Of a DNA stretch of 64,000 nt, positions 1 to 64,000 are shown piece by piece (within the stretch, counting starts at the first letter, position 1; each line of letters opens with the position of its first letter). The translations under genes and the position numbers were made by a program. Below the pieces are notes generated by a model, which was not told the origin of the DNA, ran no database searches, and worked only from the letters and a program-made list of their open reading frames with translations. Source of the DNA: Winogradskyella sp. J14-2 (lineage in GTDB: Bacteria > Bacteroidota > Bacteroidia > Flavobacteriales > Flavobacteriaceae); assembly GCF_001971725.1 (NCBI RefSeq), contig NZ_CP019388.1, forward strand, positions 372,001 to 436,000, in the 5' to 3' direction.

Positions 1-510
1 TGTTTTATTAGGGATTACAACAATATTATTGTCGGCTTCCTTTAGTGTAAAATCTTTAAGATTAATATCTATGACTTCACCCGAAAAACCTGTTGTTTCT
101 ACCCAATTACCGATTTGGATTTTTTTTCGAAACGATAATATTAAGCCAGCAAAAGTATTAGCCAGTGTTCCTTGCAAGGCCAGACCTATAGCTAAACCTA
201 CCACTCCGGCACCTGCCAGCAATGAAGTTAAGGCTTTTCCCAGATTCATTACACCAAGTGATATAAATAAACCGAGCATAACTACTACAACGGCCGTTAC
301 TCTACTAATGGCAGCAGTAATAGACTTTTGATTAACCTTTTTAGACACTAGTTTACTAACTAGCTTACTAATATACTTGGCAGCAAAATAAGAAGCTACC
401 ATAACCAAAATGGCTAATATAAAATTGGGTATATATTCTATTATTGTGTTAAACCAGCCTTGTAGTTTAGAAATAAGATTACCAAAGGCAGTATTAAATT
501 GCTCTTTCAT
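1..510 (-). CDS. MscS-family small-conductance mechanosensitive channel, 3' truncated
   Basis: The reading frame starts at an ATG at 510 and stays open to the window edge, giving the first 170 residues; the C-terminus lies outside. The protein opens MKEQFNTAFGNLISKLQGW, has hydrophobic segments at about residues 22-45 and 65-90, and then the glycine/alanine-rich pore helix typical of MscS (LLAGAGVVGLAIGLALQG, about residues 96-114). The start of the beta domain follows (IQIGNWVETTGFSGEV). MscS channels open under membrane tension and release solutes during osmotic downshock. Family assignment is firm. The exact subfamily cannot be given because the C-terminal domain is missing. The divergent neighbour and gene order give no operon context. 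Confidence 0.9.
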   Translation of the reverse strand, partial: MKEQFNTAFGNLISKLQGWFNTIIEYIPNFILAILVMVASYFAAKYISKLVSKLVSKKVNQKSITAAISRVTAVVVVMLGLFISLGVMNLGKALTSLLAGAGVVGLAIGLALQGTLANTFAGLILSFRKKIQIGNWVETTGFSGEVIDINLKDFTLKEADNNIVVIPNKT

Positions 511-564
511 TTTAAGTATTTTAAAAGTGTTAAATGTTTGTATTTACGTTACTGATTAAGGGTA

Positions 565-1056
565 TTATACCTCATTTAATTGAGACGCGGTCTCTTTGGT
601 AAATGCATTTAACATCCAACTGCTTTTTTCTAATTCTCTTATGTAAGCACCAATAAGATCTATAGTTCCTTCATCGTTTGTTTGTTCTGCTTTATTGATT
701 ACTTTAGACATTTGCTTTAAAAGAATTGCATGATTCTCTAAAATGTCCTTTACCATTTCTTTATCTGTTTTTTTTGAAGAAACCTCAGAAATCGACGACG
801 TCTTTAGATAATCTTTTAAATTGCTCATTGGATGGTATCGTAGTGTTAATATTCTCTCGGCAATTTCATCAATTTTTACTCTGGCGTCTGTGTATAATTC
901 TTCAAATTTTTCATGTAATTCAAAAAAATTATCACCTAAGATATTCCAGTGGAAATTCCTTAAATTCTGATAATAAATGTGATAGTCTGCTAGTAAAGTG
1001 TTTAGTTCTACAACAGTTGGTAATAATTTTTCGTCTTCTATGTTTAAATAACTCAT
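565..1056 (-). CDS. dps: Dps family DNA-protecting ferritin-like protein
   Basis: A 163-residue protein of normal Dps length. The conserved block NLRNFHWNILGDNFFELHEKFEELY holds the His, and the following region (YTDARVKIDEIAERI) the Asp and Glu, of the intersubunit ferroxidase site. Dps forms 12-mers that oxidise and store iron with peroxide, and in many bacteria bind DNA in stationary phase or oxidative stress. It stands alone on the minus strand, between the MscS gene and a divergent small gene at 1310, with about 250 bases of AT-rich intergenic DNA upstream in which no clear operator was recognised. DNA binding itself cannot be judged, since the N-terminus is short and not strongly basic. 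Confidence 0.93.
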   Translation of the reverse strand: MSYLNIEDEKLLPTVVELNTLLADYHIYYQNLRNFHWNILGDNFFELHEKFEELYTDARVKIDEIAERILTLRYHPMSNLKDYLKTSSISEVSSKKTDKEMVKDILENHAILLKQMSKVINKAEQTNDEGTIDLIGAYIRELEKSSWMLNAFTKETASQLNEV

Positions 1057-1309
1057 AACTATTGTTTTCTTTTAATGGTTTTGTTTTAGACTCATATTTA
1101 ATATAGCAGCATAAGCAATTATGGCAAGAGACTTAACAAGCTTTAACCATTGGTGAAGTCTTTTAACATAATATTCTGTTAAAAAAAAGTAGGAATGTTA
1201 AGAGAATTTAACGTGTTGATCTTTTAAGTTAGAATAGTTAAAAATAAACTTGTGAGTTGAAAGAATTTTCAGTATAATGCGGTACTTTTAAAACACACAC
1301 ACAAATTTT

Positions 1310-1531
1310 ATGGGTAGACCAGCAACAAGACCAACAAAGCTTAAAGATGGTTTCTATATTGAAATCAGAAACAAGGGTTCTAAATCAGGTGTTAAACTAT
1401 ATAGTGGCACCAAATTGCAAATGCATCGCGCAATAAAAATGTACGAACGTTCTAAAGAAGTACTTATTCTCGGTGAGTCTGTAGACGGTAAATTTGTTGA
1501 AAAAGAACCGAAATTACATGTTGTAGAATAA
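1310..1531 (+). CDS. Small conserved basic protein of unknown function
   Basis: A 73-residue protein beginning MGRPATRPTKLKDGFYIEIR, rich in Lys and Arg, with no signal peptide or membrane segment. The composition and length are typical of a small cytosolic, possibly nucleic-acid-associated protein, but no motif proves that. It is a stand-alone gene: a 250-base intergenic region lies upstream, and a strong intrinsic terminator begins 17 bases after the stop codon. That isolated, well-terminated layout suggests a monocistronic, possibly well expressed gene. I recall similar small proteins in other Flavobacteriaceae but cannot name a family. The function is unknown. Confidence 0.75.
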   Translation: MGRPATRPTKLKDGFYIEIRNKGSKSGVKLYSGTKLQMHRAIKMYERSKEVLILGESVDGKFVEKEPKLHVVE

Positions 1532-1548
1532 CTAAATATACAAAATTG

Positions 1549-1582
1549 AAAAAGGGTGAATTTTAAATTTCACCCTTTTTTA
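1549..1582 (+). terminator. Rho-independent terminator of the 73-residue gene
   Basis: A 12-base stem, AAAAAGGGTGAA pairing with TTCACCCTTTTT, around a short AT loop, runs into a T-rich tail. It lies 17 bases past the stop codon at 1531. Confidence 0.85.
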
Positions 1583-1693
1583 TTTCACTTAAAAAAACAT
1601 ACTACAATTTAAAACTACTTATTTTTTTTATAAATTGTTAATTAGATTGCAAATTTTTAATTGTAGAAAACTAACTAATTAAATCAATTTATT

Positions 1694-2128
1694 ATGACAA
1701 ATTTATTGCAAAAACCACCTACTTGGTTTTGGATTGTGAGTGTTATAGCGCTTATTTGGAATAGCCTCGGTATTCATGGATACATTAGTCAAGCCTACAA
1801 ATTATCAGCTTACACAGATGCTTATACCAATGAGCAACTCAACATTATGTCTAATCTACCATCTTGGTATACTGCGTTATTTGCCATTGCAGTTTTTGCT
1901 GGTACACTAGGATGTGTACTATTGCTTCTAAGAAAAAAAGTTGCAAAGCCTATTCTTGTTTTATCTTTTACTGCCGCAACTATACAGATGGTTTACTTTT
2001 TGTTTATAGCAGATTTAAAAGGAATAGATTTTAGTAGTAATAAAATTATGGCATATATAATTATTGTATTTTCTTTATTTTTAGTTTGGTTCTCAAGCCA
2101 TTCGGTAAAAAAAGGCTATATCCATTAA
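1694..2128 (+). CDS. Four-helix membrane protein of unknown function
   Basis: A 144-residue protein with four predicted transmembrane helices: about residues 12-32 (WFWIVSVIALIWNSLGIHGY), 58-80 (WYTALFAIAVFAGTLGCVLLLL), 86-107 and 118-137. A charged RKK motif separates helices 2 and 3. Short proteins of this layout occur widely in Bacteroidota and are often auto-labelled as sugar transporters, but nothing visible here supports transport. It is flanked by the terminator of the preceding gene and by a hairpin-T-run after its own stop, so it is probably transcribed alone. The existence of the gene is well supported; its function is unknown. Confidence 0.75.
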   Translation: MTNLLQKPPTWFWIVSVIALIWNSLGIHGYISQAYKLSAYTDAYTNEQLNIMSNLPSWYTALFAIAVFAGTLGCVLLLLRKKVAKPILVLSFTAATIQMVYFLFIADLKGIDFSSNKIMAYIIIVFSLFLVWFSSHSVKKGYIH

Positions 2129-2154
2129 TTATATAACCAACCCAAACACTAAAG

Positions 2155-2186
2155 CGGAATTAGCTTAAGGGTTAATTCCCTTTTTT
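2155..2186 (+). terminator. Rho-independent terminator after the four-helix membrane protein gene
   Basis: The arms GGAATTA and TAATTCC pair around a nine-base loop, followed by CTTTTTT. The element abuts the stop codon of the convergent truA-like gene. Confidence 0.7.
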
Positions 2187-2970
2187 AATCAAATTTTAAT
2201 TTATGAAGTATAAGCCCAGAGGCAGGAGCAACATAATCCATAATTTCCTTACTATCTTCCTTAAGACTATTGCTAATGTAATCTAGTGTTACCTCTCCTC
2301 TACCTAATTTTATAAGACATCCCATCATTAATCGAATTTGGTTGCGCATAAAACCTTTCCCTCTTATGATAAATACATACGACTTCTGCGGGAAGAAATT
2401 AGCTGTGTATATAGCATTATCCATAATCTCACAATATTCAATTGTTCTCCGATATTCACCTTTGTCCGTAGCTTTATAGCAATAGGGTTTAAAGTTGTGG
2501 GTACCTTTAAATAATCTTGCTCCTTCCTTCATTACATTGATGTTAAGAGGTTCTAAAATGGTCGTTAAAATCGGCGCACAAAACGGGTGATTTTTTTGAC
2601 CGTGAGAAAACACATAGTGGTATTCCTTTATTTTAGAATCTTGAATAATATTAAAATCCTTATCCACTTCTTCAATAGACAAAGCCCTTATATCTTGCGG
2701 TAGATTATAATTAAAAAGATCTAAAAAAGCTGTAAAATCTGTAATTGGCGTGTTGTATATAAATAATTCTAATGCAGCCTCATTTGCAGAAACCATGGCA
2801 TCTGTTCGTCCTGCTCCAAGTGTTTTAAATCTTGTTTCGCCCAATATATATTTTAAGGTTTTATCTATCATGAGATGTAATGTTTTTACATCTGGCTGTT
2901 TTTGCCAACCATGAAAGCGATAGCCAAGATATTGTATTTTTATAAGGTAATAAAAGCGTTTATCAAACAT
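2185..2970 (-). CDS. tRNA pseudouridine synthase A-like protein (divergent TruA paralogue)
   Basis: A 261-residue protein with the TruA fold signature: an N-terminal strand-and-loop segment (YYLIKIQYLGYRFHGWQKQP), the catalytic Asp motif GAGRTDAMVSA, and the C-terminal motif RGKGFMRNQIRLMMG. TruA converts uridines 38-40 of tRNA anticodon arms to pseudouridine. The catalytic motif departs from the usual GRTDAGVHA: Met replaces Gly and Ser replaces His. This suggests a second, specialised TruA paralogue rather than the main enzyme, so no gene symbol is given. The ATG at 2970 is preferred to a GTG two codons upstream because the protein then opens MFDKRFYYL, close to the family start. It is convergent with the gene at 1694. 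Confidence 0.85.
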   Translation of the reverse strand: MFDKRFYYLIKIQYLGYRFHGWQKQPDVKTLHLMIDKTLKYILGETRFKTLGAGRTDAMVSANEAALELFIYNTPITDFTAFLDLFNYNLPQDIRALSIEEVDKDFNIIQDSKIKEYHYVFSHGQKNHPFCAPILTTILEPLNINVMKEGARLFKGTHNFKPYCYKATDKGEYRRTIEYCEIMDNAIYTANFFPQKSYVFIIRGKGFMRNQIRLMMGCLIKLGRGEVTLDYISNSLKEDSKEIMDYVAPASGLILHKLKFD

Positions 2971-3032
2971 AATCACAAGAACGTTAATTTATCAAAATTT
3001 CCAAAAACTATTCTTATTTTATAATTTAGCCT

Positions 3033-3836
3033 ATGATGCTGAAAACACCTTATCCTTTTGATCCCTCACTAAAACACCATGCTATAATTGGTTTATTATT
3101 AGCACTTTGGATATTTGTGTTTCTATTTTTTTCAGAACCATTAGATGTTAACCAATTTAGTTTCAAAGAAAAACTTACATATCTTCCTGGCTATGGCATG
3201 GTTGGTGGTTTTTGTTATCTCATTTTTTTACCTTTTCAGAGGTTTTTACATAAAAGCTTATATAGTTGTTGGACAATTTTAAACGAAATAGTTTTTCTAC
3301 TTAGTTTTTGTGTTTTGGCAATAACAATAGCGCGTTTATATTACTTATATATAATTATGGCAAATGAGCGTTATCCATATACGTTAGGCTATATGCTAAA
3401 AACAATTTTATTACCTGCTGCAGCCACTATTTTACCCATTATAACTGTGGCTCGTTATGCGTTTGGAAAGTATTATGAAAAACAACTAAATAACCAGAAA
3501 ATTGAAATTAAAGGTAGCGGTAATTATGAAGGACTAAGGTTACATTTTAATGATATTGTCGGTATTAAATCCTCTGATAATTATATTGAGGTACAGTACT
3601 TATCTGGTAACGCATTAAAAAAGACACTCATTAGAAATAAGTTGTCTGTAATAGATAAAGAATTTCCTAAACTTATAAGAACCCACCGCTCCCATCTTAT
3701 AAATCCATACCATTTTAGGCAGTGGAAAACAGATAACGGAAAATATATTTTAATACTCTCTCACGATATTAAGACACCTGTTTCTAAAACCTACCTCCAA
3801 GATGTAAAATCGATTTTAGATTCTACCACAAATTAA
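3033..3836 (+). CDS. Membrane-anchored LytTR-domain transcriptional regulator
   Basis: A 267-residue protein. The N-terminal half has about four transmembrane helices (near residues 18-35, 52-70, 84-106 and 124-142). The C-terminal ~100 residues form a LytTR DNA-binding domain: it begins at the strand GLRLHFNDIVGIKSSDNYIE and contains FPKLIRTHRSHLINPYHF, the classical core. LytTR proteins bind direct repeats in promoters; this membrane-bound type, lacking a receiver domain, is common in Bacteroidota. The S41 peptidase-like gene follows 96 bases later with its own promoter box, so it could be a target, but that is inference. Class assignment is firm; signal and targets are unknown. Confidence 0.9.
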   Translation: MMLKTPYPFDPSLKHHAIIGLLLALWIFVFLFFSEPLDVNQFSFKEKLTYLPGYGMVGGFCYLIFLPFQRFLHKSLYSCWTILNEIVFLLSFCVLAITIARLYYLYIIMANERYPYTLGYMLKTILLPAAATILPIITVARYAFGKYYEKQLNNQKIEIKGSGNYEGLRLHFNDIVGIKSSDNYIEVQYLSGNALKKTLIRNKLSVIDKEFPKLIRTHRSHLINPYHFRQWKTDNGKYILILSHDIKTPVSKTYLQDVKSILDSTTN

Positions 3837-3890
3837 GGTTATTTCGCCCCAAACACCCATTTTTACTAGACGCGACAAAAACTTCTAAAG

Positions 3891-3898
3891 TATATTTG
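3891..3898 (+). promoter_or_regulatory. Candidate Bacteroidota -7 promoter box (TATATTTG) for the S41 peptidase gene
   Basis: An exact match to TAnnTTTG, 34 bases before the start codon at 3933. No good -33 TTTG is visible. Confidence 0.5.
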
Positions 3899-3932
3899 CC
3901 CTAGAAAGTTTAATCCTAAAAGCCATTAAATC

Positions 3933-5138
3933 ATGAAAAATTTAGTAATTGCATTTACAGTAATTTCTATATCATTTGCATCCGCTTTGTGGTCTCAAAG
4001 TCCACAATGTGACTGTAAAGCTGATTTAGATTTTATTATTGAAAAATTAAAAAAGACACCGTCATACAACAAGCAGATAAAAAATGCAGCCTTAGATGAG
4101 TTCAATCAAACATATCAAAACTTAACCAAAGATTTAGACAGCACTATATCAATTATAGACTGCTACAAAAGGATTCAGGATCTCATAACGACTGTCAATG
4201 ATTTTCACTTTAATCTTTACTTTAATTATAAGGATGAAAAATCATATTTAGGACGTTATTCTGAAGATGAAATTTCACGATTGCATAAATCTTTAAAAAG
4301 CGTTAATTCAAAATCTATAGAAGGTATATACAAGTTAGGTAAGACCGAAATAAAAGTGGGTATTAAGCATAAAAACAAAAATATTATTGAAGGATTTGTT
4401 CTTTCTAGTAACGATTCACTATGGCAAAAAGGAGATATTCTCCTTGTTGGCAGCAAAAATAAATTTGGTAAATACAACCTCACGTATTACAAGTCAAACA
4501 ACAAACAATTACAGATGTTAAATAATATTTCTTTTGATAATGAACGACTAATGAGTTTTAAAAAATTGGAGAACTTATTTAACGAAGAATTTAAAAACGA
4601 CAAAACTAGTAACTGGGAATTCAAAGAACTTAACAAAGATGTGCAATATCTTTACATGGGTAGTTTTAACAGAAATGACGCCAATAAAAAAGCTTCTAAA
4701 GAATTCTACAGACAGATAAAAAACAAACTCAAAGCACCTTATATTATCGTTGATTTAAGAAGTAATGGTGGTGGTGCAAGTAAGATTTCAGACCCTTTTT
4801 TAAAATTACTCAAAAAGACAAAATCCAAAATCTATATTATTACCAATAGTTTTACAATAAGTAATGGTGAACAATTTACTTTAAAATTGAAAAACGAAAC
4901 CAATTCAGTTCACTTAGGGCAAACCACTTTTGGCGCTTTAGCCTACGGGTCTAATTATGGTAACCTATACACAACACCATCTGGATATTTCTCTTTCTAT
5001 CCGACCGATATGGATTTTCATAATATATATTACAAATATGAAGGATTTGGGATTATACCAGATATAACATTAGAGTTTGACAAGGATTGGGTTGAGCAAA
5101 CTCTGGATATCATTAAAAATGAAACTCAGAAGCAGTGA
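3933..5138 (+). CDS. Secreted S41 family (C-terminal processing) peptidase-like protein
   Basis: A 401-residue protein with a signal peptide (residues 1-20, ending near SALWSQ). The C-terminal half carries the S41 core: IIVDLRSNGGGASK at about 270-284 and TNSFTISNGEQF at 304-315, where Ser310 occupies the nucleophile position. The usual general-base Lys lies about four residues further on in classical CtpA, and here the match is weak (TLKLK), so catalysis is not certain. No clear PDZ domain is visible, making it closer to the interphotoreceptor retinoid-binding/tricorn-like S41 branch. It probably acts in the periplasm or outside the cell. It has its own promoter box and terminator. Confidence 0.82.
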   Translation: MKNLVIAFTVISISFASALWSQSPQCDCKADLDFIIEKLKKTPSYNKQIKNAALDEFNQTYQNLTKDLDSTISIIDCYKRIQDLITTVNDFHFNLYFNYKDEKSYLGRYSEDEISRLHKSLKSVNSKSIEGIYKLGKTEIKVGIKHKNKNIIEGFVLSSNDSLWQKGDILLVGSKNKFGKYNLTYYKSNNKQLQMLNNISFDNERLMSFKKLENLFNEEFKNDKTSNWEFKELNKDVQYLYMGSFNRNDANKKASKEFYRQIKNKLKAPYIIVDLRSNGGGASKISDPFLKLLKKTKSKIYIITNSFTISNGEQFTLKLKNETNSVHLGQTTFGALAYGSNYGNLYTTPSGYFSFYPTDMDFHNIYYKYEGFGIIPDITLEFDKDWVEQTLDIIKNETQKQ

Positions 5139-5182
5139 TATGGTTCTAATGTGCGATTAAACTTTCACTTTTAGATTAGATG

Positions 5183-5212
5183 AACTGCCAATATAAAAAT
5201 TGGCAGTTTTTT
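5183..5212 (+). terminator. Rho-independent terminator of the S41 peptidase gene
   Basis: Arms AACTGCCAAT and ATTGGCAGTT form a perfect ten-base stem around TAAAA-type loop sequence, followed by TTTTTTG. It lies 45 bases after the stop codon. Confidence 0.9.
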
Positions 5213-5231
5213 GTTTATAATATATAATACA

Positions 5232-5272
5232 GAAAAAAAAAGACCATTTAGTCAATCTGCTTAATAGTCTTT
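5232..5272 (-). terminator. Rho-independent terminator of the M43 metalloprotease gene
   Basis: On the minus strand AAAGACTATT pairs with AATGGTCTTT (one G-U) and is followed by nine T residues. It sits 25 bases beyond the stop codon at 5297. Confidence 0.75.
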
Positions 5273-5296
5273 TGCAACTACCAATTAACTACATAT

Positions 5297-7099
5297 CTAA
5301 TCTAAGATTACTTTTTTAACCTTTAATTGGCTGCTATTTGCAACTTTTATAATATAAATTCCACTATTTAGTCCTGTCACGTTAATGGTATTCTGAGTAG
5401 ATGAGATGTCTAATATTTCACTCTTTACTAGTCGTCCTTGCATATCGTACAAATCTGCTCTAGAAATTTCCAATAACTGTCCCTTTATAATCATTTCATC
5501 ATTTAAATTGTCAAGATATATAGTTAGATCAAATGTGTCATTATTATCAATGGATAATGTACCAGGTTCAATGTACAACGCATAATCTTCAGACTGACCA
5601 TATGCTAATGACGAATAACAAGCCGAATTTATTGTACTAACTCCACCGTATCTATTATCAACATCTGTCATTAATCTCACTCTAACATAACTATCGTATG
5701 GTATTGTTGTAGGATATGTTAAAGAAACTGGTACTATAGAACCGCCAAGAATATCTTCTGAATAATGCTGTGTTTCAGCATCATCATCAAAATCACCATC
5801 GTTATTCCAATCTATCCAAACACCCAATTGATGAAAATTACCAGCTGCAATTTCAACATTTATAGTATAGGGATTATCAGTATCAATATTAAAAAGACCA
5901 CTACAATTAACGCTTCTATCCAAGTTTCCACCATCGTTATCTGTTGTAGATGAAATAAACGTGGTAGAATTTAATTCAACACTCAATATACCTGCTAAAT
6001 TTGTGCCTGCTGGTGAGTTTGGTGAACATGTGCTGGCAGGTGCTATAAACCCTAACTCTGGTTCCTGATCTCCTTTAGAGTCGACAATTCTACTTCCATT
6101 TATCGCAGCCCTTGCCCTTGTTTTTTGGTCTTCGGTTAACCTATCAGTACAAAAATAATAACTCATAACATTGTTAATTGTGTTATTATCTACCCATGGG
6201 CTTCCCGTACAAGTATTGTTGGCTGGGCATGTACTTGTTTCTCTTTGATGTGGCACTGTATCCGCACAACCATCACTATCTGTTCCAACAGCTACATCTG
6301 CAGGACAAGCGTCAGATATACCGTCGTTATTAGTGTCATCACCTTGAAAAGTGTGATACAAATGAAGGTAATGCCCTATTTCGTGTACAACTGTACTATT
6401 ATCTCCATTTGAATTGAGTCCCCAACCATTAGTATTACCAGGATCATGGCCAAAAACAGTAGACATCATTACAGATCCATGCGTACTAAAAATTTCATTA
6501 TAAAAATAGGCGTACCCTTGAAAACCAAATCCACCATTGTTGTTATCTAATTCAGTAACAATCCAAATATTCAAGTAATCTGTTTGTGGCCAGCTAACTA
6601 AGGACCTTATATCACTATAATTAGCACCATTTGAGTTTAAAACATTGACACCATATTGCGAATAACCAGCCAAACCGGAAGCATCTATTCTATTGATGCC
6701 ATTTGTTGCACCGCAATTAGGATCTCTTTGTGCTAATTCAAATTCGATTTCAAAATCAACTGAACTGCCGGGAGTAAGACCTCTGTAAAAATCATTAAGA
6801 TTATCTATACTGCTTTGAATTTGAGCATCTGAAATATTAGAACCTGTCCCTTCTGCTTCACCCAAATGTAATACATGTACAACAACAGGTATGGTATAAA
6901 CTGCACCATTTCGCTGAGCCAGATCACCACTTGCAATAATATTTTGAATCTTTTGCTCAGCTAACTGCTCTTGCTGAACATAACTTGGGTCTTGTAATAA
7001 TAATTCTCTTTGACTATCGAATGCACATTGCTGAGCAAAAACAGAATATGCATTTAAACAAAAGAAGGTCATTACAATGATAATTGTAAAGTTTTTCAT
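5297..7099 (-). CDS. Secreted M43 (pappalysin-like) zinc metalloprotease with GEVED domain and T9SS sorting domain
   Basis: A 600-residue secreted protein. In order: a signal peptide (1-22); a metzincin catalytic domain with the extended zinc site HEIGHYLHLYH at 239-249 and Met-turn NNVMSYYF at 309-316; a GEVED domain at about 395-510 with the Asp-rich block DWNNDGDFDDDAET; and a type A T9SS C-terminal sorting domain at about 520-600 (LYDMQGRLVKSEI, LNSGIYIIKV, ending VKKVILD). M43 proteins digest extracellular protein. T9SS sorting domains direct cargo across the outer membrane and usually lead to surface anchoring or release. All key residues are present. It is monocistronic, with a terminator. 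The T9SS regulator PorX is encoded elsewhere in this window. Confidence 0.93.
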   Translation of the reverse strand: MKNFTIIIVMTFFCLNAYSVFAQQCAFDSQRELLLQDPSYVQQEQLAEQKIQNIIASGDLAQRNGAVYTIPVVVHVLHLGEAEGTGSNISDAQIQSSIDNLNDFYRGLTPGSSVDFEIEFELAQRDPNCGATNGINRIDASGLAGYSQYGVNVLNSNGANYSDIRSLVSWPQTDYLNIWIVTELDNNNGGFGFQGYAYFYNEIFSTHGSVMMSTVFGHDPGNTNGWGLNSNGDNSTVVHEIGHYLHLYHTFQGDDTNNDGISDACPADVAVGTDSDGCADTVPHQRETSTCPANNTCTGSPWVDNNTINNVMSYYFCTDRLTEDQKTRARAAINGSRIVDSKGDQEPELGFIAPASTCSPNSPAGTNLAGILSVELNSTTFISSTTDNDGGNLDRSVNCSGLFNIDTDNPYTINVEIAAGNFHQLGVWIDWNNDGDFDDDAETQHYSEDILGGSIVPVSLTYPTTIPYDSYVRVRLMTDVDNRYGGVSTINSACYSSLAYGQSEDYALYIEPGTLSIDNNDTFDLTIYLDNLNDEMIIKGQLLEISRADLYDMQGRLVKSEILDISSTQNTINVTGLNSGIYIIKVANSSQLKVKKVILD

Positions 7100-7162
7100 C
7101 GAGATTTGGGTTAAGATTTAGATGCGCAATATACACATTTTCAACAAAAAACAACTTTTTAT

Positions 7163-7176
7163 CGTAAATATTTACG
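7163..7176. repeat. 14-bp perfect palindrome after the his operon
   Basis: CGTAAAT followed by ATTTACG, 18 bases beyond the hisIE stop and 64 bases upstream of the metalloprotease start. There is no T run, so a terminator role is doubtful. Confidence 0.35.
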
Positions 7177-7193
7177 TTTAATCGGTAAAATCA

Positions 7194-7793
7194 TCATTTA
7201 TGCCTTTCTTTAAGAGTAGAAACTACATCTTCCAACTTAAACCCTTTGGCTTGTAACAACATTAAATAATGAAATAATAAATCTGCACTTTCGTTTAGAA
7301 ATAAATCGTCGTTATTGTCTTTAGCTTCGATAACGACTTCTACAGCTTCTTCACCAACTTTTTGAGCCACTTTATTGATACCTTTTTCAAATAAAGAAGC
7401 TACATAAGATTTTTCAGTATTACCAGCTTCTACTCTACTTTGTATGGTGTTTTCTAACTGTGTTAAAAATCCATAAGATTCGGTATTAGCTTCATACCAA
7501 CACGTATCACTTCCTTTGTGACACGTTGGTCCTTTTGGATTTACTGTAATTAATAACGTATCGTTATCGCAATCTAATTTAATATCTATTAAGTTTAAAA
7601 CGTTACCACTTTCTTTTCCTTTGGTCCAAAGTCGGTTTTTGGTACGGCTAAAAAAGGTCACCAACTTCGTATCTAGTGTCTTTTTTAACGCTTCTTCGTT
7701 CATATAACCCAACATCAACACATTTTTAGTTACTGCATCTTGAATGATTGCTGGGACTAATCCGTCGTTATTTTTATTGAAATTTATGTTCAT
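7194..7793 (-). CDS. hisIE: Bifunctional phosphoribosyl-AMP cyclohydrolase / phosphoribosyl-ATP pyrophosphatase
   Basis: A 199-residue fusion that performs steps 2 and 3 of histidine synthesis. The N-terminal HisI domain (about 1-105) has MLGYMNEEAL, RLWTKGKESG and the metal/zinc ligands in DCDNDTLL and GPTCHKGSDTCWYE. The C-terminal HisE domain (about 110-199) has the MazG-like acidic helices KVGEEAVEVVIEAK and ESADLLFHYLMLL. The ATG at 7793 is preferred to one 11 codons upstream because HisI proteins start close to this point and the upstream extension runs into a palindromic repeat. It is the last gene of the operon, with 48 bases to hisF. Confidence 0.95.
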   Translation of the reverse strand: MNINFNKNNDGLVPAIIQDAVTKNVLMLGYMNEEALKKTLDTKLVTFFSRTKNRLWTKGKESGNVLNLIDIKLDCDNDTLLITVNPKGPTCHKGSDTCWYEANTESYGFLTQLENTIQSRVEAGNTEKSYVASLFEKGINKVAQKVGEEAVEVVIEAKDNNDDLFLNESADLLFHYLMLLQAKGFKLEDVVSTLKERHK

Positions 7794-7813
7794 TATATTT
7801 TTTCGCTTTATGA

Positions 7814-7839
7814 GATCCTGAATCAAGTGCGGAATGACA
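7814..7839. repeat. Degenerate palindromic repeat, hisF-hisIE gap
   Basis: The 17-nt half TCAAGTGCGGAATGACA is identical to the copy at 8657-8673; the other arm is decayed. Confidence 0.6.
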
Positions 7840-7841
7840 AG

Positions 7842-8597
7842 TTATAATCTAACAGAAATACCTTCCTGCTTTAATTCTTCTTTTAAATTTTTTATTTCAA
7901 TTTCACCAAAATGAAATACACTTGCAGCCAAAGCAGCATCTGCATTTCCTACTTTAAAGGTATCTGTAAAATGCTGAATTGTTCCTGCTCCACCAGACGC
8001 AATTATCGGGATATTTACAGTGTCTGATAGTTTAGCCAAAGCTTTATTTGCAAATCCGTTTTTAGTTCCGTCGTTATTCATAGACGTAAACAGAATTTCG
8101 CCTGCGCCTCTTGTTTCAACTTCTTTTGACCAATCAAATAAATCTAATTCGGTTGGTATACTTCCACCAGCTAGATGTACTTTCCATTGTCCATTAACTT
8201 GTTTAGCATCTATAGCAACCACAACACATTGACTACCAAATTTACTTGATAATTCGTTTACCAATTCTGGTCGTTTTACAGCTGAAGAATTTACAGATAT
8301 TTTGTCTGCACCAGATTTTAAAAGTATATCTACATCTTCGATACTTGAAATTCCGCCACCAACAGTAAATGGAATATTGACTTGTTCGGCGACTTTTAGC
8401 ACCATTTCAATCATTGTTTTTCTACCTTCTAAAGTTGCTGAAATATCTAAAAACACCAATTCGTCTGCACCTTTTACCGCATACTGTTTTGCTAATTCTA
8501 CAGGATCGCCTGCGTCTCTTAAATTAACAAAATTAACGCCTTTAACGGTTCGACCGTTTTTGATATCTAGACAAGGTATGATTCGTTTTGTTAGCAT
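7842..8597 (-). CDS. hisF: Imidazole glycerol phosphate synthase cyclase subunit
   Basis: A 251-residue (beta/alpha)8 barrel of standard length. It starts [21 protein letters not shown], with the first catalytic Asp in CLDIKNG; the second catalytic Asp is in [10 protein letters not shown]. Phosphate-binding loops are TVGGGI and ASGGAGT. HisF takes ammonia from HisH and closes the imidazole ring, giving IGP and AICAR. It is followed by hisIE after 244 bases measured start to start of the gap region, with only a 48-base gap to the hisIE start. The 78-base gap upstream to hisA holds two palindromic repeats, one of which ends nine bases before the start codon. Confidence 0.97.
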
Positions 8598-8605
8598 AGT
8601 TTTTC

Positions 8606-8623
8606 TTCCTGCGAAAGCAGGAA
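8606..8623. repeat. Palindromic repeat TTCCTGC-GAAA-GCAGGAA upstream of hisF
   Basis: A seven-base perfect stem with a GAAA loop. On the coding strand it ends eight bases before the hisF start codon and brings an AGGAA purine run into ribosome-binding distance. Confidence 0.75.
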
Positions 8624-8646
8624 TCTATTTTTTAAATTTTCAAAGT

Positions 8647-8673
8647 GGATTCCGCATCAAGTGCGGAATGACA
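8647..8673. repeat. Palindromic repeat ATTCCGCA-TCAAG-TGCGGAAT, hisA-hisF gap
   Basis: An eight-base perfect stem with a TCAAG loop. A degenerate relative is at 7814-7839, and one with the same TCAAG loop is at 18914-18932. Confidence 0.75.
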
Positions 8674-8676
8674 GTT

Positions 8677-9411
8677 TTATAAAAAACGTTCTAATTCTTT
8701 TAAACTTATTCTGTTTTCGTAAATGGCTTTCCCGATTATGACTCCATCGCAACCTATGTCTGCTAAAACTTCAACATCTTCAATAGTTGTTACTCCGCCA
8801 GAAGCGATAAGTTTTACAGATTGATCTGCACTACCATTGGTACATTGGTTGATTATTTTTTTATACAAATCTACCGATGGACCTTGAAGCATTCCGTCTT
8901 TTGAAATATCTGTACATACCACATACTGAATACCATTTTTTTGATATTCCTGAATAAACGGAACAACCTCTAAACTACTTTCTTCTAACCAACCAGAAAT
9001 AGCGATTTTTTCGTTTTTACAATCGGCACCTAGGATAATTTTTTGCGTTCCGTATTTATTAATCCATCTTAAAAAAGTGTCGGTGTTTTTTACGGCTATA
9101 CTACCACCAGTAATTTGTCTTGCACCAGAATTAAAAGCCGTAAATACATCGTCGTCTGATTTAAGTCCGCCACCAAAATCAATTTTTAAATTGGTTTTTG
9201 TTGCCACCTTTTCTAATACTTTATAGTTGACTACGTGATCTGCTTTAGCGCCTTCTAAATCGACCATATGCAAGTATTCTATACCTGCATCTTCAAATTG
9301 CTTGGCAACTTCTAACGGATTTTCATTGTACATTTTTGTAGTGCTATAATCGCCTTTAGTTAATCTAACGCACTTTCCTTCTATTATATCTATTGCTGGT
9401 ATTATTCTCAT
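8677..9411 (-). CDS. hisA: Phosphoribosylformimino-5-aminoimidazole carboxamide ribotide isomerase
   Basis: A (beta/alpha)8 barrel of about 244 residues. It starts [20 protein letters not shown], with the catalytic Asp of PAIDI; the second catalytic Asp is in [10 protein letters not shown]. The terminal phosphate loop is IASGGV. HisA performs the Amadori isomerisation of ProFAR to PRFAR, step 4 of the pathway. Two in-frame ATGs lie at 9417 and 9411. The second is preferred because family members begin MRIIPAID and because an AGGAA sequence, supplied by the adjacent palindromic repeat, then sits six bases upstream. The first ATG directly abuts that repeat. Confidence 0.96.
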
Positions 9412-9417
9412 AATCAT

Positions 9418-9435
9418 TTCCTGCGTAGGCAGGAA
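9418..9435. repeat. Palindromic repeat TTCCTGC-GTAG-GCAGGAA abutting the hisA start
   Basis: A seven-base perfect stem, same family as those at 8606, 13932 and 14037. It directly touches the first in-frame ATG of hisA. Confidence 0.75.
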
Positions 9436-9453
9436 TCTTTTTAGTTAATATAT

Positions 9454-9476
9454 AGGCTTCGACTACGCTCAGCCTG
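9454..9476. repeat. Palindromic repeat of the TTCGAC-n-GCTCAG type, hisH-hisA gap
   Basis: AGGCT and AGCCT arms around TCGACTACGCTC. Related units lie at 13995-14018 and, inverted, at 11353-11386. Confidence 0.65.
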
Positions 9477-9487
9477 AAATTTTTATT

Positions 9488-10069
9488 TTATAAATTGATG
9501 AAATTTCTCAAAATTTGTTCGCCTGCTAAGGATGATTTTTCTGGATGAAATTGCACACCGTAAAAATTATCTTTTTGTAATGCTGAAGCGTATGCTACAT
9601 CATAAGTTGTTGTTGCGATTGCGTCTTTGCATTGTTCTGCATAAAAACTATGCACTAAATACATAAATTCATCGTCTTTAACACCTTTAAACAAATCTGA
9701 TTGAAGGTTATTAATCGTGTTCCAACCCATTTGTGGCACTTTTACCGTGTTTGAAAAGCGTTTTACACCTACATCAAAAATACCTAAACCTTTTGTATGT
9801 CCTTCTTCTGTAGATTTACACATTAATTGCATACCTAAACAAATCCCTAAAACAGGTTGTTTTAACTGCGGAATCAAACGATTCAAACCTGATTCTTTTA
9901 GCTTTTGCATTGCACTACTCGCCTCGCCTACACCAGGAAATATCACTTTGTCTGCTGCTTTAATTTCTTCAGGATTATTGGTTAATAATGCTTCAAAACC
10001 TAAGCGTTTAAAAGCAAATTGAATGCTTTTGATGTTACCTGCACCGTAATCAATAATTACAAGTTTCAA
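9488..10069 (-). CDS. hisH: Imidazole glycerol phosphate synthase glutamine amidotransferase subunit
   Basis: A 193-residue class I glutamine amidotransferase. It opens MKLVIIDYGAGNIKSIQFAF, has the oxyanion/nucleophile motif LGICLGMQLM with the catalytic Cys, and the His-Glu pair in VQFHPEKS. HisH hydrolyses glutamine and channels ammonia to HisF. The initiation codon is TTG: no ATG is available near the conserved N-terminus. It lies between hisB and hisA in the operon, with repeat-bearing gaps on both sides (70 bases to hisA, 122 bases to hisB). Confidence 0.95.
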   Translation of the reverse strand: MKLVIIDYGAGNIKSIQFAFKRLGFEALLTNNPEEIKAADKVIFPGVGEASSAMQKLKESGLNRLIPQLKQPVLGICLGMQLMCKSTEEGHTKGLGIFDVGVKRFSNTVKVPQMGWNTINNLQSDLFKGVKDDEFMYLVHSFYAEQCKDAIATTTYDVAYASALQKDNFYGVQFHPEKSSLAGEQILRNFINL

Positions 10070-10134
10070 ATTTCTTAGTTATTAAAATTGATATTTTTAG
10101 TTGTTGAAACTTATAATTATAAATTCCAATTTTT

Positions 10135-10172
10135 AAATTCCAAAGACATATGTTATTGTCAGTTTGGAATTT
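10135..10172. repeat. Imperfect inverted repeat AAATTCCAAA...TTTGGAATTT, hisB-hisH gap
   Basis: Arms AAATTCCAAA-GACA and TGTC-AG-TTTGGAATTT pair with a two-base bulge. A partial direct copy, AAATTCCAA, lies just upstream at about 10121. It is a different sequence type from the other his-gap repeats. Confidence 0.55.
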
Positions 10173-10191
10173 AGTTTTTGTTTTTTGTGAT

Positions 10192-11325
10192 TTACAAAAC
10201 ACCCTTTGTACTTGGTAAAATCATTTTTTCAACGTCGCGTTTTACAGCCATTTTTATTGCTTTTGCAAATGCTTTAAAAATCGCTTCAATTTTATGGTGC
10301 TCGTTTGTGCCTTCTGCTTTTATATTTAGGTTACATTTTGCACCATCTGTAAAGGATTTAAAGAAGTGAAAAAACATTTCGGTTGGCATTTTACCTATCA
10401 TTTCGCGTTTAAAATCGGCTTCCCAAACCAGCCAGTTTCTACCACCAAAATCTATTGCAGCTTGCGCAAAACAATCGTCCATTGGTAAGCTAAAACCATA
10501 ACGCTCTATACCCAATTTGTTTCCTAAAGTTGTAGCAAATACTTCACCTAAAGCAATTGCTGTATCTTCAATGGTGTGATGCTCGTCTACTTCTAAATCA
10601 CCTTCAACTTTAATGTTTAAATCTAATTGTCCGTGACGCGCAATTTGGTCTAACATATGGTCAAAAAACGCAATGCCAGTGTCGATATTACTTTGTCCAG
10701 TTCCGTCAAGGTTTAAATCGATTTTAATCTTGGTTTCGTTGGTGTTTCGTTCGATACTTCCTGTACGTTCTTTAGCTTTTAAGAATTTATAAATTTCTTC
10801 CCAATCGTTACTTTCTAAAGCGATAAACTGGTCTAAAGCATCTCGTTTTACCGTAATTTCGTCCGTTCCTAAATTGGTGTTATCATTGATAAAAATACCT
10901 TTAGAACCAAGGTTTTTAGCTAATTCTACATCGGTTAATCGGTCACCAATGACAAACGAATTTTCTAAATCGTAATCCTCACAGAAATACTTGGTTAACA
11001 AACCTGTATTTGGCTTTCGTGTTGGTGCGTTATCTTTAGCAAATGTTCTGTCAATAAATTGTTCTTCAAAAATAACACCTTCGTTTTCAAAAGATTGAAG
11101 TACAAAATTATGAACAGGCCAAAACGTATTTTCTGGATATACATCTGTTCCCAATCCATCTTGATTGGTAATCATTACAATTTCAAAATCTAATTCTTTA
11201 GCGATTTTACTTAGATAGGTAAACACTTTTGGATAAAACACCAACTTCTCAAAACTATCAATTTGCTCATCTGCTGGTTCTTTAATTAGCGTGCCGTCTC
11301 GGTCTATAAATAGTACTTTTTTCAT
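10192..11325 (-). CDS. hisB: Bifunctional histidinol-phosphatase / imidazoleglycerol-phosphate dehydratase
   Basis: A 377-residue fusion. The N-terminal HAD phosphatase (about 1-165) has the nucleophile motif [12 protein letters not shown] and [16 protein letters not shown]; it removes phosphate from histidinol phosphate. The C-terminal dehydratase (about 175-377) has the manganese-binding signatures [13 protein letters not shown] and [15 protein letters not shown], plus a second HH motif near [14 protein letters not shown]. It thus performs steps 6 and 8 (with HisC in between). This fusion is common in gammaproteobacteria and in Bacteroidota. The start codon directly abuts a nine-base inverted repeat (11326-11345). 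Confidence 0.97.
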
Positions 11326-11345
11326 TTGATTAACTTGTTAATCAA
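11326..11345. repeat. Perfect palindrome TTGATTAAC-TT-GTTAATCAA abutting the hisB start
   Basis: A nine-base stem with a two-base loop, immediately upstream of the hisB ATG. Transcribed as part of the operon it would fold next to the start codon. Confidence 0.6.
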
Positions 11346-11352
11346 TCCTGAA

Positions 11353-11386
11353 CTGTCCCACTGAGCGCAGTCGAAGTGTGTTACAG
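11353..11386. repeat. Palindromic repeat with CACTGAGCGCAGTCGAAGTG core, hisC-hisB gap
   Basis: Nested arms CTGT/ACAG and CACT/AGTG. The core is the reverse complement of the TTCGAC-n-GCTCAG units at 9454 and 13995. Confidence 0.6.
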
Positions 11387-11412
11387 GATTTTATTTATTT
11401 TGTTTTATTTCA

Positions 11413-12489
11413 TTAAGACCAGCTAGGTTTTGTGAAACCTGCAAGGTCTTTTAATACTGCAATCAATTTCTCATTCTCTTCACTTGTGCCAACCGTAAAA
11501 CGCAAACAGTTTTCACAAAGTGGCTGATTGGTTCGGTTACGAACAACGATGCCTTTTTCAACCAACTGATTGTATCGATTAGTCGCATCATCAACCTTTA
11601 CTAGCACAAAATTAGCTTGTGTTGGATATATAGTATTAATCCAAGTAACTGATGCTAACGCTTTTATTAACAAGCGTCTTTCTAAAATTATATTTTGAAT
11701 TTCGTTTTGAACGTCTTGTTGATTTTCTAATCGTTGAATTGCCTTTTGCTGCGTTAGTTGATTGACGTTATATGGTGGTTTTATTTTATTTAAAATTGAA
11801 ATAATTTCGGTAGATGCGTAGCAAATCCCGAGTCTGATGCCTGCCATTCCGTAAGCTTTAGACAGCGTTTGTGTAACTATTAAATTAGGAAAATCTGATA
11901 ATCTTGACAACCAACTTTTATCTTCTGAAAAATCGATATATGCTTCGTCAATCACAACGATTCCATTGAAATTAGTTAATAATTTTTCAATTTTTGAAGC
12001 TTCAAAACTATTCGCTGTTGGATTGTTTGGCGAACATAGAAATAACAGTTTTGTATCGTCGTTTTGAGTGTTTAAAATTTCTTCTACTTTTGGTTGAAAA
12101 TCAATATCCAATTCAACTGTTAAAACGTCTATAGCATTTGTATTTGCTAATACGTCGTACATACCGTAAGTTGGTGGCAATGTGATGATATTATCTTGAT
12201 TTGGCTCACAAAAGGCTCTAAAAATTAAGTCTAACACTTCATCACTTCCGTTTCCTAACAAGATATTTTCGGTTGGAATGTTTTTGATCTTTGACAATAA
12301 CGATTTTACATCTTTTTGTTGCGGATCGGGATAACGATTTACGCCATTTTCGAACGGGTTTTCATTTGCATCTAAGAAAATCATTTGGTTTGATGTTGCA
12401 TCCTTAAACTCATCTCTCGCCGAAGAATACGGTTTTAAGGCTGCAATGTTTGGTCTGACTAAGTTATTTATGTTGAAAGTTGTTTTCAT
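11413..12489 (-). CDS. hisC: Histidinol-phosphate aminotransferase
   Basis: A 358-residue fold-type I PLP aminotransferase. Visible motifs in order: DANENPFENGVNRYPDP (substrate site), LLGNGSDEVLDLIF (phosphate cup), CSPNNPTAN, VIDEAYIDFSE (Asp to the pyridine nitrogen), TLSKAYGMAGIRLG with the Schiff-base Lys, and RNRTNQPLCENCLRFTVGT with the substrate-carboxylate Arg. HisC converts imidazole acetol phosphate to histidinol phosphate using glutamate. It is third in the operon. The 155-base gap to hisD upstream is almost entirely filled by a 138-bp repeat element. Confidence 0.96.
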   Translation of the reverse strand: MKTTFNINNLVRPNIAALKPYSSARDEFKDATSNQMIFLDANENPFENGVNRYPDPQQKDVKSLLSKIKNIPTENILLGNGSDEVLDLIFRAFCEPNQDNIITLPPTYGMYDVLANTNAIDVLTVELDIDFQPKVEEILNTQNDDTKLLFLCSPNNPTANSFEASKIEKLLTNFNGIVVIDEAYIDFSEDKSWLSRLSDFPNLIVTQTLSKAYGMAGIRLGICYASTEIISILNKIKPPYNVNQLTQQKAIQRLENQQDVQNEIQNIILERRLLIKALASVTWINTIYPTQANFVLVKVDDATNRYNQLVEKGIVVRNRTNQPLCENCLRFTVGTSEENEKLIAVLKDLAGFTKPSWS

Positions 12490-12502
12490 TTAATTTGATT
12501 TT

Positions 12503-12640
12503 CGTCAGTTCGAGTGATTTTCTTTTGAAAATCGTATCGAGAACTTTAACATCTCGATACAATTTCTATAAGCTTCGCTTAGGTATCTTCAATCAAAATA
12601 TATTTTGATTTCGATAATTTCGAAATCACTCGATGTGACG
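12503..12640. repeat. MITE-like 138-bp element with terminal inverted repeats, hisD-hisC gap
   Basis: The 18-nt ends, CGTCAGTTCGAGTGATTT and AAATCACTCGATGTGACG, are inverted repeats matching at 16 of 18 positions. Inside lie further hairpins: GATTTTC-TTTT-GAAAATC (12516-12533), TATCGAGA...TCTCGATA (12535-12559), AAGC-TTC-GCTT and a perfect 20-bp palindrome (12591-12610). It has no coding capacity. The layout fits a non-autonomous miniature element or a composite REP-like unit. Similar TCGAGTGATTTT sequences are, from memory, common in flavobacterial genomes. Confidence 0.7.
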
Positions 12641-12644
12641 TTTG

Positions 12645-13925
12645 CTATATATCTTTTAATCTAATGGAAACTGCGTTTTTGTGCGCTTGTAATCCTTCAG
12701 CTTCTGCCATTAGTTCTATAGTGTTTCCTATGTTTTTTAAACCTTCTTTTGTGATGTTTTGAAACGTAATTGCTTTTGTAAAACTGTCTAAATTAACGCC
12801 AGAATACGCTTTACTAAACCCATTAGTTGGCAAGGTGTGATTGGTGCCAGACGCATAATCGCCAGCACTTTCTGGTGTGTAATTACCTATAAATACCGAA
12901 CCTGCATTTTGAATACAATCAACATAAAAGTCGTTGTTTTTAGTCGCAACAATAAAGTGTTCTGGACCATAATCATTAATTAAATCTAATGCTTCTTCAT
13001 CCGTTTTTACTAAAATAGATTTTGAATTATTGATCGCTTGTTTTGCAATATCTCGTCTTGGTAATGCTTTAATTTGCGTGTTAATTTCAGCTTCAACTTT
13101 ATTTATAAAATTTTCAGAAGTTGATACTAAAATGACTTGACTATCAGTTCCGTGTTCTGCTTGACTTAATAAATCTGAAGCCACATAACTTGCGTTTGCA
13201 CTATCATCCGCCACAACCAACAATTCGCTTGGTCCTGCAGGCATATCGATAGCGACACCGTATTTTGTGGCCAATTGTTTTGCTACGGTTACAAATTGAT
13301 TTCCAGGACCAAAAATCTTATAAACTTGCGGAATAGTTTCAGTTCCAAATGTTAATCCTGCAATTGCTTGAATACCACCAACTTTTATAATTTTAGTCAC
13401 ACCGCAAAGTTGAGCTGCATATAAAATTTCATTTGCAATTTTACCATCTTTATTTGGTGGCGAACATAATACAACTTCTTTACAACCAGCAATATTTGCT
13501 GGAATTGCTAACATTAAAACTGTTGAAAATAATGGCGCAGTACCAGCAGGAATATAAATCCCAACTTTTTGAATGGCACGTTTTTCTTGCCAACAGGTAA
13601 TTCCTATAAATGTTTCTACACTTACCTTTTCTGTTTTTTGTGCTCTGTGAAATGCTTCAATATTTGACTTTGCTTGGTTAATCGCCGCTTTTAGTTCTGA
13701 TGATAATTTAGAAGATGATTCTTCAATCTCTTGCGCAGTTACGAGATTTGATTGCAAATCTGCACCATCAAACAACTTGGTGTATTTTGAAACTGCTATA
13801 TCACCATTGCGTTGTACGTCTTCAAAAATTTGATTAACCGTACTTTCTATATCGTTAACGGTTTGTGTTGGTCGTTTTAAAAGTTCTGACCACGTGTTTT
13901 TATTTGGGTATTTTATTGTTTTCAT
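12645..13925 (-). CDS. hisD: Histidinol dehydrogenase
   Basis: About 426 residues, normal for HisD. It oxidises histidinol to histidine in two NAD-dependent steps with a bound zinc. Visible motifs: PAGTAPLFSTVLMLAIPA, FGPGNQFVTVAK, DMPAGPSELLVVADD, AEHGTDSQVILVS (zinc Gln/His region), INDYGPEHFIV (catalytic Glu-His) and ASGTNHTLPTNG (zinc His). Two in-frame ATGs lie at 13931 and 13925; the second is preferred, as in hisA, because the first directly abuts a palindromic repeat. The gene is second in the operon. Confidence 0.96.
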   Translation of the reverse strand: MKTIKYPNKNTWSELLKRPTQTVNDIESTVNQIFEDVQRNGDIAVSKYTKLFDGADLQSNLVTAQEIEESSSKLSSELKAAINQAKSNIEAFHRAQKTEKVSVETFIGITCWQEKRAIQKVGIYIPAGTAPLFSTVLMLAIPANIAGCKEVVLCSPPNKDGKIANEILYAAQLCGVTKIIKVGGIQAIAGLTFGTETIPQVYKIFGPGNQFVTVAKQLATKYGVAIDMPAGPSELLVVADDSANASYVASDLLSQAEHGTDSQVILVSTSENFINKVEAEINTQIKALPRRDIAKQAINNSKSILVKTDEEALDLINDYGPEHFIVATKNNDFYVDCIQNAGSVFIGNYTPESAGDYASGTNHTLPTNGFSKAYSGVNLDSFTKAITFQNITKEGLKNIGNTIELMAEAEGLQAHKNAVSIRLKDI

Positions 13926-13931
13926 ATTCAT

Positions 13932-13949
13932 TTCCCACGAAAGTGGGAA
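13932..13949. repeat. Palindromic repeat TTCCCAC-GAAA-GTGGGAA abutting the hisD start
   Basis: A seven-base stem with the same GAAA loop as at 8606. Both arms differ from that copy by paired changes, so the stem is conserved while the sequence is not. Confidence 0.75.
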
Positions 13950-13994
13950 TCTTTTTTATGTTGTTGTGTTATTTAGTTTTTGCTTCTGGATAAA

Positions 13995-14018
13995 AGACTT
14001 CGACAAGCTCAGTCTGAC
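13995..14018. repeat. Palindromic repeat AGACT-TCGACAAGCTC-AGTCT, hisG-hisD gap
   Basis: Five-base arms around TCGACAAGCTC, followed by GACA. Same type as at 9454. Confidence 0.65.
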
Positions 14019-14036
14019 ATATAATTGTATTTTTAG

Positions 14037-14056
14037 ATTCCTGCCTGCGCAGGAAT
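14037..14056. repeat. Palindromic repeat ATTCCTGC-CTGC-GCAGGAAT abutting the hisG stop
   Basis: An eight-base perfect stem that touches the hisG stop codon at 14057-14059. Same family as at 8606, 9418 and 13932. Confidence 0.75.
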
Positions 14057-14914
14057 TTAGAGCACCATATTTTCAATCGGACAAACTAATATGCCTTCTG
14101 CTCCTTTTGCTTTAAGTTCGTCTATAATTTCCCAGAAATCGTTTTTATTGATTACAGAATGTAATGAACTCCAACCTTCTTCTGCCAACGGTAAAACGGT
14201 TGGACTTTTCATACCAGGCAGAATATTTATAATATCGTCTACTTTGTTATTTGGTGCGTTAAGTAAGACATAGCGTGAATTTCTAGCTTTTAAAACCGAT
14301 TGTAATCTAAACTGTAGCTTGTTTAAAATCGCTTGATTTTTAGAAGAAATTTTAGGGGAAACTGCTAATACAGCTTCCGACTTTAAAATGACTTCAACTT
14401 CCTTAAGATTGTTTTTAAACAAAGTGCTTCCGCTCGAAACAATATCTACAATAGCATCTGCTAATCCAATGTTTGGCGCAATTTCAACAGAACCGTTAAT
14501 GATGTGTAAATTGGCGTTAACGTTGTTGTCTTTTAAGAATTGGTTGACTGTGTTCGGATAAGACGTCGCAATACGTTTTCCTTCTAAATCTTTGATGGAA
14601 TTATAGCTTTTTCCTTTTGGAATGGCTACAGACACTTTACAGCTAGAAAATCCTAATTTCTCTGCAACAGTGATGTCTTGCCCTTTTTCTACTAAGACAT
14701 TTTCGCCAATAATGGCTACATCTACAATGCCATCTTTTAAGTACTGTGGAATGTCTCCATTACGTAAATAAAAGACTTCTAATGGGAAGTTTTTAGCCGA
14801 AGCTTTAAGTTGATCTTTACCATTATCGATAGAAATACCAACGTCTTTAAGGATTTTCATAGAATCCTCGTTTAATCGTCCTGATTTTTGAATTGCAATT
14901 TTTAGTTTACTCAT
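14057..14914 (-). CDS. hisG: ATP phosphoribosyltransferase, long (HisG-L) form
   Basis: A 285-residue protein, the length of the long form that carries its own C-terminal regulatory domain and needs no HisZ. It opens MSKLKIAIQKSGRLNEDSM; it contains VDVAIIGENVL and the PRPP-binding region GLADAIVDIVSSGSTL. The C-terminal ACT-like domain (about 210-285) contains GMKSPTVLPLAEEGW and ends GILVCPIENMVL. It catalyses the committed step, ATP + PRPP to phosphoribosyl-ATP, normally feedback-inhibited by histidine at the C-terminal domain. It is the first structural gene; a His-rich leader peptide and attenuator lie upstream, so both enzyme and transcription are probably controlled by histidine supply. 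Confidence 0.97.
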   Translation of the reverse strand: MSKLKIAIQKSGRLNEDSMKILKDVGISIDNGKDQLKASAKNFPLEVFYLRNGDIPQYLKDGIVDVAIIGENVLVEKGQDITVAEKLGFSSCKVSVAIPKGKSYNSIKDLEGKRIATSYPNTVNQFLKDNNVNANLHIINGSVEIAPNIGLADAIVDIVSSGSTLFKNNLKEVEVILKSEAVLAVSPKISSKNQAILNKLQFRLQSVLKARNSRYVLLNAPNNKVDDIINILPGMKSPTVLPLAEEGWSSLHSVINKNDFWEIIDELKAKGAEGILVCPIENMVL

Positions 14915-14965
14915 TTTTCTTTTTTGTTTAAAGCGTTTGAGTAAATCTTGGTGAAGTTTTTATAA

Positions 14966-14998
14966 ATAAAAAACCGCTTGATTTACTCAAACGGTTTT
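14966..14998 (-). terminator. Attenuator terminator of the his operon
   Basis: AAACCGTTTGA pairs with TCAAGCGGTTT (11 pairs, one G-U) around GTAAA, followed by six T residues. It lies 32 bases after the leader-peptide stop and 52 bases before hisG. Confidence 0.85.
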
Positions 14999-15029
14999 AA
15001 AAAATATCTTGGTTTTATTCAATACATTT

Positions 15030-15086
15030 TCAACTCGCTTGAGTGCGATTATGAAAATGATGATGATGTAATTGAATAAAAGTCAT
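15030..15086 (-). CDS. hisL: his operon leader peptide
   Basis: An 18-codon reading frame encoding MTFIQLHHHHFHNRTQAS, with five His codons, four of them consecutive. All His codons are CAT. It sits directly upstream of an intrinsic terminator and of hisG, the first gene of the histidine operon. Its last codons (ACT CAA GCG) double as the antiterminator segment. A chance run of His codons exactly here is unlikely. The symbol is given by analogy to the enterobacterial leader peptide; there is no sequence homology beyond the His run. Confidence 0.88.
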   Translation of the reverse strand: MTFIQLHHHHFHNRTQAS

Positions 15087-15152
15087 GTTTTGTTTTGTTA
15101 TGCACAAAGGTTCAAAAAATAAAACTAGAATTCCAAGTGATTAACAAATTTT

Positions 15153-15968
15153 TTATTGATTGCCCAAAATTATTGGCATTCCACTATCGCCCGAACCAAT
15201 GATAACCACTTTACTGTTAGGTGATTCTGCTAATTTATTAGTGGCTTCAATACCTTTGTCCTGAAGAATTTTATCTGTTAAAGAAGCGCTTAAAATCTTA
15301 TTGGCCTGCGCTTTACCTTCTGCCTCAATGATTTGGCGTTCAGCTTCTTTTTCTGCAGTCACCAACCTAAATTCGTATTCTAAAGATTCTTGCTCCTGTT
15401 TTAGCTTACGCTCAATGGCATCTTTAATTGTTGGTGGTAATGTTACATCACGGACTAAAATCTCATCAAGAACAATGTATTGGTCATCTACAATTTTTTT
15501 GGTTTCTTCAAAAATTTCTTTTTGTATTGCATCTCGTTTACTAGAGTACAATTGTTCTGGCGTGTAACGACCTACAACGCTTCGTGCGGCAGATCTAATG
15601 GTTGGTAAAATGATTCTATTAAGGTAATTTTCGCCTATTTCTTGATGCAACTTTCCTAAGTTATTCTCATCTGGCTTATACCACGCAGAAGCGTCTAGCT
15701 GAATATCTAAACCGTTTGAAGATAGCACCTTCATTTTTTCGAATATCTCTTGGCGTCTAACTTCGTAGACGTAAACCTTGTTCCAAGGTGCCACAATATG
15801 AAATCCTTCACCTAGTGGTGGCTCGTCGGTGACTACACCTCCACCAAAGGTTTTGTATAAAACCCCTGCTTCACCAGAGCCTATGGTCACTGCAGACTTC
15901 GCAATAACAATGATCAAAAAAACAATCCCAATTAAGATTGGTAATCCAATTTTAGGTAATCTTTCCAT
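15153..15968 (-). CDS. SPFH/prohibitin-family membrane protein
   Basis: About 271 residues. A single N-terminal transmembrane segment (residues 5-27, IGLPILIGIVFLIIVIAKSAV) is followed by an SPFH domain (GSGEAGVLYKTFGGGV through about residue 190) and a short coiled coil rich in Glu and Ala (KLKQEQESLEYEFRLVTAEK). Bacterial prohibitin-like proteins form large membrane-associated assemblies and often act with membrane proteases such as FtsH; no such partner is next door. The ATG at 15968 is chosen over a TTG two codons upstream. It follows the VWA-like gene closely (11 bases) and is probably cotranscribed with it. Confidence 0.9.
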   Translation of the reverse strand: MERLPKIGLPILIGIVFLIIVIAKSAVTIGSGEAGVLYKTFGGGVVTDEPPLGEGFHIVAPWNKVYVYEVRRQEIFEKMKVLSSNGLDIQLDASAWYKPDENNLGKLHQEIGENYLNRIILPTIRSAARSVVGRYTPEQLYSSKRDAIQKEIFEETKKIVDDQYIVLDEILVRDVTLPPTIKDAIERKLKQEQESLEYEFRLVTAEKEAERQIIEAEGKAQANKILSASLTDKILQDKGIEATNKLAESPNSKVVIIGSGDSGMPIILGNQ

Positions 15969-15979
15969 TTTCAATTTTT

Positions 15980-18013
15980 TTAAATTAATCCGTTATATTT
16001 TCTTATGAACCACTCGCTAAATAAGCTCAGGGCTATTAGAACAAGTAGATATTTCCAGTCTATCAAAGGTACAACATTTTTAGTGCTTTTTTGAATAGTA
16101 GCATATCTGTTGTCAGAAAGTAATTCTGATATTAATTTGTCTGTTTCGTTATAAAAGATGGCTTTACCTTCACTATTTTTAGCTAAGGCGTTAAGCTTAG
16201 GTACGTCTGCGTTTAAAAATTGCTGTTCAACATTGTATTCTAAAACTTCAAAATTGCCCGACGCAGCTATGGATTCCGTATTATGCTTTATTGTAAAGTT
16301 GTAAATTCCAGCTTCTATACCGCGTAAATCTACACTGTAATTTCCATTATTTAATAAAAGCGGGACTTCTCTAATATTACCTTTGTCTTTGTTTTTGAGA
16401 GTTATTGTCAGTGCAGCCGAATTATCAAACTCATAGTTTTTGTTAAAATACTGTGCTGAAATGACAACATCATCATTACCATTGTAAAACGAATTATAAT
16501 CAATATTTAATCGGCTTCGTTTTTTTGATGAGCTAAGATATTGCACTAATTTCCCAATAAAATTATCGAAATCATTGAAACTTTCAGACTCTAAAAAAGA
16601 TTGTGCTCGCCATCGCCATATACCTTCACCAGACAATAGAGCATGCTTTGTGTTACCGATTTCAAAAGTTGATAACATTGGTTGATTAGTATTAATACCA
16701 TTGACAGATTTTGATAAAATAACGTCATTAGGCACAGAAAACGCTATAGTTCCGAATTCTGATTGCAATGGTGGGTAACCTTCAAAACTTAAATTATCTA
16801 TTATAAATGTGTTGTAATTTCTGTTTAATTCTGGCTGAAAATCTTCAGACTGATTTGTTATTGTTTGCTTAAAAGCTGTTTGTAAATTATTAAGCAAACT
16901 AAAGCTTGTTGTATTACCAGTAATAATAAAACTATTTAAATTTTCATCTGAAACCTTACTCAAAACCTCATTAAAGTTATTGTTTGGCTGATAAAGTATA
17001 ACTAATTGAAAATCATTAATTTTATTAAGATATTCGCTAGGTTTTAAAATTGAAACACTTCGTTGTTCATTACTTTCAATAGATTTTTTTAAAGCACCTA
17101 AATCTGGATGCAAAATATCAGATACTAAAGCTATATTTGTTTTTTGATCTATGACTTCTACACCAAAGTTTTTGGAATTGTTTACTATGTTTTTTTCTTC
17201 ATTAAGAGGTGTTAACTCTACGCTGTATGTTTTTACTCCAACTGAATTTGCAGGTAACGTTGTTGAAATGATTTCTGAAGTTTTTTCCGCATCGAATTGT
17301 ATGGGTTTTCTGAATATGACTGTATTACCAGACCAAATTTTAAGCTCAGTATTTACAGACTCTAACCCATTGTAATTAGCTATGATTTCTACAGGAAATT
17401 TATTTTTTAAAAACACATACCGATTTACATTGAGCTGCTTAATACTTAAATCTGTATATATTGTAGAATCTCCCATAATTACAGGATATACAGGCTGCTT
17501 TACTGAATTTGAAATAAAGCTATAATCTGCACCATAGGTTTGATTGCCGTCTGTAATTACAATTATTGGTGCTGTTTGTTTGGCATAAACCTCTCCTATT
17601 TGCTTTAATGCTTTAGAAATATTAGATTTTTGGTTGATAAACTGTAAGGAATCTAAAGGTTGCAATGCTTTACTGAAGCTGTATGATTCGACATTAAATC
17701 TTTTTTGAATTTCAGGATTAGTTTGAAGTTTTGTTAAAACTTCTTGTAGCTTCTTATCTTGTTCTAAATATGCTATAGATTCTGAGTTATCTGCAGCAAT
17801 TACAAGTGTTGGCTTTTGATCGTAGTAGGTGTTAGTTTCAAATTTTGGGTTTATAAGTAACAATAGTATACCAAAAATTGACACTGCTCTTAATACTGTT
17901 AAAGTGGTTTTAAGTGTTGTACTAAGCTTTGATTTAAATACATATTGAAACAGCGCTAATAAAAGCGCTGTTATAAGTGCAAAGATAATGTATAAGATTA
18001 TTTCAGTATTCAT
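15980..18013 (-). CDS. VWA-like membrane protein (BatA/aerotolerance-like architecture)
   Basis: A 677-residue protein. Two N-terminal transmembrane helices (about 4-25 and 40-60) precede a von Willebrand A-like domain (KPTLVIAADNSESIAYLEQDK, then APIIVITDGNQTYGADY), in which DNSES replaces the canonical DxSxS MIDAS motif. A long beta-rich region follows, and a last transmembrane helix lies near the C-terminus (WKYLLVLIALSLFSEWFIRKY). This layout resembles uncharacterised Bacteroidota proteins related to BatA/BatB. The role is unknown; an extracytoplasmic scaffold is plausible. It lies between fabG (31 bases upstream) and the SPFH gene in the same direction. Confidence 0.8.
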   Translation of the reverse strand: MNTEIILYIIFALITALLLALFQYVFKSKLSTTLKTTLTVLRAVSIFGILLLLINPKFETNTYYDQKPTLVIAADNSESIAYLEQDKKLQEVLTKLQTNPEIQKRFNVESYSFSKALQPLDSLQFINQKSNISKALKQIGEVYAKQTAPIIVITDGNQTYGADYSFISNSVKQPVYPVIMGDSTIYTDLSIKQLNVNRYVFLKNKFPVEIIANYNGLESVNTELKIWSGNTVIFRKPIQFDAEKTSEIISTTLPANSVGVKTYSVELTPLNEEKNIVNNSKNFGVEVIDQKTNIALVSDILHPDLGALKKSIESNEQRSVSILKPSEYLNKINDFQLVILYQPNNNFNEVLSKVSDENLNSFIITGNTTSFSLLNNLQTAFKQTITNQSEDFQPELNRNYNTFIIDNLSFEGYPPLQSEFGTIAFSVPNDVILSKSVNGINTNQPMLSTFEIGNTKHALLSGEGIWRWRAQSFLESESFNDFDNFIGKLVQYLSSSKKRSRLNIDYNSFYNGNDDVVISAQYFNKNYEFDNSAALTITLKNKDKGNIREVPLLLNNGNYSVDLRGIEAGIYNFTIKHNTESIAASGNFEVLEYNVEQQFLNADVPKLNALAKNSEGKAIFYNETDKLISELLSDNRYATIQKSTKNVVPLIDWKYLLVLIALSLFSEWFIRKYNGLI

Positions 18014-18044
18014 TAATGAGATTTCTGCCTATGCATAAATTTTT

Positions 18045-18791
18045 TTAAGTTAACATTCCGCCATCTACATTTAAAGTTTGCCCTGTTACATAAGCACTCA
18101 TATCACTTGCAAGAAAAACACAAGCATTTGCAATATCTTCAGGAGTTCCTCCTCGTTTTAAAGGAATTGCGGCTCTCCAACCCTTTACAGTATCTTCATC
18201 TAATTTTGCTGTCATTTCAGTTTCAATAAAACCTGGTGCTATAACATTACTTCTAATATTTCGCGAACCTAATTCTAATGCTACAGATTTAGAAAATCCA
18301 ATAATACCAGCTTTAGAAGCAGCGTAGTTTGTTTGACCTGCATTACCTTTTACTCCAACTACTGAACTCATATTAATAATTGAGCCTTTGCGTTGTTTTA
18401 GCATAGTGCGCTGTACAGCCTTAGTCATATTGAATACAGACTTTAAATTTACTTCAATAACTTTATCAAAGTCCTCCTCACCCATTCGCATTAATAAATT
18501 ATCCTTTGTAATACCTGCATTGTTTACCAATATATCTATTGCGCCAAATTCTGCCACAACATCTTCTGCTAATTTTTGCGCTTCCTCAAAACTGGCGGCA
18601 TTACTTTGGTAGCCTTTGGCTTTTACACCTTTACTATTCAGTTCTTTTTCAAGTTCATTTGCTGCTTCAACAGAAGAACTGTATGTAAACGCCACGTTGG
18701 CGCCATGATCTGCAAAAATTTCAGCTATTCCTTTGCCTATTCCTCTACTAGCGCCAGTAATAATTGCTGTTTTACCTTCTAATAACTTCAT
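18045..18791 (-). CDS. fabG: 3-oxoacyl-[acyl-carrier-protein] reductase
   Basis: A 248-residue short-chain dehydrogenase. The NADPH loop is TGASRGIGKGIAEIF, the NNAGIT motif is at about residue 88, the catalytic Ser is in INMSSVVG, and the Tyr and Lys are in TNYAASKAG. The end, TGQTLNVDGGM, is typical of FabG. It reduces beta-ketoacyl-ACP in fatty acid elongation. An exact Bacteroidota promoter box lies 46 bases upstream, and the sucD terminator separates it from the preceding gene, so it probably begins the fabG-VWA-SPFH transcript. Confidence 0.95.
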   Translation of the reverse strand: MKLLEGKTAIITGASRGIGKGIAEIFADHGANVAFTYSSSVEAANELEKELNSKGVKAKGYQSNAASFEEAQKLAEDVVAEFGAIDILVNNAGITKDNLLMRMGEEDFDKVIEVNLKSVFNMTKAVQRTMLKQRKGSIINMSSVVGVKGNAGQTNYAASKAGIIGFSKSVALELGSRNIRSNVIAPGFIETEMTAKLDEDTVKGWRAAIPLKRGGTPEDIANACVFLASDMSAYVTGQTLNVDGGMLT

Positions 18792-18836
18792 TTTAATTTT
18801 ATCTCGATTAGTTAGTTAAATTATAAATTGCTCTAT

Positions 18837-18844
18837 CAAATATA
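18837..18844 (-). promoter_or_regulatory. Candidate -7 promoter box (TATATTTG) for fabG
   Basis: An exact TAnnTTTG on the minus strand, 46 bases upstream of the fabG ATG and just after the sucD terminator. Confidence 0.55.
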
Positions 18845-18869
18845 GTGATTACAAGTTGCATGAAATAAA

Positions 18870-18898
18870 AAAACCTTACAAGATTTTGTAAGGTTTTT
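18870..18898 (-). terminator. Rho-independent terminator of sucD
   Basis: AAAACCTTACA pairs with TGTAAGGTTTT around AAATCT-type loop sequence, followed by T residues on the minus strand. It lies 55 bases past the sucD stop. Confidence 0.85.
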
Positions 18899-18913
18899 AA
18901 CAGTTTATATAGT

Positions 18914-18932
18914 TTCTGAATCAAGTTCAGAA
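18914..18932. repeat. Palindromic repeat TTCTGAA-TCAAG-TTCAGAA
   Basis: A seven-base perfect stem with the same TCAAG loop as the unit at 8647-8673. It lies between the sucD stop and its terminator, the only clear relative of the his-gap repeats found outside the his operon in this window. Confidence 0.55.
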
Positions 18933-18952
18933 TAAAAATATTCTTAAATTAA

Positions 18953-19825
18953 TTATCCTAAAACTTCAGCTACTTTCTTACCTATTTCAGCAGGAGAATC
19001 TACAACGTGAATACCACATGCTCTCATAATTTTCTTTTTTGCTTGAGCTGTATCATCACTACCACCTACAATAGCACCAGCATGACCCATCGTACGTCCG
19101 GCAGGTGCAGTTTCACCAGCTATAAATCCTACAATAGGTTTTTTGCTTCCACTGGTTTTGTACCAATTAGCCGCATCAGCTTCTAATTGCCCACCTATCT
19201 CACCAATCATTACAACAGCTTCTGTATCTGGATCGTTAATTAAAAGCTCCACAGCTTCTTTAGTTGTTGTTCCTATAATTGGATCACCACCAATACCGAT
19301 TGCAGTTGTGATACCTAATCCTTGTTTTACAACTTGGTCTGCAGCTTCATAAGTTAGTGTACCAGATTTTGAAACGATACCAACCTTACCAGATTTAAAT
19401 ACAAATCCTGGCATAATACCAACTTTAGCTTCACCCGGAGTAATAACACCTGGACAGTTAGGACCAACTAATCTACAGTCTTTATCTTTAATATAATCTG
19501 CAGCTTTTACCATATCTGCCACAGGAATACCCTCTGTAATCGTAATAATAACTTTAATTCCGGCATCAGCGGCTTCCATAATTGCATCTGCAGCAAACGC
19601 TGGTGGAACAAAAATAATCGTAGTATCTGCTCCTGCTTTTTCAACAGCTTCTGCCACTGTATTAAAAACAGGCTTTCCTAAGTGTTCTTGCCCACCTTTT
19701 CCCGGAGTAACACCACCAACTACATTTGTGCCATACTCGATCATCTGACCTGCATGAAAGGTACCTTCACTACCCGTAAAACCTTGAACAATGATTTTAG
19801 AATCTTTATTTACTAAAACGCTCAT
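18953..19825 (-). CDS. sucD: Succinyl-CoA ligase (ADP/GDP-forming) alpha subunit
   Basis: A 290-residue protein of standard length. It opens with the CoA-binding Rossmann region [20 protein letters not shown], contains [22 protein letters not shown], and has the catalytic phosphohistidine in [13 protein letters not shown]. It converts succinyl-CoA to succinate with substrate-level phosphorylation in the TCA cycle, together with a beta subunit (sucC) that is not in this window. It has its own promoter box and terminator, so it is probably transcribed alone. Separation of sucC and sucD is normal in Bacteroidota. Confidence 0.96.
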
Positions 19826-19866
19826 TTGATATTGTTGTTTTTAAGTTTTTATAATTTTAAGCTGCA

Positions 19867-19874
19867 CAAAAATA
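19867..19874 (-). promoter_or_regulatory. Candidate -7 promoter box (TATTTTTG) for sucD
   Basis: An exact TAnnTTTG match on the minus strand, 42 bases upstream of the sucD start codon. Confidence 0.5.
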
Positions 19875-19923
19875 AGTCTTTTAAAACGTATTTGCGAACT
19901 GTTTTTATCTTTTCTATTAGCAA

Positions 19924-20859
19924 TTAAAAGTCTTTTAATTTTTTAAGAATATCTGGAATTCTTTTTATCGATGCCATCTCTTTATACTTTGATCTAAAAT
20001 CATCGGCAGGAATACCAAAATAGCGTTTGTTACCATCCAACGATTTACTCACTCCCGACTTTGCAGAAATTACTGCTTTAGCACCAATGGTTACTCCGCT
20101 AGTAATACCTACTTGTCCCCAAATGGTCACTTCATCTTCAATTATAGTGCAGCCAGCTATACCAACATGAGAGGCGATGAGGCATTTTTTGCCAATTACA
20201 GTATCATGACCTATTTGAACAAGATTATCGATTTTTGTTCCCTCTTTTATAGTTGTATCACCTGTTACACCTTTATCTATGGTGCATCCAGCACCTATAT
20301 CTACATTATTCTCTATAACAACTCTTCCACCAGATTTTAGCTGATCGAAGCCTTCAGGTCTATTTTTGTAATAAAATGCACTTGCACCTAAAACAGTATT
20401 GGCATGTATTATAACGTTATCACCAATAACTGCATCATCATAAATACTCACGTTAGAATGGATGATGCAATTTTTACCGATAACGACGTTATGACCAATA
20501 AAGCAGTGCGGTTGTATAATTGTTCCTTCGCCAATTTTTGCATCTTCAGCAATAGATATATTAGAAGATTTAAAAGGCTTGAAATGAAGTGTTAACTTAT
20601 TGAAATCTCTAAAAGGATCGTCTGAAATTAGCAGTGCTTTTCCATCAGGACATTCCACCTCTTTATTGATTAATACAATGGTGGCATTAGATTGAAGCGC
20701 TTTATCATAGTATTTTGGGTGATCTACAAAAACGATATCACCAGGCTCTACAACATGGATTTCGTTCATTCCTAAAACAGGAAAGTCGTCTTGGCCAACA
20801 TAATCCGTACCGATAAGGTTGGCTATTTCTTTTAGTGAATATTGTCTAGGAAATTTCAT
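19924..20859 (-). CDS. LpxD-like hexapeptide-repeat N-acyltransferase (second copy)
   Basis: A 311-residue protein built like LpxD: an N-terminal uridine-binding-like domain (about 1-100, with EPGDIVFVDHPKYYDKAL) and a left-handed beta-helix of hexapeptide repeats (about 100-275, e.g. IGHNVVIGKNCIIHSNVSI). The His of LVQIGHDTVIGKK matches the position of the LpxD catalytic base region. A canonical LpxD is encoded four genes upstream, at 23783. This shorter paralogue keeps its place with efp and lpxA, which suggests a linked role, either a second acylation of a lipid A or related precursor or another sugar. Its substrate is unknown; I give no symbol. Confidence 0.85.
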   Translation of the reverse strand: MKFPRQYSLKEIANLIGTDYVGQDDFPVLGMNEIHVVEPGDIVFVDHPKYYDKALQSNATIVLINKEVECPDGKALLISDDPFRDFNKLTLHFKPFKSSNISIAEDAKIGEGTIIQPHCFIGHNVVIGKNCIIHSNVSIYDDAVIGDNVIIHANTVLGASAFYYKNRPEGFDQLKSGGRVVIENNVDIGAGCTIDKGVTGDTTIKEGTKIDNLVQIGHDTVIGKKCLIASHVGIAGCTIIEDEVTIWGQVGITSGVTIGAKAVISAKSGVSKSLDGNKRYFGIPADDFRSKYKEMASIKRIPDILKKLKDF

Positions 20860-20867
20860 GTGATCAG

Positions 20868-20925
20868 TTTACAGATAACAGTCGTAGTTTACAGCCTTGT
20901 AAACTTAATACTGTGACTGAGGACT
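20868..20925. repeat. Imperfect palindromic spacer between efp and the lpxD-like gene
   Basis: The 68-base gap is made of ACAGT/ACTGT-rich sequence with GTTTACA...TGTAAAC arms. It resembles spacer repeats seen in other flavobacterial genomes, but only one copy is present here. Confidence 0.35.
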
Positions 20926-20927
20926 AT

Positions 20928-21494
20928 TTACTCTTTTATACGCTCTTTGTAGGTACCTTTTTCAGTTTCAATTTTAATCTTATCGCCTTCATTAATAAAT
21001 AAAGGTACATTGACTTCTGCGCCTGTTTCTACCGTTGCAGGCTTAGTTGCATTTGTAGCAGTATTTCCTTTTACACCTGGCTCTGTATGCGTAACCTCTA
21101 AAATTACTGTAGCTGGCATATCTACCGATAGTGGCATGTTATCTTCAGTGTTAATTTGAATAGTTACAATTTCTCCTTCTTTCATAAGGTCTGGTCTGTC
21201 TAAAGCAGATTCTAACAATCTAATTTGTGTATAATCTGCTTCATTCATAAAATGATAGAATTCACCATCATTGTACAAATACTGAAATTTATGTGTTTCA
21301 ACACGTACATCTTCAATTTTGTGACCAGCAGAAAACGTATTATCAATCACCTTTCCTGTGGTTACACTTTTTAATTTTGTTCTTACAAAAGCAGGACCTT
21401 TACCTGGTTTAACGTGTAAGAATTCAACAATTTTGTAGATGTCATTATTATACCTAATACATAATCCGTTACGGATGTCTGATGTGCTTGCCAT
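20928..21494 (-). CDS. efp: Translation elongation factor P
   Basis: A 188-residue protein of standard length with three beta-barrel domains. It opens MASTSDIRNGLCIRYNNDIY; the domain I loop that reaches the peptidyl-transferase centre is VKPGKGPAFVRTK, with Lys32 at the tip, the position that is post-translationally modified in some bacteria. EF-P rescues ribosomes stalled at polyproline. No modification enzyme is encoded nearby. It lies 18 bases after lpxA and 68 bases before the lpxD-like gene, in one minus-strand run of envelope genes. Confidence 0.96.
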   Translation of the reverse strand: MASTSDIRNGLCIRYNNDIYKIVEFLHVKPGKGPAFVRTKLKSVTTGKVIDNTFSAGHKIEDVRVETHKFQYLYNDGEFYHFMNEADYTQIRLLESALDRPDLMKEGEIVTIQINTEDNMPLSVDMPATVILEVTHTEPGVKGNTATNATKPATVETGAEVNVPLFINEGDKIKIETEKGTYKERIKE

Positions 21495-21512
21495 TATATA
21501 TTTTTTTCTTTG

Positions 21513-22298
21513 TTAATTTGATTTAAAGTAGCCTTTCATAATTCCACGATGCGAATTCTTAATAAATTGAAGAATTTCGTCACGCTCTGGTGTGGCTTCC
21601 ATTTCAGCTTCTATAATTTCTGAAGCCTGCGTGTTGTTATAATTTTTTTGATAAAGAATTCTGTATATATCTTGAATTTCTCTAATTTTTTCTGTTGTAA
21701 ATCCTCTACGTCGCAATCCTACTGAATTAATGCCCACATAAGATAATGGCTCTCGTGCCGCTTTTACGTATGGTGGTACGTCCTTTCTTACTAAAGATCC
21801 ACCGGTAACAAAGGCATGGTTTCCTATGGAACAAAATTGGTGAACTGCCGTCATACCTGCTAAAACTACATAATCGCCTACTGTGATATGCCCAGCAAGT
21901 GTACTATTGTTTGAAAAAATACAATTATCTCCAACAATACAATCGTGTGCAATATGGCAATAGGCCATAATAAGACAATTATTTCCTATAACCGTTTTCA
22001 TCTTATCTGTAGTACCACGGTTTATTGTAACGCATTCTCTTATAGTAACATTATCACCGATTTCTACTGTGGTATCTTCGTCATTGTATTTTAAGTCTTG
22101 CGGAACTGCAGATATTACGGCTCCAGGAAAGATATTACAGTTTTTACCAATTCTTGCGCCTTCCATTATGGTGACATTGCTTCCTATCCAGGTACCTTCT
22201 CCAATTTTTACGTTATTATGAATTGTCGTAAAAGGCTCTATAACTACATTCTTTGCTATTTTAGCTCCAGGATGTACGTATGCTAAAGGTTGATTCAT
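21513..22298 (-). CDS. lpxA: Acyl-ACP--UDP-N-acetylglucosamine O-acyltransferase
   Basis: A 261-residue hexapeptide-repeat protein of normal LpxA length. It begins with YVHPGAKIAKNVVIEPF, has the catalytic His in LIMAYCHIAHDCIVG, and the later His in MTAVHQFCSIG. The C-terminal helical domain contains NSVGLRRRGFTTEKIREI. LpxA adds the first 3-hydroxyacyl chain to UDP-GlcNAc, the first step of lipid A synthesis. The order lpxD, lpxC-fabZ, lpxA, efp is a stable arrangement in Bacteroidota, and the genes are closely spaced. Confidence 0.96.
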   Translation of the reverse strand: MNQPLAYVHPGAKIAKNVVIEPFTTIHNNVKIGEGTWIGSNVTIMEGARIGKNCNIFPGAVISAVPQDLKYNDEDTTVEIGDNVTIRECVTINRGTTDKMKTVIGNNCLIMAYCHIAHDCIVGDNCIFSNNSTLAGHITVGDYVVLAGMTAVHQFCSIGNHAFVTGGSLVRKDVPPYVKAAREPLSYVGINSVGLRRRGFTTEKIREIQDIYRILYQKNYNNTQASEIIEAEMEATPERDEILQFIKNSHRGIMKGYFKSN

Positions 22299-22389
22299 TT
22301 TCGGAATTTTATTTTTGATAAATAGGTGAAAATGTGTTCGCCTACCAACATATTATGAACGATTTGAAAATTAATATTCGCTCGGTTCA

Positions 22390-23796
22390 TTACTTAACTT
22401 TTGAAATTTGTGCCATTAACTCAGCTTCTGCACAAAGTTTGCCGTTGGTATAGGCATAACCTTGCATGTGACATATACCGCGTCTTATGGGCGTTATAAG
22501 CTCACATTTAAATATCAATGTGTCACCAGGCACTACTTTTTGTTTAAACTTTACATTGTCCATTTTCATAAAAAATGTGAGGTAGTTCTCTGGATCTGGG
22601 ACAGTACTTAGTACTAATATACCACCTGTCTGCGCCATGGCCTCAACAATGAGTACACCTGGCATTACTGGTGCTCCAGGAAAATGACCTCTAAAAAACT
22701 CTTCGTTCATAGTGACATTTTTCATGCCAATAACGTAGCTTTCTGTTAACTCATAAACTTTATCTAAGAGCAAAAAAGGCTGTCTATGTGGTAACATACT
22801 CATAATTTGGTTTACATCCATTAATGGTGGCGAATTCAAATCTATTTGAGGTACATTATTCCGTCTTTCGTTTTTTATAATTTTAGACATCTTTTTTGCA
22901 AACTGAGTGTTTACAAAATGCCCAGGTTTGTTTGCAATAACTTTACCTTTAATTCGTGTACCGATTAGAGCTAAATCACCAACTACATCTAATAGTTTGT
23001 GCCTAGCGGCTTCATTAGGGTGGTGTAATGTTAAATTATCTAAGATACCATTAGTTTTTACAGCAATGTTATCTTTATTAAAGGCTTTGCGAAGTTTATT
23101 CATAGTTTCTTCGGACAGCTCTTTGTCTACATAAACTATAGCATTATTTAAGTCACCACCTTTTATTAAGCCATGTTCTAACAACATTTCTATTTCGTGT
23201 AAAAAGCTGAATGTTCTGGCATCTGAGATTTCGTCTTTAAATTCTGATACAGAATTCATAGTTGCGTTTTGGGTTCCCAAAACTTTTGTGCCAAAGTCTA
23301 CCATAGTGGTTACTTTATAGGTATCGGCTGGCATTAAAATAATTTCGCTTCCGGTAGACTCATCTGCATAAGAAACTACGTCCTTTACTTCGTATTCCTC
23401 TCTGTAAGCGTTTTGTTCTACTATCCCTGCTTTTTCTAGAGCTTCAACAAAAAACTTTGAAGAGCCATCCATTATGGGTGGTTCTGATGCATTTAATTGG
23501 ATAATTGCATTATCGATGTCTAAACCAACTAACGCTGCTAATACATGTTCGCAGGTTTGTATTGTAACTCCGTTTTTTTCTAAGCATGTACCTCTCTGTG
23601 TATTGGTGACGTAATTTGCGTCTGCTTCTATCTTTGGATGCCCTTCAAGATCGATGCGCTCAAATACAAAACCCGAATTTTCTGTACCGGGTTTAAACAC
23701 TAAAGTTACGTCTGCTCCTGTATGGAGACCTACACCTTCAAGTTTTATGTCCTTTTCAATGGTCTTTTGCTTTATCTCGGTTTTAATTATTGCCAT
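22390..23796 (-). CDS. lpxC-fabZ: Bifunctional UDP-3-O-acyl-N-acetylglucosamine deacetylase / 3-hydroxyacyl-ACP dehydratase
   Basis: A 468-residue fusion typical of Bacteroidota. The LpxC domain (about 1-310) has the zinc ligand motif [13 protein letters not shown], the block [12 protein letters not shown] and [19 protein letters not shown]. The FabZ domain (about 325-468) has the motif [14 protein letters not shown] and the hot-dog active-site block [20 protein letters not shown]. LpxC commits UDP-GlcNAc to lipid A by deacetylation; FabZ dehydrates beta-hydroxyacyl-ACP and thus competes for the same acyl pool. The fusion may set the balance between them. The start overlaps the end of lpxD by 14 bases, indicating cotranscription. 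Confidence 0.97.
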
Positions 23797-24811
23797 TTAC
23801 TTTTTTTTCTATTTCATTTATATTCTTTACGATCTTAGGTAAATTTTTAAAGTACACATAAGATTTGTTATAGTCACCGTAAGTTAATGCTGGAGAACCT
23901 TGTAAAACTTCGTTATCCTTAACGTGTCTTCCTATGCCTGATTGTGCTTGTATTTTTACGTTATTACCTATGGTAATGTGACCTACAATACCAACTTGTC
24001 CACCGATCTGACAATTTTCGCCAATCTTTGTAGAACCTGCAATGCCAGTTTGTGCTGCAATTACGGTGTTTTTACCTATCTCTACGTTGTGGGCAATTTG
24101 AATTTGATTATCTAGTTTTACACCTCGTCTTATAATTGTTGAACCAAGTGTTGCCCGATCTATAGTAGTGCCTGCACCAATGTCTACATAATCTTCGATT
24201 ATAACATTACCTATTTGTGGTACCTTAGAATATTCGCCTTTTTCATTTGGAGCGAAACCAAAACCGTCGGCACCTATTATTGCGCCTGAATTTATGACAC
24301 AATTATTACCAACAATACAGTCTGAGTAAATTTTTCCGCCTGAAAAAACTATAGTATTATCGCCTATGGTTACATTGTCACCAATGTAAGAATTGGGAAA
24401 AATCTTTACATTATTTCCTAATTTTACATTGTCGCCAACATAAGTAAATGCACCAATATAGATGTCATTAGCAATTTTGGCTGAATCTGAGATAAAACTT
24501 GGCTGTTCTATACCTAATTTGTTTAGCTTTATTTGATTGTAATACTCTAGTAATTTTGTAAAAGCACCATAGGCATCCTCTACTTTAATTAGTGTGGTGG
24601 TTAGGGCTTCTTCGGGCTCAAAATTAGAGTTAACAATTGTAATCGAAGATTTTGTTGTATATATGTAGGGCTTATATTTTGGATTGGCCAAAAACGTTAA
24701 AGACCCCTTTGTTCCTTCTTCTATTTTAGCAAGCTTAGAAACCTCTGTATTTGGATCGCCAACGACTGTACCTTCTAATATACCTGCTATTTGTTCTGCT
24801 GTAAACTTCAA
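23783..24811 (-). CDS. lpxD: UDP-3-O-(3-hydroxyacyl)glucosamine N-acyltransferase
   Basis: A 342-residue protein of standard LpxD length. The N-terminal domain opens [20 protein letters not shown]; the left-handed beta helix runs from about residue 105 to 310, with [10 protein letters not shown] and the catalytic His in [13 protein letters not shown]. LpxD adds the second hydroxyacyl chain. The start codon is TTG: an in-frame stop lies one codon upstream of it and the N-terminus matches the family, so the start is well fixed. Its 3' end overlaps lpxC-fabZ. Confidence 0.95.
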
Positions 24812-24862
24812 TTAATTGAATTTAAAATGTTTGTTGGTTTCCGCAAAAATAGAAAAAATGTA

Positions 24863-26095
24863 TTACATTTTCTTTTTAGGGTAACACATATAATATTTGG
24901 TAACAGGTTTACTAAGCGCTTTTAGATTGAGTTGGTCTGAAGCTTTGACTATATCTTTTATTTTTCCGGATTTTAATTGAATATTAATGTGTTGCTTTTT
25001 ACTCTGATAGGCTAAATTGGTTATCTCACCACTAAAAACAAAATAGTCTGCTTCTTCTTTTGAGATATCATATTTATCCACTAACGCCTTGTTGTGCGTT
25101 AGTAAATCTGCGGTTTTAATAGGTTTGTTTTTTATTTTTATTTTCAACAGATCTCTATCAACAATCATTTGGCATAGGTTACTTAGAACAAAATCCGTAT
25201 GATTTCTCCATGATTTCATGGCGGCAACAATATCATAGTCATCGAGATTAGAAAATATCTCTAATGTATTACTATTAAAACTGTTTACTTCTGAAATTAA
25301 AAAGTAATTTAAGGGCTCACTACATTGTAAGTGTTCTCCTTGCTGAACTAACTCTTTTGCTCTTTTTAAAATCCTTGTGAGCAACTGCTCTGCAACAATA
25401 CCTGTTTTATGCAAATATACTTGCCAATACATAAATCGTCTTGCTACCAAAAACTTTTCTACACTGTAGATTCCTTTTTCTTCTACAACCAACTCATCAT
25501 CTACTACATTGAGCATGGTAATTAAACGTTCACTGTTTATATTTCCTTCTGCAACACCTGTATAAAAGCTATCCCGCTTAAGGTAGTCTGCTCTGTCCAT
25601 GTCTAATTGGCTAGATATAAGCTGGCACATAAACTTTCGAGGATACTCACCTTTAAATATAGAAATGGCTAACGTTAAACTTCCGTTAAACTCTTTATTG
25701 AGTTTTTTCATAAATTGAAGTGAAATCTCTTCATGCGAAATGTCATTTACAATACTATGTTCCATAGCATGAGAAAAAGGGCCGTGACCAATGTCGTGCA
25801 GTAAAATAGCAATTAAAAGTCCATTTTCTTCTTCTTTAGAGATTGCAACACCTTTAAAACGAAGTACATTGATGGTTTTTTGCATTAAATGCATACTACC
25901 TAATGCATGATGAAAACGTGTATGATGTGCGCCTGGATATACCAAATAAGACAATCCCATTTGCGTTATACGACGCAATCTCTGAAAGTATTTATGCTCA
26001 ATAAGATCAAAAATTAAGGAATTAGGAATCGTAATAAATCCGTAAATTGGATCGTTAAATATTTTAAGTTTATTATTAGACTTCAAACCAAACAT
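24863..26095 (-). CDS. HD-domain phosphohydrolase (dNTPase-like, YdhJ/SAMHD1-type)
   Basis: A 410-residue protein. The HD domain is intact: the first His in GAHHTRFHHALG (about 55-66), then ILLHDIGHGPFSHAMEHS (HD at 100-101), and the last Asp in SSQLDMDRADYL. It is related to deoxyguanosinetriphosphate triphosphohydrolase-like and SAMHD1 proteins, but substrate cannot be read from sequence. In Bacteroidota this gene commonly precedes lpxD, as here (51-base gap). Its promoter box overlaps the leader of the divergent porX gene; the two start codons are only 25 bases apart, so the two genes may share regulation. Confidence 0.88.
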   Translation of the reverse strand: MFGLKSNNKLKIFNDPIYGFITIPNSLIFDLIEHKYFQRLRRITQMGLSYLVYPGAHHTRFHHALGSMHLMQKTINVLRFKGVAISKEEENGLLIAILLHDIGHGPFSHAMEHSIVNDISHEEISLQFMKKLNKEFNGSLTLAISIFKGEYPRKFMCQLISSQLDMDRADYLKRDSFYTGVAEGNINSERLITMLNVVDDELVVEEKGIYSVEKFLVARRFMYWQVYLHKTGIVAEQLLTRILKRAKELVQQGEHLQCSEPLNYFLISEVNSFNSNTLEIFSNLDDYDIVAAMKSWRNHTDFVLSNLCQMIVDRDLLKIKIKNKPIKTADLLTHNKALVDKYDISKEEADYFVFSGEITNLAYQSKKQHINIQLKSGKIKDIVKASDQLNLKALSKPVTKYYMCYPKKKM

Positions 26096-26110
26096 TCATT
26101 AATTAGAAAA

Positions 26111-26118
26111 CAAATATA
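26111..26118 (-). promoter_or_regulatory. Candidate -7 promoter box (TATATTTG) for the HD gene
   Basis: An exact TAnnTTTG on the minus strand, 16 bases before the start codon at 26095 and directly against the porX start. It would give a very short leader. Confidence 0.4.
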
Positions 26119-26119
26119 C

Positions 26120-27673
26120 ATGAACAACATAAATATTCTGTGGGTAGATGACGAAATTGACTTATTAAAGCCTCACATACTTTTTTTAGAACAACGACAT
26201 TATAGCGTAACAAAATGCAAGAGTGGTACAGAGGCTTTAGATATTATTAATGATACTAATTTTGACATTGTTTTTTTAGATGAAAACATGCCTGGACTTA
26301 CTGGCCTAGAGACACTTAATGAAATTAAGGAGCGTCGCCCAAACCTTCCTGTTGTAATGATCACTAAGAGTGAGGAAGAATACATTATGGAGGAAGCTAT
26401 AGGAAGTAAAATTGCCGATTACCTTATAAAGCCAGTGAACCCAAATCAGATTCTGTTGAGCTTAAAAAAGAATTTAGACCATTCGCGTTTAGTATCTGAA
26501 AAAACAACATCTAACTACCAACAAGAGTTTAGAAAAATTGCTATGGATTTGTCTATGGTGAATACTTACGAGGAGTGGGCAGAATTATACCAAAAACTAA
26601 TATATTGGGAGCTTCAGCTAGAAGATATTGAAGACATAGGGATGACCGCTATTTTAGAGTCCCAAAAAACTGAGGCCAACCTTCAATTTGGAAAATTTAT
26701 CGAAAAGAATTACGAACAATGGTTTCAGCCCAATACAGATGCGCCTGTAATGTCTCACACTTTATTTAAGGAAAAGGTCGTTTCAGAATTAAATAACAAA
26801 CAACCAACACTAATGATTGTTATTGATAACTTGCGTTACGATCAATGGAAAGCCTTTGAGCCTATAGTCAATAATTATTATAAGAAAACATCAGAGCTAT
26901 CCTTCTACAGTATCTTACCCACAGCGACACAATATGCCAGAAACGCTATATTTTCTGGACTTATGCCTGCGGACATGGAAAAGTTATATCCAAACTACTG
27001 GAAAAATGATACAGACGAGGGTGGCAAAAACCTTCACGAAGATGATTTTTTAAGAGAACAATTAAAACGCTTAGGGCTTAGTCATATTAACTATGAATAC
27101 CATAAAATCACAAATTTAAAATCTGGTAAAAAACTAGTTGAAAACTTTAGAAATCTTAAAAACAACGATTTAAGCGTTATTGTGTATAATTTTGTAGATA
27201 TGCTCTCGCATTCTAAAACAGAAATGGAAGTAGTGAAAGAACTGGCTTCTAACAATAAGGCATATCGATCTTTAACTCAAAGCTGGTTTAAGAACTCTCC
27301 ATTATTAGAAATGATTCAACTATCGCAACAGTTAGGTTTTAAATTAATCCTTACAACAGACCATGGTACTATTAATGTAAAAGCACCTTCTAAAGTCATT
27401 GGAGACCGAGACACCAGCCTAAACTTAAGATATAAAACAGGTCGTAGCCTTACATATCAAGATAAAGATGTTTTAGCTGTTAAGGATCCCAAATCAATAC
27501 ATTTGCCATCTTTAACAATGAGTAGTTCATTTATTTTTGCTAAGGGAGATTTGTTTTTAGCGTATCCAAATAACTATAACCATTATGTCAGTTATTACAG
27601 AAACACCTATCAGCATGGTGGTGTTTCTTTAGAAGAAATGATTATCCCATTTGTAGTTTTAGACCCTAAATAA
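26120..27673 (+). CDS. porX: PorX, response regulator with PglZ phosphatase-like domain (T9SS regulator)
   Basis: A 517-residue protein. The receiver domain (1-120) has the acidic pocket WVDDE, phospho-acceptor Asp54 in FLDENMPG, and the conserved Lys in YLIKPVNP. A helical linker follows (about 125-205). The C-terminal alkaline-phosphatase-like PglZ domain (about 220-517) has metal/nucleophile motifs VIDNLRYDQW (D236), LPTATQYARN, LTTDHGT and YQHGGVSLEEMIIP. In Porphyromonas and Flavobacterium PorX acts with PorY and an ECF sigma factor to control T9SS genes, and its PglZ domain is a phosphodiesterase. Two T9SS cargo proteins are encoded in this window. PorY is not present here. Confidence 0.93.
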   Translation: MNNINILWVDDEIDLLKPHILFLEQRHYSVTKCKSGTEALDIINDTNFDIVFLDENMPGLTGLETLNEIKERRPNLPVVMITKSEEEYIMEEAIGSKIADYLIKPVNPNQILLSLKKNLDHSRLVSEKTTSNYQQEFRKIAMDLSMVNTYEEWAELYQKLIYWELQLEDIEDIGMTAILESQKTEANLQFGKFIEKNYEQWFQPNTDAPVMSHTLFKEKVVSELNNKQPTLMIVIDNLRYDQWKAFEPIVNNYYKKTSELSFYSILPTATQYARNAIFSGLMPADMEKLYPNYWKNDTDEGGKNLHEDDFLREQLKRLGLSHINYEYHKITNLKSGKKLVENFRNLKNNDLSVIVYNFVDMLSHSKTEMEVVKELASNNKAYRSLTQSWFKNSPLLEMIQLSQQLGFKLILTTDHGTINVKAPSKVIGDRDTSLNLRYKTGRSLTYQDKDVLAVKDPKSIHLPSLTMSSSFIFAKGDLFLAYPNNYNHYVSYYRNTYQHGGVSLEEMIIPFVVLDPK

Positions 27674-27770
27674 ATCTTTTAAAAGCATAAAAATCCGACG
27701 AAATGCACATTTTTCTAGGTTTTTAAAAAATTTATTACTAACATTGTACTTTAATATGTAAGTTATAGGT

Positions 27771-28235
27771 GTGCATAATATTGAGTTAACATATCATTTA
27801 AAAAACATAGATGCAGTAGCATTAGATGTATTCAAACATTTAAAGTCTAAAATCATTTTATTTAATGGAGAAATGGGAGCTGGCAAAACAACATTTATTA
27901 ACGCTTTGCTAAAGACAATGGACAGTGGTGACATTGCCACGAGTCCTACATTTTCTATCGTTAACGAATATACATTACCAAATGATAAAATTTTTCACTT
28001 TGATTTCTACAGAATAGAAACAATTGAAGAAGCTTACAATTTTGGGGTAGAAGACTATTTATATAGTGAGCACTGGCTATTTATAGAATGGCCAGACCGA
28101 ATAGAACAACTACTACCAGAAAATGCACAAACTATTACTATTACTAAGATAGATAATAACACAAGATCCCTCAAATTAACTATAAACGAGAAACTTTTAA
28201 CCGAAAATAACGCTATGACAGACTCGAAATTTTAG
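27771..28235 (+). CDS. tsaE: tRNA threonylcarbamoyladenosine biosynthesis ATPase
   Basis: A 154-residue P-loop protein of normal TsaE size. The Walker A motif is LFNGEMGAGKTTFINALL (about 30-47), switch-like TSPTFSIVNEY follows, then HFDFYRIE and LFIEWPDRIEQLLP. TsaE works with TsaB and TsaD to make t6A37 in ANN-decoding tRNAs. The initiation codon appears to be GTG at 27771: a stop lies in frame just upstream and no ATG fits. It follows porX by 97 bases, an arrangement (porX-tsaE-ald) that I recall as common in Flavobacteriia. Confidence 0.93.
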   Translation: MHNIELTYHLKNIDAVALDVFKHLKSKIILFNGEMGAGKTTFINALLKTMDSGDIATSPTFSIVNEYTLPNDKIFHFDFYRIETIEEAYNFGVEDYLYSEHWLFIEWPDRIEQLLPENAQTITITKIDNNTRSLKLTINEKLLTENNAMTDSKF

Positions 28236-28251
28236 ACAAATTTCAACTAAC

Positions 28252-28293
28252 ATTCTATTCCAAGAGCTATAGAATTACGGAAAAACCGTAATT
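28252..28293 (+). other. Two overlapping hairpins downstream of tsaE
   Basis: ATTCTAT...ATAGAAT (28252-28275) and AATTACGG-AAAAA-CCGTAATT (28273-28293) share three bases, so they are partly exclusive. No strong T run follows, so this is only a possible weak terminator or processing site. Confidence 0.4.
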
Positions 28294-28354
28294 AAAACCT
28301 CATAATTTTTTGGATTTTAACATTAATTGATTTTCAGAGGCTTTAAGAGCACTG

Positions 28355-28362
28355 TAAATTTG
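28355..28362 (+). promoter_or_regulatory. Candidate -7 promoter box (TAAATTTG) for the small secreted peptide
   Basis: An exact TAnnTTTG, 31 bases before the ATG at 28394, with TTTT 20 bases further upstream in the -33 position. Confidence 0.55.
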
Positions 28363-28393
28363 TAAAGAATTAATTAATTAAATCCCTTAAATT

Positions 28394-28537
28394 ATGAAAG
28401 CTAAAAAATTAGTACTAGCAATCGCGATCTTCGGAGGAATGTTATTTACTGCACAGGCAACTAACATTATCGACTTAGATGGACAAACGACAACAAAAGT
28501 TGACAGAAGAAAACTTAAAGTTCCGACACACGGATAA
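28394..28537 (+). CDS. 47-residue secreted peptide of unknown function, overlapping the next gene
   Basis: The frame encodes a basic N-terminus and hydrophobic core (MKAKKLVLAIAIFGGMLFTA, then QA), a clear signal peptide with a cleavage site near residue 22. A short mature part of about 25 residues ends RRKLKVPTHG. It has an exact promoter box 31 bases upstream, and this is the first good start codon after it. The last 59 bases overlap, in another frame, the start of the gene at 28479. Signal peptide and promoter make it likely real. The function is unknown; nearby gene content gives no clue. Confidence 0.7.
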   Translation: MKAKKLVLAIAIFGGMLFTAQATNIIDLDGQTTTKVDRRKLKVPTHG

Positions 28538-29033
28538 AAAATCTTACAATAAGAAGATTATTTTAGGGAGTATAGTTGCATCATTTGTAGCTGCTACTCC
28601 TTTTTTATTTTATTTATACGAATATGTACCCGATTCAGAAAAATGGGAAACAATTTTTGGAACGTACAGCAGTGTTGAATACGGAAGTGCTAATGTAGCA
28701 ATGTGGGTGCTTGCAATGAAAGCTGTACCTCTTTTGTTATCACTTGTTTGGTTCTTTACTTGTCGCCATTGGTGGTATCATGCACTTTTAGTGCCTATTG
28801 CAATGTTTACCTTTCAATTTGTTAGTGCATTAAATTTTGATTTAAGATATGTAGATGAGTTCGAAATTATTTGGCTTCTACCAATAATGGCAATTGTCTT
28901 TCCATCAATTTACTTAATAAGAGCAAAGATGTTTAATAAAATCAATGATGCTGGCAAAACAATGGAAGAGCTAGAAGAAGAGTTTATGATTAAGCCAAAA
29001 ACATTTTGGGGTAAGATTAAGCAGTATTTTTAA
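28479..29033 (+). CDS. Conserved membrane protein of unknown function
   Basis: A 184-residue protein with four predicted transmembrane helices (about 27-47, 73-93, 100-118 and 130-148), a cytoplasmic basic N-terminus (MDKRQQKLTEENLKFRHTDK) and an acidic Glu-rich C-terminal tail (KTMEELEEEF). No catalytic motif is visible. The chosen ATG at 28479 lies within the preceding small gene, giving a 59-base overlap in a different frame. A later start is possible but would delete the well-formed N-terminus, and the first downstream Met lies in the second helix. It is followed by alanine dehydrogenase. Confidence 0.75.
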   Translation: MDKRQQKLTEENLKFRHTDKKSYNKKIILGSIVASFVAATPFLFYLYEYVPDSEKWETIFGTYSSVEYGSANVAMWVLAMKAVPLLLSLVWFFTCRHWWYHALLVPIAMFTFQFVSALNFDLRYVDEFEIIWLLPIMAIVFPSIYLIRAKMFNKINDAGKTMEELEEEFMIKPKTFWGKIKQYF

Positions 29034-29145
29034 AAATTTTATTTTCATTTCAGTTTTATTCGTAACTTAAAAGTTAGTTTATTTAATTTTATGTTGCGAG
29101 ATTGTGTTTTACTATCTTGCGGCCACTAGTCAATTTCTAACTTTA

Positions 29146-30345
29146 ATGAGTAAATCTTTATCACCGTTTACAAAGGCCCAATTACTACCTCAAGAAGAAA
29201 CCTTAGAAGTTTTTAAGAAAAAAGGGGAACTTTTTATTGGGATACCCAAAGAAACCCATTTTCAAGAAAGTCGTGTTTGTCTTACACCAGATGCAGTTTC
29301 TGCATTAACAGCAAATGGCCATCGCGTTTTATTTGAGTCTGGTGCTGGGGAAGGAGCCAATTTTAAAGACAAAGATTACAGTGAAGCTGGTGCAGAAGTT
29401 ACCAAAGATACAGCAAAGGTCTACTCCTGCCCTATGGTTTTAAAAGTTGAGCCACCCTCATTAGATGAAATAGCACTCATTAACCCACAAACTATACTTA
29501 TTTCGGCACTACAAATAAAAACGCAAAGCAAATCATATTTTGAGGCCTTGGCAAAAAAACGGATTACAGCACTAGCTTTTGAATATATTAAAGACGATGA
29601 TGGAGCCTATCCAGCCGTGCGCTCTCTCAGCGAAATTGCTGGTACTGCTTCTATACTTATTGCATCAGAGCTGTTATCTAACGTAAATGGTGGTAACGGC
29701 CTAATGATGGGTAACATTAATGGTGTGCCACCAACAGAAGTGCTTATACTAGGTGCTGGTACGGTTGGAGAATTTGCAGCGCGTTCTGCAATGGGCCTTG
29801 GTGCCAACATAAAGATTTTTGATAGCTCCATAACTAAACTCCGTTGTATTCAAAATAATTTAGGTAGGTCTGTCTATACGTCTACCATGCAACCAAAAAA
29901 TTTATTAAAAGCACTAAAGCGTTGCGATGTTGCTATTGGTGCTGTTAGAGGCACCAATCGTTCGCCTGTTGTGGTTACAGAGACTATGGTAGAACACATG
30001 AAACCCGGTTCTGTTATCATAGATGTTAGTATAGATATGGGAGGTTGTTTTGAAACCAGTGAAGTTACCACTCACGATCACCCTACATTTGATCACAATG
30101 GCGTAATACATTATTGTGTACCTAATATACCTGCTAGATATTCTAGAACTGCTTCGGTATCCATTAGCAATATTTTTACCCCTTATCTTCTTGAAATAGG
30201 TGAGCATGGTGGATTAGAAAATGCTTTACGTTTTGATAGAGGATTAAAAAATGGATTGTACTTTTACCATGGTATTTTAACTAACAAATCTGTGGCAGAA
30301 TGGTTTGGTTTGGATTATAACGATGCTAACCTATTAATCTTCTAA
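29146..30345 (+). CDS. ald: Alanine dehydrogenase
   Basis: About 399 residues. The substrate domain opens with IGIPKETHFQESRVCLTPDAV and contains the Lys of VLKVEPPS; the NAD-binding Rossmann loop is VLILGAGTVGEFAARSAMG (about 203-221); the C-terminal block is DVSIDMGGCFETSEVTTHDHPTF. It interconverts alanine and pyruvate plus ammonia with NADH. This is the Bacteroidota-type, somewhat longer at the N-terminus than the Bacillus enzyme (~371). An upstream in-frame GTG at 29104 was rejected in favour of the ATG at 29146, which follows the TATC-TTG-rich promoter-like segment. Confidence 0.92.
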   Translation: MSKSLSPFTKAQLLPQEETLEVFKKKGELFIGIPKETHFQESRVCLTPDAVSALTANGHRVLFESGAGEGANFKDKDYSEAGAEVTKDTAKVYSCPMVLKVEPPSLDEIALINPQTILISALQIKTQSKSYFEALAKKRITALAFEYIKDDDGAYPAVRSLSEIAGTASILIASELLSNVNGGNGLMMGNINGVPPTEVLILGAGTVGEFAARSAMGLGANIKIFDSSITKLRCIQNNLGRSVYTSTMQPKNLLKALKRCDVAIGAVRGTNRSPVVVTETMVEHMKPGSVIIDVSIDMGGCFETSEVTTHDHPTFDHNGVIHYCVPNIPARYSRTASVSISNIFTPYLLEIGEHGGLENALRFDRGLKNGLYFYHGILTNKSVAEWFGLDYNDANLLIF

Positions 30346-30359
30346 AATTTACTATACGC

Positions 30360-30737
30360 ATGAAGTTTACACAGCGCTTGGCCTACTATCTTGGTGGTTT
30401 TTCTATTGGCCTAATAATATTAATGTTTTTTTTAAATGGCAAAGAGGCTTCATGCGATTATGGCCCAAATGCCAGAACAGTAAAAAATATAAGCTCAAAA
30501 CCCATTACCTATTCTAACGAAGTTTTGGGTTTTACAAACTATCACACCATAGATTCAACAACAGTTATTAATCTTATAAAATATGGTAATGTAGATTTTT
30601 CTAAAAGCAGTACCGATTTAGATTCTTGTAAAATATACCATATTAATAACATTTATAAAGACAAAGAGATTCAATTAAGCATAGAAAATTGCGATTCCAT
30701 TGCTAAAATATTAGTTATGAGTTATGTTAACGAATAA
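30360..30737 (+). CDS. DUF4258-like membrane-anchored protein
   Basis: A 125-residue protein with one N-terminal membrane anchor (residues 10-26, YLGGFSIGLIILMFFLN) and a short periplasmic domain. It contains CDYGPNARTVKNI and DLDSCKIYHI, with three Cys that could form a disulphide. The domain resembles DUF4258 of Bacteroidota. It lies 14 bases after ald and probably shares its transcript; a gene of this type directly after ald is, from memory, frequent in Flavobacteriia. The function is unknown. Confidence 0.75.
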   Translation: MKFTQRLAYYLGGFSIGLIILMFFLNGKEASCDYGPNARTVKNISSKPITYSNEVLGFTNYHTIDSTTVINLIKYGNVDFSKSSTDLDSCKIYHINNIYKDKEIQLSIENCDSIAKILVMSYVNE

Positions 30738-30817
30738 AAATATAGTTTCGTAGTATAAATATTTATTCTAACAATTAAATTTTAATATTTGAATCCTAAA
30801 CTTAAATCTACCAAAAA

Positions 30818-31840
30818 ATGAAAATTCTTGTAACTGGAGCTGCAGGATTCATTGGCTTTTTTACATCAAAAGTACTACTAGAAAAAGGTTATGAAGTTGT
30901 AGGTCTAGATAATATCAATGATTATTATGATGTTAATCTTAAATTTTCGAGATTAGGAGAATTAGGAATTAACAAAAGTGACGCTGAAAATTTCAATAAT
31001 CTGTGTAAAAGTACAAATGATAAATTTTCATTTGTAAGAATGAATCTTGAAGACCGAGAAGCATTACCAAAACTTTTTAAACAAGAAAAATTTGATGTGG
31101 TGTGTAACCTAGCTGCACAAGCTGGTGTTAGATATAGCCTTGAAAATCCTGAAACCTACATAGACTCTAACCTAGTTGGCTTTTTAAACATACTTGAGTG
31201 TTGTAGGCACAACGATATAAAACACTTAGTATATGCTAGTAGTTCTAGTGTTTATGGGTTAAACGAAAAAATACCATTTTCAACAGAAGATAATGTAGAT
31301 CACCCTATTAGCTTATATGCTGCTACTAAAAAGAGTAATGAGCTAATGGCACATACATACAGTCATTTATTCAAAATCCCAACTACAGGACTACGCTTTT
31401 TTACCGTATATGGCCCTTGGGGAAGACCAGATATGGCTATGTTTTTATTTACCGACGCTATTGTAAATGATAGACCTATAAAAGTGTTTAACCACGGAAA
31501 GATGGAGCGCGATTTTACGTATATAGATGATATTGTAGAAGGCGTTGTGCGTATTTGCGAAAAACCAACAAAGGAGCGTTTAGACACAAAAACACTATAT
31601 AAAGTTTACAACATAGGAAATAATAACTCAGTAAAACTCTTAGACTTTATAAAAGAAATTGAATTTAATCTAGGTAAAGAAGCCGATAAAAACATGATGC
31701 CAATACAACCAGGTGATGTAGAAAAAACGTGGGCAGATGTAGGGCAACTTATTAAAGACTATGATTACAGACCTAATACCTCTATAAAAGAAGGAGTTAA
31801 ATCATTTGTTAATTGGTATAAATCATATTACAACAAGTGA
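30818..31840 (+). CDS. UDP-glucuronate 4-epimerase-like NAD-dependent sugar epimerase
   Basis: A 340-residue extended short-chain dehydrogenase. NAD loop TGAAGFIG is at 6-13; the catalytic Ser region is YASSSSVYG; Tyr167 and Lys171 are in SLYAATKKSNE. The insert after DNINDYYDVNLKFSRL and the block RFFTVYGPWGRPDMA are typical of UDP-glucuronate 4-epimerases (CapI/LspL type), which make UDP-galacturonate. The next gene encodes UDP-glucose dehydrogenase, the enzyme that makes UDP-glucuronate, which supports this substrate. It opens the exopolysaccharide locus. Confidence 0.88.
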   Translation: MKILVTGAAGFIGFFTSKVLLEKGYEVVGLDNINDYYDVNLKFSRLGELGINKSDAENFNNLCKSTNDKFSFVRMNLEDREALPKLFKQEKFDVVCNLAAQAGVRYSLENPETYIDSNLVGFLNILECCRHNDIKHLVYASSSSVYGLNEKIPFSTEDNVDHPISLYAATKKSNELMAHTYSHLFKIPTTGLRFFTVYGPWGRPDMAMFLFTDAIVNDRPIKVFNHGKMERDFTYIDDIVEGVVRICEKPTKERLDTKTLYKVYNIGNNNSVKLLDFIKEIEFNLGKEADKNMMPIQPGDVEKTWADVGQLIKDYDYRPNTSIKEGVKSFVNWYKSYYNK

Positions 31841-32001
31841 TTGGTGGGTGTGTTAAAACGATATAATGTGTACTTCTTATATATTTATTGAAGTTTATCG
31901 TAAAAACCAGTCGTTGATATATTAATTTGCAGATAATTAAATAAATCATACACTTTTGTTACGCTAAAGAAATTAACCCAAGTCAAACACATAAATTTAA
32001 A

Positions 32002-33381
32002 ATGAAAATTTCAAAAATTTGCTGTATTGGAGCTGGATATGTAGGAGGACCTACAATGGCAGTAATCGCTAAAAAAAATCCTAACATACAAGTTACAATT
32101 GTAGATATAAACGCAGAGCGCATTGCTGCATGGAATGATAAAGATGTTTCAAAGTTACCTATCTACGAACCAGGTCTAGCTGAAATAGTTGCCGAAACCA
32201 GAGGGAAAAACTTATTCTTTTCAACAGAAATTGATAAAGCTATCGATGAATCTGAAATGATTTTTATATCGGTTAACACTCCAACCAAAACTTATGGTAA
32301 GGGAAAAGGTATGGCTGCCGATTTAAAATATGTAGAGCTATGTGCAAGAAATATTGCAGATGTAGCTAAAACAGATAAAATTGTAGTTGAAAAATCTACC
32401 CTACCTGTAAGAACAGCTCAAGCCATTAAAAGTATATTACACAACACAGGAAGCGACGTAAAGTTTGATATTTTATCAAACCCTGAATTCCTGGCAGAGG
32501 GCACAGCTATCCAAGATTTATTAAACCCTGACAGAGTATTAATTGGTGGAGAATCTGAAGAAGCTATTGAGGCTTTGGCTAACATTTACGGTAGTTGGGT
32601 TCCTCAAGATCAGATTCTAAGAACCAACGTATGGTCTTCTGAGTTATCAAAACTAACAGCAAACGCATTTTTAGCACAGCGTATTTCTTCAATTAATGCC
32701 ATCTCTGAGTTATGTGAAAGAACCGAAGCAGATGTAAGTGAAGTTGCAAGAGCAATAGGTATGGACTCTAGAATTGGTTCTAAATTCTTAAATGCATCTA
32801 TTGGTTTTGGTGGATCTTGTTTTCAAAAAGATATTTTAAACCTTGTTTATATTGCCCGAAGCTACGGGCTCAACGAGGTTGCAGATTACTGGGAACAAGT
32901 CATTATATTAAATGACCACCAAAAAAGAAGATTCTCAGATAATTTAATCAGTACATTATATAATACGGTATCTGGTAAAAAGATTGCCATGTTAGGCTGG
33001 GCATTTAAGAAAGACACCAATGATACAAGAGAATCAGCAGCAATATATGTAGCAGACCACTTACTTAACGAGCAAGCCAATATTGCAGTATATGACCCAA
33101 AGGTACCAAGTAACAAGGTGTATAGTGATTTAAATTACTTACAAACCCGCTCAGAAGAAGAAAACAAAGATTTAGTGGAAACTTTTGATAATCCTTATGA
33201 TGTGGTTAGAGATGCTCACGCCATTGCTATTATGACTGAGTGGGATGAGTTTAAAACCTACGACTGGAAAAAGATTTTTGACCTTATGAAAAAACCGGCT
33301 TTCATTTTTGATGGTAGAAATATACTTAACAAAGATGACATGACTGCAATAGGTTTTGAGTACTCTTCCATCGGGAAGTAA
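32002..33381 (+). CDS. UDP-glucose 6-dehydrogenase
   Basis: A 459-residue protein closer in length and motifs to the animal/plant type of the enzyme. The NAD loop is [17 protein letters not shown] (7-23), the middle block is [13 protein letters not shown], and the nucleophile Cys273 is in [16 protein letters not shown]. The C-terminal domain has [14 protein letters not shown]-type sequence ([16 protein letters not shown]). It oxidises UDP-glucose to UDP-glucuronate, with 2 NAD. With the epimerase 161 bases upstream it would supply UDP-glucuronate and UDP-galacturonate for the surface polymer. Confidence 0.94.
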
Positions 33382-33442
33382 ACCCTTAGGTTTAGCTTAG
33401 TAATAATGCTAAATTACCATTAACCAAAAAATTTGTAAACTT

Positions 33443-34546
33443 TTGAATACCAAAAAAAAACATATTGCTTTTGTTATTGGTGCTCTAAGTCCTGGCGGTG
33501 CAGAACGTGTTATAACTAACCTAAGTAATAATTTAATTGAAGATTTTAAGGTAACCATAATTACTTTTATTGAATCAGATCCGTTTTATGCCTTAAACGA
33601 TTCTGTTAATGTAATTTCTTGTTTTAAAGAGTTAACAAATCCAAAATCCTTTTTAGGTTCATTAAAATTAAATTATGCCATTCTCAAAAAAGTAAGCAAA
33701 ATTACAAAACAAGAGAAGGTAGATTTACTTATAGGTTTTATTACGCAAGCAAATATTAAAGCGGTTTTAGCTGCAAAACTTAATAGAATACCTTGTCTAA
33801 TAAGCGAGCGCAATGATCCTTTAAAAAATGATATACCTAGATTTTGGGTAATACTTCGTAAATATATTTACCCAAAGGCAGATTGCCTAATTGTACAAAC
33901 CGAGAAAGTGAAGCAGGTTTATGAACGTTTGATAAAAAAAACAGAAATGGAAGTGCTGCCAAATCCTATATCTACAGAACTTTCTAAATTACGAAAAGAA
34001 TATAGTGCAGATAGAGAGAACATTATTTTATCTGTCGGTACATTTAATAATGATAAGAGACAAGAAAGAATTATAGATGCTTTTTATAAACTTCAGTTAA
34101 GCAATTGGCAATTGCTATTAATTGGAGAAGGACCAAATGAATCTAAATTAAAAGCATTGATTAAGGAATTGAACCTCGAAGATAAAGTAACCATGTTACC
34201 CAAAATAAAGAATGTTCATGATTATTATAATAAAGCTTCAATCTTTGCCTTTGCTTCAAAAGCAGAAGGATTCCCTAACGTATTGCTAGAAGCTATGCAC
34301 TTTGGCCTGCCTTCATTGTCTACAGATTGTAATTATGGACCCTCAGAATTAATTACAAACGGAGAAAATGGTTTTTTAGCACCAGTAGATGATCAAGATG
34401 CGTTTGTAGATTACTTAGAAAAACTCGTTGATAATAAAGCCTTGAGATTATCTTTTTCTAAAGAATCCAAAAAAACAACCGAAAACTTTTTGGATACTCA
34501 TGTAACTTCAAGTTGGAGAGATTTAATATCAAAGCACTTGTCTTAA
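33443..34546 (+). CDS. GT4 family glycosyltransferase
   Basis: A 367-residue GT-B enzyme. It opens with IAFVIGALSPGGAERVITNL, the acceptor-side glycine loop of GT4 proteins. The C-terminal donor domain has ILSVGTFNNDKRQERIIDAF and the EX7E-type block ASKAEGFPNVLLEAMHFGLP. It transfers a sugar from a nucleotide donor to a lipid-linked oligosaccharide on the cytoplasmic face; donor and linkage cannot be read. The initiation codon appears to be TTG at 33443, since there is no ATG before the conserved first strand. It ends immediately before the SGNH gene (zero-base gap). Confidence 0.92.
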   Translation: MNTKKKHIAFVIGALSPGGAERVITNLSNNLIEDFKVTIITFIESDPFYALNDSVNVISCFKELTNPKSFLGSLKLNYAILKKVSKITKQEKVDLLIGFITQANIKAVLAAKLNRIPCLISERNDPLKNDIPRFWVILRKYIYPKADCLIVQTEKVKQVYERLIKKTEMEVLPNPISTELSKLRKEYSADRENIILSVGTFNNDKRQERIIDAFYKLQLSNWQLLLIGEGPNESKLKALIKELNLEDKVTMLPKIKNVHDYYNKASIFAFASKAEGFPNVLLEAMHFGLPSLSTDCNYGPSELITNGENGFLAPVDDQDAFVDYLEKLVDNKALRLSFSKESKKTTENFLDTHVTSSWRDLISKHLS

Positions 34547-35521
34547 ATGAAAAAATTTCTAAAACATATATTTTATGGTCTCTTATTTTTTGTACTCATC
34601 AACGTATTAATTGTTTTAAAGTACGAACTACCTGCCTATGAAGCTATAGAAAACAAAACTCACAAAAACTTCTTAAAGTGGGACGGTATTCATGGCAATT
34701 CTAATACTTATGATTTAATAATTCTTGGCTCTAGTAGAGCATACACATCCTTAAACCCTAAAATTATTGATATGGGCTTAAATCTTAAGTCCTTTAATAT
34801 GGGAACCTCTTCCCAAGACATTACTGAAACATATTACACTCTCAAAGAAATATTAGATTATCAAAATCCTAAATATGTAATCCTAGAAACATACCTTGGC
34901 TCTTGTGATGATTTCGTTAACTATTATCAGGTATTTTCAAACGCCTCATTTTTTAAATCTTCAGAGCATAAATATGACCTTGTAGTGAATGGTTATGGCA
35001 GTAAAGGAATAGTAAATTACATTATTCCGTTAATGAAGTTTAACAATTACATAAAACAAGATATAACATCTATCGTTTCAAAAAGAAAGAATAAGGCTCC
35101 AAAAATAAATTGGTACAAGGGATTTCATAGTGATACAACCGTAATAAGCAAAACTGATATCAATAAATTTGAACCTATTCCAAACTTTAAAAACACAAAC
35201 TTTAATAAAGATCGGTTCAAAAGTTATTTTAATAAAATCTACGAACTCACAAAAGCCCATGGAATTCAGTTAATTGTATTAAGAACACCTTATCCACCTT
35301 CAAGACTATTGTTGGATTCTAATACCGATGAAAACAGTTATTATCAAAAATTTTTCAGCAACTATAAAGATGTTGGTTATTATGACCTAAATAGCTATAA
35401 ATCTGATACATTCAATTTTAAAGATGAAGATTTTTCCGATTTTCATCATGCAAACCAACACGGAGCTGCAAAAATCAGCCAACAACTTGTTGATATAATA
35501 AAAACTCAGCAACTCAATTAA
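34547..35521 (+). CDS. SGNH-hydrolase-like membrane-anchored protein, likely polysaccharide O-acetylation partner
   Basis: A 324-residue protein with one N-terminal membrane anchor (about 7-26). The periplasmic part has SGNH-like blocks: LGSSRAYTSL (Ser62 or Ser63 as nucleophile), FNMGTSSQD (84-90), and near the C-terminus SDFHHANQHGA with Asp298 and His301 as the DxxH pair. This layout is like AlgJ/AlgX and related proteins that complete acetyl transfer with an MBOAT partner. The MBOAT gene starts eight bases downstream. The protein has no recognised family name that I can give, so the role is inferred from motifs and context. Confidence 0.78.
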   Translation: MKKFLKHIFYGLLFFVLINVLIVLKYELPAYEAIENKTHKNFLKWDGIHGNSNTYDLIILGSSRAYTSLNPKIIDMGLNLKSFNMGTSSQDITETYYTLKEILDYQNPKYVILETYLGSCDDFVNYYQVFSNASFFKSSEHKYDLVVNGYGSKGIVNYIIPLMKFNNYIKQDITSIVSKRKNKAPKINWYKGFHSDTTVISKTDINKFEPIPNFKNTNFNKDRFKSYFNKIYELTKAHGIQLIVLRTPYPPSRLLLDSNTDENSYYQKFFSNYKDVGYYDLNSYKSDTFNFKDEDFSDFHHANQHGAAKISQQLVDIIKTQQLN

Positions 35522-35529
35522 AAAACAAT

Positions 35530-36963
35530 ATGCTTTTTAATTCCTTAGAATTTTTCATTTTTTTACCAATAGTTTTTGCTTTGTATTGGCTTATTGGTAA
35601 TAAACGTATAAAGCAGCAAAATTTATTGATTGCCGTTTCTAGCTATGTGTTTTACGGCTGGTGGGATTGGCGATTTTTGTTTTTGATTTTATTCAGTTCC
35701 CTTGTTGATTATACTATTGGACTTAAGCTTAATTCTGAAAACAAAACCTCTAAACGCAAAACTCTTCTATGGATTAGCATCTGCGTTAATCTAGGTTTCC
35801 TCGGTTTCTTTAAATACTACAACTTCTTTGTTGACAGTCTTATAGATTCGTTTACATTTTTCGGCGGACAATTAAGTATCAACACACTCAATATCATTCT
35901 TCCTGTTGGTATTAGTTTCTACACCTTTCAGACCTTAAGTTATACCATAGATGTGTACAATAGAAAATTAGAGCCAACCAAAGATTTTATAGCTTTTATG
36001 GCTTTTGTGAGCTTTTTTCCTCAGTTGGTTGCCGGACCTATTGAAAGAGCTACTAACCTATTGCCTCAATTTCACAAAAAAAGAACGTTTATATACAGTA
36101 ATGCTGTTGATGGCTTAAGACAAGTAATTTGGGGATTATTTAAAAAGGTTGTTATTGCCGATAATTGCGCTACATATGCCAATATGATTTTTAATAATCA
36201 GCAGGAGTATTCTGGAAGTACACTTTTATTAGGAGCATTTTTCTTCGCTTTTCAGATTTATGGTGACTTCTCTGGGTATTCAGATATTGCTATTGGTATT
36301 TCGCGCCTATTTGGTTTTAACCTTAAACGCAACTTTGCTTTCCCATACTTCTCTAGAGATATTGCAGAATTTTGGAGACGTTGGCACATATCCTTGTCAA
36401 CATGGTTTAGAGATTACTTATACATTCCGCTGGGAGGCAGCAGAGGTGGAACAAAGATGAAAATTAGAAATACCTTTATAATTTTTATTGTAAGTGGATT
36501 TTGGCATGGTGCCAATTGGACTTTTGTGGTTTGGGGTGCATTAAATGCCATATACTTTTTACCCCTCCTTCTTTTAAATAAGAATAGAGTAAATACAAAC
36601 TTGGTTGCTGAAGGTAAATATTTACCAACAATAAGGGAGGTCTTCCAAATGGCTACTACATTTTTTATAACCTTAATTGCATGGGTGTTTTTTAGAGCAG
36701 ATAATGTAACAAATGCATTTTTATACATTAAAGACATGTTTACAACATCATTATTTACAACACCTGAAGTTTTTCCAACAACAATATTAGGTTTATTGGC
36801 ATTGTTCTTAGCCATTGAGTGGTTAGGGAGATCTGGTGAGTATGCCATTCAAAAAGTTGATTTTATAAATAAACCTTTAAGATGGGGTTTTTATATGGTA
36901 CTAATAATCTTAATGTTTATTTTCACTGGTGAACAACAAGAGTTTATTTATTTCCAGTTTTAA
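35530..36963 (+). CDS. MBOAT-family O-acyltransferase (AlgI-like)
   Basis: A 477-residue polytopic membrane protein with about ten hydrophobic helices. The MBOAT signatures are present: EFWRRWHISLSTWFRDYLYIPLGG (281-303, with His286) and the catalytic block GFWHGANWTFVVWGALNA (His326). These proteins carry acetyl groups from the cytoplasm for periplasmic O-acetylation of polymers such as alginate. The direct neighbour upstream encodes an SGNH-like protein, the usual partner. Together they suggest that the polymer made by this locus is O-acetylated. Confidence 0.93.
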   Translation: MLFNSLEFFIFLPIVFALYWLIGNKRIKQQNLLIAVSSYVFYGWWDWRFLFLILFSSLVDYTIGLKLNSENKTSKRKTLLWISICVNLGFLGFFKYYNFFVDSLIDSFTFFGGQLSINTLNIILPVGISFYTFQTLSYTIDVYNRKLEPTKDFIAFMAFVSFFPQLVAGPIERATNLLPQFHKKRTFIYSNAVDGLRQVIWGLFKKVVIADNCATYANMIFNNQQEYSGSTLLLGAFFFAFQIYGDFSGYSDIAIGISRLFGFNLKRNFAFPYFSRDIAEFWRRWHISLSTWFRDYLYIPLGGSRGGTKMKIRNTFIIFIVSGFWHGANWTFVVWGALNAIYFLPLLLLNKNRVNTNLVAEGKYLPTIREVFQMATTFFITLIAWVFFRADNVTNAFLYIKDMFTTSLFTTPEVFPTTILGLLALFLAIEWLGRSGEYAIQKVDFINKPLRWGFYMVLIILMFIFTGEQQEFIYFQF

Positions 36964-37012
36964 ATAAGAATTCGATATTTTTAAAGAATAATTAACTACT
37001 AACATTGGGCAA

Positions 37013-38140
37013 ATGAGAATTTTAAAGTACGTATGCTTTAGTTTAATATTACTCAATATACCATCTGTATCCCTTACTGCTTTTGGTGGTGGCGTGGGTA
37101 GTTTAATGAGCTATCTAACAATTCTATCACTCACTTTATATTATTTCTTTGGAAAAAAAACACGCCCTAACTGGTGGCTTATCATAATATCCATTTTATT
37201 CTTTATGATAGGAGGGTTTCAGTTTATTGGATTGACCTCAGGGTTTATTTTTGACACTATTAAATATTTTATTTATCTCATCTGTGCTTATGAAATGGTT
37301 AAAAATATAAGTGTCTCAGAATATAATGTTTTCTTGTTGATTGGATCAGCCACCATAATATTAGAGGCCATTTTATTTACTAGTGATTATGGAAGGTATA
37401 GTGGGTTCTATATAAAACCAAATGAGGCTGGTTTTATATGTATTACAGGTTATGCCACAACCTATGGTCTAAAAAACGTTGGTACTAAACTTATAGGGCA
37501 ATTTATATTTACATTGGCAGGATTATTAACTTTTTCAAGAACGTTTATAGTTATCTGGCTTTTAATTAATGTTATATCACTAAAAATCAGTATAAAGAAC
37601 ATTAAAATCTTTGGTCTCGGATTTTTAATTATTGGTACACTTTTCTTTATAGATGAAGTTGTAGGACTTAATAATCCTAGGTTCGACCAACTAAAAGGCA
37701 TAGTTAATAATGAAAATGTATCTACCGAAGAATTGAGTGAGGATTCTAGGGAAGACACATGGGCTAAGTTTTATGATAAAATTTTAGACTCACCTTTTAT
37801 TGGTAGTGGTTATGGATCTTTTTCTGGAAAAGAAGGGCATGGAAAAGGCGTGCACAATTCATTTCTTGCTATCATTGGCGAAGCTGGGATTTTACCTTTT
37901 ATTCTATTTGTAATTTATATAGGTTACCTTATTGTGATGAGCGTGGTATACTTTAATAAAAAGCCAAATCTAATAATGCAGATTATTGCTTTGTCATTGT
38001 TTTTAATGGCCAACCATAACTTCTTCACATTTTATTATGTTTCATTTGCCGCAATGTGGATTCAATATCAAATTGAGGCTGCGAAAAACGAAGAAGAAGC
38101 CGATGAAAGTGAGGAGGAAGAAATATTAGTAACCTCATAA
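37013..38140 (+). CDS. O-antigen ligase/polymerase-like (Wzy) membrane protein
   Basis: A 375-residue protein with around ten transmembrane helices and a large periplasmic loop at about residues 225-285. The loop region contains SREDTWAKFYDKILDSPF, then GSGYGSFSGKEGHGKGVHNS, the Wzy/WaaL-type signature with a conserved His. It probably polymerises repeat units in the periplasm. An acidic tail (EEADESEEEEILVTS) ends the protein. A terminator-like hairpin follows the stop, so this may be the end of the first transcript of the locus (epimerase to polymerase). Confidence 0.85.
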   Translation: MRILKYVCFSLILLNIPSVSLTAFGGGVGSLMSYLTILSLTLYYFFGKKTRPNWWLIIISILFFMIGGFQFIGLTSGFIFDTIKYFIYLICAYEMVKNISVSEYNVFLLIGSATIILEAILFTSDYGRYSGFYIKPNEAGFICITGYATTYGLKNVGTKLIGQFIFTLAGLLTFSRTFIVIWLLINVISLKISIKNIKIFGLGFLIIGTLFFIDEVVGLNNPRFDQLKGIVNNENVSTEELSEDSREDTWAKFYDKILDSPFIGSGYGSFSGKEGHGKGVHNSFLAIIGEAGILPFILFVIYIGYLIVMSVVYFNKKPNLIMQIIALSLFLMANHNFFTFYYVSFAAMWIQYQIEAAKNEEEADESEEEEILVTS

Positions 38141-38171
38141 AAATAGGCAAGAACAGCTTACCTATTTTCTA
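38140..38171. terminator. Bidirectional terminator between the Wzy-like and lyase genes
   Basis: AAAATAGG pairs with CCTATTTT, extended by AAG/CTT past one mismatch. T-rich sequence flanks both sides. It lies between convergent genes. Confidence 0.65.
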
Positions 38172-38193
38172 TTTTATGCATTAGAAATTTAAT

Positions 38194-41100
38194 CTATCTT
38201 ACGATTAAACGTTTATATAGCTCTCTCTGAACATCTGCAAGTTTAACCAAATAAATACCTGGCCTTAGGCTGCTCACATCAATTCTTGTTGTTGAATAAA
38301 CGTTTAAACTTTCATTTTCAACTTTCTCATGAAAAATTAGTTTGCCAGTTAAATCATATAGATAAAAGCCTGTTAATTGGTCACTTCCAGACAATTTTAC
38401 ATCAACGTATTCGGTTGCCGGATTGGGATACACCGAAAATTTAAACTCTAAAGTTTCTCCATTAATTGGATCTTCAATTACCACACCATCTTCCTCACAG
38501 TTAGTATCTACAAAAACATTCACTGTATCTTCATCAAAATCTAAGGCATTAAATACAGTAACTGTATACGCAGTTGTTTCGGATGGAGATACTTCAATAG
38601 ATTGTGTTGTTTCACCTGTGCTCCATACATACTCATCTCCTCCACTGGCTGTTAAAATAACAATGTCTCCTAAGCAAATCTCCTGATCTTCACCTGCATC
38701 TGCCTCTACTTCTGGGATGACATTAACCGTAACTTGTTTTTCATCATAACAATCTCCGATGTAACCTCTTACCTCATAAGTAGTTGTCTGGGAAGGACTA
38801 ACAGCTATATTTGGCTGTGTTGCGCCATTATTCCATTCATAAGTGTTTGCTCCAGATGCAGAGAGTGTAACAAAATCTCCACTCATTATATCAACACTTT
38901 CTCCATTTAATATTACAACATCTGGATTAGGGTTTACAAAAACGGTAACATCATCTGTATCTTCTTGTATACCAGAAGTAACCGTTACCGAATAGGTAGT
39001 TGTTGATAAAGGACTTACAACGATACTTTGCGACGTTTCACCTGTACTCCACAAATAACTATCTCCTTGAGTTGCTGTTAAAACGACATCATAAGTATCA
39101 TCTTCACAGACATTTTCGTCTTGACCGGCAGATACTACTAAAAGCTCTTCAACAGTTACGGTTACCTGAGCACTAGATGAACAATTTCCTGTTGTTCCTG
39201 TTACAGTATAAGTTGTAGTTATATCTGGGTTTACAGTAATTGTTTCGCTTGTTTCACCTGTATTCCACAGATATAATGATGCACCTGTAACAGTCAATTG
39301 AATGTTTTCACCTTCAACAATCGTTAAGTCTTCAGTTATTGTAAGCGTTGGTGTTTGATTAACCGTTACCGTTACACTATCAGAATCTGAATTTCCAAAA
39401 CTATCTTCAACTGTTACTGTATAGATTGTTGTTGTGTTAGGGCTTACGGATATCTGGGCTGAGGTTTCACCTGTACTCCAAGTATAATTTACACCACCAG
39501 ATGCTGTTAGGAGGGTGTCTTCTCCATTACAAATCTCAATATCTTCACCAGCATCTGCAATGAGCTCTGGTATTACTGTTACAGTTATTTCACCACTGCC
39601 TATGCAACCATTAACTGATGTAGTAGATACAGTATAAGTTGTTGTTACAGAAGGTGATACTTCTATTGATTCTGAAGTTTCACCTGTACTCCATAAATAA
39701 TTATCACTTCCACTAGCTGTAAGGATTGTTGTTTCTCCTTCCATTATGGTAACATCGTTACTAACGGTAAGGTTTGGTGCCGTAATTACAAATACTGTAA
39801 TATCATCTGTGCTAGAACAGCCGTTTGTAGTAACCTCTACAGTATATGTAGTATCAGAACTTGGTATAACTGAAATTGAAGCTGATGTTTCTCCCGTACT
39901 CCATAAATACTCATCTCCACCACTAGCTGTTAATGTTACTATTTCTCCCTCACATATTGTTTGGTCATCGCCTGCCTCTGCAATTGGTAATTCGTTAACT
40001 ATGACTGTTACACTATCGTCATCACTATTTCCTAAATCATCAAAAGCAGTAACAGTGTAAGTGGTTGTTACAGTTGGATTAACTTCAATTGATGCGGTTG
40101 TTTCACCATTACTCCATAAATAATTTTGACCACCAGATGCTGAGAGCACAACGGACTCCCCTTGGCAAATAGTTTGATCTGGTCCTGCGTTCGCTTGGAA
40201 CGCCTCCGGAAAAACCGTTACGATGGACGAATCAGAATAATCAGGATTATCGTTAGATGTAAAAGTAATTGTAACCTCGCCTGGGACTATGGGTGTAACA
40301 ACACCATTAGCATCAACCGTAGCGATAGTCTCGTCACTGCTTTCCCATACGCCAGATTGATCCGTTGCATCACTAGGTGTTATTATAGCGGATAAAGTAA
40401 TAGTATTCGGTATAAATATTTCTGCAGTATTTGGAGTCACCTCGACATTTGTGACTTCTATATCTGGTATTGTACCATCGACTTGATTTATATATTCTTC
40501 TAATAATGTATATCCGCTAGGTTGTATTTGATTGTGAACAGTGGCATTGCCCGTAATACCTCTAGAAACTAAGTAAGCTTCTGGTATATGAGCGTTACTT
40601 ACGTAAAAATTACCAGGTCTTGTATTGCTTGGTAGTGATGTAATCAAATCTTCTGCCAAACTTTGGTATAACTCTCCATTAATTCTGCCCTCATTACTAT
40701 CGGTATCAATTTTGTTGACCAAAGCTGCATCCACATTATCTCTCGAATAAACTAATTGTCCACTATTATTTATGTAATAACAAGCGCCTACGGTAGGTAA
40801 TAATTCTGATTTTAAAGTTTCTGCTGGCAAAACAGGTATAGCTCTGCCTAGCATGGGAGTGGGTGTGTTTTCAAACCACCAAGGCTGTATTGGATAAGTA
40901 CTAACATTAAATAAACTCCAAACATCGCTTACAGGATTTGGGTAGTTTCCATAATCATCTGATAAATCGGAAGTGAAATAACTAAGGCCATCATCATAGA
41001 TCCTAGGACTCATTTCTGTATTGGTAAAAGTAGTAAATATTGGATCGGATGCATTATCGTAATCGACACCTCTTTGCCAATAGTTACTGTAAATATTTAT

Positions 41101-41931
41101 TGTATAACTGTTTCCATTTGATCTAATTGCTTTTCTATCCCAATTATGGTAAATATTATTAATTAAATCGAGGTTTAACTGTCCTCCTATTTTAGGCATT
41201 CTAAATCTTACATTGCCTATAACGTTTCTGGCAAACGTCCAATCACCAGCTGCTATCTCATCACCGTTTGAGTTGCCTATTAATGCGCCTTGTTGTGCTT
41301 CGCCAATTAAATTATTTTGTATGGTAACGTTTGCTGTACTATTAGAATCGCTATTAATGTTAATACCTTTATTGCCGTAAGAAAACGAACATCTGTCAAC
41401 AATAACGTTGGTGCATCGTCTCATCTGTAGGTTACTTGCGCCATTATCGTCCGGATAACCATTTCTAAACTTAATACCTCTTATAATGATGTTATCTGCA
41501 TCTAAAAAATAATACGAATAGCCAATTATAGTTATGCCACCTTCGGGTGCTGTAAATCCGTTTATTGTAATGTTATTAAAATCAGAGCCTTCTAACCGTC
41601 TTGTCCACGAGCCGCTCGAAAATGTACTTGTAGCCGTACCTATTTCTATTACACCACTGACATCGAACACTATGGTTCTTGCATTACCACGATTATCGGC
41701 ATGTTCTAAAGCCCACGTCAACGTTCCTACTTCATTAACATTGTCGTTAAGAGACGTAACGTGCAGCACTTCGCCACCTCTACCACCAGATACGTATGCA
41801 CCTGCACCATACGCTGATGGGAATGCTAATTGTTGACCATAAATATTAGTAAAGAAACAGGGTGAAAAAAGCAAAGTTAGTATAACCGATTTCTTGCAAA
41901 TAAGTAGGTTTCTCAAAAATTTCATTTTCAT
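38194..41931 (-). CDS. Secreted pectate-lyase-like protein with Big2 domain, eight Ig-like repeats and T9SS sorting domain
   Basis: About 1245 residues. In order: signal peptide (1-32); a parallel beta-helix of polysaccharide lyase family 1 type (about 33-365; AFPSAYGAGAYVSGGRGGEV, GTLTWALEHADNRGNARTIV, IIRGIKFRNG, LINNIYHNWDRKA); a linker; a Big2 Ig-like domain (about 490-572); eight repeats of about 71 residues (about 580-1142), each with a core like YLWSTGETS; and a T9SS type A sorting domain (about 1160-1245, FSVYPNPATEYVDV to KRLIVR). Family-1 lyases cleave uronate polymers. It is the only minus-strand gene in the exopolysaccharide locus. ATG 41931 is preferred to a TTG five codons upstream. 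Confidence 0.88.
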   Translation of the reverse strand: MKMKFLRNLLICKKSVILTLLFSPCFFTNIYGQQLAFPSAYGAGAYVSGGRGGEVLHVTSLNDNVNEVGTLTWALEHADNRGNARTIVFDVSGVIEIGTATSTFSSGSWTRRLEGSDFNNITINGFTAPEGGITIIGYSYYFLDADNIIIRGIKFRNGYPDDNGASNLQMRRCTNVIVDRCSFSYGNKGININSDSNSTANVTIQNNLIGEAQQGALIGNSNGDEIAAGDWTFARNVIGNVRFRMPKIGGQLNLDLINNIYHNWDRKAIRSNGNSYTINIYSNYWQRGVDYDNASDPIFTTFTNTEMSPRIYDDGLSYFTSDLSDDYGNYPNPVSDVWSLFNVSTYPIQPWWFENTPTPMLGRAIPVLPAETLKSELLPTVGACYYINNSGQLVYSRDNVDAALVNKIDTDSNEGRINGELYQSLAEDLITSLPSNTRPGNFYVSNAHIPEAYLVSRGITGNATVHNQIQPSGYTLLEEYINQVDGTIPDIEVTNVEVTPNTAEIFIPNTITLSAIITPSDATDQSGVWESSDETIATVDANGVVTPIVPGEVTITFTSNDNPDYSDSSIVTVFPEAFQANAGPDQTICQGESVVLSASGGQNYLWSNGETTASIEVNPTVTTTYTVTAFDDLGNSDDDSVTVIVNELPIAEAGDDQTICEGEIVTLTASGGDEYLWSTGETSASISVIPSSDTTYTVEVTTNGCSSTDDITVFVITAPNLTVSNDVTIMEGETTILTASGSDNYLWSTGETSESIEVSPSVTTTYTVSTTSVNGCIGSGEITVTVIPELIADAGEDIEICNGEDTLLTASGGVNYTWSTGETSAQISVSPNTTTIYTVTVEDSFGNSDSDSVTVTVNQTPTLTITEDLTIVEGENIQLTVTGASLYLWNTGETSETITVNPDITTTYTVTGTTGNCSSSAQVTVTVEELLVVSAGQDENVCEDDTYDVVLTATQGDSYLWSTGETSQSIVVSPLSTTTYSVTVTSGIQEDTDDVTVFVNPNPDVVILNGESVDIMSGDFVTLSASGANTYEWNNGATQPNIAVSPSQTTTYEVRGYIGDCYDEKQVTVNVIPEVEADAGEDQEICLGDIVILTASGGDEYVWSTGETTQSIEVSPSETTAYTVTVFNALDFDEDTVNVFVDTNCEEDGVVIEDPINGETLEFKFSVYPNPATEYVDVKLSGSDQLTGFYLYDLTGKLIFHEKVENESLNVYSTTRIDVSSLRPGIYLVKLADVQRELYKRLIVR
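38506..40194 (-). repeat. Eight tandem Ig-like repeats in the lyase gene
   Basis: Units with core motifs such as YLWSTGET recur every 70-72 codons (cores at about residues 604, 675, 745, 816, 887, 959, 1031 and 1101 of the protein). Each starts near ADAGEDQTIC. The copies have diverged at DNA level. Confidence 0.85.
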
Positions 41932-42421
41932 TCTTCTATTAATCAATTATTCGGGGTAAACAATATTAATTATTTAAAGTCTAAACAAAGTCTAAATACT
42001 TTAAAATTCGATTAAAATCATTTTTTTGTAAGAAAATACTTTTTAATAAAAGTCTTTTTCCACTAAATTCATATAAATACGTCCAAATGCACGATTTAGA
42101 CTATAATGTAAACTTCTTTAACGTTTTAAAGTTTTTTCTTACATTTAATTTACCTACAACGATGAAATTCGAAATTAAAAAAATAAATAAGTTAATACAC
42201 AAAGAGAATGTTATGAATGTAAAAAGTTATAACAAGTTTATTAACAATACTATATGCACCATTTAAGTTTAACGATAGGATATGAAGGCTTGAAAAATAT
42301 CATAAAAACAATTCACTATCAGTACCATAATGCACTTTAGACGTGTTTTAAGGTACATCATCATAAAAATTGATAAATATGTTAATCATTTTTTATTATT
42401 GCCTCATATAACCACGCATAC
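41932..42421. other. 490-base AT-rich divergent intergenic region
   Basis: It separates the lyase gene (-) from the flippase gene (+). An 11-base tandem repeat (AAAGTCTAAAC, AAAGTCTAAAT at 41976-41997) and an inverted copy of AGTCTAAA (42095-42102) stand out. No exact TAnnTTTG, terminator or convincing small gene was found. Confidence 0.6.
41976..41997. promoter_or_regulatory. Candidate operator: tandem AAAGTCTAAA sites
   Basis: Two direct copies with an 11-base period, 45 bases upstream of the lyase start; an inverted eight-base copy (TTTAGACT) lies at 42095-42102. Spacing of one helical turn suits a protein binding on one face of DNA. Confidence 0.35.
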
Positions 42422-43969
42422 ATGTCTAGAGTCTCCAAATCTTTAAAAAATGCAAAAGTCGGTGTGTTTTTTTTCACCGTATCCATATTTCTTCAATTCT
42501 TCTCTAGAAAGATATTTTTAGATGAACTTGGTGATGATTTTATTGGTTTAGAGTCTACCTTAAGAAGTATTTTAGGGTTTTTAAACTTGGCCGAATTAGG
42601 TATCGGAACTGCTATAGGATTTACGCTATATAAGCCTCTTTATGTCAACAACCAATTAGAAATTAATAAAATTATAGCACTGCTAGGTGTTCTCTACAAA
42701 AAAATTGGATTGTCGATACTCATTGTAGGGATTGTGATCTCGCTTTTTTTTCCGATTATCTTTTCGGATACACCCTTTTCATTATTGCTGATATATTTTG
42801 TCTTTTACACTTTAATGACTTCTACGCTATTGTCATATTTTGTCAATTACCATGCTAGTTTGTTTGGTGCTGATCAAAAGGGTTATATCATTCAAAAATA
42901 TTTTCAAAGCTTCAATATTGTTAGGGTACTACTTCAGGTTGCAGTTGTTCTCTTTTACAAAAACTTTTTTCTTTATATTATATTAGAGCTTATTTTTAGT
43001 ATCGTTTACAGCATTGTACTTAGGCATAAAATTAAACAGATATATCCATGGCTTTCAATTTATTACAGTGGAAAAACTTCCGTTATAAAAGAATATCCAC
43101 AAGTTATTAAGAAAGTAAAGCAAGTTTTTTTTCATAAAATTAGTGAGTTTGTAAAAGGAGGTACAGATAATTTATTAATCTATGGGCTTATAAATCTTCA
43201 AAGTGTTGCTCTTTTTGGTAATTATTTTTTGGTGTTTTCAAAATTAAATAGCCTAATTATGATGGCATTTGCTGGTACAGGCTCGGCTGTTGGAAATTTA
43301 ATTGCAGAAGATGATAAGGATAATGTAAACAAAGTGTTTTGGGAACTTGTATCCTTACAATTTTTTATTGCAGGTTTTTTTGGTCTTACCATATACTACA
43401 CTATGGATCATTTAATTTTATTATGGCTGGGCGAAAAATATGTGCTTTCTAAGGTTATATTGGTTTTATTTATTTCAAACTTTTTTTTAATGCAAATCAC
43501 TGCGACCATAAATCGTTTTAAGAATGCCTATGGTCTCTATGCAGACATTTGGGCTGCAGTATCTGAGGCTTTAATAAATTTGGTGGTATCTTTTATACTT
43601 GGTAGTATTTATGGCATTTCTGGGATCGTTGCCGGAACCGTTAGTAGTCTTTTTATTATAGGTGTTTTATGGAAACCATATTATTTGTTTAAATATGGAT
43701 TTAAAAAAAGTGTAATAGTATATTGGAAGGGATTAACTCCAATATTATTGAGTTTTGCATTATCGTGTCTATTTATACATTATTGTGTTACTTTATTTAT
43801 ACACGAGGATGCTAATATGAATTTTATAAGCTGGGCCTTATTTAGTACTAAAATAAGTTTATTGGTAATAATTATCTATGGTACATTGTTGTACGCGCTT
43901 AACAAAAGCTTTAGAATTTTTTGGACTAGAATAAAAACCTTATTAAAAAAGACCTTTAATTTAAACTAA
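42422..43969 (+). CDS. Polysaccharide flippase (Wzx-like, MOP superfamily)
   Basis: A 515-residue protein with 12-14 transmembrane helices. The opening SKSLKNAKVGVFFFTVSIFLQ and the following FSRKIFLDELGDDFIGLESTL are typical of Bacteroidota capsule flippases; the conserved AELGIGTAIGFTLYKPL block is near residue 57. It would move undecaprenyl-linked repeat units from the cytoplasmic to the periplasmic face, where the Wzy-like protein polymerises them. It starts the second part of the exopolysaccharide locus, after the divergent lyase gene. Confidence 0.92.
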   Translation: MSRVSKSLKNAKVGVFFFTVSIFLQFFSRKIFLDELGDDFIGLESTLRSILGFLNLAELGIGTAIGFTLYKPLYVNNQLEINKIIALLGVLYKKIGLSILIVGIVISLFFPIIFSDTPFSLLLIYFVFYTLMTSTLLSYFVNYHASLFGADQKGYIIQKYFQSFNIVRVLLQVAVVLFYKNFFLYIILELIFSIVYSIVLRHKIKQIYPWLSIYYSGKTSVIKEYPQVIKKVKQVFFHKISEFVKGGTDNLLIYGLINLQSVALFGNYFLVFSKLNSLIMMAFAGTGSAVGNLIAEDDKDNVNKVFWELVSLQFFIAGFFGLTIYYTMDHLILLWLGEKYVLSKVILVLFISNFFLMQITATINRFKNAYGLYADIWAAVSEALINLVVSFILGSIYGISGIVAGTVSSLFIIGVLWKPYYLFKYGFKKSVIVYWKGLTPILLSFALSCLFIHYCVTLFIHEDANMNFISWALFSTKISLLVIIIYGTLLYALNKSFRIFWTRIKTLLKKTFNLN

Positions 43970-44013
43970 TTTTTAAAATTCAATTTAGTTGTTTTAAAAC
44001 TAATCGTAATTAA

Positions 44014-44595
44014 ATGATACAAAGTAAAACAGAATATAAAGAGTACCTAAGGCGAGATCGTATTGCTTTAGAGATAAGCAACGAATCTATAAGCAACAAA
44101 ATAAAAAACCTATTTTTTCCAAACCCTGTTTGGCGTTTTCAAAAGCTAATGCGAAAGTTAGAGTATTATACAAATTGTAAAAACAAAGGCTTATACAAGC
44201 TTTATATATTATATCTTAAATACCGCTACAGGTCAATTTCTATAAAACTCAATTTTTCTATTCCAATAAATATTTTTGGCCCAGGACTATCTATAGTGCA
44301 CTATGGTACTATCATAATAAATTACACAACTAAGATTGGTGCAAATTGTAGAATGCATGCTTGTGTTAATATTGGCGCATCCGGAGGTGAAATTCAAGGT
44401 CCAATCTTAGGAGATAATGTATACATTGCGCCAGGAGCTAAAATATTTGGTAATATTAAAATACCCAATAATACCGCAATTGGTGCCAATGCTGTGGTAA
44501 ATAAATCTTTTAAAAAAGAAAACACAATGATTGCTGGTGTGCCTGCAAAAGTTATAGGTGATATAGACATAAAAAAAATTATTAAGAATGGGTAA
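44014..44595 (+). CDS. Serine-acetyltransferase-like hexapeptide-repeat acyltransferase
   Basis: A 193-residue protein. The N-terminal ~75 residues are helical and basic; the C-terminal half is a left-handed beta helix (LSIVHYGTIIINYTTKIGAN, ACVNIGASGGEIQG, VYIAPGAKIFGNIKIP, GAVVN-type and AGVPAKVIGDI). The His in SIVHYGT matches the catalytic His of CysE-like acetyltransferases. In surface-polysaccharide loci such proteins O- or N-acetylate a sugar rather than serine. It overlaps the next gene by eight bases. It could substitute for the missing PglD-like acetyltransferase, but it is CysE-like, not PglD-like, in layout. Confidence 0.85.
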   Translation: MIQSKTEYKEYLRRDRIALEISNESISNKIKNLFFPNPVWRFQKLMRKLEYYTNCKNKGLYKLYILYLKYRYRSISIKLNFSIPINIFGPGLSIVHYGTIIINYTTKIGANCRMHACVNIGASGGEIQGPILGDNVYIAPGAKIFGNIKIPNNTAIGANAVVNKSFKKENTMIAGVPAKVIGDIDIKKIIKNG

Positions 44596-45529
44596 ACAAG
44601 ATAAAATAACGTTAAGGGGAAGGATTTCAAACTTATATCGAAAATCTGATATAGGCTACAGCCTTTTAAGACCTTTCTATAAAGTTTATGAATTTACAAT
44701 AAAACTCATACCAGATAGAGCATTTATAAAATGGTATTTTAAAAGGTATATGGGCTATTCATTCGACATAGATAATCCTCAAACATTAAATGAAAAAATA
44801 ACATGGTTAAAACTATACGACAGATCTGACCTACACACCCGAGTTGCAGATAAATATACTGTGAGATCTTATATAGCTGAAAAAATAGGTGAACAATACC
44901 TAATTCCTCTACTCTACCACACAAAAGATGCTTCTAAATTAAGACCTGAGAACTTACCAGATTCCAGTTTTATTATTAAAAACAATCACGATAGTGGCGG
45001 CTATGTTATAGTTAAAGATAAATCTGTTATAGATTGGCCCAAAGTACAAAAAAGCTTCAAGCGGAGCTTAAAAGAGAATTTTTACTACGCCACTAGAGAG
45101 TGGCAGTATAAAAATATTGAGCCAAGAATTGTAGTAGAGGAACTTTTAACAACAGAAAATGGTGAAATTCCAAACGATTATAAATGCCATTGTTTTAACG
45201 GCAAGTTGGCATTTGTTCATGTAGATATAGACCGGTTTGGTGACCGTAGAAGAAATTTATACGATACAAATTGGAATTTAATACCATGCGTATGGCAATA
45301 TGAAAACGGAACAGTAGAAAAAAAGCCCGAGTTATTTGATAAGATGAAAAGCTTAGCCGAAACATTAGCTAAGGATTTCATTTATGCAAGAATAGATTTT
45401 TACTTAGTGAAAGGACAAATATATTTTGGCGAAATCTCGTTTCATCATCACTCAGGCACTCAGAAATTTAAGACTCGCGAATGCGATTTAAAATTTGGCC
45501 AACAACTTAATTTACCCAATACAATTTAG
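44588..45529 (+). CDS. TupA-like ATP-grasp protein
   Basis: A 313-residue protein matching the TupA-like ATP-grasp family in length and blocks: SFDIDNPQTLNEKITWLKLYDR near residue 53, VADKYTVRSYI, FIIKNNHDSGGYVIV (nucleotide-grasp strand), IVVEELL and FIYARIDFYLVKGQIYFGEISFHH (metal-binding acidic residues). TupA was named from teichuronopeptide synthesis in an alkaliphilic Bacillus, where a uronate polymer is joined to polyglutamate. ATP-grasp enzymes ligate carboxylates to amines; here an amino acid or amide may be added to a uronic acid, but this is inference. It overlaps the preceding acetyltransferase gene. Confidence 0.82.
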   Translation: MGKQDKITLRGRISNLYRKSDIGYSLLRPFYKVYEFTIKLIPDRAFIKWYFKRYMGYSFDIDNPQTLNEKITWLKLYDRSDLHTRVADKYTVRSYIAEKIGEQYLIPLLYHTKDASKLRPENLPDSSFIIKNNHDSGGYVIVKDKSVIDWPKVQKSFKRSLKENFYYATREWQYKNIEPRIVVEELLTTENGEIPNDYKCHCFNGKLAFVHVDIDRFGDRRRNLYDTNWNLIPCVWQYENGTVEKKPELFDKMKSLAETLAKDFIYARIDFYLVKGQIYFGEISFHHHSGTQKFKTRECDLKFGQQLNLPNTI

Positions 45530-45539
45530 AAAGCAATAC

Positions 45540-46601
45540 ATGGATTCTAAAATAGACATTCTAATTGCCATACCAAAGCTTACTGCTGGTGGTGCTGAGC
45601 GTGTATTCTCATTTATTTCAAGAGATTTAAACAGAGATAATTTTAACGTAACACTCGTAATTGTTGGATTTGAAACTGAAAATAAATATGATGTTTCTAA
45701 AATCAATACTATTTATCTAAATAAAAATAGAGTTAGAAATGGAGTCGTTGACTTAATTAAAACTATTTATAAGGTTAAACCACAAATCGTATTGAGTACA
45801 ATATCAGACTTAAATGTAATAATGGGATATATATCCTTTTTATTTCCCGCGATAAAGTTTGTAGGTAGACATACTTTTATAATTGGAGAAAGCCATAAAA
45901 TTTCAAAACTAAAAAAAACTTTTGATCTTAAATTATACGGTCTAAAGAGATTAGATTTTTTTATTTGCCAATCTTTAGATATGAAGAACAGCATAATAAA
46001 ATACTACGGCTTAAAAAAAGAGAAATTAAAAGTAATAAACAATCCAATTACTGATCTTAGTCACTTAAAGACAAATCAATCAAACGGAAAGATTAAGAAA
46101 TACATAACAATCGGCAGATTAACAAAAATTAAAGGGCACATACGAATGTTAAACATTTTAAAAAAAGTTAACCACCCTTTTCAACTCACCATTATTGGCT
46201 CGGGTAGTTTTAAAGACGAAATTTTTAACGAAGTCGATAGACTAAACTTAAAAGACAACATCAAGCATATTGAATACACTGATAATGTTTACAAGTACCT
46301 AGTTGAAAACGACCTATTTTTACAAGGCTCTTATTCCGAGGGCTTCCCAAATGCATTATTAGAAAGTTGTTCTGTCGGTGTTCCTGCAATTGCTTTTGAT
46401 GTTCCTGGTGGCACTAAAGAGATTATTGATAATGGCATTAATGGCTACTTAGTAAAAAGCGAGGAAGAGTTTATTGAAAAACTAAATGATCAAAAAAAAT
46501 GGAATCCGGTAGAAGTTAAAGAAAGTGTTCGAAGAAAATTCGGCCCTAATATTATATTAAAAAATTACGAAGACTTTTTTACAGAAATAATCAATAAATA
46601 A
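45540..46601 (+). CDS. GT4 family glycosyltransferase
   Basis: About 353 residues. It opens ILIAIPKLTAGGAERVFSFI, the GT4 acceptor loop; the donor domain has ITIGRLTKIKGHIRMLNIL and the block GSYSEGFPNALLESCSVGVP. The ATG at 45540, 10 bases after the TupA-like stop, is chosen over an upstream in-frame ATG at 45495 whose 15-residue extension (MANNLIYPIQFRKQY) would overlap that gene and does not resemble the family. Donor and acceptor are unknown. Confidence 0.92.
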   Translation: MDSKIDILIAIPKLTAGGAERVFSFISRDLNRDNFNVTLVIVGFETENKYDVSKINTIYLNKNRVRNGVVDLIKTIYKVKPQIVLSTISDLNVIMGYISFLFPAIKFVGRHTFIIGESHKISKLKKTFDLKLYGLKRLDFFICQSLDMKNSIIKYYGLKKEKLKVINNPITDLSHLKTNQSNGKIKKYITIGRLTKIKGHIRMLNILKKVNHPFQLTIIGSGSFKDEIFNEVDRLNLKDNIKHIEYTDNVYKYLVENDLFLQGSYSEGFPNALLESCSVGVPAIAFDVPGGTKEIIDNGINGYLVKSEEEFIEKLNDQKKWNPVEVKESVRRKFGPNIILKNYEDFFTEIINK

Positions 46602-46604
46602 ATA

Positions 46605-46633
46605 TTACTGTAACAATTAGATTGTTACAGTAA
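46605..46633. other. Perfect 13-bp hairpin between GT4 and ATP-grasp genes
   Basis: TTACTGTAACAAT and ATTGTTACAGTAA pair perfectly around TAG. There is no T run on the plus strand, so it is not a classical terminator. It starts three bases after one stop and ends 12 bases before the next start codon. Confidence 0.7.
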
Positions 46634-46645
46634 AAACTAAACAAT

Positions 46646-47698
46646 ATGAAAGAACTAGCCAAGATAATCTTAGAGAAGTCTAAAAGTTTTATTTACCACA
46701 GAGAACAAAACGCCGAAGCATTAAAAATCAGAAAGGTTGTGGAAGGTCAAAAAGGTAAATTAAGTACAGAAAATAAAAAACGCTGTGTAGAGTACGCTCA
46801 AGATATATTTGGTCATAAAAAATATGCACCTTGGTTAATGACCTACTGTTCTTATACAAACGAATTTAAAGAAGGGTGGATTCCTGATAACTATTACGGT
46901 GAAACTGTTATCCCTTTATTAAAAGGCGAATACGGAAAAATAACAGATAGAAGTTTAGTGCTAAGCCAAGTAATTAATGATGAGTACAGTTCAGATATTG
47001 GGTATTTTATAAACGGCCTTTTTTTAAACACAAAGAGCGAAGTTATTGAACCAAAAGATATTAAAGAACTCCTTTTCCAAAAAAATAGTCGTATCGTTTA
47101 TAAAGTGGAAAGCTCGTTTCAAGGTAAAGGCATTCTGTTTTTTGATAAAGAAACATTCAACATAAAAAAAATAAAGAAACTAGGAAACGGTGTTTTCCAA
47201 AAATTTATTGAACAACATCCATTTTTTGACCAATTTAATAAATCAGCTGTCGGAACAATTAGATTAACAACCGTACTAAATAATAAGGCCGAAGTTGAGT
47301 TAAGGGCAGGATATTTTAGGTTTGGGAGAACTGGTGACACCCATGTTAAATCTTCTAGCCAAATGAGAATACCTATAGACATCGAAAAGGGATGCTTATG
47401 GAACAAAAAAGTTGCTTTTTATCCTAGTACAAAGTTTACGGACACACTACCCGATAATAATATTGATTTTGCAGGGTTAGAATTACCTTATTTTAAAAAC
47501 TGTGTTGAAGAAATAAAAAAACTACATAATGCCATACCTTATATTAGGTGTATTGGCTGGGATTTAATTATAGACAACAACAATAATTTAAGAATCATTG
47601 AACTAAACGGTAACCATAATGGCATCACTCTAAGTGAAATGGTGCAAGGTCCTTGTTTTAAAGGCCTAGGATGGGAAAATCTTCACAAAACGGGCTAA
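46646..47698 (+). CDS. Sugar-transfer-associated ATP-grasp protein
   Basis: A 350-residue protein. The N-terminal ~100 residues are helical and basic; then blocks of the sugar-transfer-associated ATP-grasp family: DRSLVLSQVINDEYSSDIG, FQGKGILFF, GNGVFQKFIEQHPFFDQ, AVGTIRLTTVL and CIGWDLIIDNNNNLRIIELNGNHN with the metal-binding Asp, Glu and Asn. Such genes occur only in surface polysaccharide loci, and their substrate is unknown. Its presence besides the TupA-like ATP-grasp gives the locus two putative carboxylate-amine ligases. Confidence 0.82.
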   Translation: MKELAKIILEKSKSFIYHREQNAEALKIRKVVEGQKGKLSTENKKRCVEYAQDIFGHKKYAPWLMTYCSYTNEFKEGWIPDNYYGETVIPLLKGEYGKITDRSLVLSQVINDEYSSDIGYFINGLFLNTKSEVIEPKDIKELLFQKNSRIVYKVESSFQGKGILFFDKETFNIKKIKKLGNGVFQKFIEQHPFFDQFNKSAVGTIRLTTVLNNKAEVELRAGYFRFGRTGDTHVKSSSQMRIPIDIEKGCLWNKKVAFYPSTKFTDTLPDNNIDFAGLELPYFKNCVEEIKKLHNAIPYIRCIGWDLIIDNNNNLRIIELNGNHNGITLSEMVQGPCFKGLGWENLHKTG

Positions 47699-47803
47699 AA
47701 CTTTAGTTTCTTTAGGGACCTTTTTTGTCCTGCTTATATTTTCCCTTTAAACACCAAAAAACTACAATTATCGATAAAATAACTGTAGTCAATTAAATGT
47801 TGC

Positions 47804-47811
47804 TATGTTTG
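47804..47811 (+). promoter_or_regulatory. Candidate -7 promoter box (TATGTTTG) within the polysaccharide locus
   Basis: An exact TAnnTTTG, 37 bases upstream of the GT4 gene at 47849, in a 150-base gap. It may start a third transcript of the locus. Confidence 0.45.
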
Positions 47812-47848
47812 ACACTAATATGCATAATATCAAATAGATATTTATTTT

Positions 47849-49000
47849 ATGACCCCAAATCAAAAAAAAAATATTGCCATCTTAAGCATATCACTAGCAA
47901 GTGGTGGTGCAGAAAAAGTAATAAGTTTACTCTTAAAAGAACTAAGACACGATTATAACGTTACTCTAGTTTTATTTCACAAGGTATTACACTTCCCTGT
48001 TCCTGAAGGTGTTGAAATTTTCGCCATGAGCGATAAGCATGCTAACAGACCTTTCTACAAGAAGTTTTTTGATTCTATCAGCTTTATTTTTAGATATTAC
48101 CGTTTTATTAAAAAGAATAACATAGAAATCTCTGTTTCTTTTTTAGCATTTCCTAATTTAATAAATGGCATTGTAGCAACATTCAATAAAAATATAAAAA
48201 CAATTATTAGCGAAAGAGGTTTTCCCTCAGACAATGTAACGAGTAAGTTATCCTTTTATATTTCAAAAGTCTTCTACCCTCTTCTATACAATAAATGTGA
48301 TAAGTTATTTTCAAATTCAGTCTATATTAATGAAGATTTAGAAGATAATTTTGGTATTAAAATTCCTATGGAGGTTATCTATAATCCAATAGAACTACCA
48401 AGCAGAGTAATACACCCAGAACGCCTAAACAACAATACAAACAAGTTAAAGCTTATTACAGCAGGTACTATTAATAAAAGAAAAAATCAAATCATGGTTA
48501 TTAGAGCCATAAATGAATCTAAATTAGATTACGATTTTTCTATTCTTGGTGATGGAGATTTAAGAACCTATTTAACAGAAGAAATAGCAAAGTTTGAATT
48601 AGAAGATCAAATTACACTCAAAGGAAAAGTTAAAAACGTAAATGACTATCTTATAGATAACGAGTGTTTTGTGCTTTCCTCGTTTACCGAAGGTTTTCCA
48701 AATGCATTAATAGAAGCTATGGCAATTGGTTTGCCAAGTGTATCAACAAATTGCTTATCCGGTCCGTTAGAATTATTAAATGAAAACGAACCCATAAACA
48801 TAAAAAATGGTGAGTTTTATATAGGAAAATATGGTTTATTAGTTAATAATGACGACCATATCGGACTAAGTAAAGCTTTAGATTATTACCATCAAAACCC
48901 TGCTGAACGAGAGCGCTTTAGTCGATTAAGTTTAGAACGCGCCAAAGCTTATGAACTAACGTCTATTTACAGCAAATTCAACCGATTTATTAAAAGCTAA
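47849..49000 (+). CDS. GT4 family glycosyltransferase
   Basis: A 383-residue enzyme. It opens IAILSISLASGGAEKVISLLL; the donor domain has LITAGTINKRKNQIMVIRAI and the block SSFTEGFPNALIEAMAIGLP, which holds the conserved Glu pair. It follows a 150-base gap with a promoter-like box and precedes the asparagine-synthase-like gene by four bases, so the two are clearly cotranscribed. Confidence 0.93.
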   Translation: MTPNQKKNIAILSISLASGGAEKVISLLLKELRHDYNVTLVLFHKVLHFPVPEGVEIFAMSDKHANRPFYKKFFDSISFIFRYYRFIKKNNIEISVSFLAFPNLINGIVATFNKNIKTIISERGFPSDNVTSKLSFYISKVFYPLLYNKCDKLFSNSVYINEDLEDNFGIKIPMEVIYNPIELPSRVIHPERLNNNTNKLKLITAGTINKRKNQIMVIRAINESKLDYDFSILGDGDLRTYLTEEIAKFELEDQITLKGKVKNVNDYLIDNECFVLSSFTEGFPNALIEAMAIGLPSVSTNCLSGPLELLNENEPINIKNGEFYIGKYGLLVNNDDHIGLSKALDYYHQNPAERERFSRLSLERAKAYELTSIYSKFNRFIKS

Positions 49001-49004
49001 GTAT

Positions 49005-50909
49005 ATGTGCGGAATTAACGGACTTATAGATAAAACCAAGATGAGTGAAGACAAAATGTCTTCTGTACTCAATGCTATGAACAATCTGATCATTCATAGA
49101 GGACCTGACGAGGACGGTGTCTTTGCAGAACAAAACGACACTTTTACGGTAGGTATGGCGATGCGTCGTTTATCTATTATAGATTTATCATCTGGAAAGC
49201 AACCCATTTTTTCTGATGATAAGCAGATTGTTATTGTTTTTAATGGTGAAATCTACAATTACAGAACTATTAAATCTAGATTAGAATCTGAGGGTGTAAT
49301 CTTCAATACTACAAGTGATACTGAAGTTATCTTAAAAGCGTATGAAAAATATGGTGTGGAGTCATTTCAATGGTTAGATGGCATGTACGGTTTCAGTATA
49401 TATGACAAAAAGATAAACAAGCTTTTTATTGCCAGAGATTTTTTTGGTGAAAAACCATTATACTACACTCAAAATGACAATCAGTTTTTATGGGCTTCAG
49501 AATTAAAGTCTATCATAAAAACTATTGACTATAAGCCAGATATTTCAAAAAAAGGATTAAATCTTTACTTTAGACTCACCTACATTCCTGCTCCACATAC
49601 CATTTATGAAGGTATTCATAAATTAGAGGCTAATCACTATTTAGAATATGATTTTGAATCATTTCAATATAGCATCCATAAAATCAACCACGAACCAGCA
49701 CCAAAAACAGTAGATATTTCTTTTGAAGATGCAAAAGCAAAAACAAGAGAACTGGTTTACAAAAGTGTAGATAGCAGATCTATTGCAGATGTTGGCTTAG
49801 GTACGTTTTTGTCTGGTGGTGTAGATTCCTCTATTGTGTCACTTTGTTTATCGCAAGCAACAGACAAGAAGATTGATACCTTTTCAATAGGTTTTAAAAA
49901 AGCCTCTTACGATGAAACCGATAAATCTCGTGTGGTTGCTAAAATGTTAGACAGTAATCATCATGAATTTATCATAGATGAAGATGATTTAAAGCATAAC
50001 ATCCATGAGATACTCGTTAATTTTGATGAGCCTTTCTCAGATACTGCAGCCTTGCCTACACACCTACTTTCAGAAAAAACCAGAGCGCACGTTACTGTGG
50101 CGCTAACTGGTGATGGTGGTGACGAAGTTTTTGGAGGTTACAACAAGTATTACATTGGTAAGATGAACAAAAGGTACACCAGTGTGGTACCAAAAGCGCT
50201 TCATAAATCCATTGCTAAATTAAGTAATAAGTACCTAATCAATAAGGATGATACGCGTGGTAAAAGGTTTCAAATTAATAAGTTATTAAATGCTATTAAT
50301 TACGAAGGTGATTTTTACTGGGACATCATTTCATTAGCCAATACCAGCAAACTATTATCAGAAATAATGCAGGATGATTATTACGATAGTGATTTATTTC
50401 AAGAATATAAAGAAGTTTTAGGCAAACAAAAGATTGAAACTCTTACTGATTTTAGGCTTGTAGACAAGATCTTAAGTCTCGAAGGTGGCATGTTAGCAAA
50501 GGTAGACAGAACCAGTATGCTTACCTCTTTAGAATGTAGAGCGCCATTTTTAAATAAATCGATTTGGGAGTTTACAAACACATTACCAGAAAGCTATCTA
50601 ATGAAAGGCTGGAACAAAAAGTACATACTTAAAGAAGCCTTTAGAGATCAATTTCCGCAAGACTTTTTAGAAAAAGGAAAAAGCGGATTTGGTTCACCTA
50701 CAGGAGATTGGCTAAGACAAAGTCTGCGAAAAGAATTAGAAAGTTATATTGAGCCAGAAATGTTGAAAAAACAAGGCATTTTTAAAGTAGACGTAATAAC
50801 CAAATTGGTTCAAGATCACCTCGACAGCAAGAAAGACAGTACCTTTAGAGTATGGTCTTACTACTGTTTTCAAAAGTGGTATAAATTTAATTTTCTAAAT
50901 GAAAACTAA
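49005..50909 (+). CDS. Asparagine synthase (glutamine-hydrolysing)-like amidotransferase
   Basis: A 634-residue two-domain protein. The N-terminal glutaminase has the nucleophile Cys2 (MCGINGLIDK), IIHRGPDEDGVF and FNGEIYNYR; the C-terminal synthetase has the pyrophosphate loop SGGVDSS at 270-276, ALTGDGGDEVFGGY and LECRAPFLN. In polysaccharide loci, enzymes of this family are thought to amidate uronic acids (as proposed for WbpS in Pseudomonas O-antigen) rather than make free asparagine. The UDP-uronate genes at the start of the locus support that reading. It ends 11 bases inside the next gene. Confidence 0.9.
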   Translation: MCGINGLIDKTKMSEDKMSSVLNAMNNLIIHRGPDEDGVFAEQNDTFTVGMAMRRLSIIDLSSGKQPIFSDDKQIVIVFNGEIYNYRTIKSRLESEGVIFNTTSDTEVILKAYEKYGVESFQWLDGMYGFSIYDKKINKLFIARDFFGEKPLYYTQNDNQFLWASELKSIIKTIDYKPDISKKGLNLYFRLTYIPAPHTIYEGIHKLEANHYLEYDFESFQYSIHKINHEPAPKTVDISFEDAKAKTRELVYKSVDSRSIADVGLGTFLSGGVDSSIVSLCLSQATDKKIDTFSIGFKKASYDETDKSRVVAKMLDSNHHEFIIDEDDLKHNIHEILVNFDEPFSDTAALPTHLLSEKTRAHVTVALTGDGGDEVFGGYNKYYIGKMNKRYTSVVPKALHKSIAKLSNKYLINKDDTRGKRFQINKLLNAINYEGDFYWDIISLANTSKLLSEIMQDDYYDSDLFQEYKEVLGKQKIETLTDFRLVDKILSLEGGMLAKVDRTSMLTSLECRAPFLNKSIWEFTNTLPESYLMKGWNKKYILKEAFRDQFPQDFLEKGKSGFGSPTGDWLRQSLRKELESYIEPEMLKKQGIFKVDVITKLVQDHLDSKKDSTFRVWSYYCFQKWYKFNFLNEN

Positions 50910-52047
50910 AACAATGGATAAAAAAAGAATACTTATTATAGCATCTTTTGCAGGTTCTTTAATTCGGTTTAGAGGAGACTTTATCAAAAGCCTCGTTGCT
51001 AATGGTTTTGAGGTTTTTACAGCGTCACCAAGCTACACCGAAGAAGATTTACAATTAATAAAAGAACGTGGTGCGCATCCTATAGAATTTAATTTGCAAC
51101 GCACAGGTTTAAATCCTTTTAAAGATTTTAAATCCATTTTAGAGTTAAAATCTATAATGAAGGAAAAAAAAATAGACTTAGTTTTCCCTTATACTGTAAA
51201 ACCTGTAATCTACGGCTCATTAGCTGCTAATATGATTAAAGTTCCGGTAATTTCACTAATTACAGGGTTAGGCTTTGCTTTTACAGGACTTACGCGAAAA
51301 GCCAGAATTTTACAGCGCTTCAATGAAACATTATACAAATTATCAATTAGAAAAAACAAATTTATTGTCTTTCAAAACAAGGATGATTATCAACTGTTTT
51401 TAGATCGTAAAGTAATTTCGAAAAAACAGCCTGTTGCTTTTGTAAGTGGCTCTGGTGTTAATCTGAATGAATTCACTTTCAAAGAAAAAAATCCGACAGA
51501 TAAAGTCAGTTTTTTACTTATTGCTAGATTAATCAAGGAAAAAGGTATTGCACTATACATGGATGCTGCACGAGCATTGAAGCCTAAATATCCAAATGCT
51601 GAATTTCATGTTATTGGTGCTTTAGAAACCTCTCCTAGCGCTATTAGTGAAGATGAACTGCACGAATTACATGATAAAAACATCATCGTTTTTCACGGCA
51701 GACAAATGGATGTCGACAAACATCTTCATCTAAGAGATGTTTTTGTATTGCCAAGCTACTACCGAGAAGGTATACCAAGAACAACCCTTGAAGCTCTTGC
51801 TTGTGGTAACCCAATAATCACTACAGATTCTGTAGGTTGCAGAGAATCTGTAAAAGATGGTATTAACGGCAAACTTATAGAACCTCAAAATTTAGACGCT
51901 TTAATTGATGCTATGGAATTTTTCATTAAAAATCCGAGCCAAATAAATGAGATGGGAATTAACAGTCGTAAATATGCTGAAGAACGTTTTGATGTAAATA
52001 TTATTAATAACGATTTAATTGACCTTATTGATAAATCATTATCATAA
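50899..52047 (+). CDS. GT4 family glycosyltransferase (PglA-like)
   Basis: A 382-residue enzyme that opens ILIIASFAGSLIRFRGDFIK; the block PYTVKPVIYGSLAANMIKVP and ISLITGLGFAFTG is typical of the PglA/WbpX-like branch, which adds the second sugar to an undecaprenyl-linked amino sugar. The donor domain has FLLIARLIKEKGIALYMDAA and PSYYREGIPRTTLEALACGNP. It overlaps the amidotransferase gene by 11 bases (an alternative ATG at 50914 removes the overlap). Directly downstream is the PglC-like initiating transferase, which supports the reading. Confidence 0.9.
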   Translation: MKTKTMDKKRILIIASFAGSLIRFRGDFIKSLVANGFEVFTASPSYTEEDLQLIKERGAHPIEFNLQRTGLNPFKDFKSILELKSIMKEKKIDLVFPYTVKPVIYGSLAANMIKVPVISLITGLGFAFTGLTRKARILQRFNETLYKLSIRKNKFIVFQNKDDYQLFLDRKVISKKQPVAFVSGSGVNLNEFTFKEKNPTDKVSFLLIARLIKEKGIALYMDAARALKPKYPNAEFHVIGALETSPSAISEDELHELHDKNIIVFHGRQMDVDKHLHLRDVFVLPSYYREGIPRTTLEALACGNPIITTDSVGCRESVKDGINGKLIEPQNLDALIDAMEFFIKNPSQINEMGINSRKYAEERFDVNIINNDLIDLIDKSLS

Positions 52048-52115
52048 AAGCTGTTAATTTGGTTTAAATTTATAGATTACTAAAATATAAATAACCAACG
52101 AATAATCAATCAATT

Positions 52116-52742
52116 ATGTATAAGTTATTTTTCAAAAGACTAATCGATTTTATGATTGCTTTGATGGGACTTTTAATTCTGTCGCCAATCATAATTACCA
52201 TTATAATTTTATTAGCTATAGCTAATAATGGCAAACCGTTTTTCTATCAAAAAAGAACAGGAAAAGGTGGAAAAATATTCACCATCGTGAAGCTAAAAAC
52301 CATGAACGACAAAAAAGATGCCCATGGTAATCTTTTACCAGATCATGTAAGAATTACTAAGGTTGGTAATATCTGTAGGCGTTATTCTTTAGATGAAATC
52401 CCTCAACTATTCAACATGCTCAAAGGCGATATGAGTTTAATTGGCCCTCGTCCGCTACTCCCAAAATACCTGCCTCGTTATACTAGAGAACAATTTAGAA
52501 GACATAACGTAACTCCCGGAATTACAGGTTGGGCACAAGTTAATGGTAGAAACGCCATAAGTTGGGAAGAAAAATTTAAACTAGACACATATTACGTAGA
52601 TAACCAGTCCTTCATTTTAGATTGTAAAATTTTCTTTAAAACAATCCAAAATGTCATTGGTAAAAAAGATATAAATTCTGCTAACGACCAGCCAATGCCA
52701 GAATTTATGGGTATCGATGGTGCATCTCAACAGCAGAAGTGA
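52116..52742 (+). CDS. Initiating sugar-1-phosphate transferase (PglC/WcaJ-type)
   Basis: A 208-residue monotopic membrane protein with one N-terminal hydrophobic segment (about 12-34, with the reentrant-helix Pro). The catalytic core has FYQKRTGKGGKIFTIVKLKTM, RRYSLDEIPQLFNMLKGDM, SLIGPRPLL and PGITGWAQVNGRN. The Asp-Glu of SLDEIPQL is the catalytic pair of the family. The short length without WcaJ-type extra helices matches PglC, which transfers phospho-bacillosamine-like sugars to undecaprenyl phosphate. This is the first membrane step of repeat-unit assembly. Confidence 0.94.
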   Translation: MYKLFFKRLIDFMIALMGLLILSPIIITIIILLAIANNGKPFFYQKRTGKGGKIFTIVKLKTMNDKKDAHGNLLPDHVRITKVGNICRRYSLDEIPQLFNMLKGDMSLIGPRPLLPKYLPRYTREQFRRHNVTPGITGWAQVNGRNAISWEEKFKLDTYYVDNQSFILDCKIFFKTIQNVIGKKDINSANDQPMPEFMGIDGASQQQK

Positions 52743-52948
52743 TTTAAGAATTAAATAAACCTTAAATCTTTAGTATATAAAGTATTGCGGCTAAAATTTA
52801 ACAACGTAAATATTTGCTTTTTATCGTCTTTATTTGGGATAAGCAATAATATTAACGCATCTTTAAACCGATTTTAGATCGTGTCCCAAATCCCTCTAAG
52901 ACATGAAATTGATACAGTAATTAATAATTACTAAAACAATTTTTAGTT

Positions 52949-54076
52949 ATGAAACCGAAAATATGGTTGTCATCACCTCATATGAGTGGTGCAGAACAAA
53001 CTTACATAAAAGAAGCTTTTGATACCAATTGGGTAGCACCATTAGGACCAAACGTCAATGGGTTTGAAACAGACTTACAATCTTATCTTAACGAAGAAAG
53101 ACATGTTGCAGCTTTAGCATCTGGTACTTCTGCCCTTCACTTAAGTCTTATATTACTTGGAGTCACTACAGGAGACGAAGTAATCTGCCAAAGCAAAACC
53201 TTCTCAGCCTCTGCTAATCCTATTGCATACCAAGGTGCAACACCTATCTTTATAGATAGTGAAAATGATACATGGAATATTTGCCCAAATCAGTTAGAAA
53301 TTGCAGTTAAGGACAGAATCGCAAAAGGAAAGAAACCAAAAGCAATTATTGCTGTACACTTATATGGAATGCCCTATAAAGTAGATGAAATTCATGGCAT
53401 TGCTAAGCACTATGAAATACCTGTTATTGAAGATAGTGCCGAGTCTCTAGGAAGCCATTATAAAGGTCAGAATTGTGGAACATTTGGTGATTTATCAATT
53501 CTTTCTTTTAATGGTAATAAAATAATAACCACTTCTGGTGGAGGTGCCTTAGTAACTAGAACCGAGGACCAAAAAAAACAAGCTGTCTTTCTAGCTACGC
53601 AAGCCAGAGACCATGCACCTCATTACCAACATAGCCATATAGGTTATAACTATAGAATGTCTAATATAGTAGCAGGTATTGGCAGAGGCCAAATGACTAT
53701 TTTAGATAGCCATGTTAACAAACGTAGATCTAACCATGAGCTATATTTCAATACTTTTAAAGACAATGAGCAAATAACCTTTTTAAAAGAACCAGATGGT
53801 CATTTTTCTAATCGATGGTTATCTTGTATACTTCTAGATTCCTTTGAGACAAGAGAAGGATTAAGACTAGCCCTAGAAAAAGAAAATATTGAATCTAGAC
53901 CACTGTGGAAACCCATGCATCAGCAGCCTGTTTTTAAAGATGCGCCTAGTTATTTAAATGGAGTTTCGGACGCATTATTTAATCGTGGGTTATGTCTGCC
54001 TAGCGGATCTAACCTAAGCAAAGAAGAACTAGATAGGGTCATTTCAGCTATAAATACGTATTTTGCAGTATGTTAG
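52949..54076 (+). CDS. DegT/DnrJ/EryC1/StrS family sugar aminotransferase (PglE-like)
   Basis: A 375-residue PLP aminotransferase. It opens KIWLSSPHMSGAEQTYIKEAF, has ALASGTSALHLSLILLG, EDSAESLGSHYKGQ (Asp162 to the PLP nitrogen), and FNGNKIITTSGGGALV with the Schiff-base Lys191. Sequence and neighbours fit PglE: it would aminate the 4-keto sugar made by the dehydratase encoded next, giving UDP-4-amino-4,6-dideoxy-GlcNAc. It overlaps that gene by seven bases. No PglD-type N-acetyltransferase lies beside it. Confidence 0.92.
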   Translation: MKPKIWLSSPHMSGAEQTYIKEAFDTNWVAPLGPNVNGFETDLQSYLNEERHVAALASGTSALHLSLILLGVTTGDEVICQSKTFSASANPIAYQGATPIFIDSENDTWNICPNQLEIAVKDRIAKGKKPKAIIAVHLYGMPYKVDEIHGIAKHYEIPVIEDSAESLGSHYKGQNCGTFGDLSILSFNGNKIITTSGGGALVTRTEDQKKQAVFLATQARDHAPHYQHSHIGYNYRMSNIVAGIGRGQMTILDSHVNKRRSNHELYFNTFKDNEQITFLKEPDGHFSNRWLSCILLDSFETREGLRLALEKENIESRPLWKPMHQQPVFKDAPSYLNGVSDALFNRGLCLPSGSNLSKEELDRVISAINTYFAVC

Positions 54077-55965
54077 AAAAGTTTTTAAATAAAATTTCTA
54101 AACGATACGCCTCTAAATGGCTTGTACTACTATTTGATACAATGGTAGTAGCTGCAACTTTTTTTCTGGCTTATTTAATTAGGTACAATTTTACGTTAGA
54201 CTTCGATTTTCATACACTTATAAAACAGGTACCGTACGTTATGATTGTAGCGGCAATAAGTTTAATTGCTGTAGGATCATATAAAGGGGTCGTAAGATTT
54301 ACTGGTTTTAAAGATATTATTAACGTAATTATTGGCGCCAATATCTTAGCCACAATACTTATTTGTTGTACATTTTTGAGCAGAAAACTATTAAATGACA
54401 ATAGCGTTTTCAATATTTCAGGGTCAATTATTTACATTCATTTACTGCTTAATATACTCTTCTTAATTGGTGCAAAATTATTCATCAAATCTCTTTATAA
54501 CCAAATTACTCAAGATGTACATAAAACTGCTAACGTTCTTATTTTTGGCGCAGGTAATTCTGGAATGTTAACCTATGATGCTATTCAAAACGATACCAAA
54601 AATGGATTTGAAGTTGTTGGCTTTATAGATGATGATGAAAGAAAAATAGGTAAAAAAATAAACTTAGTTACAGTTTACGGTATTGCGGATATTGATGAAG
54701 ACTTTATTAAAAAGAATAACGTTGAAGATGTTATTATATCTATTCAAAATATAGATCCATCAAGACTACTTCAAATAACAGGTAGTTTATTTAATCTAGG
54801 CTTAAAAGTTAAAATTGTACCACCTGTTCAAAGCTGGATTGACGGTGACTTAAGTGTAGGGCAAATCAAAGAGGTTAAAATTGAAGATTTACTAGGAAGA
54901 GAGCCTATACACATCAAAAATCCAGACTTAATTGATCAGTACGACAATAAGGTTATACTTATCACAGGCGCTGCTGGGTCTATTGGCAGTGAAATATCAA
55001 GAAAAGTTAGTCTTTATAACTACAAAAAACTAATTCTTGTTGATAATGCAGAGTCCGCACTATACGATATACAACAAGAGTTTAAACAGCAAGGCCTAGA
55101 AAACATAGATGCTATTGTTGCAGATGTTAGAAATAAAACAAGAATAGATCAGATTTTCAATCTTTATAAACCAAAGATTGTTTTTCATGCTGCGGCCTAC
55201 AAACATGTTCCATTAATGGAGAATAATCCCTTTGAAGCCGTTAGTGTAAATATTGGTGGGACAAAAAACGTAGTTGATATAGCTGTTAAACATAGCATCG
55301 ATAAATTTGTATTAATCTCTACAGATAAAGCCGTAAACCCAACTAATGTAATGGGTGCAACAAAGCGTATAGCTGAGTTGTACGTATCTTGTTTAAAAGG
55401 TAAAGGGCATACAAAATTTATAACCACACGTTTTGGAAATGTATTAGGTTCTAACGGCTCTGTTATACCATTATTTAAGAGACAAATAGAAAAAGGCGGT
55501 CCTTTAACTGTTACCCACAAGGATATAACACGCTATTTTATGACCATTCCAGAAGCTTGCCAGTTAGTGCTAGAAGCTGCTGCTATGGGTAATGGTGGAG
55601 AGATTTTTGTGTTTGATATGGGTGAACCTATAAAGATTTTTAATCTTGCCAAAAACATGATTATCCTTTCTGGTCTAAGATATCCAGAAGACATAGACAT
55701 AAAAATTACTGGATTAAGACCAGGAGAAAAAATCTATGAAGAACTGTTAGCAGATGGCGAAAACACCAAAAAAACCTATCATGAGAAAATAATGATAGCA
55801 AAATCTAGACATGTAGATATTGAGACTGTTGCAAGTCAAATTAACAAATTAACAAGTATCAATTCTTTAACACAACCATTAGAAATAGTATCATACATTA
55901 AAGCCTTAATCCCAGAGTATATATCTAACAACTCCACTTACGAAGTTTTAGATTCAAAAAAATAA
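54070..55965 (+). CDS. UDP-GlcNAc 4,6-dehydratase-like membrane protein (PglF/WbpM/CapD family)
   Basis: A 631-residue protein. Four transmembrane helices lie at about 16-38, 54-70, 87-104 and 117-140. A first Rossmann domain (ANVLIFGAGNSGMLTYDAI, about 154) and a second (VILITGAAGSIGSEISR, about 295) follow. The catalytic region has LISTDKAVNPTNVMGATKR: Met428 replaces the usual Tyr while Lys432 is kept, as in the large FlaA1/PglF-type dehydratases. It makes UDP-2-acetamido-4-keto-6-deoxyhexose for the aminotransferase just upstream. Confidence 0.93.
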   Translation: MLEKFLNKISKRYASKWLVLLFDTMVVAATFFLAYLIRYNFTLDFDFHTLIKQVPYVMIVAAISLIAVGSYKGVVRFTGFKDIINVIIGANILATILICCTFLSRKLLNDNSVFNISGSIIYIHLLLNILFLIGAKLFIKSLYNQITQDVHKTANVLIFGAGNSGMLTYDAIQNDTKNGFEVVGFIDDDERKIGKKINLVTVYGIADIDEDFIKKNNVEDVIISIQNIDPSRLLQITGSLFNLGLKVKIVPPVQSWIDGDLSVGQIKEVKIEDLLGREPIHIKNPDLIDQYDNKVILITGAAGSIGSEISRKVSLYNYKKLILVDNAESALYDIQQEFKQQGLENIDAIVADVRNKTRIDQIFNLYKPKIVFHAAAYKHVPLMENNPFEAVSVNIGGTKNVVDIAVKHSIDKFVLISTDKAVNPTNVMGATKRIAELYVSCLKGKGHTKFITTRFGNVLGSNGSVIPLFKRQIEKGGPLTVTHKDITRYFMTIPEACQLVLEAAAMGNGGEIFVFDMGEPIKIFNLAKNMIILSGLRYPEDIDIKITGLRPGEKIYEELLADGENTKKTYHEKIMIAKSRHVDIETVASQINKLTSINSLTQPLEIVSYIKALIPEYISNNSTYEVLDSKK

Positions 55966-55983
55966 ACTTACAACATCAACAAC

Positions 55984-56763
55984 ATGAAAACACGTAACCT
56001 TGTAATTCAATTAATAGCTATATTAGTTTTAACTTCTTGTGGATCTCGCAAAAACATTGTTTACTTTCAAGATGAACCCATAGAAGATGGTGTTTTAGTT
56101 TCAGAACCAAAACCTATTATATATAAGCCTGATGATATTTTAACAATTAATGTATCTGCTTTAGATCCAGATACTGTGAAACCATTCAATCTTATGGTAG
56201 TTTCTAATAACGATTCAAATCTATTAAACGCAGGTGGCCAACAACAATTTCAATCTTATTTAATAGATTACGATGGTAATATAGATTTTCCGGTACTGGG
56301 CAAATTAAAAGTTGCTGGTCTAAACCGTACTCAACTAACATCAATGCTAGTTGAAAAAATAAGTGAATATGCTAATAACCCAATTGTTAATGTAAGATTA
56401 TCTAACTTTACAATTACTATTTTAGGTGAGGTAAGAAATCCAGGAACATTTACCATACAAGACGAACGAATCACCGTTTTAGAAGCATTAGGACTTGCCG
56501 ATGATCTTACTATATTTGGTAAACGTAAAAATGTTTTACTTATAAGAGAGGTAGATGGCAAAAAGAAATTTGCTAAAATAGATTTAACTTCTGTAAATGC
56601 TGTTAATTCTCCTGTGTATTATCTCCAACAAAACGATGTTATTTACGTAGAGCCAAATAATGCCAGAATTAGATCATCTAGTTACAATCAAAATAATAGT
56701 GTATTAATCTCTGCTATAGGAACACTGACAACTATCATTGCTGTATTCTTAGTAAGAAATTAA
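55984..56763 (+). CDS. Polysaccharide export lipoprotein (Wza family)
   Basis: A 259-residue lipoprotein: the signal peptide ends in VLTSCGSRK with Cys19 as the lipid-attached residue. The polysaccharide export domain starts at YKPDDILTINVSA (about 45) and contains IDFPVLGKLKVAGLNRTQL; an SLBB domain follows (ITILGEVRNPGTFTIQDERITVLEALGLA). A hydrophobic C-terminal segment (about 237-256) could be the membrane-crossing helix of Wza. It forms the outer-membrane export channel and works with the tyrosine kinase encoded 17 bases downstream. Confidence 0.94.
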   Translation: MKTRNLVIQLIAILVLTSCGSRKNIVYFQDEPIEDGVLVSEPKPIIYKPDDILTINVSALDPDTVKPFNLMVVSNNDSNLLNAGGQQQFQSYLIDYDGNIDFPVLGKLKVAGLNRTQLTSMLVEKISEYANNPIVNVRLSNFTITILGEVRNPGTFTIQDERITVLEALGLADDLTIFGKRKNVLLIREVDGKKKFAKIDLTSVNAVNSPVYYLQQNDVIYVEPNNARIRSSSYNQNNSVLISAIGTLTTIIAVFLVRN

Positions 56764-56780
56764 GAAGGTAATTACAATTT

Positions 56781-59141
56781 ATGAAATCCAAAACAAACAC
56801 TGTAGACTTAAAACAAACGTTAGAACTATTTCTCTCGTATTGGAAATGGATTCTTCTCTGCGTAATCATTGCTGTAATGCTAGGTTTTACACACCTTCGC
56901 TACGCTGATTACGAATACAAAGCTAATGCTACTATAAAAATTAGAGACGAAGAACAATCTCAAAAATTACCAAGCTTAGACGATGTAAAGGCCAATGGTT
57001 TATTTTCTGGTGGTGCTGATAAAATTAAAGATGAAATTAGAGTAATACGATCTCGAGAAATTGCCGAAAACATAATTAAAAAGTTAGATCTTAATATTAG
57101 ATATTATGCTGACGGTAAAATAAAGGAAAAAGAATACTATAAAGATGCTCCTGTTAAAATAAATTTTTATGGTAGCGATTCTTTAATAGACAGAATAGGC
57201 CGTTCTTTATTCATTAAAATAAAGTCGCCTACGCAATACCTCCTTTTCGATGAGAAAGAACAATCGCTCTTTGACGACCGAGAAGATACAGAAGGAAAAT
57301 TGTATGATTTTGGTGAAAAAGTTGACACTCCTTACGGTGGTTTTTACATAGTACCAAACGATGGTAAATATGCACCTAAAGTTGGAACCAATATAAAAAT
57401 TGCCATAATACCAGTAAGAAAATTAATTAACCAATACTCCAAAAATGTAACCATTTCTACAGAAAAAGGATCTAGCGTTGTAGGATTAGAACTTAAGGAA
57501 ACTGTAGCAAAAAGAGCAGTAGATTATTTAGACCAGCTCATTAAAGAATACAATAATGACGTTCTAAAGGACAAAGAAGAAGTTGTTAAAGTCACCTCAG
57601 ATTTTATAACAAACAGACTACAAAAAGTTTCTAAAGAACTAGAAGAAGTAGATTACACAGCCGAAGAACTTCAAAAAAGAAACAATCTTACTGCCTTAGG
57701 TGCTCAGGCAGACCTCAACCTGCAAGCAAATAAGCAATTAGAACAGCAGATAGCCAGTACTGCTACTAATATTCAATTAATTTCATATTTGCAAGAAGAA
57801 ATTCAAACAGAAAACAGAAGCAGTGATATGCTACCGGCAGATGTAGGCATTGGAGATGCATCAACCGCACAAATGATAGCAAGCCATAACGAACTTGTAG
57901 CAGAACGAGACAGAATATTAAAAAATTCTACACCAAAAAATCCTGTTGTAGTCAACCTAAACGATCAAATTAATGCACTTAAGTCTAATTTAGAACGCTC
58001 TCTAAGCAACATGAAACAAACGTCAGAATTGACCTTAAATAACCTTAATAAGGAAAATTCTAGAATTCGTGGTCAGCTTTACGCGGCTCCTACAAAAGCA
58101 AGACAATTTAGAGACATTAAAAGGCAACAAGACATTAAAGAGTCTTTGTACCTGTATCTTTTAGAGAAGCGTGAAGAATCTGCGATTAGACTTGGTATGT
58201 ACACACCAAATGCTAAAATTATTGAGAATGCTTATTCTTCTTACATGCCAATTGCACCTAAACCCGCAATTATATATATAGCGTCTGTTATTTTAGGGCT
58301 TATGATACCTATTGGTATTATTTACTTAATTAATCTTTTAGATTCTAAAGTTTACAATAAAAATGATTTAGTCAATATATTAGATGTGCCTTATCTAGGC
58401 GATATACCTAAAACATCTAAGAAGCAAAAACTAATAAAACGTGTTGATTATTCACCTAAAGCGGAAGCCTTCAGAATTGTAAGATCTAATATAGATTTTA
58501 TTCTAAGAGACCTAAACAATCAACAAAAAAGGTTGTTTATAACATCTACCAAGGCTCAAGAAGGAAAATCGCACACAAGCACCAATCTTGCGAGTTCAAT
58601 ATCATTTTCAGAAAAATCGGTTCTGCTCATTGAAATGGACATACGTGTACCTAAAATTTTAGATTACCTAGGAATAAAAGAAAAACCTAAAAGAGGGCTA
58701 TCCGATTATTTAGCAGACAGTTCGGTAAAACCTCAAGAAATCGTTGTAAAACATCCTGAAAACAAATTTTTAGACATAATACCGTCGGGCACAATTCCGC
58801 CAAATCCTTCCGAATTACTTATGAGTCCGAGGGTTGCAGAACTTTTTAAATATTTTGAAAAGAAATACGATTATATTGTTGCCGATACTTCGGCGGTTGG
58901 TCTAGTAAGTGATACGCTACTAATATCTGAACTAGCAGATCTATTTGTGTATGTTGTAAGTGCAGATAATGTAGATAAAAGAAGGCTCGTTAGTGTAGCA
59001 CAACCACTATACGAAGACAAACGACTACCAAACATGACCATGCTTTTAAATGGTGTTAAACCAGGTAAAAAAGGGTATGGGTATGGTTACGGTTATGGCA
59101 ACAACCCTAATAAAAAGAAGAAATGGTTTAGCTTTTCTTAA
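56781..59141 (+). CDS. Polysaccharide copolymerase / tyrosine autokinase (Wzc family)
   Basis: A 786-residue protein: TM1 at 21-39, a periplasmic Wzz domain, a long coiled coil (about 275-445), TM2 at 497-520, and a cytoplasmic BY-kinase (about 555-760). Kinase motifs: Walker A with Lys596 in STKAQEGKSHTS, Walker A' with Asp620 in LLIEMDIR, Walker B with Asp702 in YIVADTS. The tail holds four Tyr in a GYGYGYGYG run (766-772), the likely autophosphorylation cluster. It regulates chain length and export with Wza. Kinase cycles of phosphorylation control assembly. Glu replaces the usual Asp in the LIDAD-type A' motif. Confidence 0.94.
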   Translation: MKSKTNTVDLKQTLELFLSYWKWILLCVIIAVMLGFTHLRYADYEYKANATIKIRDEEQSQKLPSLDDVKANGLFSGGADKIKDEIRVIRSREIAENIIKKLDLNIRYYADGKIKEKEYYKDAPVKINFYGSDSLIDRIGRSLFIKIKSPTQYLLFDEKEQSLFDDREDTEGKLYDFGEKVDTPYGGFYIVPNDGKYAPKVGTNIKIAIIPVRKLINQYSKNVTISTEKGSSVVGLELKETVAKRAVDYLDQLIKEYNNDVLKDKEEVVKVTSDFITNRLQKVSKELEEVDYTAEELQKRNNLTALGAQADLNLQANKQLEQQIASTATNIQLISYLQEEIQTENRSSDMLPADVGIGDASTAQMIASHNELVAERDRILKNSTPKNPVVVNLNDQINALKSNLERSLSNMKQTSELTLNNLNKENSRIRGQLYAAPTKARQFRDIKRQQDIKESLYLYLLEKREESAIRLGMYTPNAKIIENAYSSYMPIAPKPAIIYIASVILGLMIPIGIIYLINLLDSKVYNKNDLVNILDVPYLGDIPKTSKKQKLIKRVDYSPKAEAFRIVRSNIDFILRDLNNQQKRLFITSTKAQEGKSHTSTNLASSISFSEKSVLLIEMDIRVPKILDYLGIKEKPKRGLSDYLADSSVKPQEIVVKHPENKFLDIIPSGTIPPNPSELLMSPRVAELFKYFEKKYDYIVADTSAVGLVSDTLLISELADLFVYVVSADNVDKRRLVSVAQPLYEDKRLPNMTMLLNGVKPGKKGYGYGYGYGNNPNKKKKWFSFS

Positions 59142-59173
59142 GAAAATAGATTTCAAAAAATAATTTAACATTT

Positions 59174-60301
59174 ATGAAAACCTTAATGCTTCACAGTGTT
59201 GGTTGTGAAAAAGAAAATTGGTACAGAAAATGGCTTTCTATCTCTATAGAACATTTTGAGAATTTTTGCCAATACCTAGTAAAAAACAATTTTGAAACTA
59301 TTTTTCTAGACTCTTGGGTAGAAAATCCAAATGCAGATAATAAGATTGTACTTACTTTTGATGATGGGTACTTAGATAACTGGGTGTATGCTTACCCGAT
59401 ATTAAAAAAATATGGTCTTAAAGGAACAATATTTATAAATCCAGAATTCATTCAGAATGAGACGGATATTAGATATAACCTAGAGGATGTTTGGAATAAA
59501 AAAATTGATCAGTCGCACTTAACAAAGCTTGGTTTTTTAAACTGGTCAGAACTTAAGGCAATGCAAGATTCTGGTGTTATTGATATTCAATCACATAGTA
59601 TGAGTCATAACTTTTATTTTTATTCTAATAAAATAATTGACATTTATACAGGTCAACCTAAGCACAATTGGTTACCATGGTTATCAAAACCAAAAAGAAA
59701 ACCTTATTATATTAACGAAGACCAATCAAAATTTATTGACAATGGTTTTCCAATTTTTGAATATGATAGAGCGCTTAGAGTTCGTAGATATATCCCAGAT
59801 GAAAAATTTATTCAATATTCTGTTGACGCATACTCAAAATTGGGTGAAGCTATAGATAAGACCGAATTTATTAAAAATTTAAACGACAAGCTTAATGAAT
59901 TTCCTGGCTGTTTTGAGTCTGATGCAGATATGCATAACCGCTATACCTACGAGTTAGCGGAAAGTAAGAGAATTATAGAAGAAAAATTGAGCAAACCTGT
60001 TGATTTTATTTGTTGGCCTGGTGGCGGTTTTAACCAATCTAGTATAGATGTAGCTAAAGAGGTAAATTACAAGGCCATGACAGCATCAGACAAAAAAATT
60101 AAATCTCTTAATACAGAAGGAATACTTAACATAAGTAGAAATGCCATGACGTCGTTTATACAAACCCCTAAGCGTGACCATTACATAAAAAATCCTCAAT
60201 TCTTAGTCACTCTTTTTAAGTATCATAACGGGAGTGTATTGAGCAAATATAAATACCGTTTACGAAAATTAAGCCTGATTGTTTTTGACAAACTATTTTA
60301 A
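59174..60301 (+). CDS. Polysaccharide deacetylase family protein (NodB-like)
   Basis: A 375-residue protein with no signal peptide, so probably cytoplasmic. The NodB motif 1 is VLTFDDGYLDN (Asp63, Asp64), motif 2 is IDIQSHSMSHN with two metal-binding His, and FICWPGGGFNQSS is a later catalytic block. It may remove N-acetyl groups from a sugar of the surface polymer. It lies 33 bases after the Wzc gene and ends the exopolysaccharide locus. The convergent proline dehydrogenase gene ends only seven bases beyond it, with no visible terminator between. Confidence 0.88.
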   Translation: MKTLMLHSVGCEKENWYRKWLSISIEHFENFCQYLVKNNFETIFLDSWVENPNADNKIVLTFDDGYLDNWVYAYPILKKYGLKGTIFINPEFIQNETDIRYNLEDVWNKKIDQSHLTKLGFLNWSELKAMQDSGVIDIQSHSMSHNFYFYSNKIIDIYTGQPKHNWLPWLSKPKRKPYYINEDQSKFIDNGFPIFEYDRALRVRRYIPDEKFIQYSVDAYSKLGEAIDKTEFIKNLNDKLNEFPGCFESDADMHNRYTYELAESKRIIEEKLSKPVDFICWPGGGFNQSSIDVAKEVNYKAMTASDKKIKSLNTEGILNISRNAMTSFIQTPKRDHYIKNPQFLVTLFKYHNGSVLSKYKYRLRKLSLIVFDKLF

Positions 60302-60308
60302 TAAAACC

Positions 60309-61481
60309 TTATACTTTTCGTCTTTTTCTTTCAGTTTTTAAAAGTGTTAATTCTCTATTTGTTTGGCCTGCAACAGAGGTGTTCTCCTCTGCTCTTCTTA
60401 TAAGATAGGGCATAACATCTTTAACTGGTCCAAAAGGAATATATTTAGCCACATTGTAACCTTCTGCTGCCAAATTATAACTAATATGATCGCTCATACC
60501 ATACAACTGACCAAACCAAACATTATTATCGTCTTTGCTGATACCGTATGTTGCCATTAATTCCATCGCTAAATAACAACTCTCTTCATTATGGGTGCCT
60601 ATAAAAACCGAAATATCTTTTGAGTTTTCTAAACTATACGATAGTGTTTTATTAAAAGTATCGTCTGTTGCTTTTTTATTTTCACAAATTGGTGACTCAT
60701 ATCCATTTTCTTCGGCCCTATTGCGCTCTTTTTCCATGTAAGCACCTCTAACTATTTTTAAACCAATGCTAAAGCCCTCATCCTTTGCCTGTTTATGCAA
60801 TTTTTTAACATATTCAAATCTATCCCATCGATAACACTGAATAGTATTATAAACAATCGTTTTACCGTTGTTGTATTTACGCATCATATCTACAACCAAA
60901 TCATCTGCTGCATCTTGCATCCAACTCTCTTCGGCATCAATTAATACTTCAACATCTTTTTCCTTTGCTAGTTTACAAACAGCATCAAAACGCTTAACGA
61001 TTCTATACCACTCCTCTTTTTCAGAAGCGGTTAGCGCTTTGCCCTCTGTTTTCTTTTGGTATAATGAAAACCGTCCAAAACCCGTTGGTTTAAATACAAC
61101 TATTGGCATAGCCTCTCTCTCATCGCAGAAGTGGATAATCTTTAAGATTTTTTCTAGCGCACTGTCAAACTCCTCTTCTACTTCTTTGCCTTCAACAGAA
61201 TAGTCTAAAACCGAACTTACTCCTTTTGTATATAATTTATCAATTACAGACAAACAATCCTCTTCATTAACGCCTCCACAAAAATGATCAAAAACGGTAG
61301 AACGTATTAAGCCTTCAACTGGTAAATTTGCTTTAAGAGCAAAATTTGTCGCTGCTGTACCAATACGAACAAGAGGTTGAGAAGAAATCATTTTAAATAA
61401 AAAATAAGCACGCTCTAATTCAGAATCAGATTTCAGCGCAAAAGCAGTAGCAGTGTTTTCGAAGAGAGAACGGTTTATCAT
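60309..61481 (-). CDS. Proline dehydrogenase
   Basis: A 390-residue FAD-dependent proline dehydrogenase (PRODH, the single-domain form). The barrel blocks are VVFKPTGFGRFSLY, VLIDAEESWMQDA, IVYNTIQCYRWDRF, GLKIVRGAYMEKERNRAEENG (flavin/substrate site) and FIGTHNEESC. The C-terminal YIPFGPVKDVMPYLIRRAEEN holds the Arg pair that binds the proline carboxylate. It oxidises proline to pyrroline-5-carboxylate and feeds electrons to quinone. It is monocistronic, with a promoter box upstream. Commonly labelled putA in other organisms, but here lacks the dehydrogenase half. Confidence 0.94.
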   Translation of the reverse strand: MINRSLFENTATAFALKSDSELERAYFLFKMISSQPLVRIGTAATNFALKANLPVEGLIRSTVFDHFCGGVNEEDCLSVIDKLYTKGVSSVLDYSVEGKEVEEEFDSALEKILKIIHFCDEREAMPIVVFKPTGFGRFSLYQKKTEGKALTASEKEEWYRIVKRFDAVCKLAKEKDVEVLIDAEESWMQDAADDLVVDMMRKYNNGKTIVYNTIQCYRWDRFEYVKKLHKQAKDEGFSIGLKIVRGAYMEKERNRAEENGYESPICENKKATDDTFNKTLSYSLENSKDISVFIGTHNEESCYLAMELMATYGISKDDNNVWFGQLYGMSDHISYNLAAEGYNVAKYIPFGPVKDVMPYLIRRAEENTSVAGQTNRELTLLKTERKRRKV

Positions 61482-61502
61482 AGATTTTTAGAATAAGTAT
61501 TG

Positions 61503-61510
61503 CAAATATA
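61503..61510 (-). promoter_or_regulatory. Candidate -7 promoter box (TATATTTG) for proline dehydrogenase
   Basis: An exact TAnnTTTG on the minus strand, 22 bases upstream of the start codon at 61481, in the 100-base divergent region with aroB. Confidence 0.55.
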
Positions 61511-61581
61511 TTTAATCCTTTGCTTATTTTTTTCTAAAAAAAGGGAGTATTTTCACAGCATTAACTGAGGATATAATAAAG

Positions 61582-62652
61582 ATGAAATCTATAAATACTA
61601 AAAGTGCCATTGTTCACTTTAATGAAAATATATACACAGAGCTTAATAATTACATAAAATCTACAAAGCCTTCAAAAATATTTATACTCGTAGATACAAA
61701 TACCCATGATGCCTGCCTTGCTAAGTTTTTGGCTCGTGTAGAAACTGGAGATATTGTTGTTGAAGTTATGGAAATGCCAGAGGGTGAAGATCATAAAACG
61801 ATAGATATTTGCACTGGTGTTTGGGAAGCCTTATCAGAGTATTATGCTGACCGAAAAAGTCTATTGATTAACTTGGGAGGTGGAGTTGTTACCGATCTTG
61901 GTGGTTTTGTTGCCAGCACTTACATGAGAGGTATAGACTACATTAATGTACCAACATCTTTATTGGCAATGGTAGATGCCTCTGTTGGTGGTAAAACAGG
62001 TGTTGATCTTGGGAATTTAAAAAATCAAATAGGCGTTATTAGCGAAGGGAGCATGGTACTAATCGACACCTCTTTTTTAGAAACATTACCCAAAAACCAT
62101 ATGGTTTCTGGGTATGCAGAAATGTTAAAACATGGATTGGTTTATGATAAATCTTATTGGCACACTCTTTTAAATTTTGAGAATTTAGATGTCCTAGCAT
62201 TAGATAAGATGATTTATGATTCTGTTGTTATTAAGAATAAAATAGTTTCTAAAGACCCTACGGAACAAGGCTTAAGGAAGGTTTTAAACTTTGGGCATAC
62301 GCTTGGCCATGCTATAGAAAGTTACTTTTTGGGCAACGCTGACAAAGTTCCGCTGCTGCATGGTGAAGCCATAGCAATAGGTATGTTACTAGAAGCCTAT
62401 ATCTCTACAAAAACTGTTGGATTATTAGACCAAGAGTTTAAAGACATTGAAGAAGGAATATTAAGAACATTCTCTAAAGTTGAAATCAGTGAAAATGATC
62501 AAAAAGCGATAATCAACCTTTTAAAGTACGATAAAAAGAATAGTCACGGAAAAGTAAAATTTGTGCTGCTTGAAACAATTGGAAAACCAAAAATTAATTG
62601 CGAGGTCGAAAATGGTATATTACTCGAAGCCTTTAAATACTTCAATTCTTAA
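61582..62652 (+). CDS. aroB: 3-dehydroquinate synthase
   Basis: A 356-residue protein of standard length. NAD-binding block NLGGGVVTDLGGFVASTYMRG, PTSLLAMVDASVGGKTGVD, and the zinc ligands in GYAEMLKHGLV (Glu), NFGHTLGHAIE (His) and LLHGEAIAIGM (His) are all present. It cyclises DAHP to 3-dehydroquinate, step 2 of the shikimate pathway. It stands alone, divergent from proline dehydrogenase and convergent with an Lrp-family gene; a bidirectional terminator follows. Confidence 0.97.
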   Translation: MKSINTKSAIVHFNENIYTELNNYIKSTKPSKIFILVDTNTHDACLAKFLARVETGDIVVEVMEMPEGEDHKTIDICTGVWEALSEYYADRKSLLINLGGGVVTDLGGFVASTYMRGIDYINVPTSLLAMVDASVGGKTGVDLGNLKNQIGVISEGSMVLIDTSFLETLPKNHMVSGYAEMLKHGLVYDKSYWHTLLNFENLDVLALDKMIYDSVVIKNKIVSKDPTEQGLRKVLNFGHTLGHAIESYFLGNADKVPLLHGEAIAIGMLLEAYISTKTVGLLDQEFKDIEEGILRTFSKVEISENDQKAIINLLKYDKKNSHGKVKFVLLETIGKPKINCEVENGILLEAFKYFNS

Positions 62653-62657
62653 TAAAA

Positions 62658-62683
62658 AAACCCTTAGTAAAGACTAAGGGTTT
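62658..62683. terminator. Bidirectional terminator between aroB and the Lrp-family gene
   Basis: AAACCCTTAGT pairs perfectly with ACTAAGGGTTT around AAAG. The longer T run (seven) is on the minus strand, so it serves best for the Lrp-family gene. Confidence 0.85.
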
Positions 62684-62703
62684 CAACTATTTTATGCAAT
62701 TAA

Positions 62704-63183
62704 TTACAGCTCGTTAAAAATGGTATGCATTAAACGCTTCTTGTCATTTATACTTTCTTCTAGAGATATCATAGTTTCTGTTCTATAAACGCCTTCAATA
62801 TCATCTATTGTAAAAATTATATCCTTTGCATGCATCGTATTTTTTGCTCTTATCTTACAGAAAATATTAAACTTTCCGGTAGTTATATGAGCCACGGTAA
62901 CGTAAGGTATACTTTCAATGCGTTCTAACACAAACTTAGTTTGAGAGGTATTCTGAAGAAAAATACCTACATAGGCAATAAACGAATATCCCAATTTTTT
63001 ATAATCTAAAGTTAGTGAAGACCCTTTAATGATTCCGGCCTCCTCCATTTTTTTTACACGTACGTGAACTGTTCCTGCAGAGATCAATAATTTTTTTGCA
63101 ATATCTGTAAAAGGAATACGCGTATTATCTATGAGCATATCCAATATTTGGTGATCAACTTCGTCTAATTTAAACTTTGGCAT
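62704..63183 (-). CDS. Lrp/AsnC family transcriptional regulator
   Basis: About 159 residues. The N-terminal winged helix-turn-helix (LDEVDHQILDMLIDNTRIPF, then AKKLLISAGTVHVRVKKMEE) is followed by the ligand-binding RAM domain (YSFIAYVGIFLQNTSQTKFV to the C-terminus). Lrp-type proteins sense amino acids and regulate their metabolism. The ATG at 63183 is preferred to one 17 codons upstream because the protein then begins MPKFKLDEVDHQIL, as usual. An exact promoter box lies 26 bases upstream. Target genes cannot be named, though a proline-catabolic gene lies close by. Confidence 0.93.
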   Translation of the reverse strand: MPKFKLDEVDHQILDMLIDNTRIPFTDIAKKLLISAGTVHVRVKKMEEAGIIKGSSLTLDYKKLGYSFIAYVGIFLQNTSQTKFVLERIESIPYVTVAHITTGKFNIFCKIRAKNTMHAKDIIFTIDDIEGVYRTETMISLEESINDKKRLMHTIFNEL

Positions 63184-63208
63184 AATTGTATAATCTTTAA
63201 ACTTTATG

Positions 63209-63216
63209 CAAAAATA
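63209..63216 (-). promoter_or_regulatory. Candidate -7 promoter box (TATTTTTG) for the Lrp-family gene
   Basis: An exact TAnnTTTG on the minus strand, 26 bases before the ATG at 63183. It supports that start over the longer one, which would lie downstream of, or within, the transcript start. Confidence 0.5.
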
Positions 63217-63257
63217 GAGCTTTTTCGTTATCAATTACGCACCAAAAGCAAGTTTTT

Positions 63258-64000
63258 TTAAGGTTTTAGTGAGATTTTTTCATTATTTATTAATACGAAA
63301 TCGTTTTCGTTAGTAACTTTTACAGTGGTATTAAATTGGCTTTTTACCAACTTACATTCTGCGTTTATTTCTTTATGACCGTAAAAATTATTTAACTTTT
63401 TAACAGCTTCAATTTTGGGGATAAACTCAATACCATCATCAACTAACCGCTCTTCATACTGAATTCCAATATCAGTAATTTTAATAGAATCTTCTTTTAA
63501 TTTTGCATTGCGTATAATAATGTCATAAAACTGTTTAGAATTTTCAGGAATGGTTAGATAATCTTGATAATCACTAACAGAAAAACCGGACGTTATGCTC
63601 TCTAAAGCTTTTAGAATAGCCAAAACCATTAAAAAACGAACTTTTTCCCTATTGTAATCCTCTGGATAATGACCAGCTTCAAACAAAATTGTTGGCACAT
63701 TTAAACTTTGAAACGTGTCGCCAACGCAGTTGAGGTTAAAACCATCGTCGTATCTCGCCACTCCGTTTGGTATTATTTCCTGCAGTGCTTTACTCATTTC
63801 GGCAATCAATGCCATGGCCGCTTTTCTATTTGGTGTTAGCGAACGCTGTATGTTCTGAGAAGGGGATAAAAAAGATAGCACTGATGATTTATTGGTTTTA
63901 CCAACATTATATATGGTGCGTTGCCCATGAAGATTAAAACAGTAATGTGGTTTAAAGTCATTAAACACTTTTCTTAAAACTTTACTTTCTGGTTGTGATA
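63258..64000 (-). CDS. M14-type zinc carboxypeptidase, 5' truncated by window edge
   Basis: The reading frame is open to the end of the window, so only the C-terminal ~246 residues are seen. FNLHGQRTIYNVG carries the third zinc His of M14 peptidases, and ILFEAGHYPEDYNREKVR holds the catalytic Glu region as in Bacteroidota M14 proteins. The remaining ~100 residues form a C-terminal domain of unknown role. The first two zinc ligands (HxxE) must lie outside the window. No signal peptide can be judged. It lies about 75 bases upstream of the Lrp-family gene on the same strand. Confidence 0.8.
   Translation of the reverse strand, partial: SQPESKVLRKVFNDFKPHYCFNLHGQRTIYNVGKTNKSSVLSFLSPSQNIQRSLTPNRKAAMALIAEMSKALQEIIPNGVARYDDGFNLNCVGDTFQSLNVPTILFEAGHYPEDYNREKVRFLMVLAILKALESITSGFSVSDYQDYLTIPENSKQFYDIIIRNAKLKEDSIKITDIGIQYEERLVDDGIEFIPKIEAVKKLNNFYGHKEINAECKLVKSQFNTTVKVTNENDFVLINNEKISLKP

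Follow-up and report, generated by a model that had tools for sequence, protein, structure and literature searches.

A predicted histidine-specific, ribosome-mediated attenuator upstream of hisG in the Flavobacteriaceae and other families of the Bacteroidota

The locus described here raises the question of what a short reading frame rich in His codons, followed by an intrinsic terminator, does directly in front of hisG in a genome of the Bacteroidota. Attenuation of his transcription by the ribosome is a textbook case in enterobacteria, where the his leader (RF00514) consists of a run of His codons, a leader peptide, a terminator and an antiterminator 5′ of hisG, with the leaders of Salmonella and E. 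coli forming a multi-hairpin relay (A–F). Judged from its sequence and from that of related loci, the element studied here is very probably a histidine-specific, ribosome-mediated transcription attenuator as well. It lies in the window (the whole stretch of DNA that was analysed, 64,000 nt), which was taken from a marine bacterium with a genome of 3.35 Mb in a single contig, the HisG of which shares 98% identity with HisG of Mesoflavibacter zeaxanthinifaciens. By NCBIfam the genes follow the order hisG, hisD, hisC, hisB, hisH, hisA, hisF, hisIE. Read on the minus strand, the interval from 15153 to hisG at 14914 holds a promoter-like region, the leader ORF and the terminator, followed by 53 nt to hisG. 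The His leader, terminator and hisG had been described in the original prediction and were confirmed, at 15086–15030, 14998–14970 and 14914, respectively. The parts of this layout are as follows:

15105–15136, minus strand: promoter-like region, recognised from sequence, with TTG at 15136–15134 and a -7-like element ending in TTTG at 15108–15105
15030–15086, minus strand: leader peptide ORF MTFIQLHHHHFHNRTQAS, an HHH leader being found in 80/80 nearest named relatives
15057–15068, minus strand: run of four His codons, all CAT, read from the sequence
14970–14998, minus strand: intrinsic terminator d:e, with a run of six T at 14973–14968 and 99.2% of alignment cells paired
14057–14914, minus strand: hisG, the first structural gene (TIGR00070, TIGR03455)
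7194–13931, minus strand: hisD, hisC, hisB, hisH, hisA, hisF and hisIE, the rest of the his operon, from NCBIfam matches

The region at 15105–15136 is called promoter-like on the basis of the -33/-7 promoter consensus of the Bacteroidota. Its -7-like TTTG is situated 18 nt 5′ of the leader ATG, and a TTTG was found 8–50 nt 5′ of the leader ATG at 79/81 loci, at a median distance of 18 nt and most commonly at 17–19 nt, with the complete TAnnTTTG present at only 11 of the 81. The gene further upstream (15153–15974, minus strand) is SPFH/prohibitin-like by eye and gave no NCBIfam match at 1e-20.

As this upstream gene runs in the same direction as the leader and ends 66 nt before it, the terminator might belong to that gene, or to a small RNA, with the His-rich frame being incidental. 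The conservation of the frame makes this explanation barely credible. Relatives were collected by scanning a genome collection with HisG and keeping the best 80 of at least 555 loci; their titles name the Flavobacteriaceae or genera which we take to be members of that family, except for five with broader labels. An HHH leader, defined as a short ORF with any of three start codons and at least three consecutive His codons no more than 400 nt upstream of hisG, was found 5′ of hisG in 80/80 of these nearest named relatives. A model-free sample of the phylum gave a similar picture. HisG was matched in 252 of 296 phylum genomes (matches listed to E ~1e-39, with more distant HisG such as that of family f84 falling outside the sample), and 80 hisG upstream regions were hand-picked from the 252, mostly one per genus with about 12 second members of a genus. 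At least four His within seven codons were found 5′ of hisG in 60/80 regions, compared with 0/80 reverse complements and 3/800 dinucleotide shuffles; at the lower threshold of three His the counts were 68/80, 2/80 and 38/800, respectively. Omission of four loci from genomes that had been chosen for a match to the covariance model described below (L211–L214) left at least four His in 57/76. The spacing and pairing reported below also suit a ribosome, which again argues against an incidental frame.

The His leader (three or more His within seven codons at one or more loci) was present in 19 of the 25 sampled families. The sampled loci of the remaining six (f81, f85, f92, f104, f108 and f114) had no His-rich leader, and family f96 was mixed, with and without one.

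The use of His codons in the leader differs from that in the gene. Among the 81 loci, 343 of 358 leader His codons are CAT and 15 are CAC, while in the hisG genes CAT accounts for 92/209 and CAC for 117/209. Pairing in the lid described below, or decoding, may be the reason for the near-exclusive use of CAT in the run.

Two strands were identified around which the termination decision would turn:

14986–14993, minus strand: strand d, the terminator 5′ arm CGTTTGAG, with core CGTTTGA unchanged in 81/81 loci
15036–15044, minus strand: strand b, the antiterminator strand ACTCAAGCG in the last leader codons, with an 8-nt core CTCAAGCG at 15043–15036

Pairing within the family was assessed on an alignment (A1) of the window with 79 of the 80 loci, L059 being omitted as identical over that stretch and the first row starting 6 nt before the ATG. 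The terminator hairpin is present in 81/81 loci, its T-run being broken in a few (e.g., L013 and L068), and has an energy of -14.1 kcal/mol, with both-side changes in three pairs of A1. The 3′ arm e varies almost solely among letters that keep the pairing while the core of d is invariant, as expected if the 5′ arm has more than one partner. A second partner is provided by strand b, which ends one codon before the leader stop in the window. It had been predicted that the leader end could pair over nine bases with the terminator 5′ arm, and ACTCAAGCG indeed forms nine pairs with CGTTTGAGT, one of them G-U. In A1 the b:d pairing holds in 95.8% of cells and is nearly invariant. Strand d can pair with b or with e, the two being mutually exclusive. 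The relatives thus keep the His-rich frame (80/80) and both stems (terminator 99.2% and antiterminator 95.8% of cells), as had been proposed for checking, so that the absence named as a refuting outcome was not observed; the compensatory changes sought at the same time were found for the terminator (the three pairs above), whereas b:d showed no covariation inside the family (A1), its two strands changing together across families as described below.

It might be supposed that the peptide end Gln-Ala-x-stop itself arrests the ribosome, with the His run merely tuning the response, since this C-terminus (QAx) is highly conserved over the 80 loci. We consider this very improbable, as conservation appears to act on the nucleotides. 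The penultimate leader codon, which lies inside b, is GCG in 75/81 leaders, compared with 155/1472 Ala codons in 80 hisG genes, a bias which indicates that the nucleotides are under conservation. In Formosa maritima (L006) the leader Gln codon CAA has become TAA, so that the peptide is shortened and QAS is lost, yet b still pairs with d; it is therefore the RNA, and not the peptide end, that is conserved. The leaders of distant families also have other C-termini.

Attenuation by a stalled ribosome would require that b be left free beyond the His run, and the distance between the two is strongly constrained. In 77/81 loci the b core begins 13 nt beyond the end of the His run, the gap in the other four being 7, 7, 7 and 16 nt. 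When folding was computed with a ribosome placed at the last codon of the His run and e absent, b:d had a probability above 0.5 in 79/81 loci, compared with 32/81 without the ribosome. With e present, equilibrium folding of the stalled state gave b:d a probability above 0.5 in 0/81 loci and the terminator won. Since equilibrium favours the terminator once e is present, antitermination would have to be kinetic.

The original prediction had presented a complete element. Its leader, strand b and terminator stood, but the element was incomplete, as a lid helix and a further strand f were missed within the same interval (14934–15086). The lid consists of two helices enclosing b:

15071–15080, minus strand: lid helix P1, 5′ strand TTTATTCAAT, codons 3–6, from pairing and covariation in A1
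15014–15023, minus strand: lid helix P1, 3′ strand ATTGAATAAA, after the leader stop, from pairing and covariation in A1
15052–15059, minus strand: lid helix P2, 5′ strand CATTTTCA, the His-Phe-His codons ending the run
15025–15032, minus strand: lid helix P2, 3′ strand TGAAAATG, over and after the leader stop, from pairing and covariation in A1

In A1 the cells of P1 are paired in 90.1% of cases, with a covariation score of 0.107 compared with 0.035 for shuffled alignments (reached in 0/500) and at most 0.066 for slid versions. P2 is paired in 93.6% of cells with a score of 0.140 compared with 0.112 when shuffled (0/500). The numbers of pairs in which both sides have changed are unexceptional, the four in P1 being reached by 32/500 shuffles and exceeded by 2/6 slid versions, and the three in P2 being reached by 192/500 shuffles. 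When the segments were anchored at the first His codon, 85.9% of the lid was paired compared with 81.6% after shuffling (0/1000; 41 distinct rows). The leader and terminator of the window fold at -33 kcal/mol compared with -14.2 ± 3.0 for shuffles (z -6.3), and the single-sequence fold contains both the lid and the terminator. RNAalifold on A1 gave the terminator only, with the lid absent, which may be due in part to a gap placed by MAFFT at the first His codon of HHH leaders. A mini-hairpin (P3) hiding strand b, seen in the fold of the window, was rejected because its 83.1% of paired cells equals that of shuffles and the alignment gives it no support.

The locus has a His-codon ORF before hisG, preceded by a promoter recognised by motif only, a terminator and a mutually exclusive antiterminator, and the 13-nt spacing and the folding probabilities indicate that a stalled ribosome would free b and that a ribosome at the stop would cover it. 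The predicted sequence of steps, with its dependence on histidine and its consequence for expression, is as follows. RNA polymerase would start just 5′ of the leader ORF, with a ribosome entering the ORF at once. When His-tRNA is scarce, the ribosome would stall at the His run, covering the first leader codons and opening the lid, and leave the b core exposed 13 nt downstream. Strand b would pair with d before e is made, the terminator would form too late and the his operon would be transcribed. With ample histidine the ribosome would reach the stop and cover b, allowing d:e to form and transcription to terminate. If no ribosome is present, the lid would re-form around b and termination would be favoured. 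After readthrough, strand f just 5′ of hisG would also compete for d.

The distribution of the element was followed with a covariance model of the lid and terminator (R1), with which two overlapping sets were searched, 395 genomes from the class and 296 from the phylum. Matches at E ≤ 0.001 were obtained in 83/395 and 50/296 genomes, the weak ones including chance matches. For the 47 best loci (L082–L128) hisG was downstream in 47/47, and for further places chosen by hand (E 4.8e-12 to 1.6e-4) in 14/16. The leader pattern missed 4 of these 61 hisG loci (L096, L130, L132 and L144), yet His codons are visible there. In the model-free phylum sample the lid was significant in 18 of the 68 loci having at least three His (9/44 with a terminator and 9/24 without). 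The predicted attenuator, which in the window has a lid helix, is of a type that spans many families of the phylum.

An intrinsic terminator was found in 44 of those 68 loci, and at these the stretch between the His run and the terminator was compared with the terminator 5′ arm and loop. Pairing of b with d was significant in 37/44 (better than about 95% of shuffles), with a combined P of 2.6e-33 which serves as a guide only, as loci within one family are non-independent. At 41/44 loci, b and the leader stop end no more than 16 nt apart. The paired sequences are unrelated between families, e.g., GGTAGGCC with GGCTTACC and GGCGCCGG with CCGGCGC. A single position can be followed in 50 nearer loci, of which 29 carry T and 21 carry C as the fourth letter of d. 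Among the 29 with T, the facing letter of b is A at 21 loci and G at 7, one locus being unparsed. Among the 21 with C (CGTCTGAG vs CGTTTGAG), it is G at 15 (CAGGCG) and never A, the remaining 6 showing a different letter or register. Strands e and f are likewise altered in many rows in which the fourth letter of d differs. The sequences thus indicate that the two strands of b:d change together across families. Comparison hence supports the reading of the locus as an attenuator that had first been made from the window (leader 80/80, 13-nt spacing 77/81, b:d 37/44).

The same search detected no intrinsic terminator at the remaining 24 His-leader loci of the 68, and 17 of these 24 belong to families f41 and f90. 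His-rich leaders without a detected intrinsic terminator were observed in f41 at L174, L176–L178, L215 and L216, and in f90 at L187, L189, L191, L195–L198, L200, L203, L204 and L210, which makes 17/17 of the sampled loci of the two families. The read-out there may be a different one, via Rho-dependent termination or translation.

Beyond the terminator lies the second part that had been overlooked:

14934–14947, minus strand: strand f GATTTACTCAAACG, after the T-run and 19 nt before the hisG ATG

In the window, all 14 nt of GATTTACTCAAACG are complementary to the terminator 5′ arm and loop. The d:f pairing is significant (p ≤ 0.05) in 70/81 loci and not in 11/81. In a further set of loci, taken from the window's family as well as several other families and having a terminator like that of the window, it is significant in 42/50 and not in 8/50; these are 50 of 60 loci, ten without a CG(TTT/TCT/CCT)GA terminator by pattern having been excluded, and many of the 50 belong to one genus (g2). 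On sequence comparison, the added strand f is thus shared by the window's family with several other families. Among the 66 of 81 loci with d:f at -11 kcal/mol or better, f ends 12–20 nt before the hisG ATG in 50, most commonly at 15 nt. Pairing of f with its cognate 5′ arm and loop averages -12.0 kcal/mol compared with -8.9 ± 0.4 when partners are permuted (32 distinct sequences, 0/2000, kinship ignored), and the locus's own sequence is the best or tied partner in 50/81 loci. Short extra hairpins (CCTG...CAGG or CCCGCTTTCTCGGG) were observed near f at L003, L011, L023, L044, L064 and others, and their presence varies among relatives.

As f is transcribed after the T-run, it can have no part in the termination decision. 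Folding of the readthrough RNA favours d:f over d:e in 37/81 loci, and in the window almost all of d is predicted to pair in this way. Control might accordingly be thought to act mainly at hisG translation, with the partner of d (b, e or f) setting whether f near the start is free and the terminator being secondary. The conservation and covariation of f, its common end 15 nt before the AUG and the near balance of d:f and d:e in the readthrough RNA (37/81) would fit such control, as would the dependence of Bacteroidia on adenines 5′ of the start and on a less structured start region, as given in part of one report (PMC9976891), which also states that Bacteroidia ribosomes do not generally use Shine-Dalgarno sequences. 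However, the start region is predicted to be only slightly less open when d:f may form (0.578 vs 0.654, 65 loci), and f is non-significant in 11/81 and 8/50 loci while the terminator hairpin is present in 81/81. Control mainly by translation is therefore considered unlikely, and transcription attenuation by the stalled ribosome is preferred.

Within this attenuation, f might act on translation or on RNA stability, displace the terminator hairpin, or pair in trans with released leader RNA, while template-switch copying between inverted repeats is a candidate origin that calls for no function. The possibility that f opens the hisG start region was rejected after constrained folding (65/80 loci), in which openness was 0.578 with d:f allowed and 0.654 otherwise. 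A wider proposal, possible but rather doubtful, is that d acts as a hub for which b, e and f compete, with the loop offering f a toehold, and that it would set termination first, then hisG translation or stability, and possibly pairing of leader RNA with f in trans. Simple mutations would give access to the role of this conserved strand behind the terminator.

With respect to known families, no Rfam model matched anywhere in the window at its gathering score, including the T-box (RF00230), RF00514 and RF01692, and no match, including RF00514, was obtained at that score for 17 other loci. All Rfam matches at E ≤ 10 were far below threshold (the lowest E, 2.7e-4, was that of an Enterococcus sRNA with 26.2 of 100 bits, and Phe_leader had an E of 9.2), and RF00514 and RF01692 gave none at E ≤ 10 in 14900–15160. 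The element resembles the enterobacterial his leader in having a His run, leader peptide, terminator and antiterminator before hisG, but its b pairs directly with the terminator 5′ arm and the RF00514 covariance model finds no match.

The original prediction had considered the locus a possibly independent or little-described instance. No Rfam family matches it, but the element is not an isolated one, being recognisable by its leader in 60/80 phylum loci, and a counterpart has been listed in Flavobacterium psychrophilum (PMC9723704). That 2021 study, in the part drawn on here, lists for F. psychrophilum a structured 5′ element in front of hisG, before the same gene and in the same family, as conserved across other Flavobacteriaceae genera and without an Rfam hit, and reports strong clues for leader-peptide attenuation before amino-acid operons (PMC9723704). 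To that section the present analysis adds the sequence, the strands, a predicted mechanism and the spread beyond the family. The his element is not in Rfam, and the lid and f are parts beyond the original prediction. Elsewhere, the portion consulted of a work on the his genes of the superphylum refers to attenuation a single time, in connection with Salmonella and E. coli (PMC8305728), and short ORFs reminiscent of leader peptides have been reported in Bacteroides thetaiotaomicron in a paper whose main text, as far as drawn on here, does not use the word histidine (PMC7366714). A survey of 255 genomes suggested, in the part used here, a possible gammaproteobacterial origin for those amino-acid attenuator motifs that Rfam contained at the time (PMC3766115). 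A literature search returned no title or abstract on a Bacteroidota-wide his attenuator, most subscription papers being outside its scope (e.g., Lopatovskaya 2010, cited in PMC4833913 on attenuation). His leaders in another phylum, including Bacteroidia, would make transcription-translation coupling directly testable at a natural reporter.

The source genome has two further leaders with which that of hisG can be compared. The trpE leader MKTITNHTWWWNFANARS (L226:770–826) matches RF01692 with 64.1 bits, the family described as the Bacteroid-trp leader (PMC2864571, in the part consulted). It shares with the his leader its phylum and genome and a short peptide whose regulatory codons lie close to its start, and the RF01692 structure pairs the region between the leader start and the Trp codons with sequence after the stop, like the his lid. 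Its codons are for Trp, however, and the 15 nt between its T-run and the ATG hold no f strand by inspection. The pheA leader MTNTSRAYYNWFYFFFNERNEA (L229:1247–1315) is rich in Phe and Tyr codons and has a terminator, and by inspection its end CGAGGCTT pairs with the terminator arm AAGTCTCG, giving a b:d pairing placed like that of the his leader, over the last codons and the stop; it differs from the his leader in those Phe/Tyr codons and has no f strand by eye, and it gave no Rfam match. With his, trpE and pheA leaders in one genome, leader-peptide attenuation looks like a general device there.
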